A DNA stretch of 51,328 bases from an uncultured Parabacteroides sp. (GTDB lineage Bacteria; Bacteroidota; Bacteroidia; Bacteroidales; Tannerellaceae): assembly GCA_949295065.1 (NCBI GenBank), contig CASFJQ010000018.1:1-51328 (forward strand). The letters run 5' to 3'. This document shows, piece after piece, positions 1 through 51,328 of this stretch. The notes under the pieces were generated by a model. It did not search any database. It saw only the letters and a program-made list of their open reading frames with translations, and was not told where the DNA came from. The first letter of the stretch is position 1, and each line of letters opens with the position of its first letter. The position numbers and the translations under genes are program-made.

Positions 1-18
1 AACTACTTAAAAGTAGAA

Positions 19-429
19 ATGGAAATTTTTGACGAAAAAAACGACGATACTTATCGCACAGTTTATTTCAACGAAGCGCCGATTCACGAAGAATTTGCGT
101 TGGCAATGCAAAACCTTGCATTCCATATTGAAAAAATTACGGGAACAAGTTACCATAATCTTGCAGTTGACGGATATTACCGCCAGCCGTCGGGAAACAG
201 TGAGCTGCTGACCATATATGCCCATCTTTCAGTGAATTACGAGTCTTCAACTAATATGGCTGTCCGTCTGCATCTTGGCAAAGATGAATATGCTTGGATA
301 GACCGCCTTTTGGAAGATTTGTCTTTGTGCGAACGTGAAGCGTTATTGTATATCACGAAAGGCAAGCGTTACGGTCTGGATAAGTTTCTGTCAATTAACA
401 CCAATGTTGAACCAAAAAAAGTTGCGTAA
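19..429 (+). CDS. Hypothetical protein, mobile-element context
   Basis: A 136-residue protein that I do not recognise. It is acidic, soluble-looking, with no signal peptide or membrane segment; the C-terminal third (about residues 90-136) looks helical and charged and ends in a basic tail. The ATG follows an A-rich stretch, as is usual in Bacteroidetes. It lies directly before a frameshifted small gene, a nuclease fragment and a phage-type replication gene, so it is probably cargo of the same degraded phage or integrative element. No function is proposed. What lies before position 1 is unknown. Confidence 0.55.
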   Translation: MEIFDEKNDDTYRTVYFNEAPIHEEFALAMQNLAFHIEKITGTSYHNLAVDGYYRQPSGNSELLTIYAHLSVNYESSTNMAVRLHLGKDEYAWIDRLLEDLSLCEREALLYITKGKRYGLDKFLSINTNVEPKKVA

Positions 430-431
430 TT

Positions 432-693
432 ATGAAAAACTACAGAGTTTTTAAGCTCCTGCCTTTTCGACAATGAGGCAAAGAAAAAGTACAATGAGCT
501 GAATGTCGGCGAACGCCTGAGCCGTGCTTACCATTTTGATTATCACCACGATTACGGCTATTTCTATGAAGAAGCCAACAATGCCTGGATAGCATTCGAC
601 AACCGGATGAACACGTATGAGGTTAAAATGTTCGACTCTCAGCATGAAGCTGAGCAATTCCTGATAGACTACAATGAGCTATTCGCCGCTTGA
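432..693 (+). pseudogene. Frameshifted small hypothetical gene
   Basis: The ATG at 432 begins MKNYRVF and hits a stop after 14 codons (TGA at 474). The next frame is open from about 436 to the TGA at 691-693 and has clear coding character (FDNEAKKKYNELNVGERL at the start, EAEQFLIDYNELFAA at the end) but lacks its own ATG at the proper place. Joining the two frames in the T-rich stretch at about 448-467 gives one protein of about 86 residues. A single-base insertion, possibly in the TTTTT run at 448-452, explains it. It starts 2 bases after the preceding gene, so the two were probably co-transcribed. The family is not recognised. Confidence 0.55.
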
Positions 694-697
694 CGAC

Positions 698-853
698 ATG
701 GTGTTCCGCAACACCGGCTTTCATGTCGTTGCGGAGCACCGTTTCCATCCCACGCGCGACTGGTGCTTTGATTTTGCGATTGTCGAGGCTAAAGTTGCCG
801 TCGAGGTTGCTGACTATGAGGACGGTGAGGTTGATTGTGAGGGCGGTCAATAG
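698..853 (+). pseudogene. Fragment of phage-type nuclease (VRR-NUC-like)
   Basis: A 51-codon reading frame starting four bases after the preceding stop. The stretch AEHRFHPTRDWCFDFA (about residues 12-27), followed by VEAKVAVEV, matches the pattern I know from small phage VRR-NUC-type endonucleases, where basic/aromatic residues precede an Asp-Phe-Ala and a Glu-Val of the nuclease core. In such proteins about 50-60 further residues follow (Gly-rich, then a basic helix). Here the frame instead runs into acidic residues and stops next to AAAATTG repeats. I read it as a 3'-truncated remnant. The family assignment is from motif memory only. Confidence 0.4.
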
Positions 854-854
854 T

Positions 855-889
855 AAATTGAAAATTGAAAATTGAAAATTGAAAATTGA
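855..889 (+). repeat. AAAATTG heptamer tandem repeat
   Basis: About five copies of the heptamer AAAATTG in tandem. The same heptamer recurs at about 10557-10593 behind rarA, there inside an octamer-repeat element. It sits at the truncated end of the nuclease fragment. Confidence 0.8.
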
Positions 890-890
890 T

Positions 891-925
891 TTAAACACGG
901 AGGCACAGAGGACACGGAGAATAAG
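891..925 (+). repeat. Arm of dispersed CACAGAG-type repeat
   Basis: The text TTTAAACACGGAGGCACAG and the following GGACACGGAG match the left arm of the palindromic element at 17777-17908 and are inverted to the right half of the copy at 1030-1137. It seems to be a solo arm. The bases up to 1030 hold no gene that I can support. Confidence 0.6.
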
Positions 926-1029
926 GAGTTTCCGTTCAATTGGGTTTGTAATCCCGTTCCAATCAATGTGGATTGCAAATGGGTTTTGGTGTCGCACTTT
1001 CAGCGCTCCGTTTCTCGACTTCATGCTAA

Positions 1030-1137
1030 GTGGGTGTTGCAAAACATAAATAATGAAACACAGAGGCACAAAGCCACAGAGGTAATATGTTGAGAATAAA
1101 TAAAATAAAAATCTCCGTGTTCTCCGTGTCCCTCCTA
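1030..1137 (+). repeat. Dispersed palindromic repeat, copy 1
   Basis: From TGTTGCAAAACATAAA through CACAGAGGTAATAT to ATCTCCGTGTTCTCCGTG, this stretch aligns at roughly 80% of about 97 positions with the reverse complement of 17806-17904. The two arms (CACAGAGGCACAAAG... and ...CTCCGTGTTCTCCGTG) are complementary, so RNA or single-stranded DNA could fold into one long hairpin. It encodes no protein. The outer TGTTGCAAAAC resembles the kind of terminal sequence seen on insertion sequences, so a MITE-like origin is possible. Confidence 0.65.
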
Positions 1138-1141
1138 TAAG

Positions 1142-1156
1142 AAGGCTTTCAGCCTT
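1142..1156. repeat. AAGGCT-TTC-AGCCTT hairpin
   Basis: Perfect 6-bp inverted repeat with a 3-base loop. The identical 15 bases followed by GATA recur at 8900-8914 inside another inverted-repeat element. Confidence 0.7.
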
Positions 1157-1202
1157 GATAAATAGCTAACTGATAAATAAAAACTAATAAACTGAAAAAA
1201 TT

Positions 1203-2177
1203 ATGGCTAGACCAATAAAAGAAGGATTGGATTATTTTCCAATGGATGTAGATATACTGCATAATATAAAGATACGCAGAGCAATAAAACAATATGGAGA
1301 AAAAGGTTTTATGGCTTACGCATTTTTGCTTTGTGAAATATACAAGAATTCATATTATATTGAAATAAAGGATAATGAAGTTTTTGAATTGTCTGATTTA
1401 TTCGGAATAACAGAAGACGAATCATTGCAGATGCTTGACGGCTTGGTTAATCTAAAATTGTTTGATGCGGAAATGTGGAAAACGAAGAGAATTCTAACTT
1501 CTGTGGAGATTCAAAAAAGATATTTTACAGCAAAGATAAAAAAGAGCATAAACATAAAAACAATGCCTTATTTACTTGATATGGCAATTATTCCGGTAAA
1601 AACTCAAGTTATTGCAGAAAAAACCCCGGTTAATTCGGAAGAAATGCCACAAAGTAAAGTAAAGGAAAGTAAAGTAAAGGAAAGTATAGTAAAAGAAAGT
1701 AAAGTAAAAAATTTATATTCTTCTTCTTCATCATCCGCGTGCGCGTGCGCGCAAGAAGCGAATGGAGTTATAGTTTTAGAGGAAGAAATTAAAAAGCCAA
1801 ACTCATTCAGCGAAAACTGCAAGAAGTGGAATGCCGAGCTTATGAAAGACGAAGAATGGCTGAGCAGCGTTGTCAGAAGTAGCGGAAAAGGATCTCCGAT
1901 ATTAGGACTGCTGCCAGAAATTATGGACTATTTTGAACAGCACATAGTTTCAATCGGCGAAACCGGTTCGATGCTTAACATCAACGACTACAAACGCCGT
2001 CTGATAAACTGGTGGAGATACATGAAATTCCGGTCAGTTCCGGAGATATTGGAACAGCAAAATTCAAAGCCCCGTAAAATTCGGGAAGAAAAGAAATCGA
2101 AGGTTGACGAGGCTATGGAATGTGCTCAAAGAGCGAGTGTTATTGCACAACGATTATTAGATGGAGGAGGATTGTAA
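1203..2177 (+). CDS. Phage-type replication protein, DUF4373 (Lin1244/Lin1753-like)
   Basis: A 324-residue protein. Residues 1-95 (KEGLDYFPMDVD, then a conserved KYG-type helix and ...CEIYKNSYYIE...) match the DUF4373 N-terminal domain of phage and plasmid replisome-organiser proteins in Bacteroidetes and Firmicutes, which resemble DnaD/replication initiators with a winged-helix fold. Residues about 149-163 are a repetitive Lys/Glu/Ser linker (KVKES repeats encoded by tandem AAAGTAAAGGA units), followed by a serine run and CACA. The C-terminal part (about 205-290) carries the conserved region usually found in these proteins. It is still an intact frame although its neighbours are broken. It probably acted in replication of the element; role inferred from family. 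Confidence 0.75.
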   Translation: MARPIKEGLDYFPMDVDILHNIKIRRAIKQYGEKGFMAYAFLLCEIYKNSYYIEIKDNEVFELSDLFGITEDESLQMLDGLVNLKLFDAEMWKTKRILTSVEIQKRYFTAKIKKSINIKTMPYLLDMAIIPVKTQVIAEKTPVNSEEMPQSKVKESKVKESIVKESKVKNLYSSSSSSACACAQEANGVIVLEEEIKKPNSFSENCKKWNAELMKDEEWLSSVVRSSGKGSPILGLLPEIMDYFEQHIVSIGETGSMLNINDYKRRLINWWRYMKFRSVPEILEQQNSKPRKIREEKKSKVDEAMECAQRASVIAQRLLDGGGL

Positions 2178-2178
2178 T

Positions 2179-2864
2179 ATGGAAAACAGTTATGAAGAAA
2201 TGAAGCTTTATAAAGCAATGCATGAAAGAAAGATAAAAGATATGAGCCAGAAAGAGTTGACCGAGTTTGTATCATCCCAGATAGTGCAATGTTATTTTAT
2301 GGTCGGTTATCAGACTTATGAAGAAAAGGCGGTTGGTGTAATTTCCGCAAAACTCGTGTCAGACCTTTTTCAGTGTTATTCTTATCTGACATGCAAGGAA
2401 ATTGAATATTGTTTTGAAAACGGAGCAAAAGGACGCTTAGGCCGCTTTAACGGAATAAATCTTTGGACATTCACAACCTGGCTTGAAAAATACAAGACGA
2501 GCGATATTCGCCAACAGGTGCGCAAAAGGATTCAGGAAGAAGAACAGCAAAAAGCCCTTTCCGCCGACAACAGCCTTTCTTCTGCCGACAAGGATTTGGA
2601 ATACGCCCGCGAAGCCTTCCGCCGCTATAAAAACGGAGAAAGTCTGGAAATGCTCCGCCCGCCATATATCTACAAGACTTTGCAGGACCGTGGAATTATC
2701 ACACCCGCGAGCAGAAACTGGAAGCCTTGGAGCGTTTCAAGGATTTTAAACCGACCAGAGATCTTAAAATCCCGGAACATGCTTGTCAGTATATCATAAA
2801 ATCCCAGGCTATGGCGTGGTTACTGAAGCAGGAGTTTGATAAGTGGGGGGAGATGAGGGCGTGA
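2179..2864 (+). pseudogene. Frameshifted phage-type hypothetical protein
   Basis: I place the start at the ATG at 2179, which has a good Shine-Dalgarno (GGAGGAGG at 2163-2170), rather than the in-frame ATG at 2161 that overlaps it. The first frame gives about 175 residues of good coding sequence (helical, ending RPPYIYKTLQDRGIIT). Then the sense moves into another frame that continues EQKLEALERFKDFKP...IKSQAMAWLLKQEFDKWGEMRA and stops at 2862-2864. The second part looks like the genuine C-terminus of this phage family. The change corresponds to loss of one base near 2700-2715. The annotated-style frame instead runs to a spurious stop at 2797-2799. It follows the DUF4373 gene by one base, a common pairing. 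Confidence 0.6.
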
Positions 2865-3094
2865 GGTGTGAAAAAATTATGCATAATAAATATTTTTTTT
2901 GCAAGTATATATTTTATTTATAGCCTAAGTTTTATCTTGTTTTTTTGACAAAAAGATATTGTAATAGGCGTGTTTTGCGAAATATTGTTTTTGTTTATTG
3001 CGATAAACTCTCGTATTTGTGCTGATAAGTGTTATTTTGATAAGTTACAAAATGAAATCAAAATCACTGTTGGTCTGACAAAAAATAAGAAACT
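2865..3094. other. A/T-rich intergenic region, no gene
   Basis: No coding frame that I can support. It contains two near-direct copies of TGATAAGT (in GCTGATAAGTG and TTTGATAAGTT, about 3020-3044), which could be an operator for the SusC promoter that follows, but nothing proves this. Confidence 0.5.
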
Positions 3095-3095
3095 G

Positions 3096-3126
3096 TTGCA
3101 TTATGTGTAAAAAGTTTATACTTTTG
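3096..3126 (+). promoter_or_regulatory. Bacteroidetes-type promoter of the susCD pair
   Basis: A -33 TTG (3096-3098), 20-base spacer and -7 TACTTTTG (3119-3126) match the TTTG / TAnnTTTG consensus. Transcription would start near 3133, leaving a leader of about 170 bases before the coding start. Confidence 0.65.
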
Positions 3127-3301
3127 CGCTGTTTTTCTTTTTAAAGGGATTAAGAACTGTATGAATAAAAACAATTGTGTAGAGTTTTTGAAAAGCTAGA
3201 AGACCTTTGTTTGAAATTTAAGAGTTAGTTGATTGTGGCTTTTTAAAAGTTTTTACTTCGATTTGAAAATAAAATGTATGTTTAATAATAAAAGTGTGTT
3301 T

Positions 3302-6300
3302 ATGGAAAATAAGTTTACACTTGCTTCTCTATGCCTGTTGATGGGTATGGGAACAGCTTTTGCACAGAACACTCAGGTAAAAGGTAACGTTGTTGATGAA
3401 ACTGGTATGCCTGTTATCGGTGCTTCTGTGATTGTGAAAGGTACAACAGTCGGAATCGTTACCGACTTTGACGGTAACTTTACTTTGGAAGTTCCGGCAG
3501 AGGGTAAAGAATTGGAGATTTCATACATTGGTATGGAAAAACAGACTGTTAAGGTTGCTCCAAATGTTAATGTTGTATTGAAGAACGATACACAGAACCT
3601 TGACGAAATCGTAGTAACAGCAATGGGTATTTCTAAAGAAAAGAAAGCCTTGGGTTATGCTGTTCAGGATGTGAAATCAGATGAATTGACAAAGGCTGCA
3701 AGTACAAACTTGGCAGGAGCTTTGCAGGGTAAGGTTTCAGGTGTTGAAATCACTCCTTCTTCTGGTATGCCTGGTGCATCTTCAAAAATTACTATCCGTG
3801 GTGCACGTTCATTTACTGGTGACAACACTCCGTTGTATGTAGTTGATGGTATGCCTATTGCATCAACTGCAGATATCAGTACCGGAAATTCTGTAACTGG
3901 TACAGACTTTGCTTCTCGTTCATTGGATATCGACCCTAATGATATTGAAAGTGTGAATATCCTTAAAGGTCAGGCTGCTTCTGCTCTTTATGGTATGCGT
4001 GCATCAAATGGTGTTATCGTAATTACAACAAAGAGCGGTAAAGGTGCAGCTAAAGGTAAACCACGTGTTACTATCAACACAAACTTGTCTTTTGATAAAG
4101 TATCAACAACTCCTGAATATCAGAAAACATATGCTCAGGGTATAAATGGAGCTTATTCTCCATATGCTTCAACTGCGTGGGGACCTAAGATTGAAGATTT
4201 GGCAAATGACCCAACATATGGTGGTAATGTTGCTAATGCTTATACAAACAATGGTGCAAATTTGCATCAGGGACAGTATTATGTTGCTCAGCGTGCTGCA
4301 GCTGGTTTGGATCCATGGGCAACACCTCAGGCTTATGATAATATAAAAGATTTCTTCCAGACAGGTGTTACATGGAGCAATAATGTGAATGTTTCTCAGG
4401 CTTTTGACAAAGGTAACTATTCATTCTCTTTGGGTAATACAACTCAGAATGGTATTATTCCTAATACTGGGCTTGACCGTTACAATGCAAAATTGACAGC
4501 AGAAGCTAAGTTGCATGAAAACTGGACAACAGGTTTCTCAGGTAACTTTGTTACTTCAAAATTGAACAAGCAGTCTTCTGCAAATAATGGTCTTGTTGCA
4601 ACTGTTTATGGTGCTCCGGCAAGTTACGATTTGGCAGGTATTCCATCACACGTGGAAGGTGACCCATATACACAGAATACATTCCGTGCAACATCTGGTT
4701 TTGACGGACCTTACTGGGCTGTTGAAAACAATGAATTTATTGAACGTTCACAGCGTTTTTATGGTAATACATTCTTGAATTATACTACAAAATTCAATAC
4801 AGATCACCATAAATTGAATGTTAAGTATCAGTTGGGTGTTGACTCATATACAACAAACTATACTGATTCTTGGGGCTATGGCCATGCAAATGGTTTGGGT
4901 TCAATAGACCATTACGGATATACTGTAACAGAAATGAACTCATTGTTTACAGCTGCTTATACTTGGAATATCAACGAAGACTGGACTTTCGATGCTATGG
5001 TTGGTAATGAGTTTGTTCATAACCAGCGTAAGTTCTATGAATCTTATGGTGCAAACTATAACTTCCCGGGTTGGAACCATATCGACAATGCAACAACTTT
5101 GATTGCAACTGAATCATTAAGAAAGAAACGTACAGTTGGTAACTTTGCTAACGTATCAGCTTCTTATGCAAATATGTTGTATTTGAATGCTACAGTACGT
5201 AACGATATTGTTTCAAACATGCCTCGCAACAACCGTTCGTTTACTTATCCTTCTGTGTCATTGGGATGGATTTTCACAGAACTTGATGCGTTGGATAACA
5301 ATGTGTTGACATACGGTAAACTTCGTGCTTCTTACGCTGAAGTAGGTATGGCTGGTGATTATTATGAAAGCTATTATACAACTCCGGCTTATGGTGGTGG
5401 TTTCTATGGTGATACGCCGTTGCAGTATCCGATGGGCGGTATAACTTCTTTCACTCAGTATGGTGTTGTTTATGACCCTAATTTGAAACCTCAGAATACT
5501 AAATCATATGAATTGGGTGCTGACTTGTCATTCTTTGACGGTTTGGTTTCATTGAACTATACATATTCTCGTCAGAATGTAACAGACCAGATTTTCCAAG
5601 TGCCTTTGGCTGGTTCAACAGGTTCTTCTTCATTGATGACTAACGGTGGTGCCATCCATACTAACGCACACGAAGTGACATTGGCTGTAAATCCAATCAA
5701 CACTAAAAACTTCAAATGGGATTTCGCATTCAACTTCTCAAAAATCGACAACTATGTTGATGAGTTGGCTCCGGGTGTTGAAAGCATCTTCTTGGGTGGT
5801 TTCGTAGATCCTCAGGTTCGCGCTAATATCGGTTCTAAGTTCCCGGTAATCTATGGTACACAGTATTTGCGTAACGATAATGGTGATATCGTAGTTGATG
5901 AAAATGGTATGCCACAGCTTGGTTCTGAAGGTGTTATCGGTACTGTTTCTCCTGATTTCATGTTAGGTTTCAATACTTCATTCGAAATCTATAAATTACG
6001 TATCGGTGCTACATTGGATTGGAAGTGTGGTGGTGATATGTATAGCGGAACATTGAATACATTGAACTATTACGGAACAAGCCAGTTGTCTGCAGATATG
6101 CGTGAAAAAGAATATTTCTACTTTGAAAAACCAGCAGTAAAACAGAATGCTGACGGAACATATTCTCCTAATGATATCAAGATTGCAGGTTCTGATGCAT
6201 TCAACTATTATAATATTATGAGTGCAATTTCGGAAGCTGGAGTTTATGGTAGTGGTTATTTGAAATTGAGAGAACTTTCTTTGAGTTATCCGATTTGGGA

Positions 6301-6478
6301 AACAAAAGGTCTGAATGTTAATTTGAGCTTGTTTGCCCGCAATATTATTTTGTGGTCTGAGCTTAAAGGTTTGGATCCAGAAGCTTCTCAGGGTAACAAC
6401 AATATGGGTGGCGGTTTCGAACGCTTCTCTATGCCGGGTGCTTCAAGCTATGGTTTTGGTCTTAATGTTCAATTCTAA
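3302..6478 (+). CDS. SusC/RagA-family TonB-dependent outer-membrane transporter
   Basis: A TonB-dependent transporter of 1058 residues. I choose the ATG at 3302 because it gives a compact signal peptide (MENKFTLASLCLLMGMGTAFA, cleavage before Gln22). An in-frame ATG at 3278 and a TTG at 3233 would add residues ahead of it. Domain order: signal peptide; carboxypeptidase-regulatory-like beta sandwich at about 24-95; TonB-interacting segment LDEIVVTA at 100-107; plug at about 115-235 with the VDGMPI motif; then a beta barrel rich in Tyr/Asn/Gly ending in a C-terminal Phe. It imports a ligand captured by the SusD-like lipoprotein encoded 2 bases downstream. No sigma/anti-sigma pair, glycosidase or sensor is adjacent, so the substrate cannot be inferred; such orphan pairs may take glycans, peptides or other nutrients. 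Confidence 0.93.
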   Translation: MENKFTLASLCLLMGMGTAFAQNTQVKGNVVDETGMPVIGASVIVKGTTVGIVTDFDGNFTLEVPAEGKELEISYIGMEKQTVKVAPNVNVVLKNDTQNLDEIVVTAMGISKEKKALGYAVQDVKSDELTKAASTNLAGALQGKVSGVEITPSSGMPGASSKITIRGARSFTGDNTPLYVVDGMPIASTADISTGNSVTGTDFASRSLDIDPNDIESVNILKGQAASALYGMRASNGVIVITTKSGKGAAKGKPRVTINTNLSFDKVSTTPEYQKTYAQGINGAYSPYASTAWGPKIEDLANDPTYGGNVANAYTNNGANLHQGQYYVAQRAAAGLDPWATPQAYDNIKDFFQTGVTWSNNVNVSQAFDKGNYSFSLGNTTQNGIIPNTGLDRYNAKLTAEAKLHENWTTGFSGNFVTSKLNKQSSANNGLVATVYGAPASYDLAGIPSHVEGDPYTQNTFRATSGFDGPYWAVENNEFIERSQRFYGNTFLNYTTKFNTDHHKLNVKYQLGVDSYTTNYTDSWGYGHANGLGSIDHYGYTVTEMNSLFTAAYTWNINEDWTFDAMVGNEFVHNQRKFYESYGANYNFPGWNHIDNATTLIATESLRKKRTVGNFANVSASYANMLYLNATVRNDIVSNMPRNNRSFTYPSVSLGWIFTELDALDNNVLTYGKLRASYAEVGMAGDYYESYYTTPAYGGGFYGDTPLQYPMGGITSFTQYGVVYDPNLKPQNTKSYELGADLSFFDGLVSLNYTYSRQNVTDQIFQVPLAGSTGSSSLMTNGGAIHTNAHEVTLAVNPINTKNFKWDFAFNFSKIDNYVDELAPGVESIFLGGFVDPQVRANIGSKFPVIYGTQYLRNDNGDIVVDENGMPQLGSEGVIGTVSPDFMLGFNTSFEIYKLRIGATLDWKCGGDMYSGTLNTLNYYGTSQLSADMREKEYFYFEKPAVKQNADGTYSPNDIKIAGSDAFNYYNIMSAISEAGVYGSGYLKLRELSLSYPIWETKGLNVNLSLFARNIILWSELKGLDPEASQGNNNMGGGFERFSMPGASSYGFGLNVQF

Positions 6479-6480
6479 AA

Positions 6481-8034
6481 ATGCATAAAACAATGAAATT
6501 TTCAAATATATCTAAAGGTCTTTTGGCCGGAATGGCTTTGACTGCAGTAATGTCGTCTTGCTCGGAAGATAAAATGGATGAAATCAACAAGGATCTCAAC
6601 CATACAACAGATGTTCCTGCAAGATTGATTCTGACAGACGTTATGACTTCTACTGCTTTTAGCGTGGTTAGTGGTGACTATAACCTGTATTCAGGAATGT
6701 ATATCGAACACGAAACAGGTTCACACAACCAGTTTTATAATGCAGAGATACGTACAGCATGTACTGCTGCTTCAACTTTGAATAACTCTTGGAGCGGAAC
6801 TTATACAACTTTGAAAAATGCTAAGGATGTTATCGCTAAATGTGCTGATGGTGGCCCACAGGAAGGCAACTATATCACACGTGGTATTGCTGAAGTGCTT
6901 GCAGCATATAATTTGGCTGTAATCACTGATATGCACGGTGACACTCCTTGGACTGAAGCTTGTGATTATTCTTCATTCATGACTCCAAAAATTGATAAGC
7001 AGGAAGATATCTATAAAGATATTATAGCTTATCTGGATGCTGCAATTGAAGATTTGCAGAAGACTGACTTGGTTAAGGTTGGTGATCAGGATTTGATTTA
7101 TAAGGGTGATGCTTCATTGTGGTTGAAGACTGCTTATGGTTTGAAGGCTCGCTATACTATGCGTTTGCTTGCACGCAGCTCTGATGTTAACGGTGATATG
7201 AATAAGGTTCTTGATTATGTTTCAAAATCTTATACATCTGCTGCTGAACAGTGCAGTTACAACATGTATAACACAGGTGTGAATATGAACCCGTTCTTTG
7301 GTGTATTCTGGTCTCGTTATGGAGAAGTGGCAAGTCACAGTATGTTTGACAAATTGGTTGAACGTAATGACCCGCGTATTCGCCGTTGTTATATGGAACC
7401 ACAAAGCCAGACAATGATTTCATCAAAGGATGATGAATTGTTGAACTTGGCTAACAACGGTAATTTGAACCAGAGCCAGTTGGAATATACAACTTCAATG
7501 TATGTTGCTGCTCAGACAGCTCCAACTCACATCTTGAGTTATCATGAAGTGTTGTTCCTTAAGGCAGAGGCTCAGGCTCGTTTGAACCAGAAAGATGCAG
7601 CTAAAGCAACATTGAAAGAAGCTGTGGTTGCTGCAATGGCAAATATGGAAGTTAACGTTAAGGCTGCAATCAACTCAACTTATTGGGGTGGATTTGACAA
7701 TGTGACTGAAGAAGTGACAACTGAAGAAGCTGCACAATATTTTGATAACAACGTAGCTCCTTTGTTTGATGCAGATCCGGTTAAGGAAATTATGATTCAG
7801 AAATATATTGCATTCTGGAACGCAAACGGTGAATCTACTGAATGTTATAATGATGTTCGTAGAATGAGAGCTTTGGGCAAGGATGTTTATGCATTGCAGA
7901 ATCCTGGTAAATTCCCATTGCGTATGCCTTACGGTAATGATGATACAACAACTAATCCAAATGTTCAGGAAGCATATGGTGACGGTCAGTATGTATTTAC
8001 AGAAAACGTTTGGTGGGCTGGTGGCTCAAGATAA
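6481..8034 (+). CDS. SusD/RagB-family nutrient-binding lipoprotein
   Basis: A 517-residue surface lipoprotein: hydrophobic leader with lipobox AVMSSC (Cys27), then SEDKMDEIN typical of the lipoprotein export region. The body is of the SusD-like_2 kind (TPR-like helices; YNLAVITDMHGDTPWTEAC at about 140-160; SYHEVLFLKAEAQARL at about 353-370, a hallmark helix). An in-frame second ATG at 6493 is an equally plausible start. It forms the lid of the SusC transporter encoded directly upstream with a 2-base gap. A terminator follows, so the two genes form a closed transcription unit. The substrate is unknown. Confidence 0.92.
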   Translation: MHKTMKFSNISKGLLAGMALTAVMSSCSEDKMDEINKDLNHTTDVPARLILTDVMTSTAFSVVSGDYNLYSGMYIEHETGSHNQFYNAEIRTACTAASTLNNSWSGTYTTLKNAKDVIAKCADGGPQEGNYITRGIAEVLAAYNLAVITDMHGDTPWTEACDYSSFMTPKIDKQEDIYKDIIAYLDAAIEDLQKTDLVKVGDQDLIYKGDASLWLKTAYGLKARYTMRLLARSSDVNGDMNKVLDYVSKSYTSAAEQCSYNMYNTGVNMNPFFGVFWSRYGEVASHSMFDKLVERNDPRIRRCYMEPQSQTMISSKDDELLNLANNGNLNQSQLEYTTSMYVAAQTAPTHILSYHEVLFLKAEAQARLNQKDAAKATLKEAVVAAMANMEVNVKAAINSTYWGGFDNVTEEVTTEEAAQYFDNNVAPLFDADPVKEIMIQKYIAFWNANGESTECYNDVRRMRALGKDVYALQNPGKFPLRMPYGNDDTTTNPNVQEAYGDGQYVFTENVWWAGGSR

Positions 8035-8062
8035 TATTTGAACATATTATTAATTATTTTAG

Positions 8063-8098
8063 GATGCTCTCTTCTTAATGAAGGGAGCATCTTTTTTT
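8063..8098 (+). terminator. Rho-independent terminator of susCD
   Basis: Stem GATGCTCTC (8063-8071) with GGGAGCATC (8083-8091), one G-T pair, 11-base loop, then seven T. Confidence 0.85.
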
Positions 8099-8188
8099 AG
8101 TAGTACAGGTGTCTCTCCGTTTTTTTACCCATTCACTCTTTCTTTTGGGCTGAAATCCGAACTTTTGCTAAACCCTAAGTTGTGACTT

Positions 8189-8440
8189 TTATGCATCAAC
8201 CCCTTTTCTGTAGAGGTAATCAGGGGCGAAATCAGCTCCATTGAACCATTCAATAGTCCAGTGAGTCAAACCAAATTGAACGAAATTTTTCAGGTCTTTT
8301 AATGGTTCAAACATTTTTCCTTTCAATAAAGGGTAAAAATCAATTCTTTTTACTTTACCATTACTGAACTCCAAATCCATGGTATAGTCTTTTATGTATT
8401 CTACACCAGTAACTCTGATCAAATCTATATCTTCTGTCAT
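8189..8440 (-). CDS. DUF2442 domain protein
   Basis: An 83-residue protein matching DUF2442: an N-terminal beta-rich part (VTGVEYIKDYTMDLEFSNG), then a central FEPLKD.NFVQ segment and a C-terminal IEWFNGADFAPDYLY box typical of the family. It is encoded 7 bases downstream of a DUF4160 gene. These two small families are often paired, and have been proposed to form toxin-antitoxin-like modules, but no activity can be read from the sequence. Function unknown; the pairing is what I can see. Confidence 0.8.
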   Translation of the reverse strand: MTEDIDLIRVTGVEYIKDYTMDLEFSNGKVKRIDFYPLLKGKMFEPLKDLKNFVQFGLTHWTIEWFNGADFAPDYLYRKGVDA

Positions 8441-8447
8441 AGTTTGT

Positions 8448-8726
8448 TTATTTTAGAGGTTCTATTTTTTGAGCTTCTTCTCCATTTTGCAGGCGATTCC
8501 AATTATCAACTAATTCTTGTTTATGTAATTCCATCCAAAGAAAAACTTGTTTTAAAGCATTGCTTGGAATTTCTCCTTTCACTATGCCTTTATGAATTGT
8601 GATAATGGCTTGATAGTCCCCATAACGAATGTGGAAATGGGGAGGATTGTGATAATTTGGCACAAATGTAGCGAAAAACTTGACATAGCGAAAAAGTAGC
8701 CGGAAAAGCTTTCTGAAATGTAGCAT
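8448..8726 (-). CDS. DUF4160 domain protein
   Basis: A 92-residue protein. Residues 24-85 fit DUF4160: HNPPHFHIRYGDYQAIITI, then a GEIPSNALKQVFLWMELHKQELVDNW helix. The first 20 residues (MLHFRKLFRLLFRYVKFF) do not look like the usual family start, which is normally a short segment ending a few residues before HNPPHFH. Either the N-terminus has been rebuilt after local mutation or the true start differs. It is upstream of and probably co-transcribed with the DUF2442 gene. Function unknown. Confidence 0.7.
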   Translation of the reverse strand: MLHFRKLFRLLFRYVKFFATFVPNYHNPPHFHIRYGDYQAIITIHKGIVKGEIPSNALKQVFLWMELHKQELVDNWNRLQNGEEAQKIEPLK

Positions 8727-8823
8727 CTGCTGAGAAATCTTATTTCTTCAGGATAAAATATTCATTGGTTTTTCGGGAACTAGAGAAGTTTATTTGTATC
8801 TTCGTTTAAGGTAAACATATAAT

Positions 8824-8949
8824 ATAACGTGAGTTCGACGAATTAAAAATGTTAACAGATTTGGAGAATGGATTATTCCGGGAAAAAGGATATAAAATTA
8901 AGGCTTTCAGCCTTGATAGAGAGTTCAGAATTCGTCGAACTAACGTTAT
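8824..8949. repeat. 126-bp element bounded by 21-bp inverted repeats
   Basis: The left end ATAACGTGAGTTCGACGAAT(T) (8824-8844) and right end AATTCGTCGAACTAACGTTA(T) (8929-8949) are inverted copies with 20 of 21 bases matching. Inside is the hairpin AAGGCT-TTC-AGCCTT (8900-8914), also present at 1142-1156. Structure suggests a MITE-like or other palindromic element; it encodes no protein of its own. Confidence 0.75.
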
Positions 8950-9112
8950 TTTATTGTTAGGAAAAACGGAAAGTGAACATCTTATCTCACCAGCAATAGC
9001 TCGTATTAGATGGATATTGAAAGATTCCAATGGAAATGAGCGAGATTATAGCATTATTAAATTTAATGGAAATGGAGTTGTTAAACAGGATAGTAATATG
9101 TTGACAAAATGA
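8849..9112 (+). CDS. Doubtful small ORF overlapping an inverted-repeat element
   Basis: An 87-codon frame not recognised as any family. Its first 33 codons lie inside the 126-bp inverted-repeat element, so the N-terminus is repeat-derived. Codons 34-87 (LLLGKTESEHLISPAIARIRWILKDSNG...) have somewhat better coding character and could be a remnant of an older gene whose start was replaced by the element. No Shine-Dalgarno and no promoter are evident. It may not be translated. Confidence 0.25.
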   Translation: MLTDLENGLFREKGYKIKAFSLDREFRIRRTNVILLLGKTESEHLISPAIARIRWILKDSNGNERDYSIIKFNGNGVVKQDSNMLTK

Positions 9113-9258
9113 TATATTTTTCGCTTGGGGTAAGTGTTTGATGGTGGCTTGCTCTTACATTTTGTCCAATAAAATTGTTTTTAAACATACTTTTTATGTG
9201 AAATATTTTCATATTTCTATTTTGAAAAGTGATTTTAATATCCGACATTTGCTACATG

Positions 9259-10548
9259 ATGAATCAACCTTTGGCAGAACGATTACGTCCGAGGACTTTG
9301 GATGAGTACATCGGACAGAAGCATTTGGTGGGACAGGGTGCTGTCCTTAGGAGAATGATTGACTCCGGAAGAGTTCCTTCGTTTATATTATGGGGACCTC
9401 CGGGAGTGGGAAAGACAACTTTGGCTCAGATAATAGCCCGGAAACTTGATGCTCCGTTTTATATTTTGAGTGCGATTAACTCAGGAGTGAAAGATGTAAG
9501 AGATGTTATCGAGAAGGCGAAAGGAAACAGTTTTTTCAACAGTGTTTCTCCTATTCTGTTTATTGACGAAATACACCGCTTCAGCAAGTCGCAGCAGGAT
9601 TCGCTGCTGAATGCTGTTGAAACGGGAGTTGTCACATTGGTTGGCGCAACAACGGAGAATCCTTCGTTTGAGGTGATAAGGCCATTGCTGTCGCGCTGTC
9701 AGGTTTATGTCCTGAAGTCGTTGGAGAAGCAGGACTTGCTGTCCTTGCTCAACAGGGCAATAACAGAGGATATTGTCCTTAAAGAAAAGCATATTGATTT
9801 GCAGGAAACGGATGCTTTGCTGAGATATTCGGGTGGTGATGCCCGCAAGTTGCTGAATATTCTGGAACTGGTGATTTCCGCTGAAGAGGGAAAGGAGATA
9901 ACCATTACTGATAAAAAAGTGGTGGAAAGGTTGCAGGAGAACCCGGCTGCTTACGATAAGGGCGGAGAGATGCATTATGATATTATTTCGGCATTTATAA
10001 AGTCTATCCGTGGAAGTGATCCGGATGCGGCAATATACTGGCTGGCAAGAATGGTTGCCGGCGGTGAAGATCCTAAGTTTATTGCCCGCAGACTTTGCAT
10101 TTCGGCTGCCGAGGATATCGGTCTTGCCAATCCGAATGCATTGCTTCTTGCCAATGCTTGTTTTGATACGATTCAGAAGATTGGATGGCCGGAAGGTCGC
10201 ATTCCTCTTGCTGAAACAACAGTTTATCTGGCTTGCAGCCCTAAGAGCAATTCGGCATATAAGGCAATCAATGAGGCTTTGGACTTTGTTAATCGTACCG
10301 GAAATATTCCGGTTCCTTTGCATCTGAGAAATGCTCCGACTCAACTTATGGCTGAGTTGGATTATGGCAAAGATTATAAGTATGCCCATGATTATGAGAA
10401 TCATTTTGTGGTCCAGGATTATCTTCCGTCGGAAATTAAAGATCATCGTTTCTGGCACGGACAGGATAATCCGGCTGAGAAGAAACTCACGGAAAACATG
10501 GTGCGGCTTTGGGGGGAGAAGAAAGGAGATAAGAAGTCAAGGAGTTGA
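9259..10548 (+). CDS. rarA: RarA/MgsA-type replication-associated AAA ATPase
   Basis: A 429-residue clamp-loader-like ATPase that acts at stalled replication forks in the cytoplasm. Start chosen at the second of two adjacent ATGs (9256, 9259) because homologues begin MNQPLAERLRP; a GTG at 9229 would add an unlikely extension. Visible: N-terminal PLAERLRP..LDEYIGQ box, Walker A GPPGVGKT at 46-53, Walker B FIDEIHRF at about 101-108, sensor GATTENPSFE, arginine finger region RPLLSRCQVY, and the C-terminal MgsA tetramerisation part (SDPDAAIYWLARMVAGGEDPKFIARRL). The last few codons (KKGDKKSRS) lie at or in the left arm of an octamer-repeat element, so the tail may be altered by insertion. It stands alone; no partner gene is adjacent. 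Confidence 0.93.
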   Translation: MNQPLAERLRPRTLDEYIGQKHLVGQGAVLRRMIDSGRVPSFILWGPPGVGKTTLAQIIARKLDAPFYILSAINSGVKDVRDVIEKAKGNSFFNSVSPILFIDEIHRFSKSQQDSLLNAVETGVVTLVGATTENPSFEVIRPLLSRCQVYVLKSLEKQDLLSLLNRAITEDIVLKEKHIDLQETDALLRYSGGDARKLLNILELVISAEEGKEITITDKKVVERLQENPAAYDKGGEMHYDIISAFIKSIRGSDPDAAIYWLARMVAGGEDPKFIARRLCISAAEDIGLANPNALLLANACFDTIQKIGWPEGRIPLAETTVYLACSPKSNSAYKAINEALDFVNRTGNIPVPLHLRNAPTQLMAELDYGKDYKYAHDYENHFVVQDYLPSEIKDHRFWHGQDNPAEKKLTENMVRLWGEKKGDKKSRS

Positions 10549-10690
10549 GAAGTTTTTGAAAATTGAAAATTGAAAATTGAGAATTGAAAATTAATACTCT
10601 GTGTTTCTAATACTTGTCAACTTGTCAACTTGTTAACTTGTCAACTCTCAACTTATAAACTCAAAAACTCAAAAACTTAAAAACTCAAAA
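10531..10690. repeat. Octamer-repeat inverted element R1
   Basis: Left arm 10531-10557 (AAGTCAAGGAGTTGAGAAG), a loop of AAAATTG repeats (about 10557-10593), and a right arm at 10612-10690 of about ten octamers of the type ACTTGTCA, changing to ACTCAAAA/ACTTAAAA. The right arm is complementary in kind to the left arm (GTTGACAAG versus CTTGTCAAC). It lies between rarA and serC and begins inside the last rarA codons. Related elements: 12719, 14092, 20748, 31111 and 37514. Confidence 0.75.
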
Positions 10691-10720
10691 CATATTATTA
10701 ACATTTAAATATAAATCGCT

Positions 10721-11788
10721 ATGAAGAAGCACAATTTTTATGCAGGTCCTTCTATTTTGAGTGACTACACAATTAAGAATACTGCTGCAGCAGTAGAGAA
10801 TTTTGCGGGAATGGGTTTGTCATTACTTGAGATTTCACACCGCAGTAAGGAGTTTGTGGCTGTTGTTGATGAGGCTCGTGCATTGATTAAGGAATTGCTT
10901 GATATTCCTGCCGGATATGAGGTTGTGTTCTTGGGTGGTGGCGCAAGTATGCAATTCTGTATGGTTCCTTATAATTTGCTTAACAAGAAGGCATCATATC
11001 TTGATACAGGTACATGGTCTTCAAAAGCAATCAAGGAAGCTAAGTTGTTTGGTGAAGTTGAGGTGGTTGCTTCTTCTAAAGATAAAAATTATACATATAT
11101 TCCGAAGGATTATACAATATCTGACGATACAGATTACTTCCATATTACAACAAACAATACTATTTACGGAACTGAGATGAGAAAAGATCCGGATGTGAAA
11201 CAGCGCCTTGTTGCTGATATGTCATCTGATATTTTCTCTCGCCCGGTTGATGTTTCAAAATATGATATCATCTATGCCGGTGCTCAGAAGAATTTGGCTC
11301 CTGCCGGTGTGACTTTGGCAATTGTCAGAGTTGATGCTTTGGGACATGTGGACCGTCCTATCCCAACAATGCTTAGCTATAAGACTCATATCGATAAGGA
11401 ATCAATGTTCAACACTCCTCCTGTGTTGCCTATATATTCTGCATTGCAGACTTTGAAATGGTATAAGGAACAGGGTGGCATTGCAGCTATGGAAAAGAAA
11501 GATTTGGAAAATGCTGCTATCCTTTATGATGAAATCGACAGAAACAAATTGTTCCGTGGAACAGTGGAAACTGAAGACCGCTCAATAATGAACGTATGTT
11601 TCGTTATGAACGACGAATATAAGGAACTGGAAGCTGATTTCAACGCATTTGCTGCTACAAAAGGTATTGTTGGTATCAAGGGACACCGTTCTGTTGGTGG
11701 TTTCCGTGCATCTTTGTATAACGCTATGCCTAAGAGCAGCGTTGAAGTTTTGATTGAAGCAATGAAAGAATTTGAAAAACAGCATTGA
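10721..11788 (+). CDS. serC: Phosphoserine aminotransferase
   Basis: A 355-residue PLP enzyme converting 3-phosphohydroxypyruvate and glutamate to O-phosphoserine and 2-oxoglutarate, the second step of serine synthesis; it can also serve pyridoxine synthesis. Seen: N-terminal [21 protein letters not shown], the phosphate-cup GGGASMQF at about 72-79, and the Schiff-base Lys in [11 protein letters not shown] (Lys190). C-terminal [20 protein letters not shown] is typical. Length is normal. The serA start lies 2 bases after the serC stop, so the two are surely one operon; a DUF1015 gene follows. Confidence 0.96.
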
Positions 11789-11790
11789 TT

Positions 11791-12714
11791 ATGGCACGAG
11801 TATTAGTTGCAACAGAAAAACCTTTTGCTGCGATAGCAGTGAAAGGTATCCGCGAAGTGGTGGAAAAAGCCGGTGACGAATTGTTGTTGCTGGAAAAATA
11901 TACTGAAAAATCACAGTTGCTGGATGCTGTGAAGGATGTTGATGCTATCATCATCAGAAGTGACAAGGTGGATGCAGAAGTTCTTGATGCTGCAAAACAG
12001 TTGAAGATTGTGGTGCGTGCCGGTGCAGGATATGACAATGTGGATTTGGAATCTGCAACTGCCCATGGTGTTTGCGTGATGAACACTCCGGGACAGAACT
12101 CAAATGCTGTTGCCGAGCTTGCTGTTGGTATGATGATTATGGCTATCCGTAATTTCTATAACGGAACTTCAGGATGGGAATTGAAGGATAAGAAACTTGG
12201 TATTCATGCTTATGGTAATGTGGGTCGTAACTTGGCTAGAATTGCTAAAGGCTTGGGTATGGATGTTTATGCTTATGATGCATATTGTCCGGAAGAAATT
12301 ATTGTTCAGGATTGTGTGAAACCTGTTGATTCTGTTGAGGAACTTTATTCAACTTGCCAGGTTGTATCTGTTCATATTCCTGCAACACCGGAAACTAAGA
12401 ATTCTATCGGCTATGATTTGGTTTCACGCATGCCTAAGAATGGTTTGCTGGTAAATACTGCACGTAAGGAAGTTATTGACGAAGCAGGATTGCTGAAATT
12501 GTTGGAAGAAAGAACTGACTTGAAATATGTGACAGACATTATGCCTGCTGCTCATGCTGAATATACTGAGAAACTGAGCGGACGTTATTTCTCTACTCCT
12601 AAGAAGATGGGCGCTCAGACTGCTGAGGCTAATATCAATGCCGGAATTGCTGCTGCACGTCAGATTGAGGATTTCCTTAAGAATGGGGTTGAGAAGTTTA
12701 GAGTTAATAAGTGA
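11791..12714 (+). CDS. serA: D-3-phosphoglycerate dehydrogenase, short type
   Basis: A 307-residue NAD-dependent dehydrogenase, first step of serine synthesis. I start at the ATG at 11791, just after the serC stop; a TTG at 11785 would overlap serC. It lacks the ACT and intervening domains of E. coli SerA. The nucleotide motif reads HAYGNVG (139-145), with Ala where the first Gly of GxGxxG usually stands. The usual TPHxG catalytic His is replaced: the text is TPKKMGAQT with Lys at 271-272. Short length and His-to-Lys change are the known hallmarks of the Entamoeba/Bacteroides type III enzyme. VNTARKEVIDE supplies the conserved Arg region. Confidence 0.92.
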   Translation: MARVLVATEKPFAAIAVKGIREVVEKAGDELLLLEKYTEKSQLLDAVKDVDAIIIRSDKVDAEVLDAAKQLKIVVRAGAGYDNVDLESATAHGVCVMNTPGQNSNAVAELAVGMMIMAIRNFYNGTSGWELKDKKLGIHAYGNVGRNLARIAKGLGMDVYAYDAYCPEEIIVQDCVKPVDSVEELYSTCQVVSVHIPATPETKNSIGYDLVSRMPKNGLLVNTARKEVIDEAGLLKLLEERTDLKYVTDIMPAAHAEYTEKLSGRYFSTPKKMGAQTAEANINAGIAAARQIEDFLKNGVEKFRVNK

Positions 12715-12718
12715 GGAT

Positions 12719-12835
12719 TCAAGGAGTTAAGGAGTTAAGTAGTCAAGGAGTCAAGTAGATAATACTTATTTTTCTGAAGCCTTGTCAACTTGTTAACTCG
12801 TCAACTTAAAAACTTAAAAACTCAAAAACTTAAAT
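12719..12835. repeat. Octamer-repeat inverted element R2
   Basis: Left arm of octamers AAGGAGTT, AAGGAGTT, AAGTAGTC, AAGGAGTC, a short loop ending CTGAAGCC, and a right arm CTTGTCA, ACTTGTTA, ACTCGTCA, ACTTAAAA repeats. It lies between serA and the DUF1015 gene, filling the whole gap. Confidence 0.75.
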
Positions 12836-12845
12836 ACTAATAATT

Positions 12846-14093
12846 ATGGCTACAATAAAACCATTTAGAGGCATCCGTCCTCCAAAAGACTTGGTCGAAC
12901 AAGTTGTTTCCCGTCCTTATGATGTCCTGAATTCGGAAGAAGCACGAATGGAAGCTGAAGGAAACGAGAAATCATTATATCATATTATCAAGCCTGAAAT
13001 AGATTTCCCGGTTGGAACAGATGAGCATGATCCAAGGGTTTATGACAAGGCTGCCGAGAATTTCAAGATGTTCCAGGAAAAAGGCTGGCTTGTTCAGGAT
13101 GAGAAGGAATGTTATTATGTATATGCCCAGACAATGAACGGCAAGACTCAGTATGGCCTGGTTGTCGGTGCTTATGTTCCGGATTATATGAATGGCCTTA
13201 TCAAGAAGCATGAGCTTACTCGTCGCGATAAGGAGGAAGACCGTATGAAGCATGTCCGTGTGAACAATGCTAATATTGAACCAGTATTCTTTGCTTACCC
13301 GGAGAATGATGCTTTGGATAAAATTGTCTCAAAATATACTTCTCGCAAACCTGAGTATGACTTTGTGGCTCCGTTGGATGGTTTCGGTCATACATTCTGG
13401 GTTATTGATGAAGATGAAGACATAAGTATGATTACTGCTGAGTTTGCAAAGATGCCGGCATTGTATATTGCCGATGGTCATCATCGTTCGGCTGCTGCGG
13501 CATTGGTCGGTGCTGAAAAAGCTAAGCAGAATCCTAATCATAGAGGTGATGAGGAATATAACTATTTCATGGCAGTTTGTTTCCCGGCTGAGCAGCTTAC
13601 AATCATTGATTATAACAGAGTTATCAAAGATTTGAATGGATTGACAGACGAGGCTTTCCTTGAAAAACTATCTGCAAACTTTGATGTAAAGGAAATGGGT
13701 GAGGAGATTTATAAACCTTCCGGTTTGCATAACTTCTCTCTGTATTTGTCCGGCAAATGGTATTCATTGACAGCTAAAGAAGGAACTTATGACGATAATG
13801 ATCCGATTGGAGTTCTGGATGTGACGATTTCTTCAAATCTTATCCTTGACGAGATTTTGGGTATAAAGGATTTGCGTTCTGATAAGAGAATTGATTTCGT
13901 TGGCGGAATCCGTGGCTTGGGCGAATTGAAACGCCGTGTTGACAGCGGAGAAATGAAGGTGGCTTTGGCTCTTTATCCGGTGACAATGAAGCAGCTTATG
14001 GATATTGCTGATACAGGAAATATCATGCCTCCAAAGACTACATGGTTTGAGCCGAAACTCCGTTCCGGTCTTGTTATCCATAAATTGGAGTGA
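12846..14093 (+). CDS. DUF1015 family protein in a serine operon
   Basis: A 415-residue cytoplasmic protein of the DUF1015 family. Conserved boxes seen: IKPFRGIRPP...VVSRPYDVLNS at 4-30, KKHELTRRDKEEDR at 120-133, and ADGHHRSAAA at 209-218. The DGHHR box is the same short motif as in ParB/sulfiredoxin-fold nucleotide-binding proteins, including the free-serine kinases SerK and SbnI. With serC and serA directly upstream, a role in serine or phosphoserine handling is a reasonable inference, but no reaction can be assigned. Upstream is separated from serA by repeat element R2, so co-transcription would run through that hairpin. Confidence 0.85.
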   Translation: MATIKPFRGIRPPKDLVEQVVSRPYDVLNSEEARMEAEGNEKSLYHIIKPEIDFPVGTDEHDPRVYDKAAENFKMFQEKGWLVQDEKECYYVYAQTMNGKTQYGLVVGAYVPDYMNGLIKKHELTRRDKEEDRMKHVRVNNANIEPVFFAYPENDALDKIVSKYTSRKPEYDFVAPLDGFGHTFWVIDEDEDISMITAEFAKMPALYIADGHHRSAAAALVGAEKAKQNPNHRGDEEYNYFMAVCFPAEQLTIIDYNRVIKDLNGLTDEAFLEKLSANFDVKEMGEEIYKPSGLHNFSLYLSGKWYSLTAKEGTYDDNDPIGVLDVTISSNLILDEILGIKDLRSDKRIDFVGGIRGLGELKRRVDSGEMKVALALYPVTMKQLMDIADTGNIMPPKTTWFEPKLRSGLVIHKLE

Positions 14094-14195
14094 CGAGGTG
14101 ACAAGGGGACGAGTTGACAAGGGTTTTTAGATAATAAACTGTAAAGTTACGGGTATTTTGCCCTTGTCAACTTGTCTCTGAAGCCTCGTCCCCTT
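14092..14195. repeat. Octamer-repeat inverted element R3
   Basis: Left arm TGACGAGG-TGACAAGG-GGACGAGT-TGACAAGG, loop containing CTGTAAAGTTACG (also found at the edge of R4), right arm CCCTTGTCAACTTG then TCTCTGAAGCCTCGTCCCC. Strong inverted complementarity. It starts at the DUF1015 stop codon and precedes proB. Confidence 0.75.
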
Positions 14196-14222
14196 TATTA
14201 TAAATTATTCTATGATTGTGTT

Positions 14223-15302
14223 ATGAAAAAGCGAATAGTTATAAAGATAGGAAGTAATGTGCTAACCAGAAAAGATGGGAAACTTGATATTACAAGGATG
14301 TCATCGTTAGTGGACCAGGTTGTAAATTTGCATGAAGAAGGAAATGATATTGTATTGATATCTTCTGGTGCTGTTGCCTCGGGTAAAAGTGAGATAAAAG
14401 TATCTAAAAATCTTGATGCAATGTCTTCAAGACAATTGTATTCTTCAATCGGACAGGCGAAGCTTATCAACAGATATTATGAATTGTTCAAAGAGCAAGG
14501 TGTTTGCTGTGGACAGGTTTTGACAACTAAAGAGAGTTTTTCTACTCGTTTGGAGTATCTGACTCAGAAGCATTGTATGGAAATAATGCTTAATCATAAA
14601 GTTATTCCTATAGTAAATGAGAATGACACAATTTCTGTGACAGAATTGATGTTTACTGACAATGATGAATTATCCGGACTTATAGCATCAATGATAAATG
14701 CCGACATGCTGATAATTCTTAGTAATATAGACGGGATATATGATGGCGCGCCATCTGATTTGAGAAGTAAAGTTATACCATTTATCTATCCGGGAGAGAA
14801 GAATTTGGAAATATTCATTCAGGCTGGTAAATCTACATTCGGCAGAGGAGGCATGCTGACTAAAAGCAGGATAGCTATGAAGGTTGCAGAAGAGGGAATC
14901 GAAGTCGTGATTGCTAATGGTAAAACCGATAATATACTTAACAATTTAGTCCATAAACCGGAAGAGACCGTATGCACGCGTTTTGTCCCGAATGTGAAGC
15001 AGACCAGCAGTATAAAGAAATGGATTGCACATTCCGATGGTTTTACTAAAGGCGAGGTTGTTGTGAACAGAGGGGCAGAGGACGCTTTGTTTTCGGAAAG
15101 AGCCAGCAGCATATTGTTGGTGGGAGTAGTTGATATAAAAGGCGATTTTGAGAAAGAAGACATAGTTAGGATAATGAATGAAGATGGTGAACAACTTGGT
15201 ATTGGTTGTGTAGCCTATAACAGCAAGGAGGCTTTTGACAATATAGGAAAAAAAGATATGAAGCCTCTGATTCATTATGATTATATGTATCTATATGTGT
15301 AG
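14223..15302 (+). CDS. proB: Glutamate 5-kinase
   Basis: A 359-residue kinase phosphorylating glutamate to glutamyl-5-phosphate, the first step of proline synthesis. Start at ATG 14223 (MKKRIVIKIGSNVL); an upstream in-frame ATG at 14172 lies in repeat-derived sequence. The amino-acid-kinase domain (about 1-250) shows IKIGSNVL, LISSGAVASG, VNENDTIS, FTDNDELSGLIA and the GRGGMLTKSRIA segment. A PUA domain fills about 270-350. PUA-containing ProB is usually feedback-inhibited by proline, so this one may be too. proA follows 64 bases downstream. Confidence 0.94.
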   Translation: MKKRIVIKIGSNVLTRKDGKLDITRMSSLVDQVVNLHEEGNDIVLISSGAVASGKSEIKVSKNLDAMSSRQLYSSIGQAKLINRYYELFKEQGVCCGQVLTTKESFSTRLEYLTQKHCMEIMLNHKVIPIVNENDTISVTELMFTDNDELSGLIASMINADMLIILSNIDGIYDGAPSDLRSKVIPFIYPGEKNLEIFIQAGKSTFGRGGMLTKSRIAMKVAEEGIEVVIANGKTDNILNNLVHKPEETVCTRFVPNVKQTSSIKKWIAHSDGFTKGEVVVNRGAEDALFSERASSILLVGVVDIKGDFEKEDIVRIMNEDGEQLGIGCVAYNSKEAFDNIGKKDMKPLIHYDYMYLYV

Positions 15303-15366
15303 TCGAATTTGGACCGAGATGTGAATGTTCCTCCCATTATTAATGATTAAGTTTTTTCAATAAAGA

Positions 15367-16626
15367 ATGAATATGACCAATACATATGAAATGATAAGAA
15401 ATGCAGCCAACGCTGTAAGTTCTTTGCAAGGTTGCTCAAACGAAAAGATAAATGATATATTGATGCAGACATCTGCAAGGCTGAAGGAAAAAGTTGGAGA
15501 CGTGTTATGTGCCAATGAAGCCGATTTGATGAAAATGGATAAGTCGGACCCGAAATATGACCGTTTGAAACTGACTGAGGAACGCTTGATGTCAATAGCA
15601 AATGATATGGAAAATGTGGCAGGATTGCCATCTCCTCTTGGAAAGGTTTTGATGGAAGAACGCAGGCCAAACGGAATGTTGATAAAAAAGCTTTCTGTGC
15701 CGTTTGGAGTGATAGGAATAATATATGAAGCACGTCCTAATGTGACATTTGATGTTTTTTCTTTATGTATGAAAAGCGGAAATGTCTGTGTCTTGAAAGG
15801 CGGATCAGATGCTGAAAATACAAACACTGCATTGGTGGAGATAATACATGAAGTGTTAGAAAATAACGGTTTGGATAAATCCTTATGTGTGCTTTTACCA
15901 GCAGACAGAGAATCTACGTCATGCCTGTTGCAATCTGTAGGATTGGTAGATTTGGTGATACCACGTGGCAGTAAGGCTCTGATACAATATGTCAGAGAGA
16001 ACTCAAGAGTTCCAGTTATCGAGACAGGAGCCGGGATATGTCATACTTATTTCGACAAATATGGAGATAAAGAAAAGGGAAGACTTATAATCAATAATGC
16101 AAAGACTCGTAGAGTAAGTGTATGTAATGCTTTGGACTGTCTTATTATTCATCGCGACAGGTTGAGTGATTTGCCGTATTTGTGCGGAAAACTAAGTGAA
16201 AGCAATGTCAAGATATATGCGGATGAGGAATCATTCTTAGCACTAGATGGTAGTTATCCTGCAGAACTGTTGTTTCATTCTGACGAAAACAGTTATGGAA
16301 CGGAATTTCTGGATTATAAAATGAGCATAAAAACTGTGGAAAATATTGATTCGGCTATTTCCCATATCGGAAAGTACAGTTCGAAACACAGCGAATGTAT
16401 AATCAGTGAGGATGATAAATTAGTTGATTTTTTCCAAAGGAGAGTTGATGCAGCATGTGTTTATTCAAATGTATCTACGGCGTTTACAGATGGTGCACAA
16501 TTCGGATTTGGCGCTGAGATAGGTATAAGTACGCAGAAAATGCATGCACGTGGTCCTATGGCTCTTCCGGAGTTGACAACATATAAATATCTTATCACAG
16601 GAGAAGGGCAGATTAGAGAAAAATGA
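15367..16626 (+). CDS. proA: Glutamate-5-semialdehyde dehydrogenase (gamma-glutamyl phosphate reductase)
   Basis: A 419-residue NADPH-dependent aldehyde-dehydrogenase-fold enzyme, second step of proline synthesis, acting on the unstable ProB product. Seen: [18 protein letters not shown] at about 117-134, [33 protein letters not shown], and the catalytic Cys in [11 protein letters not shown]-terminal [22 protein letters not shown] is characteristic. The ATG at 15373 is an alternative start two codons later. It pairs with proB; a hairpin terminator follows. Confidence 0.95.
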
Positions 16627-16641
16627 GTTTTATAAATAGAA

Positions 16642-16684
16642 AAGACACCGAAATATGGAAATAAGTCCAATGTTTCGGTGTCTT
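16642..16684. terminator. Bidirectional hairpin between proA and galE
   Basis: Perfect 12-bp stem AAGACACCGAAA (16642-16653) with TTTCGGTGTCTT (16673-16684), 19-base loop. It lies between convergent genes; the T-tracts on both sides are modest. Confidence 0.65.
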
Positions 16685-16710
16685 CATATTTATAAATTTA
16701 CAATAGTCGT

Positions 16711-17751
16711 TTATTGAATTCCTCTTTCACGAAGCTTAACCTGCCAATCCCAAGCTGACTGCAAAGTGTCTTCCAGTGTTTCTTCTGCTTTCCAGCCAAG
16801 AACTTTGTTTGCTCTTTCTGGATTTGCCCAAACTTTTTCGATATCGCCTTCACGACGGCCTACGATTTTGTGAGGAACTTTCACTCCGGTTTTCTTCTCA
16901 AATGTGTTGATAAGTTCAAGAACTGAAACTCCGTTGCCGGTACCAAGATTGAAGATTTCAACTTTTTCTTCAGATTTATTCTGCAACATACGGTCCATTG
17001 CTATAACGTGTGCTTTAGCCAAATCCACAACATTGATATAATCGCGGATGCAAGAACCATCCGGTGTGTTATAATCGTCACCGAAAACACTCAGTTCCTT
17101 ACGGATTCCCATAGCTGTCTGAGTAAGATAAGGAATAAGATTCTGAGGAACGCCATTTGGTAATTCTCCGATTTCTGCGCTTGGATGAGCTCCGATAGGA
17201 TTGAAATATCGAAGGATAATGCTCTTGAAAGGAGCACCAGCATGAATTGTATCCTGAATTATTTCTTCGTTAATCTGCTTTGTGTTTCCGTATGGAGACA
17301 TAGCAGGTTTGATAGGAGCATTTTCTGTTACAGGCAGGAATTCAGGGTCTGGCTGACCATAAACAGTACAAGAAGAAGAGAAAACAATACCTTTCATGTC
17401 AAATTCTGGCATAAGTTCCAGGATATTGATAAGAGTTGTGATATTGTTTCTGTAGTATTTCAGAGGCTGCTGAACTGATTCTCCCACAGCTTTGCTTGCT
17501 GCAAAAAGAATTACACCTTTTATTCCATCATGTTCTTTAAGTGCTGCGCGTGTAGCTTCCTTGTCTTTCAAGTCGAGTTTTACAAATGCCGGGCGAATGC
17601 CTGTGATACGTTCTATACCGTCGAGCACTTCAATGTTTGAGTTTGAAAGGTCATCGATTATTACTACTTCATAACCTGCATTCTGCAATTCTACAGTTGT
17701 GTGTGAACCAATATAGCCGGTTCCTCCTGCTACTAAGATTTTCTCTTTCAT
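16711..17751 (-). CDS. galE: UDP-glucose 4-epimerase
   Basis: A 346-residue short-chain-dehydrogenase-fold enzyme interconverting UDP-glucose and UDP-galactose with bound NAD. Seen: GGTGYIGS NAD motif at 9-16, DDLSNSN at 33-39, the SSSCTVYG strand, the catalytic YGNTK (YxxxK), RYFNPIGAHP, and the C-terminal GRREGDIEKVWANPERA. Length is standard. It stands alone, convergent to proA, and supplies UDP-galactose for galactose use and surface glycans. No clear promoter was seen; a palindromic repeat lies just upstream. Confidence 0.96.
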   Translation of the reverse strand: MKEKILVAGGTGYIGSHTTVELQNAGYEVVIIDDLSNSNIEVLDGIERITGIRPAFVKLDLKDKEATRAALKEHDGIKGVILFAASKAVGESVQQPLKYYRNNITTLINILELMPEFDMKGIVFSSSCTVYGQPDPEFLPVTENAPIKPAMSPYGNTKQINEEIIQDTIHAGAPFKSIILRYFNPIGAHPSAEIGELPNGVPQNLIPYLTQTAMGIRKELSVFGDDYNTPDGSCIRDYINVVDLAKAHVIAMDRMLQNKSEEKVEIFNLGTGNGVSVLELINTFEKKTGVKVPHKIVGRREGDIEKVWANPERANKVLGWKAEETLEDTLQSAWDWQVKLRERGIQ

Positions 17752-17776
17752 AATACTGATTTTTTTATGCAGAGAC

Positions 17777-17908
17777 GAGGCTATTGTAAAACTGTTTTAA
17801 ACACAGAGACACAGAGCGCACAGAGATTTTTGTTTTGATTATACTCGATATATTACCTCTGTGACTTTGTGTCTCCGTGTTTGATTTTTTATGTTTTGCA
17901 ACAGCCTC
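17777..17908. repeat. Dispersed palindromic repeat, copy 2 (complete)
   Basis: A 132-bp inverted-repeat element. Left arm: GAGGCTATTGTAAAAC, then AAACACAGAGACACAGAG. Right arm read on the minus strand: GAGGCTGTTGCAAAAC, then AAACACGGAGACACAAAG. Arms of about 45 bases match with few changes. Its reverse complement aligns with 1030-1137. It lies between galE (upstream side) and the end of rnfA. Confidence 0.75.
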
Positions 17909-17954
17909 TTCCCATGTTTTTGTTAGTTGATATATCGGTTATTACGGTCAACTA

Positions 17955-18530
17955 TTATGCTCCGATTCCAGAAAATCCCATAAAAGCCATAGCCAGCAAG
18001 CCGGCAGTAATTAGAGCAATAGGAGTTCCTTTTAATCCATTAGGCACATTTGTCATAGCTAACTGTTCTCTGATACCTGCAAAGATAACCAAAGCTAGCG
18101 CAAATCCAATAGCTGTTGATATTGCATATACTACAGATTCCAATAAATTATATTCTTTTTGTATAACAAGAATAGCAACACCAAGTACACAGCAGTTTGT
18201 AGTAATCAAAGGCAAGAAAACTCCTAATGCCTGATATAGTGCAGGCGAAACTTTCTTCAATATGATTTCAACCATCTGAACCAAAGCAGCAATAATCAGA
18301 ATGAAACTGATTGTTTGCATAAAACCAAGTCCAAATACATCAAGTACATATTTCTGAACAAGGAAAGTTACAATAGTTGCCAGTGTAAGCACAAATGTAA
18401 CGGCTGCACCCATTCCGACTGCAGTTTCCACTTTTTTGGAAACACCCAAGAAAGGACAGATTCCCAGGAATTGTGAAAGAACGACATTATTTACGAAAAC
18501 CGCCGTGATAAAAATCAATATATATTCCAT
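17955..18530 (-). CDS. rnfA: Rnf electron transport complex subunit A
   Basis: A 191-residue inner-membrane protein with six predicted transmembrane helices, pairing with RnfE in the membrane core of the Rnf complex (ferredoxin:NAD oxidoreductase, ion-pumping). NNVVLSQFLGICPFLGVS at 14-31 and TTNCCVLGVA at about 109-118 carry the Cys residues thought to hold the intramembrane iron-sulfur cluster shared with RnfE. Last gene of rnfBCDGEA. A strong Shine-Dalgarno AAAGGAGG lies 7 bases before the ATG, and rnfE ends 13 bases upstream. Confidence 0.94.
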   Translation of the reverse strand: MEYILIFITAVFVNNVVLSQFLGICPFLGVSKKVETAVGMGAAVTFVLTLATIVTFLVQKYVLDVFGLGFMQTISFILIIAALVQMVEIILKKVSPALYQALGVFLPLITTNCCVLGVAILVIQKEYNLLESVVYAISTAIGFALALVIFAGIREQLAMTNVPNGLKGTPIALITAGLLAMAFMGFSGIGA

Positions 18531-18543
18531 ATTCTATCCTCCT

Positions 18544-19131
18544 TTATGCTTTTTTCAATTTGTTTACTATTGCTACAAGATAGCCAAGAGCGATGAAACC
18601 ACCCGGAGCAAGTACGAATACCAAAGAACCGAACTCTTCAGGCATCAATGTCATACCAAACAATTTTCCTGTTCCAAACAATTCTCTGATAGCGCCAAGG
18701 CAAGTCAATGCGATGGTAAAACCTAAGCCGATACCAACTCCATCAAAGAAAGAAGGAATAACTCCGTTCTTTGCAGCGAATGCTTCTGCACGGCCCAACA
18801 CGATACAGTTTACAACAATCAATGGAATGAATAATCCCAAGCTTGCATATAATGCCGGGACATATGCTTCCATACACATTTGCACTACGGTTACGAATGT
18901 TGCGATAACAACAATGTATCCCGGAATACGAACCATATCTGGAATTACTTTCTTCAAAGCTGAAATAACGATGTTTGAGCAGATAAGCACGAATGTTGTT
19001 GCCAATCCCATACTCATACCGTTAATGGCAGAAGATGTTGTTCCCAATGTCGGACACATACCCAACAACAATACGAAAGTCGGGTTTTCTTTGATAATAC
19101 CGTTTATTAATATTTTAATCCAGTTATTCAT
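18544..19131 (-). CDS. rnfE: Rnf electron transport complex subunit E
   Basis: A 195-residue inner-membrane protein, homologous to RnfA and inverted against it in the complex. Seen: ENPTFVLLLGMCPTLGTTSSA at 15-35 and IVVNCIVLGRAEAFA at about 105-119, both with the cluster Cys. Six predicted helices. GAAAGGAGG precedes the ATG by 8 bases. Lies between rnfG and rnfA as in other Bacteroidetes. Confidence 0.94.
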   Translation of the reverse strand: MNNWIKILINGIIKENPTFVLLLGMCPTLGTTSSAINGMSMGLATTFVLICSNIVISALKKVIPDMVRIPGYIVVIATFVTVVQMCMEAYVPALYASLGLFIPLIVVNCIVLGRAEAFAAKNGVIPSFFDGVGIGLGFTIALTCLGAIRELFGTGKLFGMTLMPEEFGSLVFVLAPGGFIALGYLVAIVNKLKKA

Positions 19132-19151
19132 TATAAAATCCTCCTTTCATA

Positions 19152-19754
19152 TCATTCTGTTGCTCCGCTAACGACATCTACACTCTTGAATGCACTGTAT
19201 GCTCTGTTTATAGCATCAAGGAATGCTCTACTGGAAATTGTAGCTGCAGTGATTGCATCGACATCTCCACCATCTTTTGATACTTTCAGTCCTTCTTCTG
19301 TCAATGTTCTGCCGATAACAGACTGGTTGTTCTTTTCAGAGCGGAACCATTCCTGCATCTTCGAGCCAAGTCCCGGTGTTTCGGAATGTTTCTGTACTGA
19401 ATAGTTTATCAATTTTCCATCAGGCGTAAATCCGACAACGACCTTGATTTCTCCGCTGAATCCTTTTTTGGTTGAGCTTTCAACAGCAACTCCAACAAGT
19501 TCATCGCCTTTTTTAGCCGGATAAATACGCAGTGAATCACCATCGCTTGTCGCAGCCATATATGATTCTTCAGCAGGTTTGTTGTCGAATTCCGGAGTGA
19601 CAGCTTTGATTGCGGCTTCCAGGCTTGCGGCTTTTGATGCTGCAATCGGTTCTGTTGTCATTTGGTTCACTCCGGCAAGTATAGCTCCTGCCACAACACA
19701 AATTCCTGTCAATGACAAGAGCATATTTGGTAATGTTGATTTCAGTTTTTCCAT
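19152..19754 (-). CDS. rnfG: Rnf electron transport complex subunit G
   Basis: A 200-residue protein with one N-terminal membrane helix (about 8-28) and a periplasmic FMN-binding domain. The FMN is bound covalently to a Thr of the motif here reading DAITAATISSRA (usual form SGATxS/T). Start at ATG 19754, preceded by GGAGGTA which overlaps the 3' end of rnfD; the frame extends to 19787 but without a better start. The conserved HSETPGLGSKM stretch is present. It passes electrons between RnfD and the membrane core. Confidence 0.93.
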   Translation of the reverse strand: MEKLKSTLPNMLLSLTGICVVAGAILAGVNQMTTEPIAASKAASLEAAIKAVTPEFDNKPAEESYMAATSDGDSLRIYPAKKGDELVGVAVESSTKKGFSGEIKVVVGFTPDGKLINYSVQKHSETPGLGSKMQEWFRSEKNNQSVIGRTLTEEGLKVSKDGGDVDAITAATISSRAFLDAINRAYSAFKSVDVVSGATE

Positions 19755-19755
19755 G

Positions 19756-20727
19756 TTATTTACCTCCAAAGTGATTAGGTTTAACATAGGTGTTAATCAG
19801 TGGAGTCAATGCATTCATAATAAGAATTGCGAATGACATACCTTCCGGATACGCACCGAACAGACGGATAACAGCAGTCAGAAGACCAATTCCTGCGCCG
19901 TAAATAAGCATTCCATTTTTAGTCATAGGTGATGTTACATAGTCTGTTGCCATGAAAATTGCTCCAAGCATCAAACCTCCTGAAAGAATGTGAATCAGTG
20001 GAGATGCGTATTCTGCAGGATTAACAAGGTGCATTATGCCGGTGAACACGAATACAGTTCCGATAACTGCCACAGGAATGTGCCATGTGATGATTTTCTT
20101 CCACAACATATAGATGAAACCAAGCAACAATGCTATTGCACTGACTTCACCCAAACTACCTCCGCGAGATCCGATAAACATAGATGCATAGTCAGGCAAA
20201 TTTTCCAAACCACCTTCTTTCATCATAGAAAGAACTGTGGCTCCGGTTTCAGCATCTGTGTATGTCATCGGGAAAGCTGAAAGAGCATCGATAGTAGGCC
20301 AAGTTGTCATCTGTGCAGGGAAAGAGATAAGAAGGAAAACACGACCAACCAATGCCGGGTTGAACACGTTGTTTCCTAATCCGCCAAATGACATCTTTCC
20401 GATACCGATTGCTGCCAAAGCACCAATTATGATAATCCAAATCGGAAGATTTGAAGGCAAGTTGAATGCCAGAAGAACACCTGTCAGTATTGCAGATCCG
20501 TCAAATACTGTAGGTTCCTTTTTCATGAGGAATTTCTGAATCAGATACTCAAAAAGGACACACGCAACAACAGATGTTATCGTAACGATAAGTGCACCCA
20601 GTCCGAAGAAGTATAGCGAAACAAGGAAAGCCGGAATAAGGGCAATCAGAACGCCATACATGTTTTTCTCAATACTGTCTCCTCCGTGAATATGAGGCGA
20701 CGGCGATATGTATAAACTATTTTCCAT
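19756..20727 (-). CDS. rnfD: Rnf electron transport complex subunit D
   Basis: A 323-residue inner-membrane protein with about nine to ten helices and a covalently bound FMN. The flavinylation motif is ETGATVLSM at about 162-170. SPHIHGGDS at the start, GGLGNNVFNPALVGR at about 116-130 and MATDYVTSPMTKNG at about 255-268 are typical. It lies 137 bases downstream of rnfC, a gap filled by repeat element R4, and unlike rnfG, E and A it has no evident Shine-Dalgarno. It ends one base before the rnfG ATG. Confidence 0.94.
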   Translation of the reverse strand: MENSLYISPSPHIHGGDSIEKNMYGVLIALIPAFLVSLYFFGLGALIVTITSVVACVLFEYLIQKFLMKKEPTVFDGSAILTGVLLAFNLPSNLPIWIIIIGALAAIGIGKMSFGGLGNNVFNPALVGRVFLLISFPAQMTTWPTIDALSAFPMTYTDAETGATVLSMMKEGGLENLPDYASMFIGSRGGSLGEVSAIALLLGFIYMLWKKIITWHIPVAVIGTVFVFTGIMHLVNPAEYASPLIHILSGGLMLGAIFMATDYVTSPMTKNGMLIYGAGIGLLTAVIRLFGAYPEGMSFAILIMNALTPLINTYVKPNHFGGK

Positions 20728-20747
20728 ATTCTTTTAATTTCTGTTGT

Positions 20748-20870
20748 AAGAAGTTGACGAGTTGACAAGTTGACGAGGTTTGTTATAATTTATTCCTTGT
20801 CAACTTGCGCCTGAAGCCTTGTCAACTTGTTAACTGAAGCCTAGTCAACTTATTCCCTGTAAAGTTACGA
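20748..20870. repeat. Octamer-repeat inverted element R4, inside the rnf operon
   Basis: Left arm AGAAGTTG-ACGAGTTG-ACAAGTTG-ACGAGG, A/T-rich loop, right arm CCTTGTCA-ACTTG, CTGAAG, CCTTGTCA-ACTTGTTA, CTGAAG, CCTAGTCA-ACTT, then CTGTAAAGTTACG as in R3. It occupies the gap between rnfC and rnfD. Confidence 0.75.
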
Positions 20871-22196
20871 TTTTCTAGCTCTTATTATACCCATCACTTT
20901 ACCTTTTCCTACGCGGATATTATCCAACAGAGGACGATTAGCAGGACAAGTGAAGCTACATGAACCACATTCGATACAATCTTGTATATGCTCGCTTTCT
21001 GCCATTTCCCAATTCTTGAAAACAGTTGCCTTCATCAGGAATGCAGGATTAAGTCCCATTGGACATGCATTTACACATTTTGCACATCTGATACAGTCGT
21101 GCATAGGTTTGCGAACAGACTCTTCTTTAGTAAGCAATAAAATTCCGGAACTTCCTTTGCAAACAGGAACTTCAGCACTGATAAGTGCTTTACCCATCAT
21201 AGGACCGCCACCGATTATTTTACCCGTGTTTTCAGGAACACCGCCTGCTGCTTCAATCAGAACACTGATTGGTGTACCCATTCTCACCAGGAAGTTTGAT
21301 GGTGATTTCAATGCTTTTCCAGTCACAGTTACGATGCGTTCAAACAAAGGTTTGTTTTTCTGAACAGCTTCGTAAACAGCATACACAGTTCCTACGTTCT
21401 GGACAATAGCTCCGGTAGAAATAGGAAGAGCTCCGCTCTTGACCTGTTTGCCGATTACTGCATCAATCAACTGTTTTTCTCCACCTTGAGGATATTGAAC
21501 TTTCAAAGGCATAATTTCAATGCCTTTATATTGTGATGCAAGTTTTGTGAGGTGAGAAATTGCATCCGGCTTGTTGTTTTCAATACCGATAACAGCTTTG
21601 CTTACGTTTACAGCCTTCATCAGGATTGTCAGACCGATAAGAATTTCTTCGCCTTTTTCAAGCATTAATGAGTGGTCGGACGTAAGATATGGTTCGCACT
21701 CAACAGCGTTGACAATCACAACGTCTGCCTTACTTCCCGGAGGAGGCAAAAGTTTTACGTGAGTAGGGAAAGTTGCACCTCCCATACCAACGACACCTGC
21801 TTCCGAGATTTTATCAATAATTTCTTTTGAAGAAAGATTACATTCCTTGATTATAGTCTCGCTTCTGTCGATGCTTTCTTCCCATTCATCACCTTCGACG
21901 TCAATGAAAATAGCCGGACGTTTGTATCCGCTGGCATCGATTGCATTATCTATTTTGTTTACTTTACCGGAGACTGATGAGTGAATGTTTGCCGAAACAA
22001 AACCTCCGGCTTTTGCCAGAAGAGTTCCAACTTTTACAACATCACCTTTCTTAACCACAGCCTGCGCAGGGGCACCGATATGTTGACTCAAAGGGATAAT
22101 AACTTGTTTGGGTGCAGCCAGTGCGGTAATTTTTTTACCGGCAGACAATTTATTTTCGGGTGGGTGAATACCTCCGATTCGAAATGTCTTTAGCAT
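20865..22196 (-). CDS. rnfC: Rnf electron transport complex subunit C
   Basis: A 443-residue peripheral subunit holding the NADH site with FMN and two [4Fe-4S] clusters. Seen: N-terminal barrel-sandwich part (HIGAPAQAVVKKGDVVKVG), GMGGATFPTHVKL at about 136-148, VNAVECEPYLTSDH at about 162-175, and clusters CIRCAKCVNACP at about 369-380 and CIECGSCSFTCP at about 408-419. NAD(H) binds in the N-terminal half. Encoded 12 bases downstream of rnfB. Its stop codon lies at the edge of repeat element R4. Confidence 0.95.
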   Translation of the reverse strand: MLKTFRIGGIHPPENKLSAGKKITALAAPKQVIIPLSQHIGAPAQAVVKKGDVVKVGTLLAKAGGFVSANIHSSVSGKVNKIDNAIDASGYKRPAIFIDVEGDEWEESIDRSETIIKECNLSSKEIIDKISEAGVVGMGGATFPTHVKLLPPPGSKADVVIVNAVECEPYLTSDHSLMLEKGEEILIGLTILMKAVNVSKAVIGIENNKPDAISHLTKLASQYKGIEIMPLKVQYPQGGEKQLIDAVIGKQVKSGALPISTGAIVQNVGTVYAVYEAVQKNKPLFERIVTVTGKALKSPSNFLVRMGTPISVLIEAAGGVPENTGKIIGGGPMMGKALISAEVPVCKGSSGILLLTKEESVRKPMHDCIRCAKCVNACPMGLNPAFLMKATVFKNWEMAESEHIQDCIECGSCSFTCPANRPLLDNIRVGKGKVMGIIRARKS

Positions 22197-22208
22197 ACTA
22201 TTATGATT

Positions 22209-23126
22209 TTATTGTTGATTTTTACTTTCTTCTTTATTTTCTGCAGTTGTAGTTGCAGCTGCTTGTGGTTTTGCTGCTACAGCTTCTTTTGCTGCTGCAG
22301 GTGCCGGCTCTTTGCGTGGAGGGAAATTCAATTCGTGGATTGCTCCTGTAGGACACACGGCAACACATTTACGACACATGCGGCATTTGTTGAAATCGAT
22401 GTAAGCAACATTGTTTTCAACAGTGATTGCTTCAAACGGACATTCTTTTGCACATTTTCCGCAGCCGATACATGCATTGCTGCAGGCTTTACGTGCAACA
22501 GCTCCTTTATCCTTGTTCACGCAGCTGACGAAAATACGGCGTGATTTCGGACCTTTCTTGCGCAACTCGATGATGTTTTTAGGACAAGCTTTGACGCAAG
22601 CTCCACAAGATGTACATTTGTCTTCATCAACTGTTGCAATTCCTGTTTCAGGATTGATGTGTATTGCATCAAAATTACATGCTTTCACACAATCTCCATA
22701 GCCAAGACAGCCAAAACTACATCCGGTTTCTCCGCCATAAAGTGATGTTGCGATTGCACAACTCTTTGTTCCGTCATAAGTGTTGGTTTTAGGGCGAGCC
22801 TGGCAAGTTCCGTTACAGCGAACAACTGCAACCATTGGTTCGGCAGCCTTTGCCTCTTTACCCAAAATAGCCGCTACTTTTGACATTACAGGAGCGCCTC
22901 CTACAGGACATAACAGACCGTCAAGTGAGTCTGCCTTAACACAAGCTCCTGCAAAACCAGAACATCCCGGATAACCGCATCCTCCGCAGTTGGCACCGGG
23001 CAGAACTTCTTGTACTTGCGCAATGCGAGGGTCTTCATAAACTTCGAATTTCTTCGAAACTACATAAAGCAGCAGCGCACCCGCAGCACCGATAATTCCT
23101 AAAGAAATAATAGCAATTATAATCAT
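22209..23126 (-). CDS. rnfB: Rnf electron transport complex subunit B
   Basis: A 305-residue ferredoxin-like subunit that accepts electrons from ferredoxin at the cytoplasmic face. One N-terminal helix (2-24), an Fe-S domain with GANCGGCGYPGCSGFA at about 43-59, then ferredoxin-type cluster motifs CTSCGACVKACP, CIGCGKCAKECP and CRMCRKCVAVCP, plus CSFGCLGYGDCVKAC. The last 35 residues are an Ala/Lys/Glu-rich tail that looks unstructured. Follows the rseC-like gene by 12 bases and precedes rnfC. Confidence 0.95.
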   Translation of the reverse strand: MIIIAIISLGIIGAAGALLLYVVSKKFEVYEDPRIAQVQEVLPGANCGGCGYPGCSGFAGACVKADSLDGLLCPVGGAPVMSKVAAILGKEAKAAEPMVAVVRCNGTCQARPKTNTYDGTKSCAIATSLYGGETGCSFGCLGYGDCVKACNFDAIHINPETGIATVDEDKCTSCGACVKACPKNIIELRKKGPKSRRIFVSCVNKDKGAVARKACSNACIGCGKCAKECPFEAITVENNVAYIDFNKCRMCRKCVAVCPTGAIHELNFPPRKEPAPAAAKEAVAAKPQAAATTTAENKEESKNQQ

Positions 23127-23138
23127 GTTTTTTTATCA

Positions 23139-23552
23139 TTAAAATTTCCCAAGTTTGAAAACGAATTGTTTCTTCAGTCTGTCTCTAAGCTTATATAATA
23201 TGAAATAATAAGGTATAAGCATAGCCAATCCTGCCAGACCGGTTGTTGTTTCGCTATATCCCAACCATGTTCCTGTGGCTATTGATGCAAGAAGAATGAA
23301 TAGAGGTATAACAAAAGCCAGAAAAACAGCTTGAAGGCCAAGCGAGGTTTCGCCCCATACGGAAACTTGTTCTCCTATGTGGTATTCTCCTGTGTGGTCT
23401 TCCACTTCAATTATTTTTTCTTTGCTTTCGGATGCGTTGCATACGGATTTTGCATGACATCCCGAGCAAGCCGACTGCTGTTGTATTTTTACATATACAA
23501 TATCGTTTTCGATACGTACAACAACTCCGGCATGATGTATATTTCTGTTCAT
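23139..23552 (-). CDS. RseC/MucC-family protein, first gene of rnf operon
   Basis: A 137-residue membrane protein. Start at ATG 23552 (MNRNIHHAGVVVRI); the GTG at 23582 lies too close to the predicted transcription start. N-terminal beta part with Cys cluster ACSGCHAKSVC at about 28-38, then two adjacent helices (about 78-120). RseC proteins occur beside rnf/rsx genes and are linked to SoxR reduction and envelope stress in proteobacteria; here its first-gene position suggests a role in Rnf assembly or cofactor supply, which is inference. Confidence 0.85.
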   Translation of the reverse strand: MNRNIHHAGVVVRIENDIVYVKIQQQSACSGCHAKSVCNASESKEKIIEVEDHTGEYHIGEQVSVWGETSLGLQAVFLAFVIPLFILLASIATGTWLGYSETTTGLAGLAMLIPYYFILYKLRDRLKKQFVFKLGKF

Positions 23553-23584
23553 ATTTGTAAACTCGACATTGCAAAATAGCACGG

Positions 23585-23615
23585 CAAATGTACATATTAT
23601 TTTTTACGATACAAG
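23585..23615 (-). promoter_or_regulatory. Promoter of the rseC-rnfBCDGEA operon
   Basis: On the minus strand: -33 CTTG (23612-23615), 19-base spacer, -7 TACATTTG (23585-23592). Start of transcription near 23578, about 25 bases before the ATG. Confidence 0.7.
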
Positions 23616-23826
23616 AAATAAATAATGAAACTTTTAGGTAACAAATTTATATTTTCAAACATAAAAAATACCTTATTTGAAGTATTGTTTTTCTGATTTG
23701 TTTGTTTAATTGGGTGTTTAATATACATTTGAACTGTTTTTGCTTTGAAATAATTAGAGAAAATAATAAAAAAGGGCATTTATGTGAACAAATGATACGC
23801 TTCTATACCTGGTTTATTTCAAAGTT

Positions 23827-23914
23827 TAAACATATATAGACCTGCTTTGAAATATATACGGCCCCGCGATGAAATATATACGGCCCGACGGAGAAATATA
23901 TATTGTCCTACGAA
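23827..23914 (+). repeat. 22-bp tandem repeat array A, core GAAATATATACGG
   Basis: Units begin exactly 22 bases apart at 23827 (degenerate), 23849, 23871 and 23893. The core GAAATATATA is identical in the last three, CGGCCC in two, and the remaining nine bases vary. It lies about 160 bases before the DPP-IV gene, in the divergent gap with the rnf operon. A second array with the same core and the same period is at 39276-39363. The gap 23616-24048 holds no other feature that I can support. Confidence 0.8.
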
Positions 23915-24048
23915 AAATGGGTTCGGATAGTTTTGTGTGCAGTTTCGGATGCTTTTCCGCCGTTTGCAAACAGTCTGATTTGTGCAGTGATATGAGTTGG
24001 AAAATTCAAAAACATAATTAAAAATTATAGTATCCCTTTTAAAAACAT

Positions 24049-24056
24049 TACCTTTG
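24049..24056 (+). promoter_or_regulatory. -7 element of the DPP-IV/lipA promoter
   Basis: TACCTTTG fits TAnnTTTG, 20 bases before the ATG. No good -33 TTTG is seen at the right distance, so an activator may be needed. Confidence 0.5.
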
Positions 24057-24076
24057 TTTCAAAATCAATTATATCC

Positions 24077-26251
24077 ATGAAACGATTTAAATTAGTATCA
24101 GTATTGTTTGTTTTCTGTGCAAATGCATTATGTGCGCAGAATGGAGGAAAACCGGTGGAGTTGAAAGATATAACCGGTGGAAAGTTCCGTCAGGTTACAT
24201 CTGTAGGTGAAATGCGTTCGCTTCCCGATGGTGAATATTATACAGCTATGAACAACGAGCGAAGTATGATTATAAAATACTCATATCGCTCGGGTAATGC
24301 AGTTGATACACTTTTCAATGTCAATACAGCCCGCGAATGTACGTTTGACAAGTTTGATGGTTATGAAATAAGCAGCACTGGACATCATATTCTGGTGTGG
24401 TGTGAAACTGAACCAATCTACAGACGTTCGTTCAAATCTGTAGTGTATGACTATGATGTTCGCCGCAATTATGTAAAGCCGATTTCCGAATCAAAAAGCA
24501 AACTGATGATTCCAACATATTCTCCGGATGGAAGAATGTGTGCTTTTGTTCGCGATAACAATATCTGGATTCGCAAATTCGATTTCGACACTGAGGTGCA
24601 GGTTACCAAAGATGGTGAGTTGAATAAAATTCTTAATGGTATAACTGATTGGGTATATGAAGAAGAATTTGCCGTAACAAATCTTATGGCATGGTCGCCG
24701 GACAGTGAATATCTTGCATTCGTACGTTCAGATGAATCTGACGTGAAGGAATATTCAATGCAGATGTATGGCGAAGGAACATATCCTTCATATTATAATT
24801 TCAAATATCCTAAAGCAGGAGAGAAGAACTCAACAGTGACATTGCATTCATATTGCGTCCAGACTCGTGACACAAAACATCTGGATGTTCCACTGGATGA
24901 AGACGGATATATCCCACGCATAACATTTACTAAGAATTCTGACCAATTAGCTGTTATGACTTTGAATCGTCAGCAGAATCTGTTCAATATGTATTATGTG
25001 AATCCGAAGAGCGGCGTTTCAAGATTGATTCTTCGTGAGGAAAACAAATGTTATGTAGATTCAGAATGGTTGAAGTCAATTCAGTTCTTGAACAATGGTT
25101 TCCTTTATGTTAGCGAGCAGGACGGATATTCACATATTTATATGTATTCTCCAACCGGTGTAATGCAGCGTCAGGTAACAAAAGGAAATTGGGACGTCAC
25201 TCAGTTGTTGGGAATCGACGAGGCTACAAAAACTGTATATTATGAATCTGCTGAAGAAAGTCCGATGCAGCGTGCCGTTTATAAAGTTGATGCAAAAGGC
25301 GTGAAAACAAAATTGTCAACCGAAAAAGGTACAAACAATGCTCAGTTCAGCGCAAACTTCGCATATTATGTGAACCGTTACTCAAATGCGAACACTCCGA
25401 TGAAAATCACTGTAAACGAAACCAAGACAAAGAAGGTTTTGAGAACATTGCAGGACAATGCGGCATTGAATGAACGTCTGGCAAAATATAACTTTGCGAA
25501 GAAAGAGTTCTTTACAGTGAATACAGCTTCTGGTGTTGAACTTAATGCCTGGATGGTGAAACCTTTGAACTTTGATGAAAACAAACGCTATCCTGTTCTG
25601 ATGTTCCAATACAGCGGACCAAATTCACAGCAGGTTCTGGATTCTTATTCATTCGATTGGGAGCGTTATCTTTCAACAAAAGATATTTTGGTTGTTTGTG
25701 TTGACGGCCGTGGTACGGGTGCCAGAGGCGAAGCCTTCAGAAAATGCACATATATGAACATGGGCGATTTGGAATCAAAAGACCAGGTTGAGGCTGCTCA
25801 CGCATTGGCTGAGTTGCCTTATGTGGACGGCAACAGAATGGCTATTTGGGGATGGAGCTTTGGCGGCTACAACACATTGATGGCTTTGACAGTGGGAAAA
25901 GGCACATTCAAGGTCGGAATTGCAGTTGCTCCTCCAACAGACTGGAGATATTATGATACAGTATATACTGAGCGTTTCATGCGTACACCTCAGGAAAATC
26001 AGCGTGGTTATGACTTGACTTCTCCATTGAAGCGTGTCAACGAACTTCAGGGAAAACTGTTGCTTATCCATGGTACAGCCGACGATAATGTGCATTTCAA
26101 ACAGACAATGGATTATGCCGAAGCTCTTGTTCAGGCAAACAAGCAGTTTGATATGCATGTCTATAGAGACAGAAATCATGGTATATATGGTGGAAACACT
26201 AGATATCATTTATATACAAAGATGTCTAATTATTTATTCGATAATTTATAA
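24077..26251 (+). CDS. Secreted dipeptidyl-peptidase IV family serine peptidase (S9B)
   Basis: A 724-residue exported peptidase removing dipeptides, usually X-Pro or X-Ala, from peptide N-termini in the periplasm. Signal peptide at 1-20 (cleavage after LCA). An N-terminal beta propeller (about 60-475) contains DWVYEEEF, the Glu-Glu pair that binds the substrate amino group in DPP-IV. The alpha/beta-hydrolase domain (about 480-724) has nucleophile Ser594 in GWSFGG, Asp669 in HGTADDNVHF and His701 in DRNHGIYGG. The stop overlaps the lipA start by one base, so they are co-transcribed, a pairing with no obvious functional link. Confidence 0.93.
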   Translation: MKRFKLVSVLFVFCANALCAQNGGKPVELKDITGGKFRQVTSVGEMRSLPDGEYYTAMNNERSMIIKYSYRSGNAVDTLFNVNTARECTFDKFDGYEISSTGHHILVWCETEPIYRRSFKSVVYDYDVRRNYVKPISESKSKLMIPTYSPDGRMCAFVRDNNIWIRKFDFDTEVQVTKDGELNKILNGITDWVYEEEFAVTNLMAWSPDSEYLAFVRSDESDVKEYSMQMYGEGTYPSYYNFKYPKAGEKNSTVTLHSYCVQTRDTKHLDVPLDEDGYIPRITFTKNSDQLAVMTLNRQQNLFNMYYVNPKSGVSRLILREENKCYVDSEWLKSIQFLNNGFLYVSEQDGYSHIYMYSPTGVMQRQVTKGNWDVTQLLGIDEATKTVYYESAEESPMQRAVYKVDAKGVKTKLSTEKGTNNAQFSANFAYYVNRYSNANTPMKITVNETKTKKVLRTLQDNAALNERLAKYNFAKKEFFTVNTASGVELNAWMVKPLNFDENKRYPVLMFQYSGPNSQQVLDSYSFDWERYLSTKDILVVCVDGRGTGARGEAFRKCTYMNMGDLESKDQVEAAHALAELPYVDGNRMAIWGWSFGGYNTLMALTVGKGTFKVGIAVAPPTDWRYYDTVYTERFMRTPQENQRGYDLTSPLKRVNELQGKLLLIHGTADDNVHFKQTMDYAEALVQANKQFDMHVYRDRNHGIYGGNTRYHLYTKMSNYLFDNL

Positions 26252-27096
26252 TGGCAGAACATGTAAAGAAGCCGGATTGGTTGAAAATCCGGCTTCGTGG
26301 CAACGAACAGTTTACGCAGACAAAGAGAATTGTTGAATCCCATTGCCTGCACACTATTTGCACAAGTGGCAAATGCCCGAATATGGGCGAATGCTGGAGC
26401 AGAGGAACTGCCACGTTTATGATTGGCGGTGAGATTTGCACTCGTTCATGCCGTTTCTGTAATACTCTAACCGGAAAGCCGCTTCCGCTAAATCCAAAAG
26501 AGCCGGAGAATGTGGCAGAAAGCGTGCGTCTGATGAATCTGAAGCATACGGTTGTAACTTCGGTTGACAGGGATGATTTGCCAGACCTTGGAGCATCACA
26601 TTGGGCTGCTACAATCCGTAAAATCAAGGAAGTCAATCCGGCTACAACTCTGGAAGTTCTTATTCCGGATTTTCAGGGACGATTGGATTTGGTTGATATG
26701 GTTATTGACGCTCAGCCTGAAATAATCTCTCATAATATGGAAACCGTTAGCCGCATCAGCCCAACAGTCCGCAGTGCTGCGAAATATGATGTCAGCCTTT
26801 CAGTTCTTGAGCGTATTGCCTCACGAGGAATCACTGCCAAAACCGGAATAATGGTTGGCTTGGGTGAAACAGAAGAAGAAGTCCTGGAACTGATGGACGA
26901 TGTGTTGAAATGTGGAGTTTCGGTTTTGACTATAGGACAATATCTCCAACCGTCACGCAAAAATATTCCTGTAGTGGAATATATTCATCCTCAGCAGTTT
27001 GAGAGGTATAAGACAATCGGTTTGGAGAAAGGCTTCAAATGTGTGGAAAGCGCCCCTTTGGTGCGTTCTTCATATCATGCAGAGAAACATGTTTGA
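26251..27096 (+). CDS. lipA: Lipoyl synthase
   Basis: A 281-residue radical-SAM enzyme that inserts two sulfurs into octanoyl groups on lipoyl domains. Auxiliary cluster CTSGKCPNMGEC (CX4CX5C) at about 38-49; radical-SAM cluster CTRSCRFC (CX3CX2C) at about 64-71; and the C-terminal LVRSSYHAE whose Ser ligates the auxiliary cluster. Length is standard. ATG overlaps the DPP-IV stop (TAATG). No lipB or lipoyl-dependent dehydrogenase gene is in the window. Confidence 0.96.
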   Translation: MAEHVKKPDWLKIRLRGNEQFTQTKRIVESHCLHTICTSGKCPNMGECWSRGTATFMIGGEICTRSCRFCNTLTGKPLPLNPKEPENVAESVRLMNLKHTVVTSVDRDDLPDLGASHWAATIRKIKEVNPATTLEVLIPDFQGRLDLVDMVIDAQPEIISHNMETVSRISPTVRSAAKYDVSLSVLERIASRGITAKTGIMVGLGETEEEVLELMDDVLKCGVSVLTIGQYLQPSRKNIPVVEYIHPQQFERYKTIGLEKGFKCVESAPLVRSSYHAEKHV

Positions 27097-27168
27097 TTTC
27101 TGAACTTTTTGCCTGTTAAAAATGTTTTCTCCTAAAGACAGTAGTTGATGAAATAGGAGATGAAAAAC

Positions 27169-28284
27169 ATGAAATGGCTAAAAAAGGTAATAGAGAATCA
27201 GGCTATAGGGCTTTTGCCTATAGTGCTGTTTATGTTTCTGGACAATTATTTTGATTATAGATTGTCCTTCGTTGTTGCTGTAGCGTTTTGTGTTGTAAGT
27301 TTTTTGGCTTATTACATTTTACGCAAGGACAGGATATATATGTATATGCTTGTACCTACAATAGTAACATTTATTCTCTATTCCCTTTTCATGTGTTTCC
27401 GCATATATCCGATTTTATATGTTTATTCCTCTTTAGTAATTGAGCTGTTATTGGTCGGAGTTCTTGCTGTAGCAGGAATTTTCAAGCAAAGAATGTTTCG
27501 TTTGATACGTGAATCGGAAGCAAACAAATTTGAGAAGAATAGGATGCGAAATTTGCTTAACGAGTTCTATTTTATTGCTCCAATAGTGAAACGTATTTAT
27601 ATGATTCATTTGTTTTCTGTTTTGGTTTATGGTTTGTTGCCCGACAGTATGCAGTCAATAACAATTGAACGTTTTTTGTTGAGGTCACTTCCTGTTATAA
27701 TTGGTATTTGTATAATTTTATTTGAACAGTTACGATTATTTCTTCTTTTATATCAGTTAGAGAATGAAACTTGGTTGCCTGTGCTTAGCGACGAAGGTCG
27801 TGTTATAGGAAGAATAGCTAGTTCTGTAAGTAAATCTGTTCCTAAAAAGTATTATCATCCGGTTTTGCGAGTTATGATTGTTTGTGAGGGAAAATTGTTT
27901 TTAACCAGGCGAGATTTCCGAGCTTATGTTTCCCCAGAGAAATGGGATACTCCATTATATTGTCATATTAAATTCAGACAAACAATAGAGGATTCTCTTT
28001 ACAGTCTTGCTGCAAATTTAATGGATAAATATTCCATTGTTCCCCATCTGTTGGTTCGTTATATACATGAAACTGAGAAGGTAAAACATCAGGTTTCTTT
28101 GTATATGGTTAATGTTACTAATTCTCAACTGGCAGATTTGAACATTAGTAACGGAAAGTTATGGACTTTTGGACAGATAAAATCTGATATTGAAAATGGT
28201 ATTTTTAGTGAATATTTCAATGAGGAATATTCTTATTTGTCAAATACCATAATGCTTGCAGAACAATATCGTAATGCAGATTAG
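27169..28284 (+). CDS. Six-helix membrane protein with C-terminal Nudix-like domain
   Basis: A protein of 371 residues. I prefer the ATG at 27169, nine bases after AGGAG, over the ATG at 27160 which touches it. Six hydrophobic segments lie at about 8-24, 32-51, 56-76, 82-105, 142-160 and 170-195. The soluble tail (about 225-350) starts HPVLRVMIVCEGKLFLTRR and continues PEKWDTPLYCHIKFRQTIEDSL, which resembles the first half of a Nudix fold. The Nudix box itself (GX5EX7REUXEEXGU) is not intact: the catalytic REXXEE is absent. I read the tail as a sensory or binding Nudix-like domain rather than a hydrolase. Not linked to a known pathway. Confidence 0.6.
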   Translation: MKWLKKVIENQAIGLLPIVLFMFLDNYFDYRLSFVVAVAFCVVSFLAYYILRKDRIYMYMLVPTIVTFILYSLFMCFRIYPILYVYSSLVIELLLVGVLAVAGIFKQRMFRLIRESEANKFEKNRMRNLLNEFYFIAPIVKRIYMIHLFSVLVYGLLPDSMQSITIERFLLRSLPVIIGICIILFEQLRLFLLLYQLENETWLPVLSDEGRVIGRIASSVSKSVPKKYYHPVLRVMIVCEGKLFLTRRDFRAYVSPEKWDTPLYCHIKFRQTIEDSLYSLAANLMDKYSIVPHLLVRYIHETEKVKHQVSLYMVNVTNSQLADLNISNGKLWTFGQIKSDIENGIFSEYFNEEYSYLSNTIMLAEQYRNAD

Positions 28285-28298
28285 AAGAATATTACTGA

Positions 28299-28787
28299 TT
28301 ATTCTAGTTCTATAATTTCCAAATCTTTTATTTTGTCTTGTTCTATTGAAAATCTAACCAATGTACGAACTTTATGAAAACCTGTTTTTCCTGCAGCTCC
28401 AGGATTTATATGCAGACAATTCAGCTTTTTGTCAAACATAACCTTTAGAATATGTGAATGTCCAGATATAAATAGATTAGGCTTTTCTGAATTAATAATA
28501 GGCTTTATTTCCGGATTATATTTTCCTGGATAGCCACCTATATGAGTCATGAGAACCTTTACTTTTTCTATTGTGAATACAGCGACTTTAGGAAAATCCA
28601 TTCTTATGTTTTGTCCATCAATATTTCCGTATACAGCTCTTACTGGTTTTATTTCTGCAAGTTTTTTTATAAGAGTTTCAGAGCCGATATCTCCAGCATG
28701 CCATATTTCATCACATTCCATAAAATATTTATGATATTTTTCATCCCAATATGCATGCGTGTCTGATAGTAAGCCAATTCTAGTCAT
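28299..28787 (-). CDS. YfcE/MJ0936-family metallophosphoesterase
   Basis: A 162-residue calcineurin-like phosphodiesterase. Metal ligands visible in order: LSDTHAYW (Asp8, His10), WHAGDIG, VYGNIDG (Asn and Asp), MTHIGG and SGHSHIL. Family members hydrolyse phosphodiesters or simple phosphomonoesters with Mn; the physiological substrate is unknown. It is convergent with the membrane protein gene (14-base gap) and downstream of ferritin, separated from it by a long hairpin. Confidence 0.88.
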   Translation of the reverse strand: MTRIGLLSDTHAYWDEKYHKYFMECDEIWHAGDIGSETLIKKLAEIKPVRAVYGNIDGQNIRMDFPKVAVFTIEKVKVLMTHIGGYPGKYNPEIKPIINSEKPNLFISGHSHILKVMFDKKLNCLHINPGAAGKTGFHKVRTLVRFSIEQDKIKDLEIIELE

Positions 28788-28803
28788 ACAAAATAATTAA
28801 TTA

Positions 28804-28873
28804 TATAATATAAAAGTTCCCGAATATATGAAATATAATTTATATCCATATATCCGGGAACTTTTATATTATA
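28804..28873 (-). terminator. Long hairpin terminator after ferritin
   Basis: A 19-bp perfect stem (28804-28822 with 28855-28873, containing AAAAGTTCCCG / CGGGAACTTTT), extended by seven more pairs after one mismatch. A/T-rich bases follow on the minus strand. Such length could also protect the mRNA end. Confidence 0.7.
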
Positions 28874-28887
28874 AGAAATATTATTCC

Positions 28888-29370
28888 TTATCTTTTGCCT
28901 AGTTTATGATCCATAATGCCTAAATGACATTCACCATAATTCTTAAGCTGATCAACTATTGATTTAGCAGTAGATTCTTCTTCAACCTGTTCTCTTACAT
29001 ATTTGTAAAGGAAATCTTTAGCTGCATGGTCTTTATCAGATTCTGCTATGTCAACCATTTTGTCGATCAATTCAGAAACATAAGTTTCGTGTTTGTACAC
29101 ATGTTCGAAAACTTCCAGAGCACTGCCCCAACCTGTAGGAACAACATTAACTTGCTGAATTTCGATATTGCCACCTCTGTCAAGGCAGAAATCTATCATG
29201 TCATGTGCATGTTCCAACTCTTCATCTGCCTGTTTCTGCATCCAGTGTGCAAAACCGTTCAACCCTTGTTTCTTGAAATAAACAGCCATTGACAGGTACA
29301 AATTTGATGACCACATTTCAGCATTCACTTGTGCGTTGAATGCTTCTGATAAATTCTTACTTAACTGCAT
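28888..29370 (-). CDS. ftnA: Ferritin, FtnA type
   Basis: A 160-residue iron-storage ferritin forming 24-mers that oxidise and store iron. Ferroxidase ligands seen: Glu18 in NAEMWSSNLYL, Glu50/Glu51 and His54 in ADEELEHAHDM, Glu95-region KHETYVSELIDKM, and Gln/Glu in VREQVEEE. No heme-binding Met of bacterioferritin type. Length is normal. It follows the acyl-CoA dehydrogenase gene by 16 bases, so it may be read from the etf operon as well as from an internal promoter. Confidence 0.95.
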   Translation of the reverse strand: MQLSKNLSEAFNAQVNAEMWSSNLYLSMAVYFKKQGLNGFAHWMQKQADEELEHAHDMIDFCLDRGGNIEIQQVNVVPTGWGSALEVFEHVYKHETYVSELIDKMVDIAESDKDHAAKDFLYKYVREQVEEESTAKSIVDQLKNYGECHLGIMDHKLGKR

Positions 29371-29386
29371 AACCTTAAATTTTTAA

Positions 29387-31096
29387 TTATGACTTTCTAT
29401 AGTTTGATAATTCTTCAGCCTCAAATTTACGGATAAAATTGAAATGTTTTTCAATTTCAGCTTCTGCATAATTAATATATACGTTAGCTGACTCTGTAAA
29501 CATTTCAGGAGCTTTTGTTGCATCCTGTATAAGCAAATGGCTCATCAAAGTTACAGCAGCCATTTCCATAAGTCTGCGTGCAACAAAATCAAGCAATTCC
29601 TGGTTCTGTGCTTCTTTGACTGCATTTGTGCAAGCTTCAAATTTACGAGCCATATCTTTCACTCTGTTCATCAAGCCTTCGAATTCAGGAGCGCAAGGAA
29701 TCATTTCATATTCATGCATTGTTGCTGCATAAGCTCCGTTAGTAACATAGCGGATAGCAGCTACTGTCTGCAACTGTGTTGTTCCTTCGTAAATGCTTGT
29801 GATACGAGCGTCGCGGTATATACGCTGGCAAGCATATTCCATCATAAATCCGGAACCGCCGTGAACCTGAATACAATCATAAGCATTCTGGTTTGCATAT
29901 TCAGAGTTCATACCTTTTGCAAGAGGAGTGAAGCTGTCAGCCAATTTTGCGTAGCGTTTCTGTTCCTGTTTTTCTTCAGGAGTAAGTTTACGTTCGCGAG
30001 CAATATCATCCAAAGCTTTGTATATATCAACATAACGAGATGTTTGATATAGCAATGCACGACCTGCATCAAGTTTGGCTTTGATAGTTGAAAGCATATC
30101 ATATACAGCAGGGAATTCGATGATTGCCTTGCCGAACTGCTTACGGTCTTTAGCATAAGCCAAAGCTTCATTGTATGCAGCCTGGCTCAAACCTACAGAC
30201 TGAGCTGCAATACCAAGGCGTGCGCCATTCATCAATGCCATCACGTATTTAATCAAACCAAGCTTTCTGTCGCCACATAATTCAGCTTTTGCATTCTTAT
30301 ATACAAGTTCGCATGTTGGTGAACCGTGGATACCAAGTTTGTTTTCGATACGGCGAACATCTACACCGCCGTCACGTTTGTCATAGATGAACATTGACAA
30401 ACCACGTCCGTCTCTTGTTCCTTCTTCTGAACGAGCCAAAACAAGGTGCAAGTCTGCGTCACCATTTGTGATAAAACGCTTCACACCGTTAAGTCTCCAA
30501 CAGTTTTCTTTTTCGTCGAATGTTGCTTTCAACATTACGCTCTGCAAGTCAGAACCAGCATCAGGCTCAGTCAAGTCCATTGACATTGTTTCGCCGGCGC
30601 AAATTCTAGGAATAAAGCGGCTGTGCTGATCTTCGTTACCGAATTCATACAATGTTTCGATACAGTCCTGCAGTGACCAGATATTTCCGAATCCGGCATC
30701 AGCTGCAGCAACAATTTCAGCACACATGGTGTAAGGAGTGATAGGGAAGTTCAATCCACCGAAACGGCGAGGCATTGTCATTCCGTTCAATCCTGCCTTA
30801 ACCATAGCATCCAAATTCTGCTTTGTTCCAGAAGCATATTCCACACGGCCGTTTGCACAATGTGGTCCTTCTTCGTCAACACCTTCAGCATTTGGTGCGA
30901 TGATTTCACCTGTGATTTCACCAGTTATTTCCAACACTTTGTCATATGAATCCAATGCATCAGCATAATCCTGCGGAGCATAGTCATATTCTTCTTTATC
31001 TTTATATCCGCGTTCTTTCAGTTCGCAGATTCTTTCCATCATAGGATTGTTCAAGTGATACTTGAGTTCGGGGATGGAGGTATAGTAATTTGCCAT
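29387..31096 (-). CDS. Acyl-CoA dehydrogenase
   Basis: A 569-residue FAD enzyme oxidising acyl-CoA (or, reversed, reducing enoyl-CoA). FAD and substrate motifs: MSMDLTEPDAGSDLQ at about 172-186, RFITNGD, RKQFGKAI, VHGGSGFMMEYACQRIYRDARI, and the catalytic base Glu in SIYEGTTQLQ. The C-terminal extension of about 100 residues is as in long bacterial members. It is encoded downstream of etfB and etfA, its electron partner, from which it is separated by a four-helix-bundle gene and repeats. The acyl substrate cannot be told. Confidence 0.93.
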   Translation of the reverse strand: MANYYTSIPELKYHLNNPMMERICELKERGYKDKEEYDYAPQDYADALDSYDKVLEITGEITGEIIAPNAEGVDEEGPHCANGRVEYASGTKQNLDAMVKAGLNGMTMPRRFGGLNFPITPYTMCAEIVAAADAGFGNIWSLQDCIETLYEFGNEDQHSRFIPRICAGETMSMDLTEPDAGSDLQSVMLKATFDEKENCWRLNGVKRFITNGDADLHLVLARSEEGTRDGRGLSMFIYDKRDGGVDVRRIENKLGIHGSPTCELVYKNAKAELCGDRKLGLIKYVMALMNGARLGIAAQSVGLSQAAYNEALAYAKDRKQFGKAIIEFPAVYDMLSTIKAKLDAGRALLYQTSRYVDIYKALDDIARERKLTPEEKQEQKRYAKLADSFTPLAKGMNSEYANQNAYDCIQVHGGSGFMMEYACQRIYRDARITSIYEGTTQLQTVAAIRYVTNGAYAATMHEYEMIPCAPEFEGLMNRVKDMARKFEACTNAVKEAQNQELLDFVARRLMEMAAVTLMSHLLIQDATKAPEMFTESANVYINYAEAEIEKHFNFIRKFEAEELSNYRKS

Positions 31097-31110
31097 ATTT
31101 TTATTATTTT

Positions 31111-31563
31111 AGGAGTTAAGAAGTCAAGTAGTTAAGGAGTCAAGAAGACTTGTATGTCTTATTAATTATGCTCATACAATATGAATTTAGAATACTACTT
31201 ATTTCTGCAGCTTGTTTGTCTAAATCAATTTTGTCTTGTAGTGTTATGTAACCAAGGTCTTTTGATAAGATAATAAAGTTTCTTGTTTCTTCAAGAGAAC
31301 CTTGTGAGATATTATAAAATCGCAATTTGTCTTTAGGACTTATTTTTGTATAACCTTCTGCTATATTGGCAGTAATAGAAATAGCAGCTCTACGCATTTG
31401 ATTAACTAAACCGAATATTTCTTCCTTCGGATACTTCTTAGTTATTTTATATATAGCTAAAACAAAAACATGAGCTTTTTGCCATACAATTAAATCTTCA
31501 AAAGACCTACTTGCCATATTTTTTATACTTAACTACTTAACTACTTAACTACTTAACTACTTA
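31111..31563. mobile_element. Octamer-repeat element R6 carrying a four-helix-bundle gene
   Basis: Left arm (31111-31147): AGGAGTTA-AGAAGTCA-AGTAGTTA-AGGAGTCA-AGAAG. Right arm (31528-31563): four exact octamers CTTAACTA and a degenerate one. The arms are inverted to each other. Between them lies only the four-helix-bundle gene. The element fits exactly between the acyl-CoA dehydrogenase start and the etfA stop codon, as expected for insertion into an existing operon. Mobility is inferred, not shown. Confidence 0.55.
31140..31517 (-). CDS. Four-helix-bundle protein (S23/IVS-encoded family)
   Basis: A 125-residue protein of the four-helix-bundle family first known from 23S rRNA intervening sequences. 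Seen: SFEDLIVWQKAHVFVLAIYKITKKYPKEE at the start, FGLVNQMRRAAISITANIAEGYTK at about 35-58 (the hallmark block), and RFYNISQGSLEETRNFIILSKDLGY at about 65-90. The biochemical role is unknown; relatives serve as accessory nucleic-acid-binding subunits, for example in diversity-generating retroelements. It lies between the arms of repeat element R6 inside the etf operon. Its last codons overlap the left arm. Confidence 0.85.
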   Translation of the reverse strand: MASRSFEDLIVWQKAHVFVLAIYKITKKYPKEEIFGLVNQMRRAAISITANIAEGYTKISPKDKLRFYNISQGSLEETRNFIILSKDLGYITLQDKIDLDKQAAEISSILNSYCMSIINKTYKSS

Positions 31564-32580
31564 TTTACTATTCTTCTTATAATACTTAATCAACTTCGGA
31601 ACCACTTCCTCAACATTACCATTAATAACATAATCAGCAATAGCGTTGATAGGAGCATTCTCGTCGTTATTGATAGAGATAATTATACCGGCATCCTGCA
31701 TTCCGGCGATATGTTGAATCTGTCCGGAAATACCACATGCAATATATAATTTAGGACGAACAGTTACACCTGTCTGACCAATCTGGCGGTCGTGTTCGCA
31801 AAATCCAGCGTCAACAGCGGCACGGCTGGCACCAACTTCACCATGAAGTTCTTTTGCCAGTTCATAAAGCATGTCAAAGTTTTCCTTTGAGCCCATGCCA
31901 TAACCGCCGGCAATTACAATAGGAGAGCCTTTAAGGTTGTGTTTTGCCTTTTCAACATGGCGTTCAATGACCTTTACAACAAAGTCTGTATCGTTTACAT
32001 ATTTTGAAACCTCATGTTTGATAACTTCTCCCTTATAGTTTTCATCCAGGATTTCCTTTTTCATCACACCTTCACGAACAGTTGCCATCTGTGGGCGATG
32101 TTCCGGGTTGATGATAGTTGCGACGATATTACCACCGAAAGCAGGACGAATCTGGTAAAGCAGATTTTCATAAGTCTTTCCTGCTCTTTTATCTTCGTGA
32201 GGACCAATTTCAAGAGATGTACAGTCTGCTGTCAATCCGCTGGTCAGGGCAGAAGAAACACGTGGACCAAGGTCGCGACCGATAACAGTAGCGCCCATCA
32301 GACAGATCTGAGGATTTTCTTCCTTGAACAAATTAATAAGGATTGACGCATGAGGCAGAGATGTGTAAGGGAATAATTCTGGAGCGTCAAAGATATGCAC
32401 TTTGTCAACACCATAAGGCAAAACCTGTTTTTCAACTCCTTCCAATCCGTTGCCAATCAATAAAGCTTCCAATTGGCAATTCAGTTGATTAGCCAATTTG
32501 CGTCCTTTGGTTAGCAGTTCCAAACTTACATCGGCAACTGTTGTACCTTCAAGTTCACAATATACATATACATTATTCAT
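31561..32580 (-). CDS. etfA: Electron transfer flavoprotein alpha subunit
   Basis: A 339-residue subunit binding FAD. The C-terminal FAD domain shows GASRAAVDAGF at about 240-250, RQIGQTGVTVRPKLYIACGISGQIQHIAGM, and INNDENAPINAIADY. The N-terminal domain (about 1-190) contacts the beta subunit. It passes electrons from or to the acyl-CoA dehydrogenase encoded downstream. Encoded 16 bases downstream of etfB. The stop codon abuts repeat element R6. Confidence 0.95.
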   Translation of the reverse strand: MNNVYVYCELEGTTVADVSLELLTKGRKLANQLNCQLEALLIGNGLEGVEKQVLPYGVDKVHIFDAPELFPYTSLPHASILINLFKEENPQICLMGATVIGRDLGPRVSSALTSGLTADCTSLEIGPHEDKRAGKTYENLLYQIRPAFGGNIVATIINPEHRPQMATVREGVMKKEILDENYKGEVIKHEVSKYVNDTDFVVKVIERHVEKAKHNLKGSPIVIAGGYGMGSKENFDMLYELAKELHGEVGASRAAVDAGFCEHDRQIGQTGVTVRPKLYIACGISGQIQHIAGMQDAGIIISINNDENAPINAIADYVINGNVEEVVPKLIKYYKKNSK

Positions 32581-32596
32581 AATAAATCGTCTTTAT

Positions 32597-33496
32597 TTAG
32601 CCAATTGTATGATTGCCCAACAGTTCTACAATAAGATTTTCGATATCTTCATCAGAAGCTGTAAGAGTTTTGCTTTCTTTTGCCTGGAAAACTATATTCT
32701 GAATAGCTTTTACTTTTGTAGGAGAACCAGACAAACCACATTGTTTCAAATCTCCATTAACATCTGAAACACTCCATTCCTGAATGTTCAGATATGGACG
32801 TTGCTCATACAATTCTGCGTATGGCAGAGTTTTTTCTTCAGAGCTTCCGCAAGTAGGAGCTTTTTCTTGATTTCCTAATGCATATTTATATTTCATCACA
32901 AGTTTGGCATTTCTAGGGCGGCAAGGAGCTGCTGAGCCATTAACTGTGATAACTAAAGGCAGTGGACCTTCAACTGTTTCGACACCACCGTCGATGTGAC
33001 GTTTAACTGTTATTCGTTTCGTAGCTTCGTCCACATTCAAGATTTCTTCTGCATAAGTGATTTGTGCCAAACCAAGTTTTTCTGCAACTTGAGGGCCTAC
33101 TTGTGCTGTGTCACCATCAATAGCCTGACGACCACCAATGATAACATCATATTCTCCGATTTTCTTGATTGCTGTAGCTAAAGCGTAAGATGTTGCCAAT
33201 GTGTCGGCACCGGCAAAAGCTCTGTCTGTTAACAAATATCCATTATCCGCTCCACGATATAAGCCTTCTCGGATAATTTCTGCTGCACGTCCGGGACCCA
33301 TGGTTAACAATGTTACGGTTGAGCCTGGATGAGAGTCTTTTAGGCGTAAAGCCTGTTCCAAAGCGTTCAAATCTTCCGGGTTGAAGATTGCAGGTAAAGC
33401 AGAACGGTTAACTGTTCCTTCAGCAGTCATAGCGTTTTTTCCAACATTCCTTGTATCCGGAACTTGCTTCGCTAATACGATAATTCTTAAACTCAT
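32597..33496 (-). CDS. etfB: Electron transfer flavoprotein beta subunit
   Basis: A 299-residue subunit. The blocks VLAKQVPDT, NPEDLNALEQALRLKD at about 39-54 and GGRQAIDGDTAQVGPQVAEKLG at about 118-139 match the anaerobe type of EtfB that holds an additional FAD near NAD and can bifurcate electrons; mitochondrial-type ETF has a different text at the last block. First gene of etfB-etfA-(four-helix gene)-acyl-CoA dehydrogenase. A promoter is visible upstream. Confidence 0.94.
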   Translation of the reverse strand: MSLRIIVLAKQVPDTRNVGKNAMTAEGTVNRSALPAIFNPEDLNALEQALRLKDSHPGSTVTLLTMGPGRAAEIIREGLYRGADNGYLLTDRAFAGADTLATSYALATAIKKIGEYDVIIGGRQAIDGDTAQVGPQVAEKLGLAQITYAEEILNVDEATKRITVKRHIDGGVETVEGPLPLVITVNGSAAPCRPRNAKLVMKYKYALGNQEKAPTCGSSEEKTLPYAELYEQRPYLNIQEWSVSDVNGDLKQCGLSGSPTKVKAIQNIVFQAKESKTLTASDEDIENLIVELLGNHTIG

Positions 33497-33567
33497 TTTT
33501 ATAGAATATTAGATTTGTACTAAGGAAAATATAAACAGAAACTAAGTTTCCGTTTTATCTCGGATTG

Positions 33568-33597
33568 CAAAAGTAATGAAACATTCCAAATCTCAAA
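33568..33597 (-). promoter_or_regulatory. Promoter of the etf operon
   Basis: On the minus strand: -33 TTTG (33594-33597), 18-base spacer, -7 TACTTTTG (33568-33575). Predicted leader about 65 bases. Confidence 0.6.
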
Positions 33598-33678
33598 GTA
33601 AAAAGTGAAGGAATATGCACATAAGATGTGGTTTTGTGCATGTTTTTTTATTGTTATACAAATATATAAATAATAAGA

Positions 33679-33708
33679 AAGGGCATACCATATAATTGAT
33701 ATGCCCTT
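33679..33708 (-). terminator. Hairpin after fba
   Basis: Stem AAGGGCATA (33679-33687) with TATGCCCTT (33700-33708), 12-base loop, followed on the minus strand by TCTTATTATTT. Weak T-tract. Confidence 0.6.
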
Positions 33709-33734
33709 AATAATTATTTTATATCAGTAAAGGA

Positions 33735-34733
33735 TTACAATTTGTCGTTTGAACCCAATACGTTGATAATTTTGTGTTTGTAAAGTTTTTCCATGTTGTC
33801 GCGAGCCGGGCCCAAGTATTTACGTGGGTCGAATTCAGCTGGTTTTTCAGCGAATACCTGACGGATTGCAGCAGTCATAGCCAAACGAGAGTCTGAGTCG
33901 ATGTTGATTTTGCAAACAGCAGACTTAGCAGCTTTACGCAACTGTTCTTCTGGAATACCGATAGCAGCCTTCAAAGCACCACCATATTTGTTGATAGTAT
34001 CAACTTCGTCCTGTGGAACAGAAGAAGAACCGTGCAATACGATTGGGAAACCAGGAAGTTTTTCCATTACTGCATCCAATACATCAAATGCCAATGGAGG
34101 AGGAACCATACGACCAGTTTCTGGGTCAATGTGGCACTGTTCCGGAGTAAATTTGTATGCACCGTGAGAAGTACCGATTGAGATAGCCAATGAATCGCAA
34201 CCTGTGCGAGTAGCGAAGTCGATAACTTCTTCTGGGTTTGTATATGTGTGGTGGTCAGAAGAAACTTCATCTTCTACACCTGCCAATACACCAAGTTCAC
34301 CTTCTACAGTTACATCGAACTGATGAGCGTAATCAACAACTTTCTTAGTCAAAGCAACGTTTTCTTCGTATGGAAGGTGTGAACCGTCGATCATTACTGA
34401 AGAGAAACCTGAATCGATACAGCTCTTGCAAGTTTCGAAAGTATCACCGTGATCCAAGTGAAGAACAATCTGTGGATTTTCGCAACCCAATTCTTTAGCA
34501 TATTCTACAGCACCCTGAGCCATGTAACGCAACAATGTAGCGTTTGCATACTGACGAGCACCTTTTGAAACCTGCAAGATAACAGGTGATTTTGTTTCAA
34601 CTGCAGCTTTGATGATTGCCTGCATCTGTTCCATGTTGTTGAAGTTGAATGCAGGGATAGCATAACCGCCTTTGATTGCTTTAGCAAACATTTCTCTAGT
34701 GTTTACCAAGCCTAAATCTTTGTAATTTACCAT
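33735..34733 (-). CDS. fba: Class II fructose-bisphosphate aldolase
   Basis: A 332-residue zinc-dependent aldolase splitting fructose 1,6-bisphosphate in glycolysis. Zinc ligands and active-site segments seen: LHLDHGDTFETC at about 91-102, GELGVLAGVEDEV at about 140-152, AISIGTSHGAYKF, VLHGSSSVP and KINIDSDSRLAMT. Length and order fit the class IIB type. Single-gene unit with its own terminator, divergent from rpmE2. Codon use is that of a highly expressed gene. Confidence 0.95.
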   Translation of the reverse strand: MVNYKDLGLVNTREMFAKAIKGGYAIPAFNFNNMEQMQAIIKAAVETKSPVILQVSKGARQYANATLLRYMAQGAVEYAKELGCENPQIVLHLDHGDTFETCKSCIDSGFSSVMIDGSHLPYEENVALTKKVVDYAHQFDVTVEGELGVLAGVEDEVSSDHHTYTNPEEVIDFATRTGCDSLAISIGTSHGAYKFTPEQCHIDPETGRMVPPPLAFDVLDAVMEKLPGFPIVLHGSSSVPQDEVDTINKYGGALKAAIGIPEEQLRKAAKSAVCKINIDSDSRLAMTAAIRQVFAEKPAEFDPRKYLGPARDNMEKLYKHKIINVLGSNDKL

Positions 34734-34775
34734 AGCTATAATTATGTTATTACGTTAATGATTAAAAATCTGATA

Positions 34776-34783
34776 CAAAGATA
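34776..34783 (-). promoter_or_regulatory. -7 element of the fba promoter
   Basis: Minus-strand TATCTTTG, 42 bases before the ATG. No well-placed -33 TTTG is seen (nearest is 26 bases away). Confidence 0.5.
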
Positions 34784-34865
34784 TAATTTTCTGTATAAAA
34801 ATATGCTATCAAACATACTAAAATAATTCAAATTTTATTTGTAGTGAAAAAAATATATAGGAAAC

Positions 34866-34896
34866 TTTGATTATTCGTAAGTTATCTATACCTTTG
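34866..34896 (+). promoter_or_regulatory. Promoter of rpmE2
   Basis: Perfect Bacteroidetes consensus: TTTG (34866-34869), 19-base spacer, TACCTTTG (34889-34896). Start near 34903, leader about 55 bases. Confidence 0.8.
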
Positions 34897-34958
34897 CAAG
34901 CCGAATATACCGGTTACCAAAAACAATTAGAGTATAATTAAAAAATCAAATAAGCAAA

Positions 34959-35210
34959 ATGAAAAAAGGTATTCATCCTGAAAATTATCGTCCTGTAGTA
35001 TTTAAGGACATGTCTAACGAAGACATCTTTATCACTCGTTCAACTATCAACGCAAAAGAAACTATCGTAGTTGACGGTGTTGAATATCCATTGGTAAAAG
35101 TGGAAATCTCTAACACTTCTCACCCGTTCTACACTGGTAAATCTAAATTGGTGGATACAGCCGGACGTGTTGATAAGTTCATGAGCCGTTACGGTAACCG
35201 TAAGAAATAA
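34959..35210 (+). CDS. rpmE2: 50S ribosomal protein L31, type B
   Basis: An 83-residue L31 ([49 protein letters not shown]). It lacks the CxxC zinc residues, so it is the zinc-free type B form. In many bacteria that form is induced under zinc limitation; here the strong consensus promoter and single-gene unit suggest it is the housekeeping copy. Followed by a terminator. Confidence 0.95.
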
Positions 35211-35236
35211 TTCTACCGGAATTATAAATGAAATAG

Positions 35237-35275
35237 AAAAGCAATCCTGGTTTCCGGGATTGCTTTTTTATTTTT
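35237..35275 (+). terminator. Terminator of rpmE2
   Basis: Stem AAAAGCAATCCTGG (35237-35250) with CCGGGATTGCTTTT (35254-35267), one wobble pair, 3-base loop, T-rich tail. Confidence 0.88.
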
Positions 35276-35314
35276 GTGGTGAGATGAATCTAAATAATTT
35301 ATCGGAAAATATTT

Positions 35315-36514
35315 ATGGTAGCTGAATCAAATAAGGCGAATGCGGGAAATACCGCTTTCAGGATATTGTTTTTCTTGAGTATTGTTCATTGCATTAATGA
35401 CACATTGCAGTCAATAATCACGGCTGTTTATCCTTTGCTCAAAGATGAGTTGATGTTGACTTATGCTCAAATCGGTTTGATAACAATGGTGTATCAGATA
35501 TCTGCATCTGTATTCCAGCCCGTTGTCGGCATGGTTATGGACCGCCATCAGAAACCGTGGTCTTTACCCGTGGGAATGGGATTCATTTTTGTCGGCTTGT
35601 TGCTTTTGTCATATTCTGACTTGTTCTGGATGATTCTGGTTTCAGTGGGAATGATTGGTATTGGTTCTTCAATTTTCCATCCGGAAGCATCAAGACTGAC
35701 TGCTTTAGCTTCTGGCGGTAAACGTGGACTTGCTCAGTCTCTTTTCCAGGTTGGAGGAAATTTGGGCGGTTCGTTCGGACCTCTGATTACAGCCTTGGTT
35801 ATTTCACCTTACGGCAGGCATAATGCTTCTTTCTCTTCCATTTTAGCTTTAGCCGGCATAATGTTCATGATTCCGATATGCAAATGGTACGCTTCACGCA
35901 TAAATGAATGGAACCAGCGCCCGAAACAGAAAGTAGGCACTGGCGCTTCAATGCCTTTATCCGTTAGCAAAACTGTTTTTGTCATTGGCATAATCATTGT
36001 ACTGATTTTCTCTAAGTATGTGTATATGGAATCTTTACGCAGCTATTACACTTTTTATCTGATACATAAATTCGGAGTATCTGTACAGGATTCGCAATAT
36101 TATCTGTTTATATTCTTGTTCGCAACTGCTGCCGGAACTTTGCTTGGTGGGCCGATTGGCGACAAGATAGGACGTAAATATGTAATATGGGGTTCTATTT
36201 TAGGTTCAGCTCCGTTTACTCTGTTAATGCCGCACGTCGGACTCGCAGCAACAGTTGTATTGAGCTTTATTATAGGATTCATACTTTCGTCGGCATTTCC
36301 TGCAATATTGGTATATGCTCAGGAACTTCTTCCTTATAAAATAGGAATGATTTCCGGCATATTCTTCGGATTTGCATTCGGAGTAGCAGGAATAGCATCA
36401 GCCGTCCTCGGAAATTATGCAGATACATACGGCATAGAATATGTATATAATGTAGTAGCTTTCACTCCTTTGTTAGGACTGATTGCATATTTTCTACCAA
36501 ATTTGAAGAAATGA
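35315..36514 (+). CDS. MFS transporter, fosmidomycin-resistance (Fsr) type
   Basis: A 399-residue major-facilitator transporter with 12 predicted helices. SIVHCINDTLQSIITAVYPLLKDELMLTYAQIG at the start, MVMDRHQK at the loop 2-3 position, FHPEASRLTALASGGKRGLAQSLFQVGGNLGGSFGPL in helices 4-5 and GGPIGDKIGRKYV in the second half are typical of the Fsr family. Likely a drug or metabolite exporter in the inner membrane; the substrate is not determinable. Its stop overlaps the next gene by four bases (ATGA), indicating translational coupling. Confidence 0.88.
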   Translation: MVAESNKANAGNTAFRILFFLSIVHCINDTLQSIITAVYPLLKDELMLTYAQIGLITMVYQISASVFQPVVGMVMDRHQKPWSLPVGMGFIFVGLLLLSYSDLFWMILVSVGMIGIGSSIFHPEASRLTALASGGKRGLAQSLFQVGGNLGGSFGPLITALVISPYGRHNASFSSILALAGIMFMIPICKWYASRINEWNQRPKQKVGTGASMPLSVSKTVFVIGIIIVLIFSKYVYMESLRSYYTFYLIHKFGVSVQDSQYYLFIFLFATAAGTLLGGPIGDKIGRKYVIWGSILGSAPFTLLMPHVGLAATVVLSFIIGFILSSAFPAILVYAQELLPYKIGMISGIFFGFAFGVAGIASAVLGNYADTYGIEYVYNVVAFTPLLGLIAYFLPNLKK

Positions 36515-37515
36515 AAATAAAAAAGCTTACATCAAAATATTATTTACAGATAATCGACGTTTGGAAGCGTTCGGTTGAGGCAACTCATGATTTTCTTAAA
36601 AAAGAAGATATAGAGTTTTACAGGCCGATAGTTTTCCAATATCTTAAGGAAATGAACTCTTATGGCCTTGTTGATGATGGCGGAACTCTTTACGGATTTA
36701 TAGCTTTCAATGAGGAAAATATTGAGATGCTTTTCCTTGCGCCTGAAATAATAGGTAAAGGTTACGGCAGGAAACTTATCGAATGGGCAATAAATAAGTT
36801 CGGACTCCGCTATGTGACTGTAAACGAACAGAACGAATCCGCACTGGCTTTTTATAAGAAAATAGGTTTCGTGACGGAATCGCGCAGCGAATATGATACA
36901 TTCGGTAAACATTATCCGCTTCTGAATATGTGTTTGCCTCAGAATGTGGAAATTCATCCTTTAGGCTTCTTTCTCCCTCAAAACAGCCGTCTTCTTATGT
37001 TGGGAAGTTTTCCGCCACCTCGCCAGCGTTGGTCAATGAATTTCTATTATCCGAATATACTTAATGATATGTGGAGAATATTGGGATTGATATTCTATTC
37101 GGACAAGGATTATTTCCTGGCTTCACCAAAGGCTTACAGCGAAGAAAAAGCCAAGGCGTTTTGTATGGAAAAAGGTATATCGATAGGCGACACTGGCGTT
37201 GAGGTTGTACGCCTGCAGGGAAATGCTTCGGATAAATTCCTTAAAATAGTAAAACCGATAGATATTGAACAAGTCCTAGAATCCATTCCGGAATGTCGAG
37301 CAATAGTTGTCACAGGTGAAAAGGCAATGGAAACTCTTTTGTCTGTTCTTCCTCCGGTAAAAGAGCCGGAAGTAGGCTCATATTCCGAGTTCCGTTTTAT
37401 GGAGCGTGACATGAGGCTTTACAGAATGCCTTCTTCTTCAAGAGCATATCCAAAACCTTTGGAAGAGAAAGCTGCAATATATAAGCCTATGTTTGAGGAT
37501 TTGGGAATGATTTGA
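36511..37515 (+). CDS. GNAT acetyltransferase fused to uracil-DNA-glycosylase-like domain
   Basis: A 334-residue two-domain protein. Residues 1-140 are a GNAT N-acetyltransferase: VEATHDFLKKEDIEFY (as in the YjaB group), acetyl-CoA loop IGKGYGRKLIEWA at 81-93 and ESALAFYKKIGFV at 109-121. Residues about 145-334 match a uracil-DNA-glycosylase superfamily group of Bacteroidetes: LLMLGSFPPPRQRW at 161-174, NFYYPNILNDMWRILG at 177-192, NASDKFLKIVKP, and the C-terminal RLYRMPSSSRAYP. The two domains are usually separate genes. Overlaps the MFS gene by four bases. The acetyl acceptor and DNA lesion are unknown; the fusion is intact in frame. Confidence 0.85.
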   Translation: MKIKKLTSKYYLQIIDVWKRSVEATHDFLKKEDIEFYRPIVFQYLKEMNSYGLVDDGGTLYGFIAFNEENIEMLFLAPEIIGKGYGRKLIEWAINKFGLRYVTVNEQNESALAFYKKIGFVTESRSEYDTFGKHYPLLNMCLPQNVEIHPLGFFLPQNSRLLMLGSFPPPRQRWSMNFYYPNILNDMWRILGLIFYSDKDYFLASPKAYSEEKAKAFCMEKGISIGDTGVEVVRLQGNASDKFLKIVKPIDIEQVLESIPECRAIVVTGEKAMETLLSVLPPVKEPEVGSYSEFRFMERDMRLYRMPSSSRAYPKPLEEKAAIYKPMFEDLGMI

Positions 37516-37607
37516 GTTGACAAGGCTGCAGAAACAAGTTGGCAAGGCAGGACAGAAGATACTTCTGAATTAAAAACTTGTCAACTTGTCTCTGAAACCT
37601 CGTTCCC
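37514..37607. repeat. Octamer-repeat inverted element R5
   Basis: Left arm GAGTTGACAAGG ... ACAAGTTGGCAAGG, loop with CTTCTGAATTAAAA, right arm ACTTGTCAACTTG then TCTCTGAAACCTCGTTCCC, closely like R3. Lies between convergent genes. Confidence 0.7.
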
Positions 37608-37611
37608 TATA

Positions 37612-39129
37612 TTAAATTTGTTTCAATGACTTGAAAGCCTTTCCGAGCATTTCAGTGATATCACTTGCAATCATGCTTTCCTCGCTTTTAGTTGCAGCAG
37701 CAAAATCACCGGCAGTAGCATGAATGAACACGCCTGAAACAGCAGCAGTTTTCGGTTCCATTCCCTGTGCAAGGAAACCAAGAATTATACCTGTCAGAAC
37801 ATCACCGCTTCCGGCTGTAGCCATTCCCGGATTTCCGCAAGTGTTAAAATAAACATTACCTTCAGGAGTGCATACAGCTGTGTAGGCATCTTTCAATACA
37901 ATGCACAAATTATGACGCTTTGCAAATTCGCAAGCTTTCAGCATTCTCTCGTATGCGGAGTTTGATGGTCCGGCAAGTCTGTCAAATTCTTTCGGGTGAG
38001 GAGTAAGAATACTGTTTGCCGGAATTTTGCCAAGCAGACTTTCATTGCTTGAAATGATATTCAGAGCGTCAGCGTCAATTACCATTGGTGAGTCAACTTT
38101 GTCGAACAGATCGTCGATGGCAACAGCCGATTCAACGTCCTGACCGATGCCCGGACCAATTCCGATTGCTGAAAAAGCAGATATATTCTGTATTTCGGTG
38201 AACAAATCGTTGTGTTTGTCAGTTTCAACCATTGCTTCCGGTATATATGTCTGCATCAGCTGTTCTCCGCATTTAGGCACATGGGCAGTTATTAGACCAA
38301 CGCCACTTCTTAGGCAAGCTTTAGCGCTTAGCAAGGCTGCGCCCATTTTCCCGCGGCTTCCGGCAATCAGCAGTGCATGCCCGTATGTGCCTTTGTGTGA
38401 AAATCTTGGGCGGGGATGATATACTTGCTGCATATCTTCCTCTGTAACCAGCTTGTAGCGCGTCGGAGTCATTTCAATTATTTCCGGCAGAATATCCACA
38501 TTTATAATTTGCCACTCTCCAACGTAGCAAGCGTTTTCCGGGAACAGGAAAGATAGTTTCGGATAATTGAAAGTCAGCGTCATGTCTGCCTTGATTATAG
38601 CATTCATGTTGTTTCCTCTGTTATCTTCGCCGAAAAGTCCTGAAGGAATGTCGATTGACACCACTTTTGCAGGAGAATTGTTTATGAAATTCACAAGTCC
38701 GGCAAATCCACCTTCCAATGGCTTGTTCAAGCCCGTACCGAACAAACCGTCGATTACCACATCTCTCTCAGTGAGTGTAGGCAGAACAAATTCCTTTTGT
38801 ATTTCAAAGAATTCAGCCTGCTCAAGATTCAACAGTCGTCTTCTGTTTTCTTCACATTCCGGACACAGATAATTCGTCGGATTGATAAGATATGTTATAA
38901 CCTTATATGATTCATCGTTTAGCATACGTGCAATGGCAAGAGCATCCGCTCCGTTCTTACCTTGTCCGGCAAATACTATTATTCTGGAAATTTTAGAATA
39001 ATGAAGGCAAAACTCCTTGACAAATGCCATTGCTGCTTCTTCAACCAAATCAGATGACGCAATAGGTTTGTTTTCTATTGTGTACATGTCCAGACTTTTA
39101 ACCTGGTCGTTTGCGAATATTTTAATCAT
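37612..39129 (-). CDS. nnr: Bifunctional NAD(P)HX epimerase/ADP-dependent dehydratase
   Basis: A 505-residue repair enzyme that restores hydrated NADH and NADPH. N-terminal YjeF epimerase domain (about 1-215): ASSDLVEEAAMAF, VFAGQGKNGADALAIARML and DGLFGTGLNKPLEG with the catalytic Asp, then SIDIPSGLFGED. C-terminal dehydratase domain (about 225-505, ribokinase-like): SHKGTYGHALLIAGSRGKMGAA, GPGIGQ, LTPHPKEFDRL and NPGMATAGSGDVLTG with the catalytic Asp. Standalone gene on the minus strand, preceded at about 125-235 bases by the 22-bp tandem array B. Confidence 0.93.
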   Translation of the reverse strand: MIKIFANDQVKSLDMYTIENKPIASSDLVEEAAMAFVKEFCLHYSKISRIIVFAGQGKNGADALAIARMLNDESYKVITYLINPTNYLCPECEENRRRLLNLEQAEFFEIQKEFVLPTLTERDVVIDGLFGTGLNKPLEGGFAGLVNFINNSPAKVVSIDIPSGLFGEDNRGNNMNAIIKADMTLTFNYPKLSFLFPENACYVGEWQIINVDILPEIIEMTPTRYKLVTEEDMQQVYHPRPRFSHKGTYGHALLIAGSRGKMGAALLSAKACLRSGVGLITAHVPKCGEQLMQTYIPEAMVETDKHNDLFTEIQNISAFSAIGIGPGIGQDVESAVAIDDLFDKVDSPMVIDADALNIISSNESLLGKIPANSILTPHPKEFDRLAGPSNSAYERMLKACEFAKRHNLCIVLKDAYTAVCTPEGNVYFNTCGNPGMATAGSGDVLTGIILGFLAQGMEPKTAAVSGVFIHATAGDFAAATKSEESMIASDITEMLGKAFKSLKQI

Positions 39130-39275
39130 GTTTCTATTCTGAGTTTGTGAGTTATTTAAGGCAAAGGTAAGGAATATTTTTAAGTTGGTGAGTTTTTGTG
39201 TTTTTTAGTTTATATGTTATGATTCTTTATATGTGTTGCTGTAGTGAAATATATGTCCGGACCTGTGCTCATTTC

Positions 39276-39363
39276 CTTCCGTATATATTGCAAAATACTT
39301 CCGTAAGTATTTCAAATTGCTTCCGTATATATTTTGAATTACTTCCGTATATATTTTGAGAGA
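39276..39363 (-). repeat. 22-bp tandem repeat array B, core AAATATATACGGAAG
   Basis: On the plus strand CTTCCGTATATATT starts at 39276, 39298, 39320 and 39342: exactly 22 bases apart, four units, the second with one altered core (CTTCCGTAAGTATT). A degenerate fifth unit precedes at 39254 (TGTCCGGACC). On the minus strand the units read AAATATATACGG, the same core and period as array A at 23827. In each case the core points toward the downstream gene (nnr here, DPP-IV there). The rest of the gap 39130-39513 shows nothing else that I can support. Confidence 0.85.
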
Positions 39364-39507
39364 TTCATAGTATTGTTTTCGTCTTAATTCCTTGATTCGC
39401 CTTATTGCTATACAGGAAGTTTCCGGAACTATGTTTCACACATTGCTTATATGTTTGGTTACCAGTCGAATCATGTGATTTTAGACTTAAATGGTGAATC
39501 TTGTATT

Positions 39508-39574
39508 AAAAAAGCTGCCGATGTTTCCGGAAAAACGTCGGCAGCCTTCTGAAAAAACGTCGGCAGCTTTTTTT
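39508..39574. terminator. Terminator with duplicated arm after the DUF1080 gene
   Basis: GCTGCCGATGTTT (39514-39526) can pair with either of two copies of AAACGTCGGCAGC (39533-39545 and 39555-39567). T-runs flank both sides (seven T from 39568 on plus, six on minus). On the minus strand it ends the DUF1080 transcript 7 bases after its stop. Confidence 0.8.
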
Positions 39575-39580
39575 CAGAAC

Positions 39581-40873
39581 TTAAAGTGTTTTGACTTTAA
39601 GATTTCTCCATAAAACTTTAATGCCACCGCCATCGTGAATCTGCAAGGCAATTCTTCCTTTGCCTTTACCTATTTTCTCATCGTTGATGTTTACCATTTC
39701 TTCGCCGTTAAGCCAAGTCTGAACATTATCGCCCTGGACTTTGATGCGCATAGTGTTCCACTGTCCTTCTTTCAGGATATTTTCTTTTTCGTCCGGAATC
39801 TGAACAAGCCATCCGCGACCGTAAGACTCATAGATTCCGCCTGTGTCGTGATTCTTCGGAGCAACTTCAACCTGCCATCCGTTCACTTTTACGTCTTCTT
39901 CAACAAATGAACGGATAAACACACCTGAGTTGCCGTCAGCTTCCTGTTTGAATTCAACAGTCAGGTCAAAGTCGTCATAATAGTCGCGAGTTGCCAGATA
40001 TCCGTATTTTTTGTCCGGACCACTTTCGCAAACAAGGTTGTTATCTTTATCAACATACCATTTTTCTGTTCCATAAGCTTCCCATCCGGTAAGATCTTTA
40101 CCATTGAACAAGTTGATTTCTTTTCCTGCCTTTTTAGGAAGTTCTTTTATCTTTATATTTCTGAAAGAAGCAGGATAACCATGATCCTGAAGGCAGATAA
40201 CACCTTTCTTTGCAAGACCGTATTCAGGAGCGTTAGCCCATTTTCCGCTGTTCTTTCTCTGATGCCAATCATCGCTCCATGCTTCAAATTCCAGGATTTT
40301 CTCGCCATTCAGCCAATGCTCAACGTGTCCGTTGTCGAATACGATTTTTGAGTTATTCCACTCACCTTGAGGATTAACTTTCATCTTTGATTTGTCCGGC
40401 AAATACATTGCGTAGTCAACACCAAGTTTCTGCCACTCTTCCAGCGGTTCTGCGAAGTTTGGTTCGTCAATAAGCTGATATTCCGGACCGGTTACGTAAG
40501 GAACTTTATATTGCGGACGTTCAACAACGTGGTATAGCATACCGCTGTTGCCGCCTTTGCTCAGTTTCCAGTCCCAAGACAATTCAAAGTTGTCATATTC
40601 TTTGTCTGTGACAATATATCCGCTTGCATCGCTGCCGTCACCTTTAGCCTGTATGCAACCGTCAACGACATGCCAAGGTTCCGTAAGTGTCGTGCCGTTA
40701 TAATCTCTCCATCCGTTCAGGGTTTTACCATCGAACAGCAGTTGCCATCCGTCGGCAATTTCTTCTTGAGTAAGAGTGTTTTGCTCAACAGTCGAGCACG
40801 AGAAAAGAGAGAAAGATGCAGCCGATAATGCCAATAATGAAGCTGCAGTGCTTTTTTGAATAACTGTAATCAT
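39581..40873 (-). CDS. Lipoprotein with two DUF1080 (3-keto-disaccharide hydrolase) domains
   Basis: A 430-residue exported lipoprotein: leader with lipobox SLFSC (Cys26), then two copies of the concanavalin-like DUF1080 domain. Copy 1 at about 42-240: DGWQLLFDGKTLNGWRDYNG, WHVVDGCIQAKG, NFELSWDWKLSKGGNSGMLYHV, YQLIDE. Copy 2 at about 252-430: INLFNGKDLTGWEAYG, LTVEFKQEADGNSGVFIRS, WQVEV, MRIKVQGDNVQTWLNG. Family members cleave 3-keto-glycosides or bind glycans. No sugar 3-dehydrogenase gene is adjacent. It has its own promoter and terminator. Confidence 0.9.
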   Translation of the reverse strand: MITVIQKSTAASLLALSAASFSLFSCSTVEQNTLTQEEIADGWQLLFDGKTLNGWRDYNGTTLTEPWHVVDGCIQAKGDGSDASGYIVTDKEYDNFELSWDWKLSKGGNSGMLYHVVERPQYKVPYVTGPEYQLIDEPNFAEPLEEWQKLGVDYAMYLPDKSKMKVNPQGEWNNSKIVFDNGHVEHWLNGEKILEFEAWSDDWHQRKNSGKWANAPEYGLAKKGVICLQDHGYPASFRNIKIKELPKKAGKEINLFNGKDLTGWEAYGTEKWYVDKDNNLVCESGPDKKYGYLATRDYYDDFDLTVEFKQEADGNSGVFIRSFVEEDVKVNGWQVEVAPKNHDTGGIYESYGRGWLVQIPDEKENILKEGQWNTMRIKVQGDNVQTWLNGEEMVNINDEKIGKGKGRIALQIHDGGGIKVLWRNLKVKTL

Positions 40874-40898
40874 AATGAATTGATTTAAGAATTTTCCT

Positions 40899-40929
40899 CA
40901 AAAATATAGCTTTTATTGTTTGTGGCAAA
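40899..40929 (-). promoter_or_regulatory. Promoter of the DUF1080 lipoprotein
   Basis: On the minus strand: TTTG (40926-40929), 19-base spacer, TATTTTTG (40899-40906). Start near 40892, leader about 20 bases. Confidence 0.75.
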
Positions 40930-41254
40930 TTGTTTTGATAAAATTAAAAAGTGTTTATTTTTCACATATAAGCTGGCATTTTTCTTGATTACCAACTTTA
41001 AATTCTTCTAATATAATCGTTGAAATTCACACAGGTTTGAGTGTTTTACTGGAATAGGAAGCGGAAGGAGATTCTTCTTTAATTTTTGTTCTCTACAATT
41101 GTCTATAAATCCAACCTGTTTGTGTTATTCGAAAAATATCACTCACCGATATTAAAGTGTTTGTAAATCGGCACCTGAATTTACGAAATATAAGATAAAA
41201 GCATATTTGAATTGATATTTGAAAGAAAAGATTTTAAAAAAATCTAGAAATTCC

Positions 41255-41285
41255 TTTGGTGGAATAAATTATTGTTCTACATTTG
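41255..41285 (+). promoter_or_regulatory. Promoter of the ilv operon
   Basis: Perfect consensus: TTTG (41255-41258), 19-base spacer, TACATTTG (41278-41285). Start near 41292, about 23 bases before the leader peptide. The gap 40930-41254 shows no further feature that I can support. Confidence 0.85.
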
Positions 41286-41314
41286 CAATGTCAAACAAAA
41301 ATAAGAAAGAAAGT

Positions 41315-41374
41315 ATGATGAACAATGTATTGCATATTATTAATCTCGTGGTCGTCCTTCATATTATTATGTAG
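41315..41374 (+). CDS. ilv operon leader peptide
   Basis: A 19-codon reading frame, MMNNVLHIINLVVVLHIIM, followed by TAG at 41372; the second ATG at 41318 gives 18 residues. Eleven residues are Val, Leu or Ile, the end products of the ilv pathway, including the runs LVVVL and HII (twice). It starts about 23 bases after the predicted transcription start and ends four bases before the antiterminator strand. Position, composition and the following alternative hairpins make it a classical attenuation leader. It is too short for most gene finders. Confidence 0.85.
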   Translation: MMNNVLHIINLVVVLHIIM

Positions 41375-41377
41375 GTG

Positions 41378-41457
41378 AGGAGAAAGGTATGTGTAATACT
41401 TGAACATTTGTTATAATATTATATAAGCCTTTCTCCTTCAATAGAGAAAGGCTTTTT
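41378..41457 (+). promoter_or_regulatory. Transcription attenuator of the ilv operon (antiterminator/terminator)
   Basis: Terminator: perfect 11-bp stem AAGCCTTTCTC (41425-41435) with GAGAAAGGCTT (41444-41454), 8-base loop, five T at 41453-41457. Antiterminator: AGGAGAAAGG (41378-41387) is fully complementary to CCTTTCTCCT (41428-41437), which is the 5' arm of the terminator, so the two cannot form together. A ribosome stalled at Ile/Val/Leu codons leaves 41378-41387 free to form the antiterminator. A ribosome at the stop codon at 41372 covers it and lets the terminator form. Read-through gives ilvD at 41488. Mechanism inferred from structure. Confidence 0.82.
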
Positions 41458-41487
41458 GATTAATGATATACTTGTGTTTTTGAAGAT

Positions 41488-43338
41488 ATGGAGAAGAATA
41501 CAATGAAAATTCCTTTGAGAAGTTCCTTTAGTACAGAAGGACGTCGTATGGCTGGCGCGCGTGCATTATGGTGTGCCAATGGTATGAAGAAAGAGCAATT
41601 TGGCCGTCCTATTATAGCGATTGTCAATTCTTTTACTCAATTTGTTCCGGGACATACTCATTTGCATGAGGTGGGACAGATTGTAAAAGCTGAGATTGAA
41701 AAGCTTGGATGTTTTGCCGCTGAATTCAATACGATTGCCATTGACGACGGTATTGCGATGGGACACGATGGAATGTTGTATTCTCTTCCTTCAAGAGATA
41801 TCATTGCAGACAGCGTTGAATATATGGTAAATGCGCATAAAGCTGACGCCATGGTTTGCATAAGCAATTGCGACAAGATTACTCCGGGTATGCTGATGGC
41901 AGCAATGCGTTTGAATATTCCAACTGTATTCGTTTCCGGAGGTCCTATGGAAGCCGGAGAATGGAACGGACGTCAGCTGGATTTGATTGATGCCATGATT
42001 GAAGCAGCCGATGATTCGGTTAGCGATGAACAGATAGCAGAAGTTGAGCGCCATGCTTGTCCGGGTTGCGGAAGTTGTTCCGGTATGTTCACCGCAAATT
42101 CAATGAACTGTTTGAATGAAGCAATAGGATTGGCTTTGCCTGGAAACGGAACTATTGTTGCTACTCATGCCAACAGATTGCAATTGTTCCGCGACGCTGC
42201 CAAGCTTGTTGTTGAAAATGCATATAAATATTACCGCGACGGCGACGATTCAGTTCTCCCTCGCAAGATTGCTACCCGTCAAGCTTTCCTCAATGCAATG
42301 TCGCTTGATATAGCTATGGGTGGTTCGACTAATACCGTTCTTCATTTGTTGGCTGTTGCTCAAGAAGCAAATGCTGATTTTACCATGGATGACATTGATG
42401 CTCTTTCACGCAAGATTCCTTGCTTGTGTAAAGTTGCCCCAAATACCCAAAAATACCATATCCAGGATGTGAACCGCGCCGGAGGTATCATGTCTATAAT
42501 GAATGAACTTTTGAAAGCCGGATTGGTTGACGGTTCCGTAAAGCGTATTGACGGATTGACATTGGCGGAAGCCGTTGATAATTTCGCTATTACCTCACCA
42601 AATGTAAAAGAAGAAGCTTTAGCTAAATACAAGAGCGCTCCGGGTGGAAAATTCTGCATAACTATGGGAGCTCAGAATTCTTCATATAAGGAACTTGATA
42701 CGGACAGAGCAAACGGATGTATCCGTGACGTTGAACATGCATATTCAAAAGATGGCGGATTGGCTGTTCTGAAAGGAAATATTGCTATTGACGGTTGCGT
42801 TGTCAAAACTGCCGGAGTGGATGAAAGCATCTGGGAATTTACAGGTCCTGCAAAAGTATTTGATTCACAGGATTCTGCCTGTGAAGGTATATTGGGAGGA
42901 AAGGTTGTGTCCGGTGATGTTGTAGTCATCACTTACGAAGGACCTAAAGGCGGTCCGGGTATGCAGGAAATGCTTTACCCTACATCTTATATAAAGAGCA
43001 GACACCTTGGCAAGGAATGTGCACTGATTACCGACGGACGTTTCAGTGGCGGAACATCAGGTTTGTCAATCGGTCATATTTCGCCGGAGGCAGCAGCCGG
43101 AGGCAATATTGGTCTTGTACGTGATGGCGATATGATAGAAATTGATATTCCTAACCGCAAGATTAATGTTCTTCTGAGCGATGATGAATTGAGCAAGAGA
43201 AGAGCTGAAGAGGAAGCTCGTGGAAAGAAAGCCTTTACACCTCCATACCGTCAGCGCGAAGTGTCAAAAGCATTGAAAGCTTATGGAAAGATGGTGACTT
43301 CGGCAGACAAGGGTGGAGTAAGAATTGTAGAGGAATAA
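41488..43338 (+). CDS. ilvD: Dihydroxy-acid dehydratase
   Basis: A 616-residue iron-sulfur dehydratase, third step of valine and isoleucine synthesis. Cluster and metal residues seen: [10 protein letters not shown] (Cys128), [19 protein letters not shown] (Cys194/Cys197 region), and the C-terminal [25 protein letters not shown]. Length is standard for the [4Fe-4S] type in bacteria. A second ATG at 41503 gives [11 protein letters not shown], also acceptable. First structural gene of the operon, regulated by the upstream attenuator. Confidence 0.95.
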
Positions 43339-43363
43339 TTTTAAGCAAAAACAGAATCACTAT

Positions 43364-45058
43364 ATGAAAGAAAGAATAACAGGAGCAGAGGCTTTGATGC
43401 GTTCGCTGGAATTTGAAGGAGTTAAGACTCTTTTCGGATATCCCGGCGGCTCAATCATGCCGGTGTTTGACGCATTATATGATCATAGAGATACGCTTAA
43501 TCATATATTAGTGCGTCATGAACAAGGAGCTGCGCATGCAGCACAGGGTTTCGCAAGAGTTTCGGGTAAAGTTGGTGTTTGTTTGGTTACCAGCGGACCT
43601 GGTGCCACTAATACAATTACCGGAATTGCCGATGCGATGATAGACAGTACTCCAATTGTCGTTATTGCCGGTCAGGTTGGAACTCGGTTTTTGGGAAGCG
43701 ATGCTTTTCAGGAAGTGGATTTGGTTGGTGTAACTCAGCCTATATCTAAATGGAGTTATCAGATCAGACGTGCTGAAGATGTGGCTTGGGCTGTGTCACG
43801 TGCTTTTTATATTGCCAGAAGTGGTCGTCCGGGTCCTGTTGTTCTGGACTTTGCCAAGAATGCACAGACTGATATGGTTGACTACGAACCGGCTGTTGTT
43901 GATTTCATTCGCAGTTATGAGCCTTTCCCTTCAACAGATATGGATGCAGTTGAGGAAGCTGTTCGACTGATTGATTCGGCCCAGCGTCCTTTGGTGCTTG
44001 TCGGTCAGGGCGTAGAACTTGGCAGCGCTCATAAAGAATTGCTTTCATTTGTTGAGAAGGGTGATATTCCTTGCGGATGTACTTTGCTTGGTTTGTCTGC
44101 AATGCCTACATCTCACAGACTGAATAAAGGAATGTTGGGAATGCATGGAAATCTTGGCCCGAATGTGAAAACAAATGAATGTGATGTGCTGATTGCTGTA
44201 GGCATGCGTTTTGACGACCGTGTGACAGGACGTTTGGATGCTTATGCTAAGCAGGCTAAAATAATCCATCTTGATATTGATCCTTCAGAAATAAACAAGA
44301 ATGTTAAGGTTGATGTGGCTTTGTTGGGAAACTGCAAGGACACATTGTCTATGCTGACTTCGAGAATACATCAAAATCAGCATACAATGTGGATAAAGAG
44401 TTTTGCCGAATACGAGAAAATTGAATATGACAATGTTATCAGCCGTGAATTGACTCCAGGTGAAGGACCTTTGACAATGGGCGAAGTGGCAAGAGCTGTG
44501 AGTGAAGCTACAAATGATGAAGCAATTCTTGTGACAGACGTAGGTCAGAACCAGATGATTTCTGCAAGATACTTCCGTTATTCCAAGGAGCGTAGCATTG
44601 TTACTTCCGGTGGCTTGGGAACAATGGGATTCGGACTCCCGGCAGCAGTTGGTGCTACATTTGGTTGTCCTGAACGAACAGTATGTGCTTTCATGGGCGA
44701 CGGCGGATTGCAGATGAGCATACAGGAATTCGGAACAATTATGGAACAGAAGGCTCCTGTGAAGATTATACTTCTGAACAATAACTATTTGGGAAATGTG
44801 CGCCAGTGGCAGGCTATGTTTTTCAATCATCGTTATTCGTTCACTCCGATGATGAATCCGGACTATATGCAGATAGCAGGAGCTTATGGAATAGCTTCAC
44901 GCAGAGTAATTGAACGTAGCGAATTAAAGGATGCAATCAAGGAAATGCTTGAAACTGATGGTCCGTTCTTGTTAGAAGCTTGTGTAATAGAAGAAGGTAA
45001 AGTTTTGCCGATGACGCCTCCGGGAGCACCGGTAAATGAAATGTTGTTAGATTGCTGA
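43364..45058 (+). CDS. ilvB: Acetolactate synthase large subunit
   Basis: A 564-residue thiamine-diphosphate enzyme joining pyruvate with pyruvate or 2-oxobutyrate, first common step. Seen: N-terminal GYPGGSIMPVFDALYD with RHEQGAAHAAQG (catalytic Glu), GPGATNTITGIADA, central FAD-binding part GMRFDDRVTGR, and ThDP/Mg motif GDGGLQMSIQEFGTIMEQKAPVKI ending NNNYLG. C-terminal TPPGAPVNEML. 25 bases after ilvD; ilvN starts 11 bases after its stop. Confidence 0.95.
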   Translation: MKERITGAEALMRSLEFEGVKTLFGYPGGSIMPVFDALYDHRDTLNHILVRHEQGAAHAAQGFARVSGKVGVCLVTSGPGATNTITGIADAMIDSTPIVVIAGQVGTRFLGSDAFQEVDLVGVTQPISKWSYQIRRAEDVAWAVSRAFYIARSGRPGPVVLDFAKNAQTDMVDYEPAVVDFIRSYEPFPSTDMDAVEEAVRLIDSAQRPLVLVGQGVELGSAHKELLSFVEKGDIPCGCTLLGLSAMPTSHRLNKGMLGMHGNLGPNVKTNECDVLIAVGMRFDDRVTGRLDAYAKQAKIIHLDIDPSEINKNVKVDVALLGNCKDTLSMLTSRIHQNQHTMWIKSFAEYEKIEYDNVISRELTPGEGPLTMGEVARAVSEATNDEAILVTDVGQNQMISARYFRYSKERSIVTSGGLGTMGFGLPAAVGATFGCPERTVCAFMGDGGLQMSIQEFGTIMEQKAPVKIILLNNNYLGNVRQWQAMFFNHRYSFTPMMNPDYMQIAGAYGIASRRVIERSELKDAIKEMLETDGPFLLEACVIEEGKVLPMTPPGAPVNEMLLDC

Positions 45059-45069
45059 GGAGGAAAATA

Positions 45070-45630
45070 ATGGAAAAGACATTATATACATTAATAATTT
45101 ATTCAGAGAATATCGCAGGTTTGCTTAATCAGGTGACTGCAGTTTTTACTCGTAGGCAAATCAATATTGAGAGCTTGAATGTGTCAGCTTCTTCTATTGC
45201 CGGAGTTCATAAATATACAATCACTGCATGGACTGATGAAGATACAGTAAAGAAGGTAGTGAAGCAGATTGAGAAAAAGATTGATGTGATTCAGGCTCAT
45301 TATTTCACAGATGATGAAATTTTCCTTCAGGAAATTGCTTTGTACAAGCTTTCAACACCTGAATTACAGAATAATCCTAAAGTGTCAAAGATTATAAGAA
45401 GATACAATGCCCGTATTGTTGAGGTCAACAGTGTATATTCAATAGTTGAGAAACCGGGTATGACCGAGGAAATCATATCTTTGTATCGAGAATTGCAAGA
45501 TGCTGACTGTGTGTTACAATATGTTCGCTCCGGAAGAATCGCTATAACAAAGAGCTGTGTTGAGCGAGTAAGTGAATATATGTCTGACAGGGAAGAAAAG
45601 TATCATAAGTGTAAATTTGATTTGCAATAA
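45070..45630 (+). CDS. ilvN: Acetolactate synthase small (regulatory) subunit
   Basis: A 186-residue regulatory subunit with N-terminal ACT domain (about 5-75: TLIIYSENIAGLLNQVTAVFTRRQINIESLNVS), giving feedback inhibition by valine or related amino acids, and a C-terminal domain. Start at ATG 45070, five bases after a strong Shine-Dalgarno GAGGAGG; the TTG at 45052 that extends the frame would overlap ilvB. Confidence 0.93.
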   Translation: MEKTLYTLIIYSENIAGLLNQVTAVFTRRQINIESLNVSASSIAGVHKYTITAWTDEDTVKKVVKQIEKKIDVIQAHYFTDDEIFLQEIALYKLSTPELQNNPKVSKIIRRYNARIVEVNSVYSIVEKPGMTEEIISLYRELQDADCVLQYVRSGRIAITKSCVERVSEYMSDREEKYHKCKFDLQ

Positions 45631-45634
45631 TATT

Positions 45635-46363
45635 ATGGAAAAAGTCGGAGCTTATTCATTTAATGTGGAGCCTTATCTCAGTGATTTCAGAGGGCGGGCT
45701 ACGCTGCCGATGATAGGTAATTATCTGATTCATGCTGCATCCGAACATGCTGCAGGCAGAGGTTTTGGTTTCACCGATATGTCGGAAAACAATACAGCTT
45801 GGGTTTTGTCGAGACTGGCTATCGAAATTAAGGAATATCCTAAGGCAGGTGATTCTATAATTGTTTATACATGGATAAATGAAGTGGGACGGCTTTTTAC
45901 CAACAGATGTTTTGAAATAGCAGATGCGTCCGGAAAAGTTTATGGCTATGCCCGTTCTATTTGGGCAGCCATAGATGTAAATACACGTAAACCGACTGCC
46001 TTGGATATTGATTCCTTGAGCGTTTATCTGTCTGACCGTCCGTGTCCGATAGAAAAGCCTGGTAAAATCCAACCTGCAGAATCTGATGGATGTTATGTGG
46101 ATTATAAGGTAAAATATAGTGACCTTGATATTAATGGTCATTTGAACAGCATAAAATATATCGAACATTTGTTGGATTTGTTTGATAAGGAAAAGTTTGA
46201 GAAACAGAATGTCTCCCGTTTCGAAATAGCTTATCAGGCAGAAGGACGATATGGAATGGATTTGTTGTTGTATAAAAAAGAAATGGCAAATCAATCACAA
46301 TATTGTATGGCAATAGCTAATGATGAAAAGGTTATTTGCCGTGCGATGGCTAAATGGGAATAA
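45635..46363 (+). CDS. Acyl-ACP thioesterase, within the ilv operon
   Basis: A 242-residue double hot-dog thioesterase that releases fatty acids from acyl carrier protein. Domain 1 (about 5-135): VGAYSFNVEPYLSDFRGRATLPMIGNYL, then NNTAWVLSRLAIEI. Domain 2 (about 150-242): YKVKYSDLDINGHLNSIKYIEHLLDLF, with Asn-Gly-His of the catalytic set. Start at ATG 45635 (MEKVGAYSF), four bases after the ilvN stop; the longer frame from 45572 overlaps ilvN. A place between ilvN and ilvC suggests a link to branched-chain fatty acid release, an inference from context. Confidence 0.88.
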   Translation: MEKVGAYSFNVEPYLSDFRGRATLPMIGNYLIHAASEHAAGRGFGFTDMSENNTAWVLSRLAIEIKEYPKAGDSIIVYTWINEVGRLFTNRCFEIADASGKVYGYARSIWAAIDVNTRKPTALDIDSLSVYLSDRPCPIEKPGKIQPAESDGCYVDYKVKYSDLDINGHLNSIKYIEHLLDLFDKEKFEKQNVSRFEIAYQAEGRYGMDLLLYKKEMANQSQYCMAIANDEKVICRAMAKWE

Positions 46364-46428
46364 CATAATTCCATTATGACTAGAATTCAATAATAATTAT
46401 TATTTACAATATTAAAAGTAAAAAGAAA

Positions 46429-47472
46429 ATGGCTATCATTAATTTTGGCGGTGTTGATGAAAATGTAGTAACCCGCGAAGAGTTTCCTTTGGAAAAAGCA
46501 AGAGAAGTGTTGAAAGATGAAGTTATTGCTGTTATTGGCTACGGTGTTCAGGGCCCAGGTCAGAGCTTGAACTTGCGTGATAATGGCTTTAATGTTATCG
46601 TAGGTCAGCGTCCAGGTAAAACATACGAAAAAGCTGTGGCAGATGGTTGGGTTCCAGGAGAAACTTTGTTCGGTATCGAAGAAGCTTGCGAAAAGGCAAC
46701 AATTATTCAGGTGTTGCTTTCAGATGCAGCTCAGATTGAGTGCTGGCCAATGATTAAGAAACATTTGAAACCTGGCAAGGCTTTGTATTTCTCTCATGGC
46801 TTCGCAATTACATATAGCGATCGTACACATATTGTACCTCCAGCTGATGTTGATGTTATTTTGATTGCACCTAAAGGTTCAGGAACTTCTTTGCGTCGTA
46901 TGTTCCTTCAGGGCCGTGGCTTGAACTCAAGTTATGCAATTTATCAGGATGCAACTGGCAAAGCTTGGGACCGCGTTATCGCTTTGGGTATCGGCGTTGG
47001 TTCAGGTTATTTGTTTGAAACAACATTTAAGAAAGAGGTTTATTCTGACTTGACAGGTGAACGTGGTACATTGATGGGTGCAATCCAGGGCTTGCTTCTT
47101 GCTCAGTATGAAACTTTGCGTGAACACGGACACGAACCTTCTGAAGCATTCAACGAAACAGTTGAAGAATTGACTCAGTCATTGATGCCTTTGTTTGGAG
47201 AAAACGGTATGGACTGGATGTATGCGAACTGTTCAACAACAGCTCAGCGCGGTGCTTTGGATTGGATGGGCCCGTTCCACGATGCTGTTAAACCAGTATT
47301 TGAAAAACTTTATAACGAAGTAGCTTGTGGTAATGAAGCTCAGCGTTCAATCGATTCTAACTCACAGCCTGATTATCGTGATAAATTGAACGAAGAATTG
47401 CGTCAGTTGCGTGAAAGCGAAATGTGGCGTGCAGGTGCTGTAGTTCGTAAATTGAGACCGGAGAATAACTAA
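46429..47472 (+). CDS. ilvC: Ketol-acid reductoisomerase
   Basis: A 347-residue NADPH- (or NADH-) dependent enzyme, second step of valine/isoleucine synthesis. Seen: Rossmann motif GYGVQGPGQSLNLRDNG at about 38-54 followed by VGQRPGK, LIAPKGSG, and the metal-binding C-terminal domain with DLTGERGTLMGAIQG and EETVEELTQS-type Glu residues. Length is of the class I (short) type although slightly extended. Last gene of the operon, with a strong terminator behind it. Codon use suggests high expression. Confidence 0.95.
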   Translation: MAIINFGGVDENVVTREEFPLEKAREVLKDEVIAVIGYGVQGPGQSLNLRDNGFNVIVGQRPGKTYEKAVADGWVPGETLFGIEEACEKATIIQVLLSDAAQIECWPMIKKHLKPGKALYFSHGFAITYSDRTHIVPPADVDVILIAPKGSGTSLRRMFLQGRGLNSSYAIYQDATGKAWDRVIALGIGVGSGYLFETTFKKEVYSDLTGERGTLMGAIQGLLLAQYETLREHGHEPSEAFNETVEELTQSLMPLFGENGMDWMYANCSTTAQRGALDWMGPFHDAVKPVFEKLYNEVACGNEAQRSIDSNSQPDYRDKLNEELRQLRESEMWRAGAVVRKLRPENN

Positions 47473-47495
47473 TTCCACATATCGGAAATAAATTA

Positions 47496-47546
47496 TACAG
47501 GCAGTGTTTCAGGATTATATCTAATGAAACACTGCCTGTAGTTTTT
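47496..47546. terminator. Terminator of the ilv operon
   Basis: Perfect 15-bp stem TACAGGCAGTGTTTC (47496-47510) with GAAACACTGCCTGTA (47526-47540), 15-base loop, then GTTTTT. It also faces the convergent oxidoreductase gene. Confidence 0.88.
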
Positions 47547-48522
47547 ATTCAAAAGGATATTTTATACCCCATTCTTCTCTCAGTGCGTCCATTTGTTTCA
47601 TGATGCGTATTGTTTCTTCGTGAGGCATATATGGAGATTCAATCCATCCATTTTCCAAAGCTTCGATAGAAGCCTGTATCTGATATTCGTATCCGGTAAT
47701 CTGCCTTGGAGCGTGATATTCTGCTATAATATTATAATTGTTGTCCAAGACTTTTGCATATTGAGGGTTGTTTATGTTTTCCACAATTATATGTCCTTTG
47801 TCTCCGGAAATAACTCCTTGACGATCTGTTATGGCAGACATCGTAGAATAAAGAACTGCCATCTTTTCATCAGGGAAAAACAAGGTGATATTGTTGTGTT
47901 CGTCAACGCCTGTTTCAGTTTTAAGGCATGTTGAAACTGTTTTCTCTATATTTTTACCAAAAATCATAGCAGCAAAGTTAAGTGGATAAACGCCTACATC
48001 GAGAAGGGCTCCACCGGCTAGATTAGGAGATATTATTCTTTCTATGTGTTTGATATTATATCCTAAATTAGCTGTCAGAATATAAGGCCTGCCAATTATT
48101 CCACTGTCAACCAAATCTTTGATTTGTTTTGAGAACGGCATATATCTTGTCCATATCGCTTCGGTTATGAAAACTTTTTTTTCTTTTGCCAAAGCCAGTA
48201 GTTCTTCCGCTTGTTTTGCATTAACCGTAAAAGATTTTTCACAAAGAACAGGTTTCCCTTTCAATATACACATTTTGGCGTTATCGAAATGCAATGAATG
48301 TGGAGTTGCGATGTAAATAAGGTCAACATCACAGTCGTTGGCAAGTTCTTCGTATGAACCATAAGCTTTGCTGAAGCCGTGTTCGTTTGCAAAACTTTGA
48401 GCCTTATCCAAACTTCTTGAACCGACAGCATAGCATTCTGCATTTTCCATGCCATTGATTGTATTTGCCATTTTGGTGGCTATTCCACCTGTACCGATAA
48501 ATCCAATTTTATACCTTTTCAT
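47545..48522 (-). CDS. Gfo/Idh/MocA-family oxidoreductase
   Basis: A 325-residue NAD(P)-dependent oxidoreductase resembling dihydrodiol/xylose dehydrogenase-like members. Rossmann motif GFIGTGGIATKM at 8-19, IATPHSLH at about 71-78, and VLCEKSFTV at about 93-101, where Ser replaces the Pro of the usual EKP. GGALLDVGVYPLNFA holds the conserved Asp/Tyr. Substrate not determinable (a sugar or sugar derivative is likely). A standalone gene with its own promoter, divergent from rpsP. Confidence 0.9.
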   Translation of the reverse strand: MKRYKIGFIGTGGIATKMANTINGMENAECYAVGSRSLDKAQSFANEHGFSKAYGSYEELANDCDVDLIYIATPHSLHFDNAKMCILKGKPVLCEKSFTVNAKQAEELLALAKEKKVFITEAIWTRYMPFSKQIKDLVDSGIIGRPYILTANLGYNIKHIERIISPNLAGGALLDVGVYPLNFAAMIFGKNIEKTVSTCLKTETGVDEHNNITLFFPDEKMAVLYSTMSAITDRQGVISGDKGHIIVENINNPQYAKVLDNNYNIIAEYHAPRQITGYEYQIQASIEALENGWIESPYMPHEETIRIMKQMDALREEWGIKYPFE

Positions 48523-48552
48523 ATATGGTTATGAATTAAATTATGTTTAAGG

Positions 48553-48584
48553 CAAATATATAAAAATGAGAGAGTAGCTACAAA
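48553..48584 (-). promoter_or_regulatory. Promoter of the Gfo/Idh/MocA gene
   Basis: Minus strand: TTTG (48581-48584), 20-base spacer, TATATTTG (48553-48560). Confidence 0.75.
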
Positions 48585-48616
48585 TGAAAAAGTTGATTTA
48601 TTTTTACTGGGAAAGA

Positions 48617-48646
48617 TTGTGAATTAAAAAAAAGTGCGTATCTTTG
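48617..48646 (+). promoter_or_regulatory. Promoter of rpsP
   Basis: TTG (48617-48619), 19-base spacer, TATCTTTG (48639-48646); start near 48653, leader about 50 bases. Confidence 0.78.
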
Positions 48647-48701
48647 CACCGCTAATACAAATAGCTTAATTAATAAATAATTCAAATTTTAATTACAACA
48701 A

Positions 48702-49232
48702 ATGGCAACAAGAATTAGATTGCAGAGACACGGTCGTAAAGGCTATGCTTTTTATCAGATCGTAGTTGCAGACAGCAGGGCTCCACGTGATGGAAAATTT
48801 ATTGAAAGGGTAGGTTCTTACAATCCGAACACTAATCCTGCTACAGTAGATTTGAACTTCGAAAGAGCTTTGTATTGGTTACAGACAGGTGCTCAGCCAA
48901 CTGACACAGTTCGCAACATCCTTTCTCGCGAAGGTGTTTGCTTGAAGAAACACTTATTGGAAGGTGTTAAGAAAGGTGCATTTGATGAAGCTGCTGCTGA
49001 AGCTAAATTCCAGGCTTGGAAAGATGCTAAGGTCGCTTCTTTATCAGCTATCAAATCAAAAGATGCAGAAGCTGCTAAAGCTGTTGCTGCTGCTCGTTTG
49101 GCTGCAGAAAAAGAAGCAAACAAAGCTAAAGCTGAAGCTGTTGCTCAGAAGAAAGCTGAATTGGCTGCCGCTGCTGCTGAAGCTCAGGCTGAAGCTGCTA
49201 CAGAAGAAGCACCGGCTGAAAGCGCTGAATAA
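48702..49232 (+). CDS. rpsP: 30S ribosomal protein S16 with long charged tail
   Basis: A 176-residue S16. The core (1-80: [45 protein letters not shown]) is normal; E. coli S16 is about 82 residues. The remainder, about 90 residues, is a helical Ala/Lys/Glu-rich extension ending in an acidic stretch, as known from Bacteroidetes S16. Single gene here, without the rimM-trmD-rplS neighbours it has in proteobacteria. Confidence 0.95.
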
Positions 49233-49259
49233 TTTGTGCGTAAGCCAAAATAAGAAAGA

Positions 49260-49294
49260 GGCTGTCTCAATGTTAAGTTGAGATAGCCTTTTTT
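49260..49294 (+). terminator. Terminator of rpsP
   Basis: Stem GGCTGTCTCAA (49260-49270) with TTGAGATAGCC (49278-49288), one wobble pair, 7-base loop, then six T. Confidence 0.88.
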
Positions 49295-49298
49295 GTTG

Positions 49299-49985
49299 TC
49301 AGTTTTTTCTGGCGGCAATTGCTAATAGAACACCTAAAACAACACCAAGAAGAGCTGCACATAAAACTCTCATATTTCCCGGTAGCATAAAAGTAATTGT
49401 GTGTGCCGGAAACCAGAATAACGGTATAGTTTTCTTGAATACGAAATTCCACTGTACGTCCCAATTCAGATTGCGTATTATTTCGCCCATTTTTATTGGA
49501 CGAAGAAATCCTTTAATAGTTCCTCCATTATTCAATATATGAGTGTCTGTTATTTTGTGGAGTGTCATAAATACCGGTCCGAATATCGTATTCATAAAAA
49601 CTGAAACAGTAAATGCAATGAACAGTTTCTCTAATGAAACATTTCCTGTGAATATTTCCGGAGCATTACTAATTCCCATATATTGCAGAAAAACCGGAAC
49701 TCCTGATGAAAAAACTATCATTGCTGCATTAATGCCTAAACCAAGAAATCCCCATACTATGGCGCGTGGCAAGATTCCGAATCCGGGTTTAATGTATTTC
49801 CCTGTTGCAATTCTTAATCCTATTAGTTCTCCGGTAGTAGATAATATTGCAAACTTAATGAAAGCTGCTACCATTCCATGTGTCGCATTAAATGAGATGT
49901 ATGCATTAAGAACAGCATCAATGGTAAAGAATGGAAACAAAAACACTGCTATGCAGGCAATGAATAACAAATCTTGTCTGTTCAT
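49299..49985 (-). CDS. Integral membrane protein of unknown function
   Basis: A 228-residue protein with about six hydrophobic segments (about 5-24, 36-50, 72-96, 118-140, 180-196, 204-225). I do not recognise it with certainty. The C-terminal part (WDVQWNFVFKKTIPLFWFPAHTITFMLPGNMRVLCAALLG) has the Trp-x-x-Trp..Phe..Pro pattern reminiscent of Mpv17/PMP22-type membrane proteins, a weak resemblance only. It lies between rpsP and the porin-like gene with its own spacing of about 100 bases. No function proposed. Confidence 0.6.
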   Translation of the reverse strand: MNRQDLLFIACIAVFLFPFFTIDAVLNAYISFNATHGMVAAFIKFAILSTTGELIGLRIATGKYIKPGFGILPRAIVWGFLGLGINAAMIVFSSGVPVFLQYMGISNAPEIFTGNVSLEKLFIAFTVSVFMNTIFGPVFMTLHKITDTHILNNGGTIKGFLRPIKMGEIIRNLNWDVQWNFVFKKTIPLFWFPAHTITFMLPGNMRVLCAALLGVVLGVLLAIAARKN

Positions 49986-50087
49986 CTTTTTAGGTATTAG
50001 ATTATTGTTAATTAATTATTGTAATTTGCTTTAAAGATATAAGGCCAAATATATGTAATAGTTTGGATTTATTACATTATTACCTGT

Positions 50088-51092
50088 TTAAATTTTATAT
50101 CCAAATCTCAACATACCGATAAAGTATCTATTTTGGTTGTTTTTAATAAAGTGAAATGCTGGCTGGATATATCCATTTTTATAACATGGTATTTTCCAGG
50201 TTAATTCATTTGCTAACTCATATTTGTCAGTAAAATTAGCATAATCAGTAAAGATTCCTCCTGTTGTATTTTTGATATGGAATAAAATACCAATACCGGA
50301 ATAATTTCTGCAACCTTTTTTTTCTGTTGTGTTAACTGAATATTGTATAAGGATATTAATATGACGAGACAAATGTTGTTCGATATATCCCCAAAATATG
50401 CTGTTTAGTTCCTTCTTTTTCGCCTTTTGCTTTTTCTTTTTGTCTCCATCTTCATTATCCATAGGCAAGCCGCTATATAGAGCGAAACCACAATAATAGC
50501 CGTTATCATTTTTCTGATAGTTTATAGATGTGATACTTAATAGACCGTCTGTTTTTGGACAGAAACGCAAAACATTTTCTCTTCCGGTGAAATACCTGTA
50601 TCCGGTGCCATTATATAATGATGTTTCCAGATTACAATAATTGAGTTCCAATTTGTAATCTATGCCAACAGATGAAACCGGATAATTGGCAATGGGATAA
50701 TTTGCCGATAAAGTAGGAAATATCCCACATGAACTATTGGTAAAAAGAGATGTGCATGGTGAGGCAAAATAATCTTCATTCAAATTCCGGATTCCTATAA
50801 AAAGTAATGATTTGCCATAGCTGAACTCAATTCCTAATATAGCTAGAGCTAAAGGAATGTTTTCTTCTTCAATATTCGAAAAAGTCTGTAAATCGTTTGC
50901 TAGGCGTTCTTCTCTTGTTTTAGCTGTACTTATTGTAGCAAAATCAGCTTTTAAATATTTCTTAATAGGTATCGATAAATCTGTGCGGAGCAGATTCACC
51001 CAGTTCGTACCTTCCTTGAAATCTGTTTGTAATTCCGATGTATATTCTATCCTGAAATTTTGTGCGTTAAGGTGGTGACAGTGTGTTATCAC
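50088..51092 (-). CDS. Porin-like outer-membrane protein (OprB-like), N-terminus doubtful
   Basis: A frame of 334 codons from a GTG at 51092. From about residue 12 ([32 protein letters not shown]) on it looks like a mature outer-membrane barrel protein related to carbohydrate-selective porins: [33 protein letters not shown] at about 135-170, alternating aromatic strands, and a C-terminal RFGYKI. LNAQ just before residue 12 would suit a signal-peptidase site, but the upstream residues MITHCHH are not hydrophobic and no other frame supplies a signal sequence. The start lies in a hairpin. Possibly a 5'-truncated, non-exported pseudogene. A lysine cluster ([11 protein letters not shown], about 223-233) sits in a loop. 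Confidence 0.6.
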
Positions 51093-51117
51093 TGTCTTTT
51101 TTGCCGGTATATACCGG
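51077..51117 (+). other. Hairpin with T-tract plus 14-bp palindrome
   Basis: GACAGTG (51077-51083) and CACTGTC (51090-51096) form a 7-bp stem with a 6-base loop and six T. CCGGTATATACCGG (51104-51117) is a perfect palindrome right behind it. The porin-like GTG start lies within the hairpin. It may be a terminator remnant or insertion scar. Confidence 0.5.
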
Positions 51118-51248
51118 ATATAATTTTCTTTATAAAAATCAAAAAGTTTTCTCTAATACTATTTGTTCTTAAAAATTGCATGGATTCTCTTTCTTTTTGC
51201 TCTTTATTGCTATCTTTAGGCGATTATATAACCATTAAATCTGTCATT

Positions 51249-51328
51249 ATGATAATAGGAGTTCCAAAAGAAATCAAGAACAATGAGAATCGAGTTGCTC
51301 TGACTCCTTCAGGAGTAAAAGAGCTGGT
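51249..51328 (+). CDS. ald: Alanine dehydrogenase, 5' end only
   Basis: The frame from ATG 51249 encodes [20 protein letters not shown] and continues SGVKEL to the window edge. This is the start of the alanine dehydrogenase/transhydrogenase family ([18 protein letters not shown]). A TATCTTTA at about 51211-51218 could be a poor -7 element; no clear -33 is seen. The rest lies outside the window. Confidence 0.85.

Follow-up and report, generated by a model that had tools for sequence, protein, structure and literature searches.

We consider it likely that a block of about 0.46 kb, made up of two arms and one gene and set between the stop codon of etfA and the start of an acyl-CoA dehydrogenase gene, belongs to a family of minimal, transposase-less mobile elements (“IVP elements”) whose protein recognises the arms of its own element. 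IVP denotes the “23S rRNA intervening sequence protein” (PF05635/TIGR02436), and this common but functionally uncharacterised protein is probably what an overlooked type of mobile DNA carries. The window, by which we mean the whole stretch of 51,328 nucleotides analysed, is contig C18 of an uncultured Parabacteroides genome (G000; 2.8 Mb, 70 contigs, 87% complete) with three PF05635 genes. An IVP element as we envisage it would measure roughly 0.45–0.6 kb and consist of one small S23/Avd four-helix-type gene between two arms that are complementary to each other and in which a unit of 7 nt, locally of 8 or 9 nt, is repeated in tandem some four to five times. It would insert in places where it does little harm, at operon stop/start junctions or in genes whose frame stays open, with loops of rRNA as a further site recorded in the literature, and hairpins that lack the gene would be its non-autonomous form.

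The gene in the window (31140..31517, minus strand, 125 aa) matches PF05635 (E 2.4e-38, 131 bits against a cut-off of 33.8) and TIGR02436 (E 1e-35, 122.2 bits against a cut-off of 24), which bears out an earlier note on this DNA that had read it as an S23/IVS-type four-helix-bundle gene; its score against PF22296 (bAvd) is 27.3 bits. It lies, as that note had also described, between inverted octamer arrays. The left arm in the orientation of the window, which is the 3' arm in that of the gene, occupies 31111..31147 on the plus strand with about 4.5 octamers of the form AGNAGTYA (AGGAGTTA/AGAAGTCA/AGTAGTTA/AGGAGTCA), and extends into the final codons of the IVP gene; the right arm, the 5' arm in gene orientation, occupies 31526..31563 on the plus strand with 4.8 perfect TACTTAAC octamers (100% identity). 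Allowing at most two mismatches, the 14-mer AGTAGTTAAGTAGT occurs 11 times in the window, eight of them in the block (0.28 expected), and the complementarity of the two arms around the S23 ORF (locus L001) has a shuffle p of 0.005. The coordinates likewise confirm the exact fit between the two host genes: the stop codon of etfA, the upstream gene (31561..32580, minus strand), falls at 31561–31563 inside the right array, and the downstream acyl-CoA dehydrogenase gene (29387..31096, minus strand) starts at 31096, with etfB on the minus strand as well. No transposase was found between the arms, the PF05635 ORF being the only ORF there, and no Rfam match was found at 29000–34000 of the window, so the element lies outside rRNA. 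Elsewhere in the window we observed a tandem repeat of AAAGTAAAGTAAAGG (3.9 copies) inside an ORF at 1651–1708, a 22-nt unit repeated 3.7 times in a spacer at 39276–39356, and strong non-tandem hairpin symmetry in the intergenic spacers 8035–9228 and 28788–28887 (scores 45 and 53).

The earlier note had proposed that empty sites in an otherwise intact operon would reveal insertion. Among the 38 genomes of the genus the etf junction was read in 31; it is empty in 27 of these, with etfA and the dehydrogenase gene overlapping or at most 5 nt apart and the operon intact, and filled in four (G000, G002, G033 and G034). The filled hosts are scattered in the etfB-etfA host tree, three of the four having an empty sister with support of 99.8–100/100. 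The flanks of each filled site follow their own species, on which ground we rejected the idea that the four sites were filled by recombination that carried flanking DNA along. No target-site duplication was apparent in the filled/empty comparisons, all of them cross-species pairs. Two of the filled copies have peculiarities: the IVP frame of the G002 copy (L007) runs free of stops into the acyl-CoA dehydrogenase gene, and the IVP gene of the G033 copy (L005:1492-1869) has an in-frame TAA between intact arms and therefore looks decayed.

The IVPs at the four etf sites form one clade (support 100/93), which implies either repeated entry by a single element lineage or about 11 clean losses, as counted on the host tree. 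The latter would follow from one ancient insertion in the ancestor of the genus, inherited vertically and then lost in most species, a history that is possible but that we find rather doubtful: the single clade agrees with it, whereas the scatter of the filled hosts and the number of clean losses required do not, and neither does the observation that the sdhA-sdhB junction has been struck with different units in different genomes (below). Empty sites in separate clades, moreover, have the same scar-free spacer TAAAGAGATGGC, which favours gains, with losses still plausible.

Relatives of the window element, other than the window copy itself, are found as near-identical copies in different surroundings. 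Two loci in one Pirellulales assembly (a MAG), L152 and L164, are 89% identical over 466 bp, with similarity that fades out inside the arms, and three further pairs (L154/L171, L132/L173 and L165/L189) also combine near-identical elements with different flanks. Separately, six flavobacterial IVP elements (L051, L052, L055, L056, L058 and L066) apparently occupy one recurrent junction, which we take to adjoin an acetyl-CoA acetyltransferase-like gene and hence, presumably, to involve acyl-CoA metabolism again.

Arms accompany the protein family well beyond the genus. The arm score of a locus was the local match of the 220 nt left of the gene with the reverse complement of the 220 nt to its right, and significance was taken from 200 first-order shuffles per locus (floor p = 0.005). 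We scored 144 of 145 listed loci, L148 being too short; these include 23 of the 36 viral loci fetched, with 13 near-copies, partial matches and contig-edge loci left out. Inverted arms were detected at p < 0.05 in 126 of the 144 loci and at the floor in 111, numbers that are not counts of independent events, as many of the loci are related. All 12 loci of the genus have arms at p < 0.05, as do 21 of the 23 on viral contigs and 74 of 79 relatives from many phyla; the weaker set is that of the high-scoring Bacteroidota loci (L046–L075, among the best-scoring and without a random draw), with 19 of 30 at p < 0.05 and 13 of 30 at p ≤ 0.005, in which the arm of L047 is partly N-masked. The corresponding figures for control genes, neighbours of similar size, are 3/29 and 1/29. 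A score of at least 28 was reached by 80% of 149 loci when the two arms came from the same locus, against 8.6% of 742 swapped pairs. PF05635 itself occurs in 157 of 198 Bacteroidota genomes, with up to 16 copies each.

The related Avd-type genes differ in this respect, as none of 12 full-length ones scoring at least 62 bits has arms at p < 0.05; six of these (L231, L233, L235, L237, L238 and L240) exceed the Avd cut-off of 80 and six (L242–L247) lie under it at 62–65 bits, truncated loci (L232, L234, L236, L239 and L241) being left out of the count. Among the weaker full-length matches of the same search (L248–L256 and L258–L260), several of which are also PF05635 matches, 10 of 12 have arms at p < 0.05.

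The length of the arm unit is near-fixed across the family and its sequence is variable. In the first 12 loci of the genus the arms are, by eye, inverted short-tandem arrays whose unit varies between loci. Across the 115 loci with an arm score of at least 28, the best period among lags of 4–14 is 7 in 67 loci, 14 in 35, 8 in 11 and 9 in 2, that is, 7 or 14 in 102 of 115, with the octamer of the window an exception; G exceeds C in the 5' arm of 107 of the 115, and matched arms have a median length of 32 nt, or 4.6 heptamers. The octamer design put forward in the earlier note therefore holds for the window but not as a rule for the family, in which units are mostly of 7 nt and specific to a locus or clade, and one fixed octamer for all IVPs was rejected on that variation. 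The note's suggestion that family members be collected and searched for flanking arrays has a clearer outcome, in that homologous genes usually have them; with the etf junction mostly empty as well, we saw neither vertical conservation of gene and repeats at this place nor a general lack of arrays around homologues, the two observations that it had named as telling against its picture. We also came across inverted short-tandem arms in G009 (L323:4961-5353). The roughly 0.3 kb that they enclose contains no IVP ORF, and their polarity is the opposite one, with a pyrimidine-rich 5' arm.

Arm and protein vary together. Between host groups, which we assigned manually using the titles of the records, taking Proteobacteria class by class and excluding viral loci, arm similarity correlates with protein identity (109 loci; Mantel rho 0.51, a value reached in 0 of 500 permutations), and continues to do so once in-gene copies are removed (89 loci, rho 0.44, again 0 of 500). 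At 55–65% protein identity between groups, the mean arm score is 20.9, compared with 9.8 when the arms are reversed; at the same protein identity, fourfold-degenerate sites show 0.278 identity against 0.258 from composition alone. Because arm similarity persists where fourfold sites are near the identity that composition alone would give, the arms are constrained together with the protein; such a correspondence shows a shared history under constraint, which fits recognition of the arms by the protein but is not proof of contact.

Some IVP elements lie inside other genes. In 24 of 152 loci the open frame of another gene spans the whole element, always on the strand of the IVP gene and always in the +2 frame. 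As these 24 were chosen for their open frame, the excess was tested on all 152 loci: 32 IVP genes are free of stops in +2, against 2.8 expected from synonymous shuffles and a maximum of 9 in 20,000 simulations, and none in +1, against 0.07 expected. Independent events must number fewer than 32, since copies are related. Eight further genes are thus clean in +2, and two of them (L120 and L182) also lie, by eye, in host frames that are interrupted either by a frame break or at the end of the contig. Profiles identified eight of the 24 host frames, seven as methyltransferases and one as DNA polymerase III: five belong to BREX PglX (L113, L119, L126, L128 and L138, the frame of L113 having no Pfam match and strong PADLOC matches), two to type III methyltransferases (L112 and L190) and one to the DNA polymerase III alpha subunit, DnaE (L088). 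The other 16 have presumptive names that we gave them from motifs. Plasmid PglX homologues align on both sides of the L113 insert without the roughly 200 residues between. In-gene copies make up 20 of 80 relatives from genome contigs, 2 of 49 Bacteroidota loci and 2 of 23 viral loci, the first share being biased upward because those 80 (of 571) were found with the single query L049, itself an in-gene copy. Judging from their reading frames, in-gene copies appear to form a stretch of the host's coding sequence and to encode IVP in a different frame.

These data bear on the possibility that the arms act at the RNA level only, as in the intervening sequences (IVS) of 23S rRNA, with the insert folded out of the transcript and cut by RNase III and the protein a passenger. 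The protein family and the stem design are indeed those of the 23S IVS as described in part of PMC4990558, and both neighbours are co-oriented with the IVP gene in 68 of the 104 loci that have two called neighbours. Mismatches within the arms, however, would give 100 G-U pairs on the sense strand and 110 on the antisense strand, and it is on this strand test that we reject an RNA-only reading of the arms, since RNA folding alone does not account for arms whose mismatches have no sense bias. Excision from mRNA would also be pointless for in-gene copies, which keep the host frame open; gene-less hairpins occur between convergent genes too, and the arms track the protein. Overall we judge action through RNA alone to be unlikely.

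The earlier note had listed five intergenic spots with the same two-arm octamer design and a short loop, without coordinates, and we took these to be the five repeat-filled spacers of the window. They lie at 10549..10720 (AAGGAGTT, AAATTGA, ACTTGTCA and AAACTCAA units; hairpin p 0.049), 12715..12845 (AGGAGTTA and AGGAGTCA on the left, CTTGTCAA and AACTTAAA on the right; p 0.115, not significant), 14094..14171 (GACAAGGGGACGAGTTGACAAGGG type; p 0.016), 20728..20864 (a AGTTGACA/CTTGTCAA hairpin with a 17-nt loop; p 0.016) and 37516..37611 (a hairpin between convergent genes; p 0.016), with 0.016 the floor of the shuffle test. All five are real gene-less repeat spacers, so this much of the description stands; the uniform design does not, as hairpin symmetry is weak in two of them and their units are mixed (AGTTGACA, AGGAGTTA and AAATTGA types). 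In 401 kb of the same genome we counted 14 inverted pairs of tandem arrays, against none in shuffled sequence: three have loops of 366–422 nt, all three holding a PF05635 gene, nine have loops of 5–66 nt and no gene, and two are long-range pairings between neighbouring hairpins. Gene-bearing elements of this genome sit in co-directional spacers, gene-less ones in co-directional and convergent spacers and in one divergent spacer.

Gene-less copies also vary in presence between genomes. Of 29 genomes, 5 have, by eye, a gene-less array insert between sdhC and sdhA, and the others have short plain spacers there; between sdhA and sdhB, among 30 genomes, the element of G000 carries the gene, those of G002 and G029 lack it and the remaining 27 genomes have plain spacers, and in G030, outside those 30, an IVP gene with an internal stop lies just downstream of sdhA. 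The unit of the gene-less sdh copy in G002 is that of the genome's own gene-bearing copy, and a further hairpin in G002 has it too. In G029 both sdh junctions contain a gene-less insert and the genome has no PF05635 match, so gene-less copies are not always accompanied by the protein in the genome where they now lie. Hairpin clusters number 20 in 401 kb of G000 (three gene-bearing, a few irregular), 2 in 400 kb of G002, 2 in 400 kb of G009 and none in the 354 kb sampled elsewhere in G029, and of those outside G000 only one, from G002, has the clean tandem structure typical of the family; co-occurrence of gene-less hairpins and IVP in one genome is not clean. Taken with the empty and filled junctions and the armed homologues, this presence and absence of gene-less copies supports the idea, already voiced in the earlier note, of a family of small mobile or spreading elements.

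A rival origin is that of passive hairpins: slippage and fold-back copying would generate the tandem arrays, and the gene would have been caught between two of them by accident. At the left end of the G002 etf site the end of etfA is repeated as a perfect fold-back copy of 11 nt (CAAAACACGAA/TTCGTGTTTTG), absent from the sister genome G003 (one case), and the hairpins of G029 exist without an IVP gene. Against such an origin, what lies between paired arrays with long loops in the 401 kb is only ever a PF05635 gene, arms occur with family members in many phyla and vary with the protein, and Avd-type genes are armless; we hold it to be quite improbable. That IVP is an ordinary operon gene, an accessory of etf here and of CRISPR or DGR systems elsewhere, is highly implausible despite reports, in the parts cited, of IVP genes in cas loci (PMC3936711) and of PF05635 as the commonest Pfam in DGR neighbourhood data (PMC10053308), as the gene is missing from the 27 intact but empty etf junctions, and occurs in various operons and within methylase genes, and as Avd-type genes lack arms. 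The association of IVP with cas loci could instead reflect insertion at gene junctions.

How might an IVP element with one small gene move? The structures 2gsc and 2rld, of relatives, have five chains each, and Xanthomonas S23p is described in part of PMC4990558 as a toroidal homopentamer. We suggest that IVP may form a five-subunit ring that binds the array, perhaps with one unit per subunit, an arrangement that would explain the near-constant period, the variable unit and the presence of about five units per arm. Within its own clade such a ring would recognise copies with and without the gene alike, and might help host replication or repair to copy and insert the hairpin by fold-back synthesis. 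The copying should fall to the host because the element has no known transposase and no reverse transcriptase is detectable in G000: no match to PF00078 (E ≤ 0.001) was found in this 87% complete genome, and a reverse transcriptase acting in trans was rejected as a candidate there. The 11-nt fold-back copy in G002 looks like the product of a free 3' end that served as its own primer. Hairpin-templated copying would probably also homogenise the arms, so that complementarity is kept while the unit drifts. In its fullest form the proposal is tentative, though we regard it as a serious possibility: PF05635 proteins may represent a new transposase-free class of element in which a pentameric ring reads its own heptamer arrays, one unit to each subunit, and mobilises hairpins both with and without the gene, directing the replication or repair of the host into fold-back copying, with in-gene copies double-coding and supplying the host with a linker in the +2 frame.

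If IVP elements are what we propose, a common and unexplained “four helix bundle protein” family would gain a concrete explanation, and rRNA intervening sequences would become one habitat of a wider element. An alternative reading would be available for the reported links between IVP and CRISPR loci, and protein-specific arms would make the question of what S23/IVP binds directly testable. A mobile gene overprinted on the frame of a host methylase would itself be unusual.

Several known systems resemble IVP elements in part. REP/RAYT systems combine dispersed gene-less palindromes with one gene flanked by inverted copies, which encodes a Y1/HUH nuclease; the likeness lies in the gene-less palindromes and the gene between inverted copies, and the differences in that IVP belongs to the S23 four-helix family, with no Y1/HUH transposase, and in that its arms are heptamer arrays. 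For the 23S rRNA IVS, forms without an ORF are known. Gene-less copies apart, IVP elements differ from the IVS in occupying operon junctions and protein genes, and in having arms that are tandem arrays of 7–9 nt whose unit goes with the protein, a comparison made with the IVS by description only; the window element falls outside the definition of a 23S IVS because it lies outside rRNA. The likeness is nevertheless the closest among the known systems, for the IVS of Leptospira and Coxiella has, as in the window, one ORF of the same protein family inside complementary ends, and those with an S23 ORF are described as selfish, sporadic and thought to have moved horizontally, their complementary ends being cut by RNase III (PMC4990558, in part). 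IVP genes are also recorded in rRNA inserts of CPR bacteria (PMC11270868, in part).

With insertion sequences and MITEs, as portrayed in part of PMC10969869, IVP elements share a single gene enclosed by inverted terminal arms, the occurrence of short copies that lack the gene, and a mostly intergenic location, and they differ in lacking a transposase and in having arms that are tandem arrays. The hallmark of one element at several sites with different flanks is found for relatives of the window element (L152/L164 and others). The same source, in the part cited, describes Rickettsia palindromic elements, which resemble in-gene IVP copies as palindromic inserts read in frame with protein genes (PMC10969869); they measure about 150 bp and their frame is that of the host, whereas an IVP insert has its own gene in another frame. 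The Avd of DGRs is a related family, against whose profile (NF033474) the window IVP scores 32.5 bits, below the cut-off of 80, and whose loci of Avd type were armless in 12 of 12 cases.

No description of tandem or heptamer arms around IVP genes was found in the open-licence literature, and the excerpts of PMC5524665, PMC8700078, PMC5041132 and PMC10910872 contain none. A further likeness, drawn by description only, is to the TAACTGA heptamer sets of Beggiatoaceae, Cyanobacteria and Bacteroidetes, which are abundant in intergenic regions, mostly just before gene starts, and have no known mechanism of spread; the cited part of that account describes them as direct repeats and makes no mention of an S23 or four-helix protein (PMC4679880). 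Set beside these systems, IVP elements have a real chance of deserving a class of their own.
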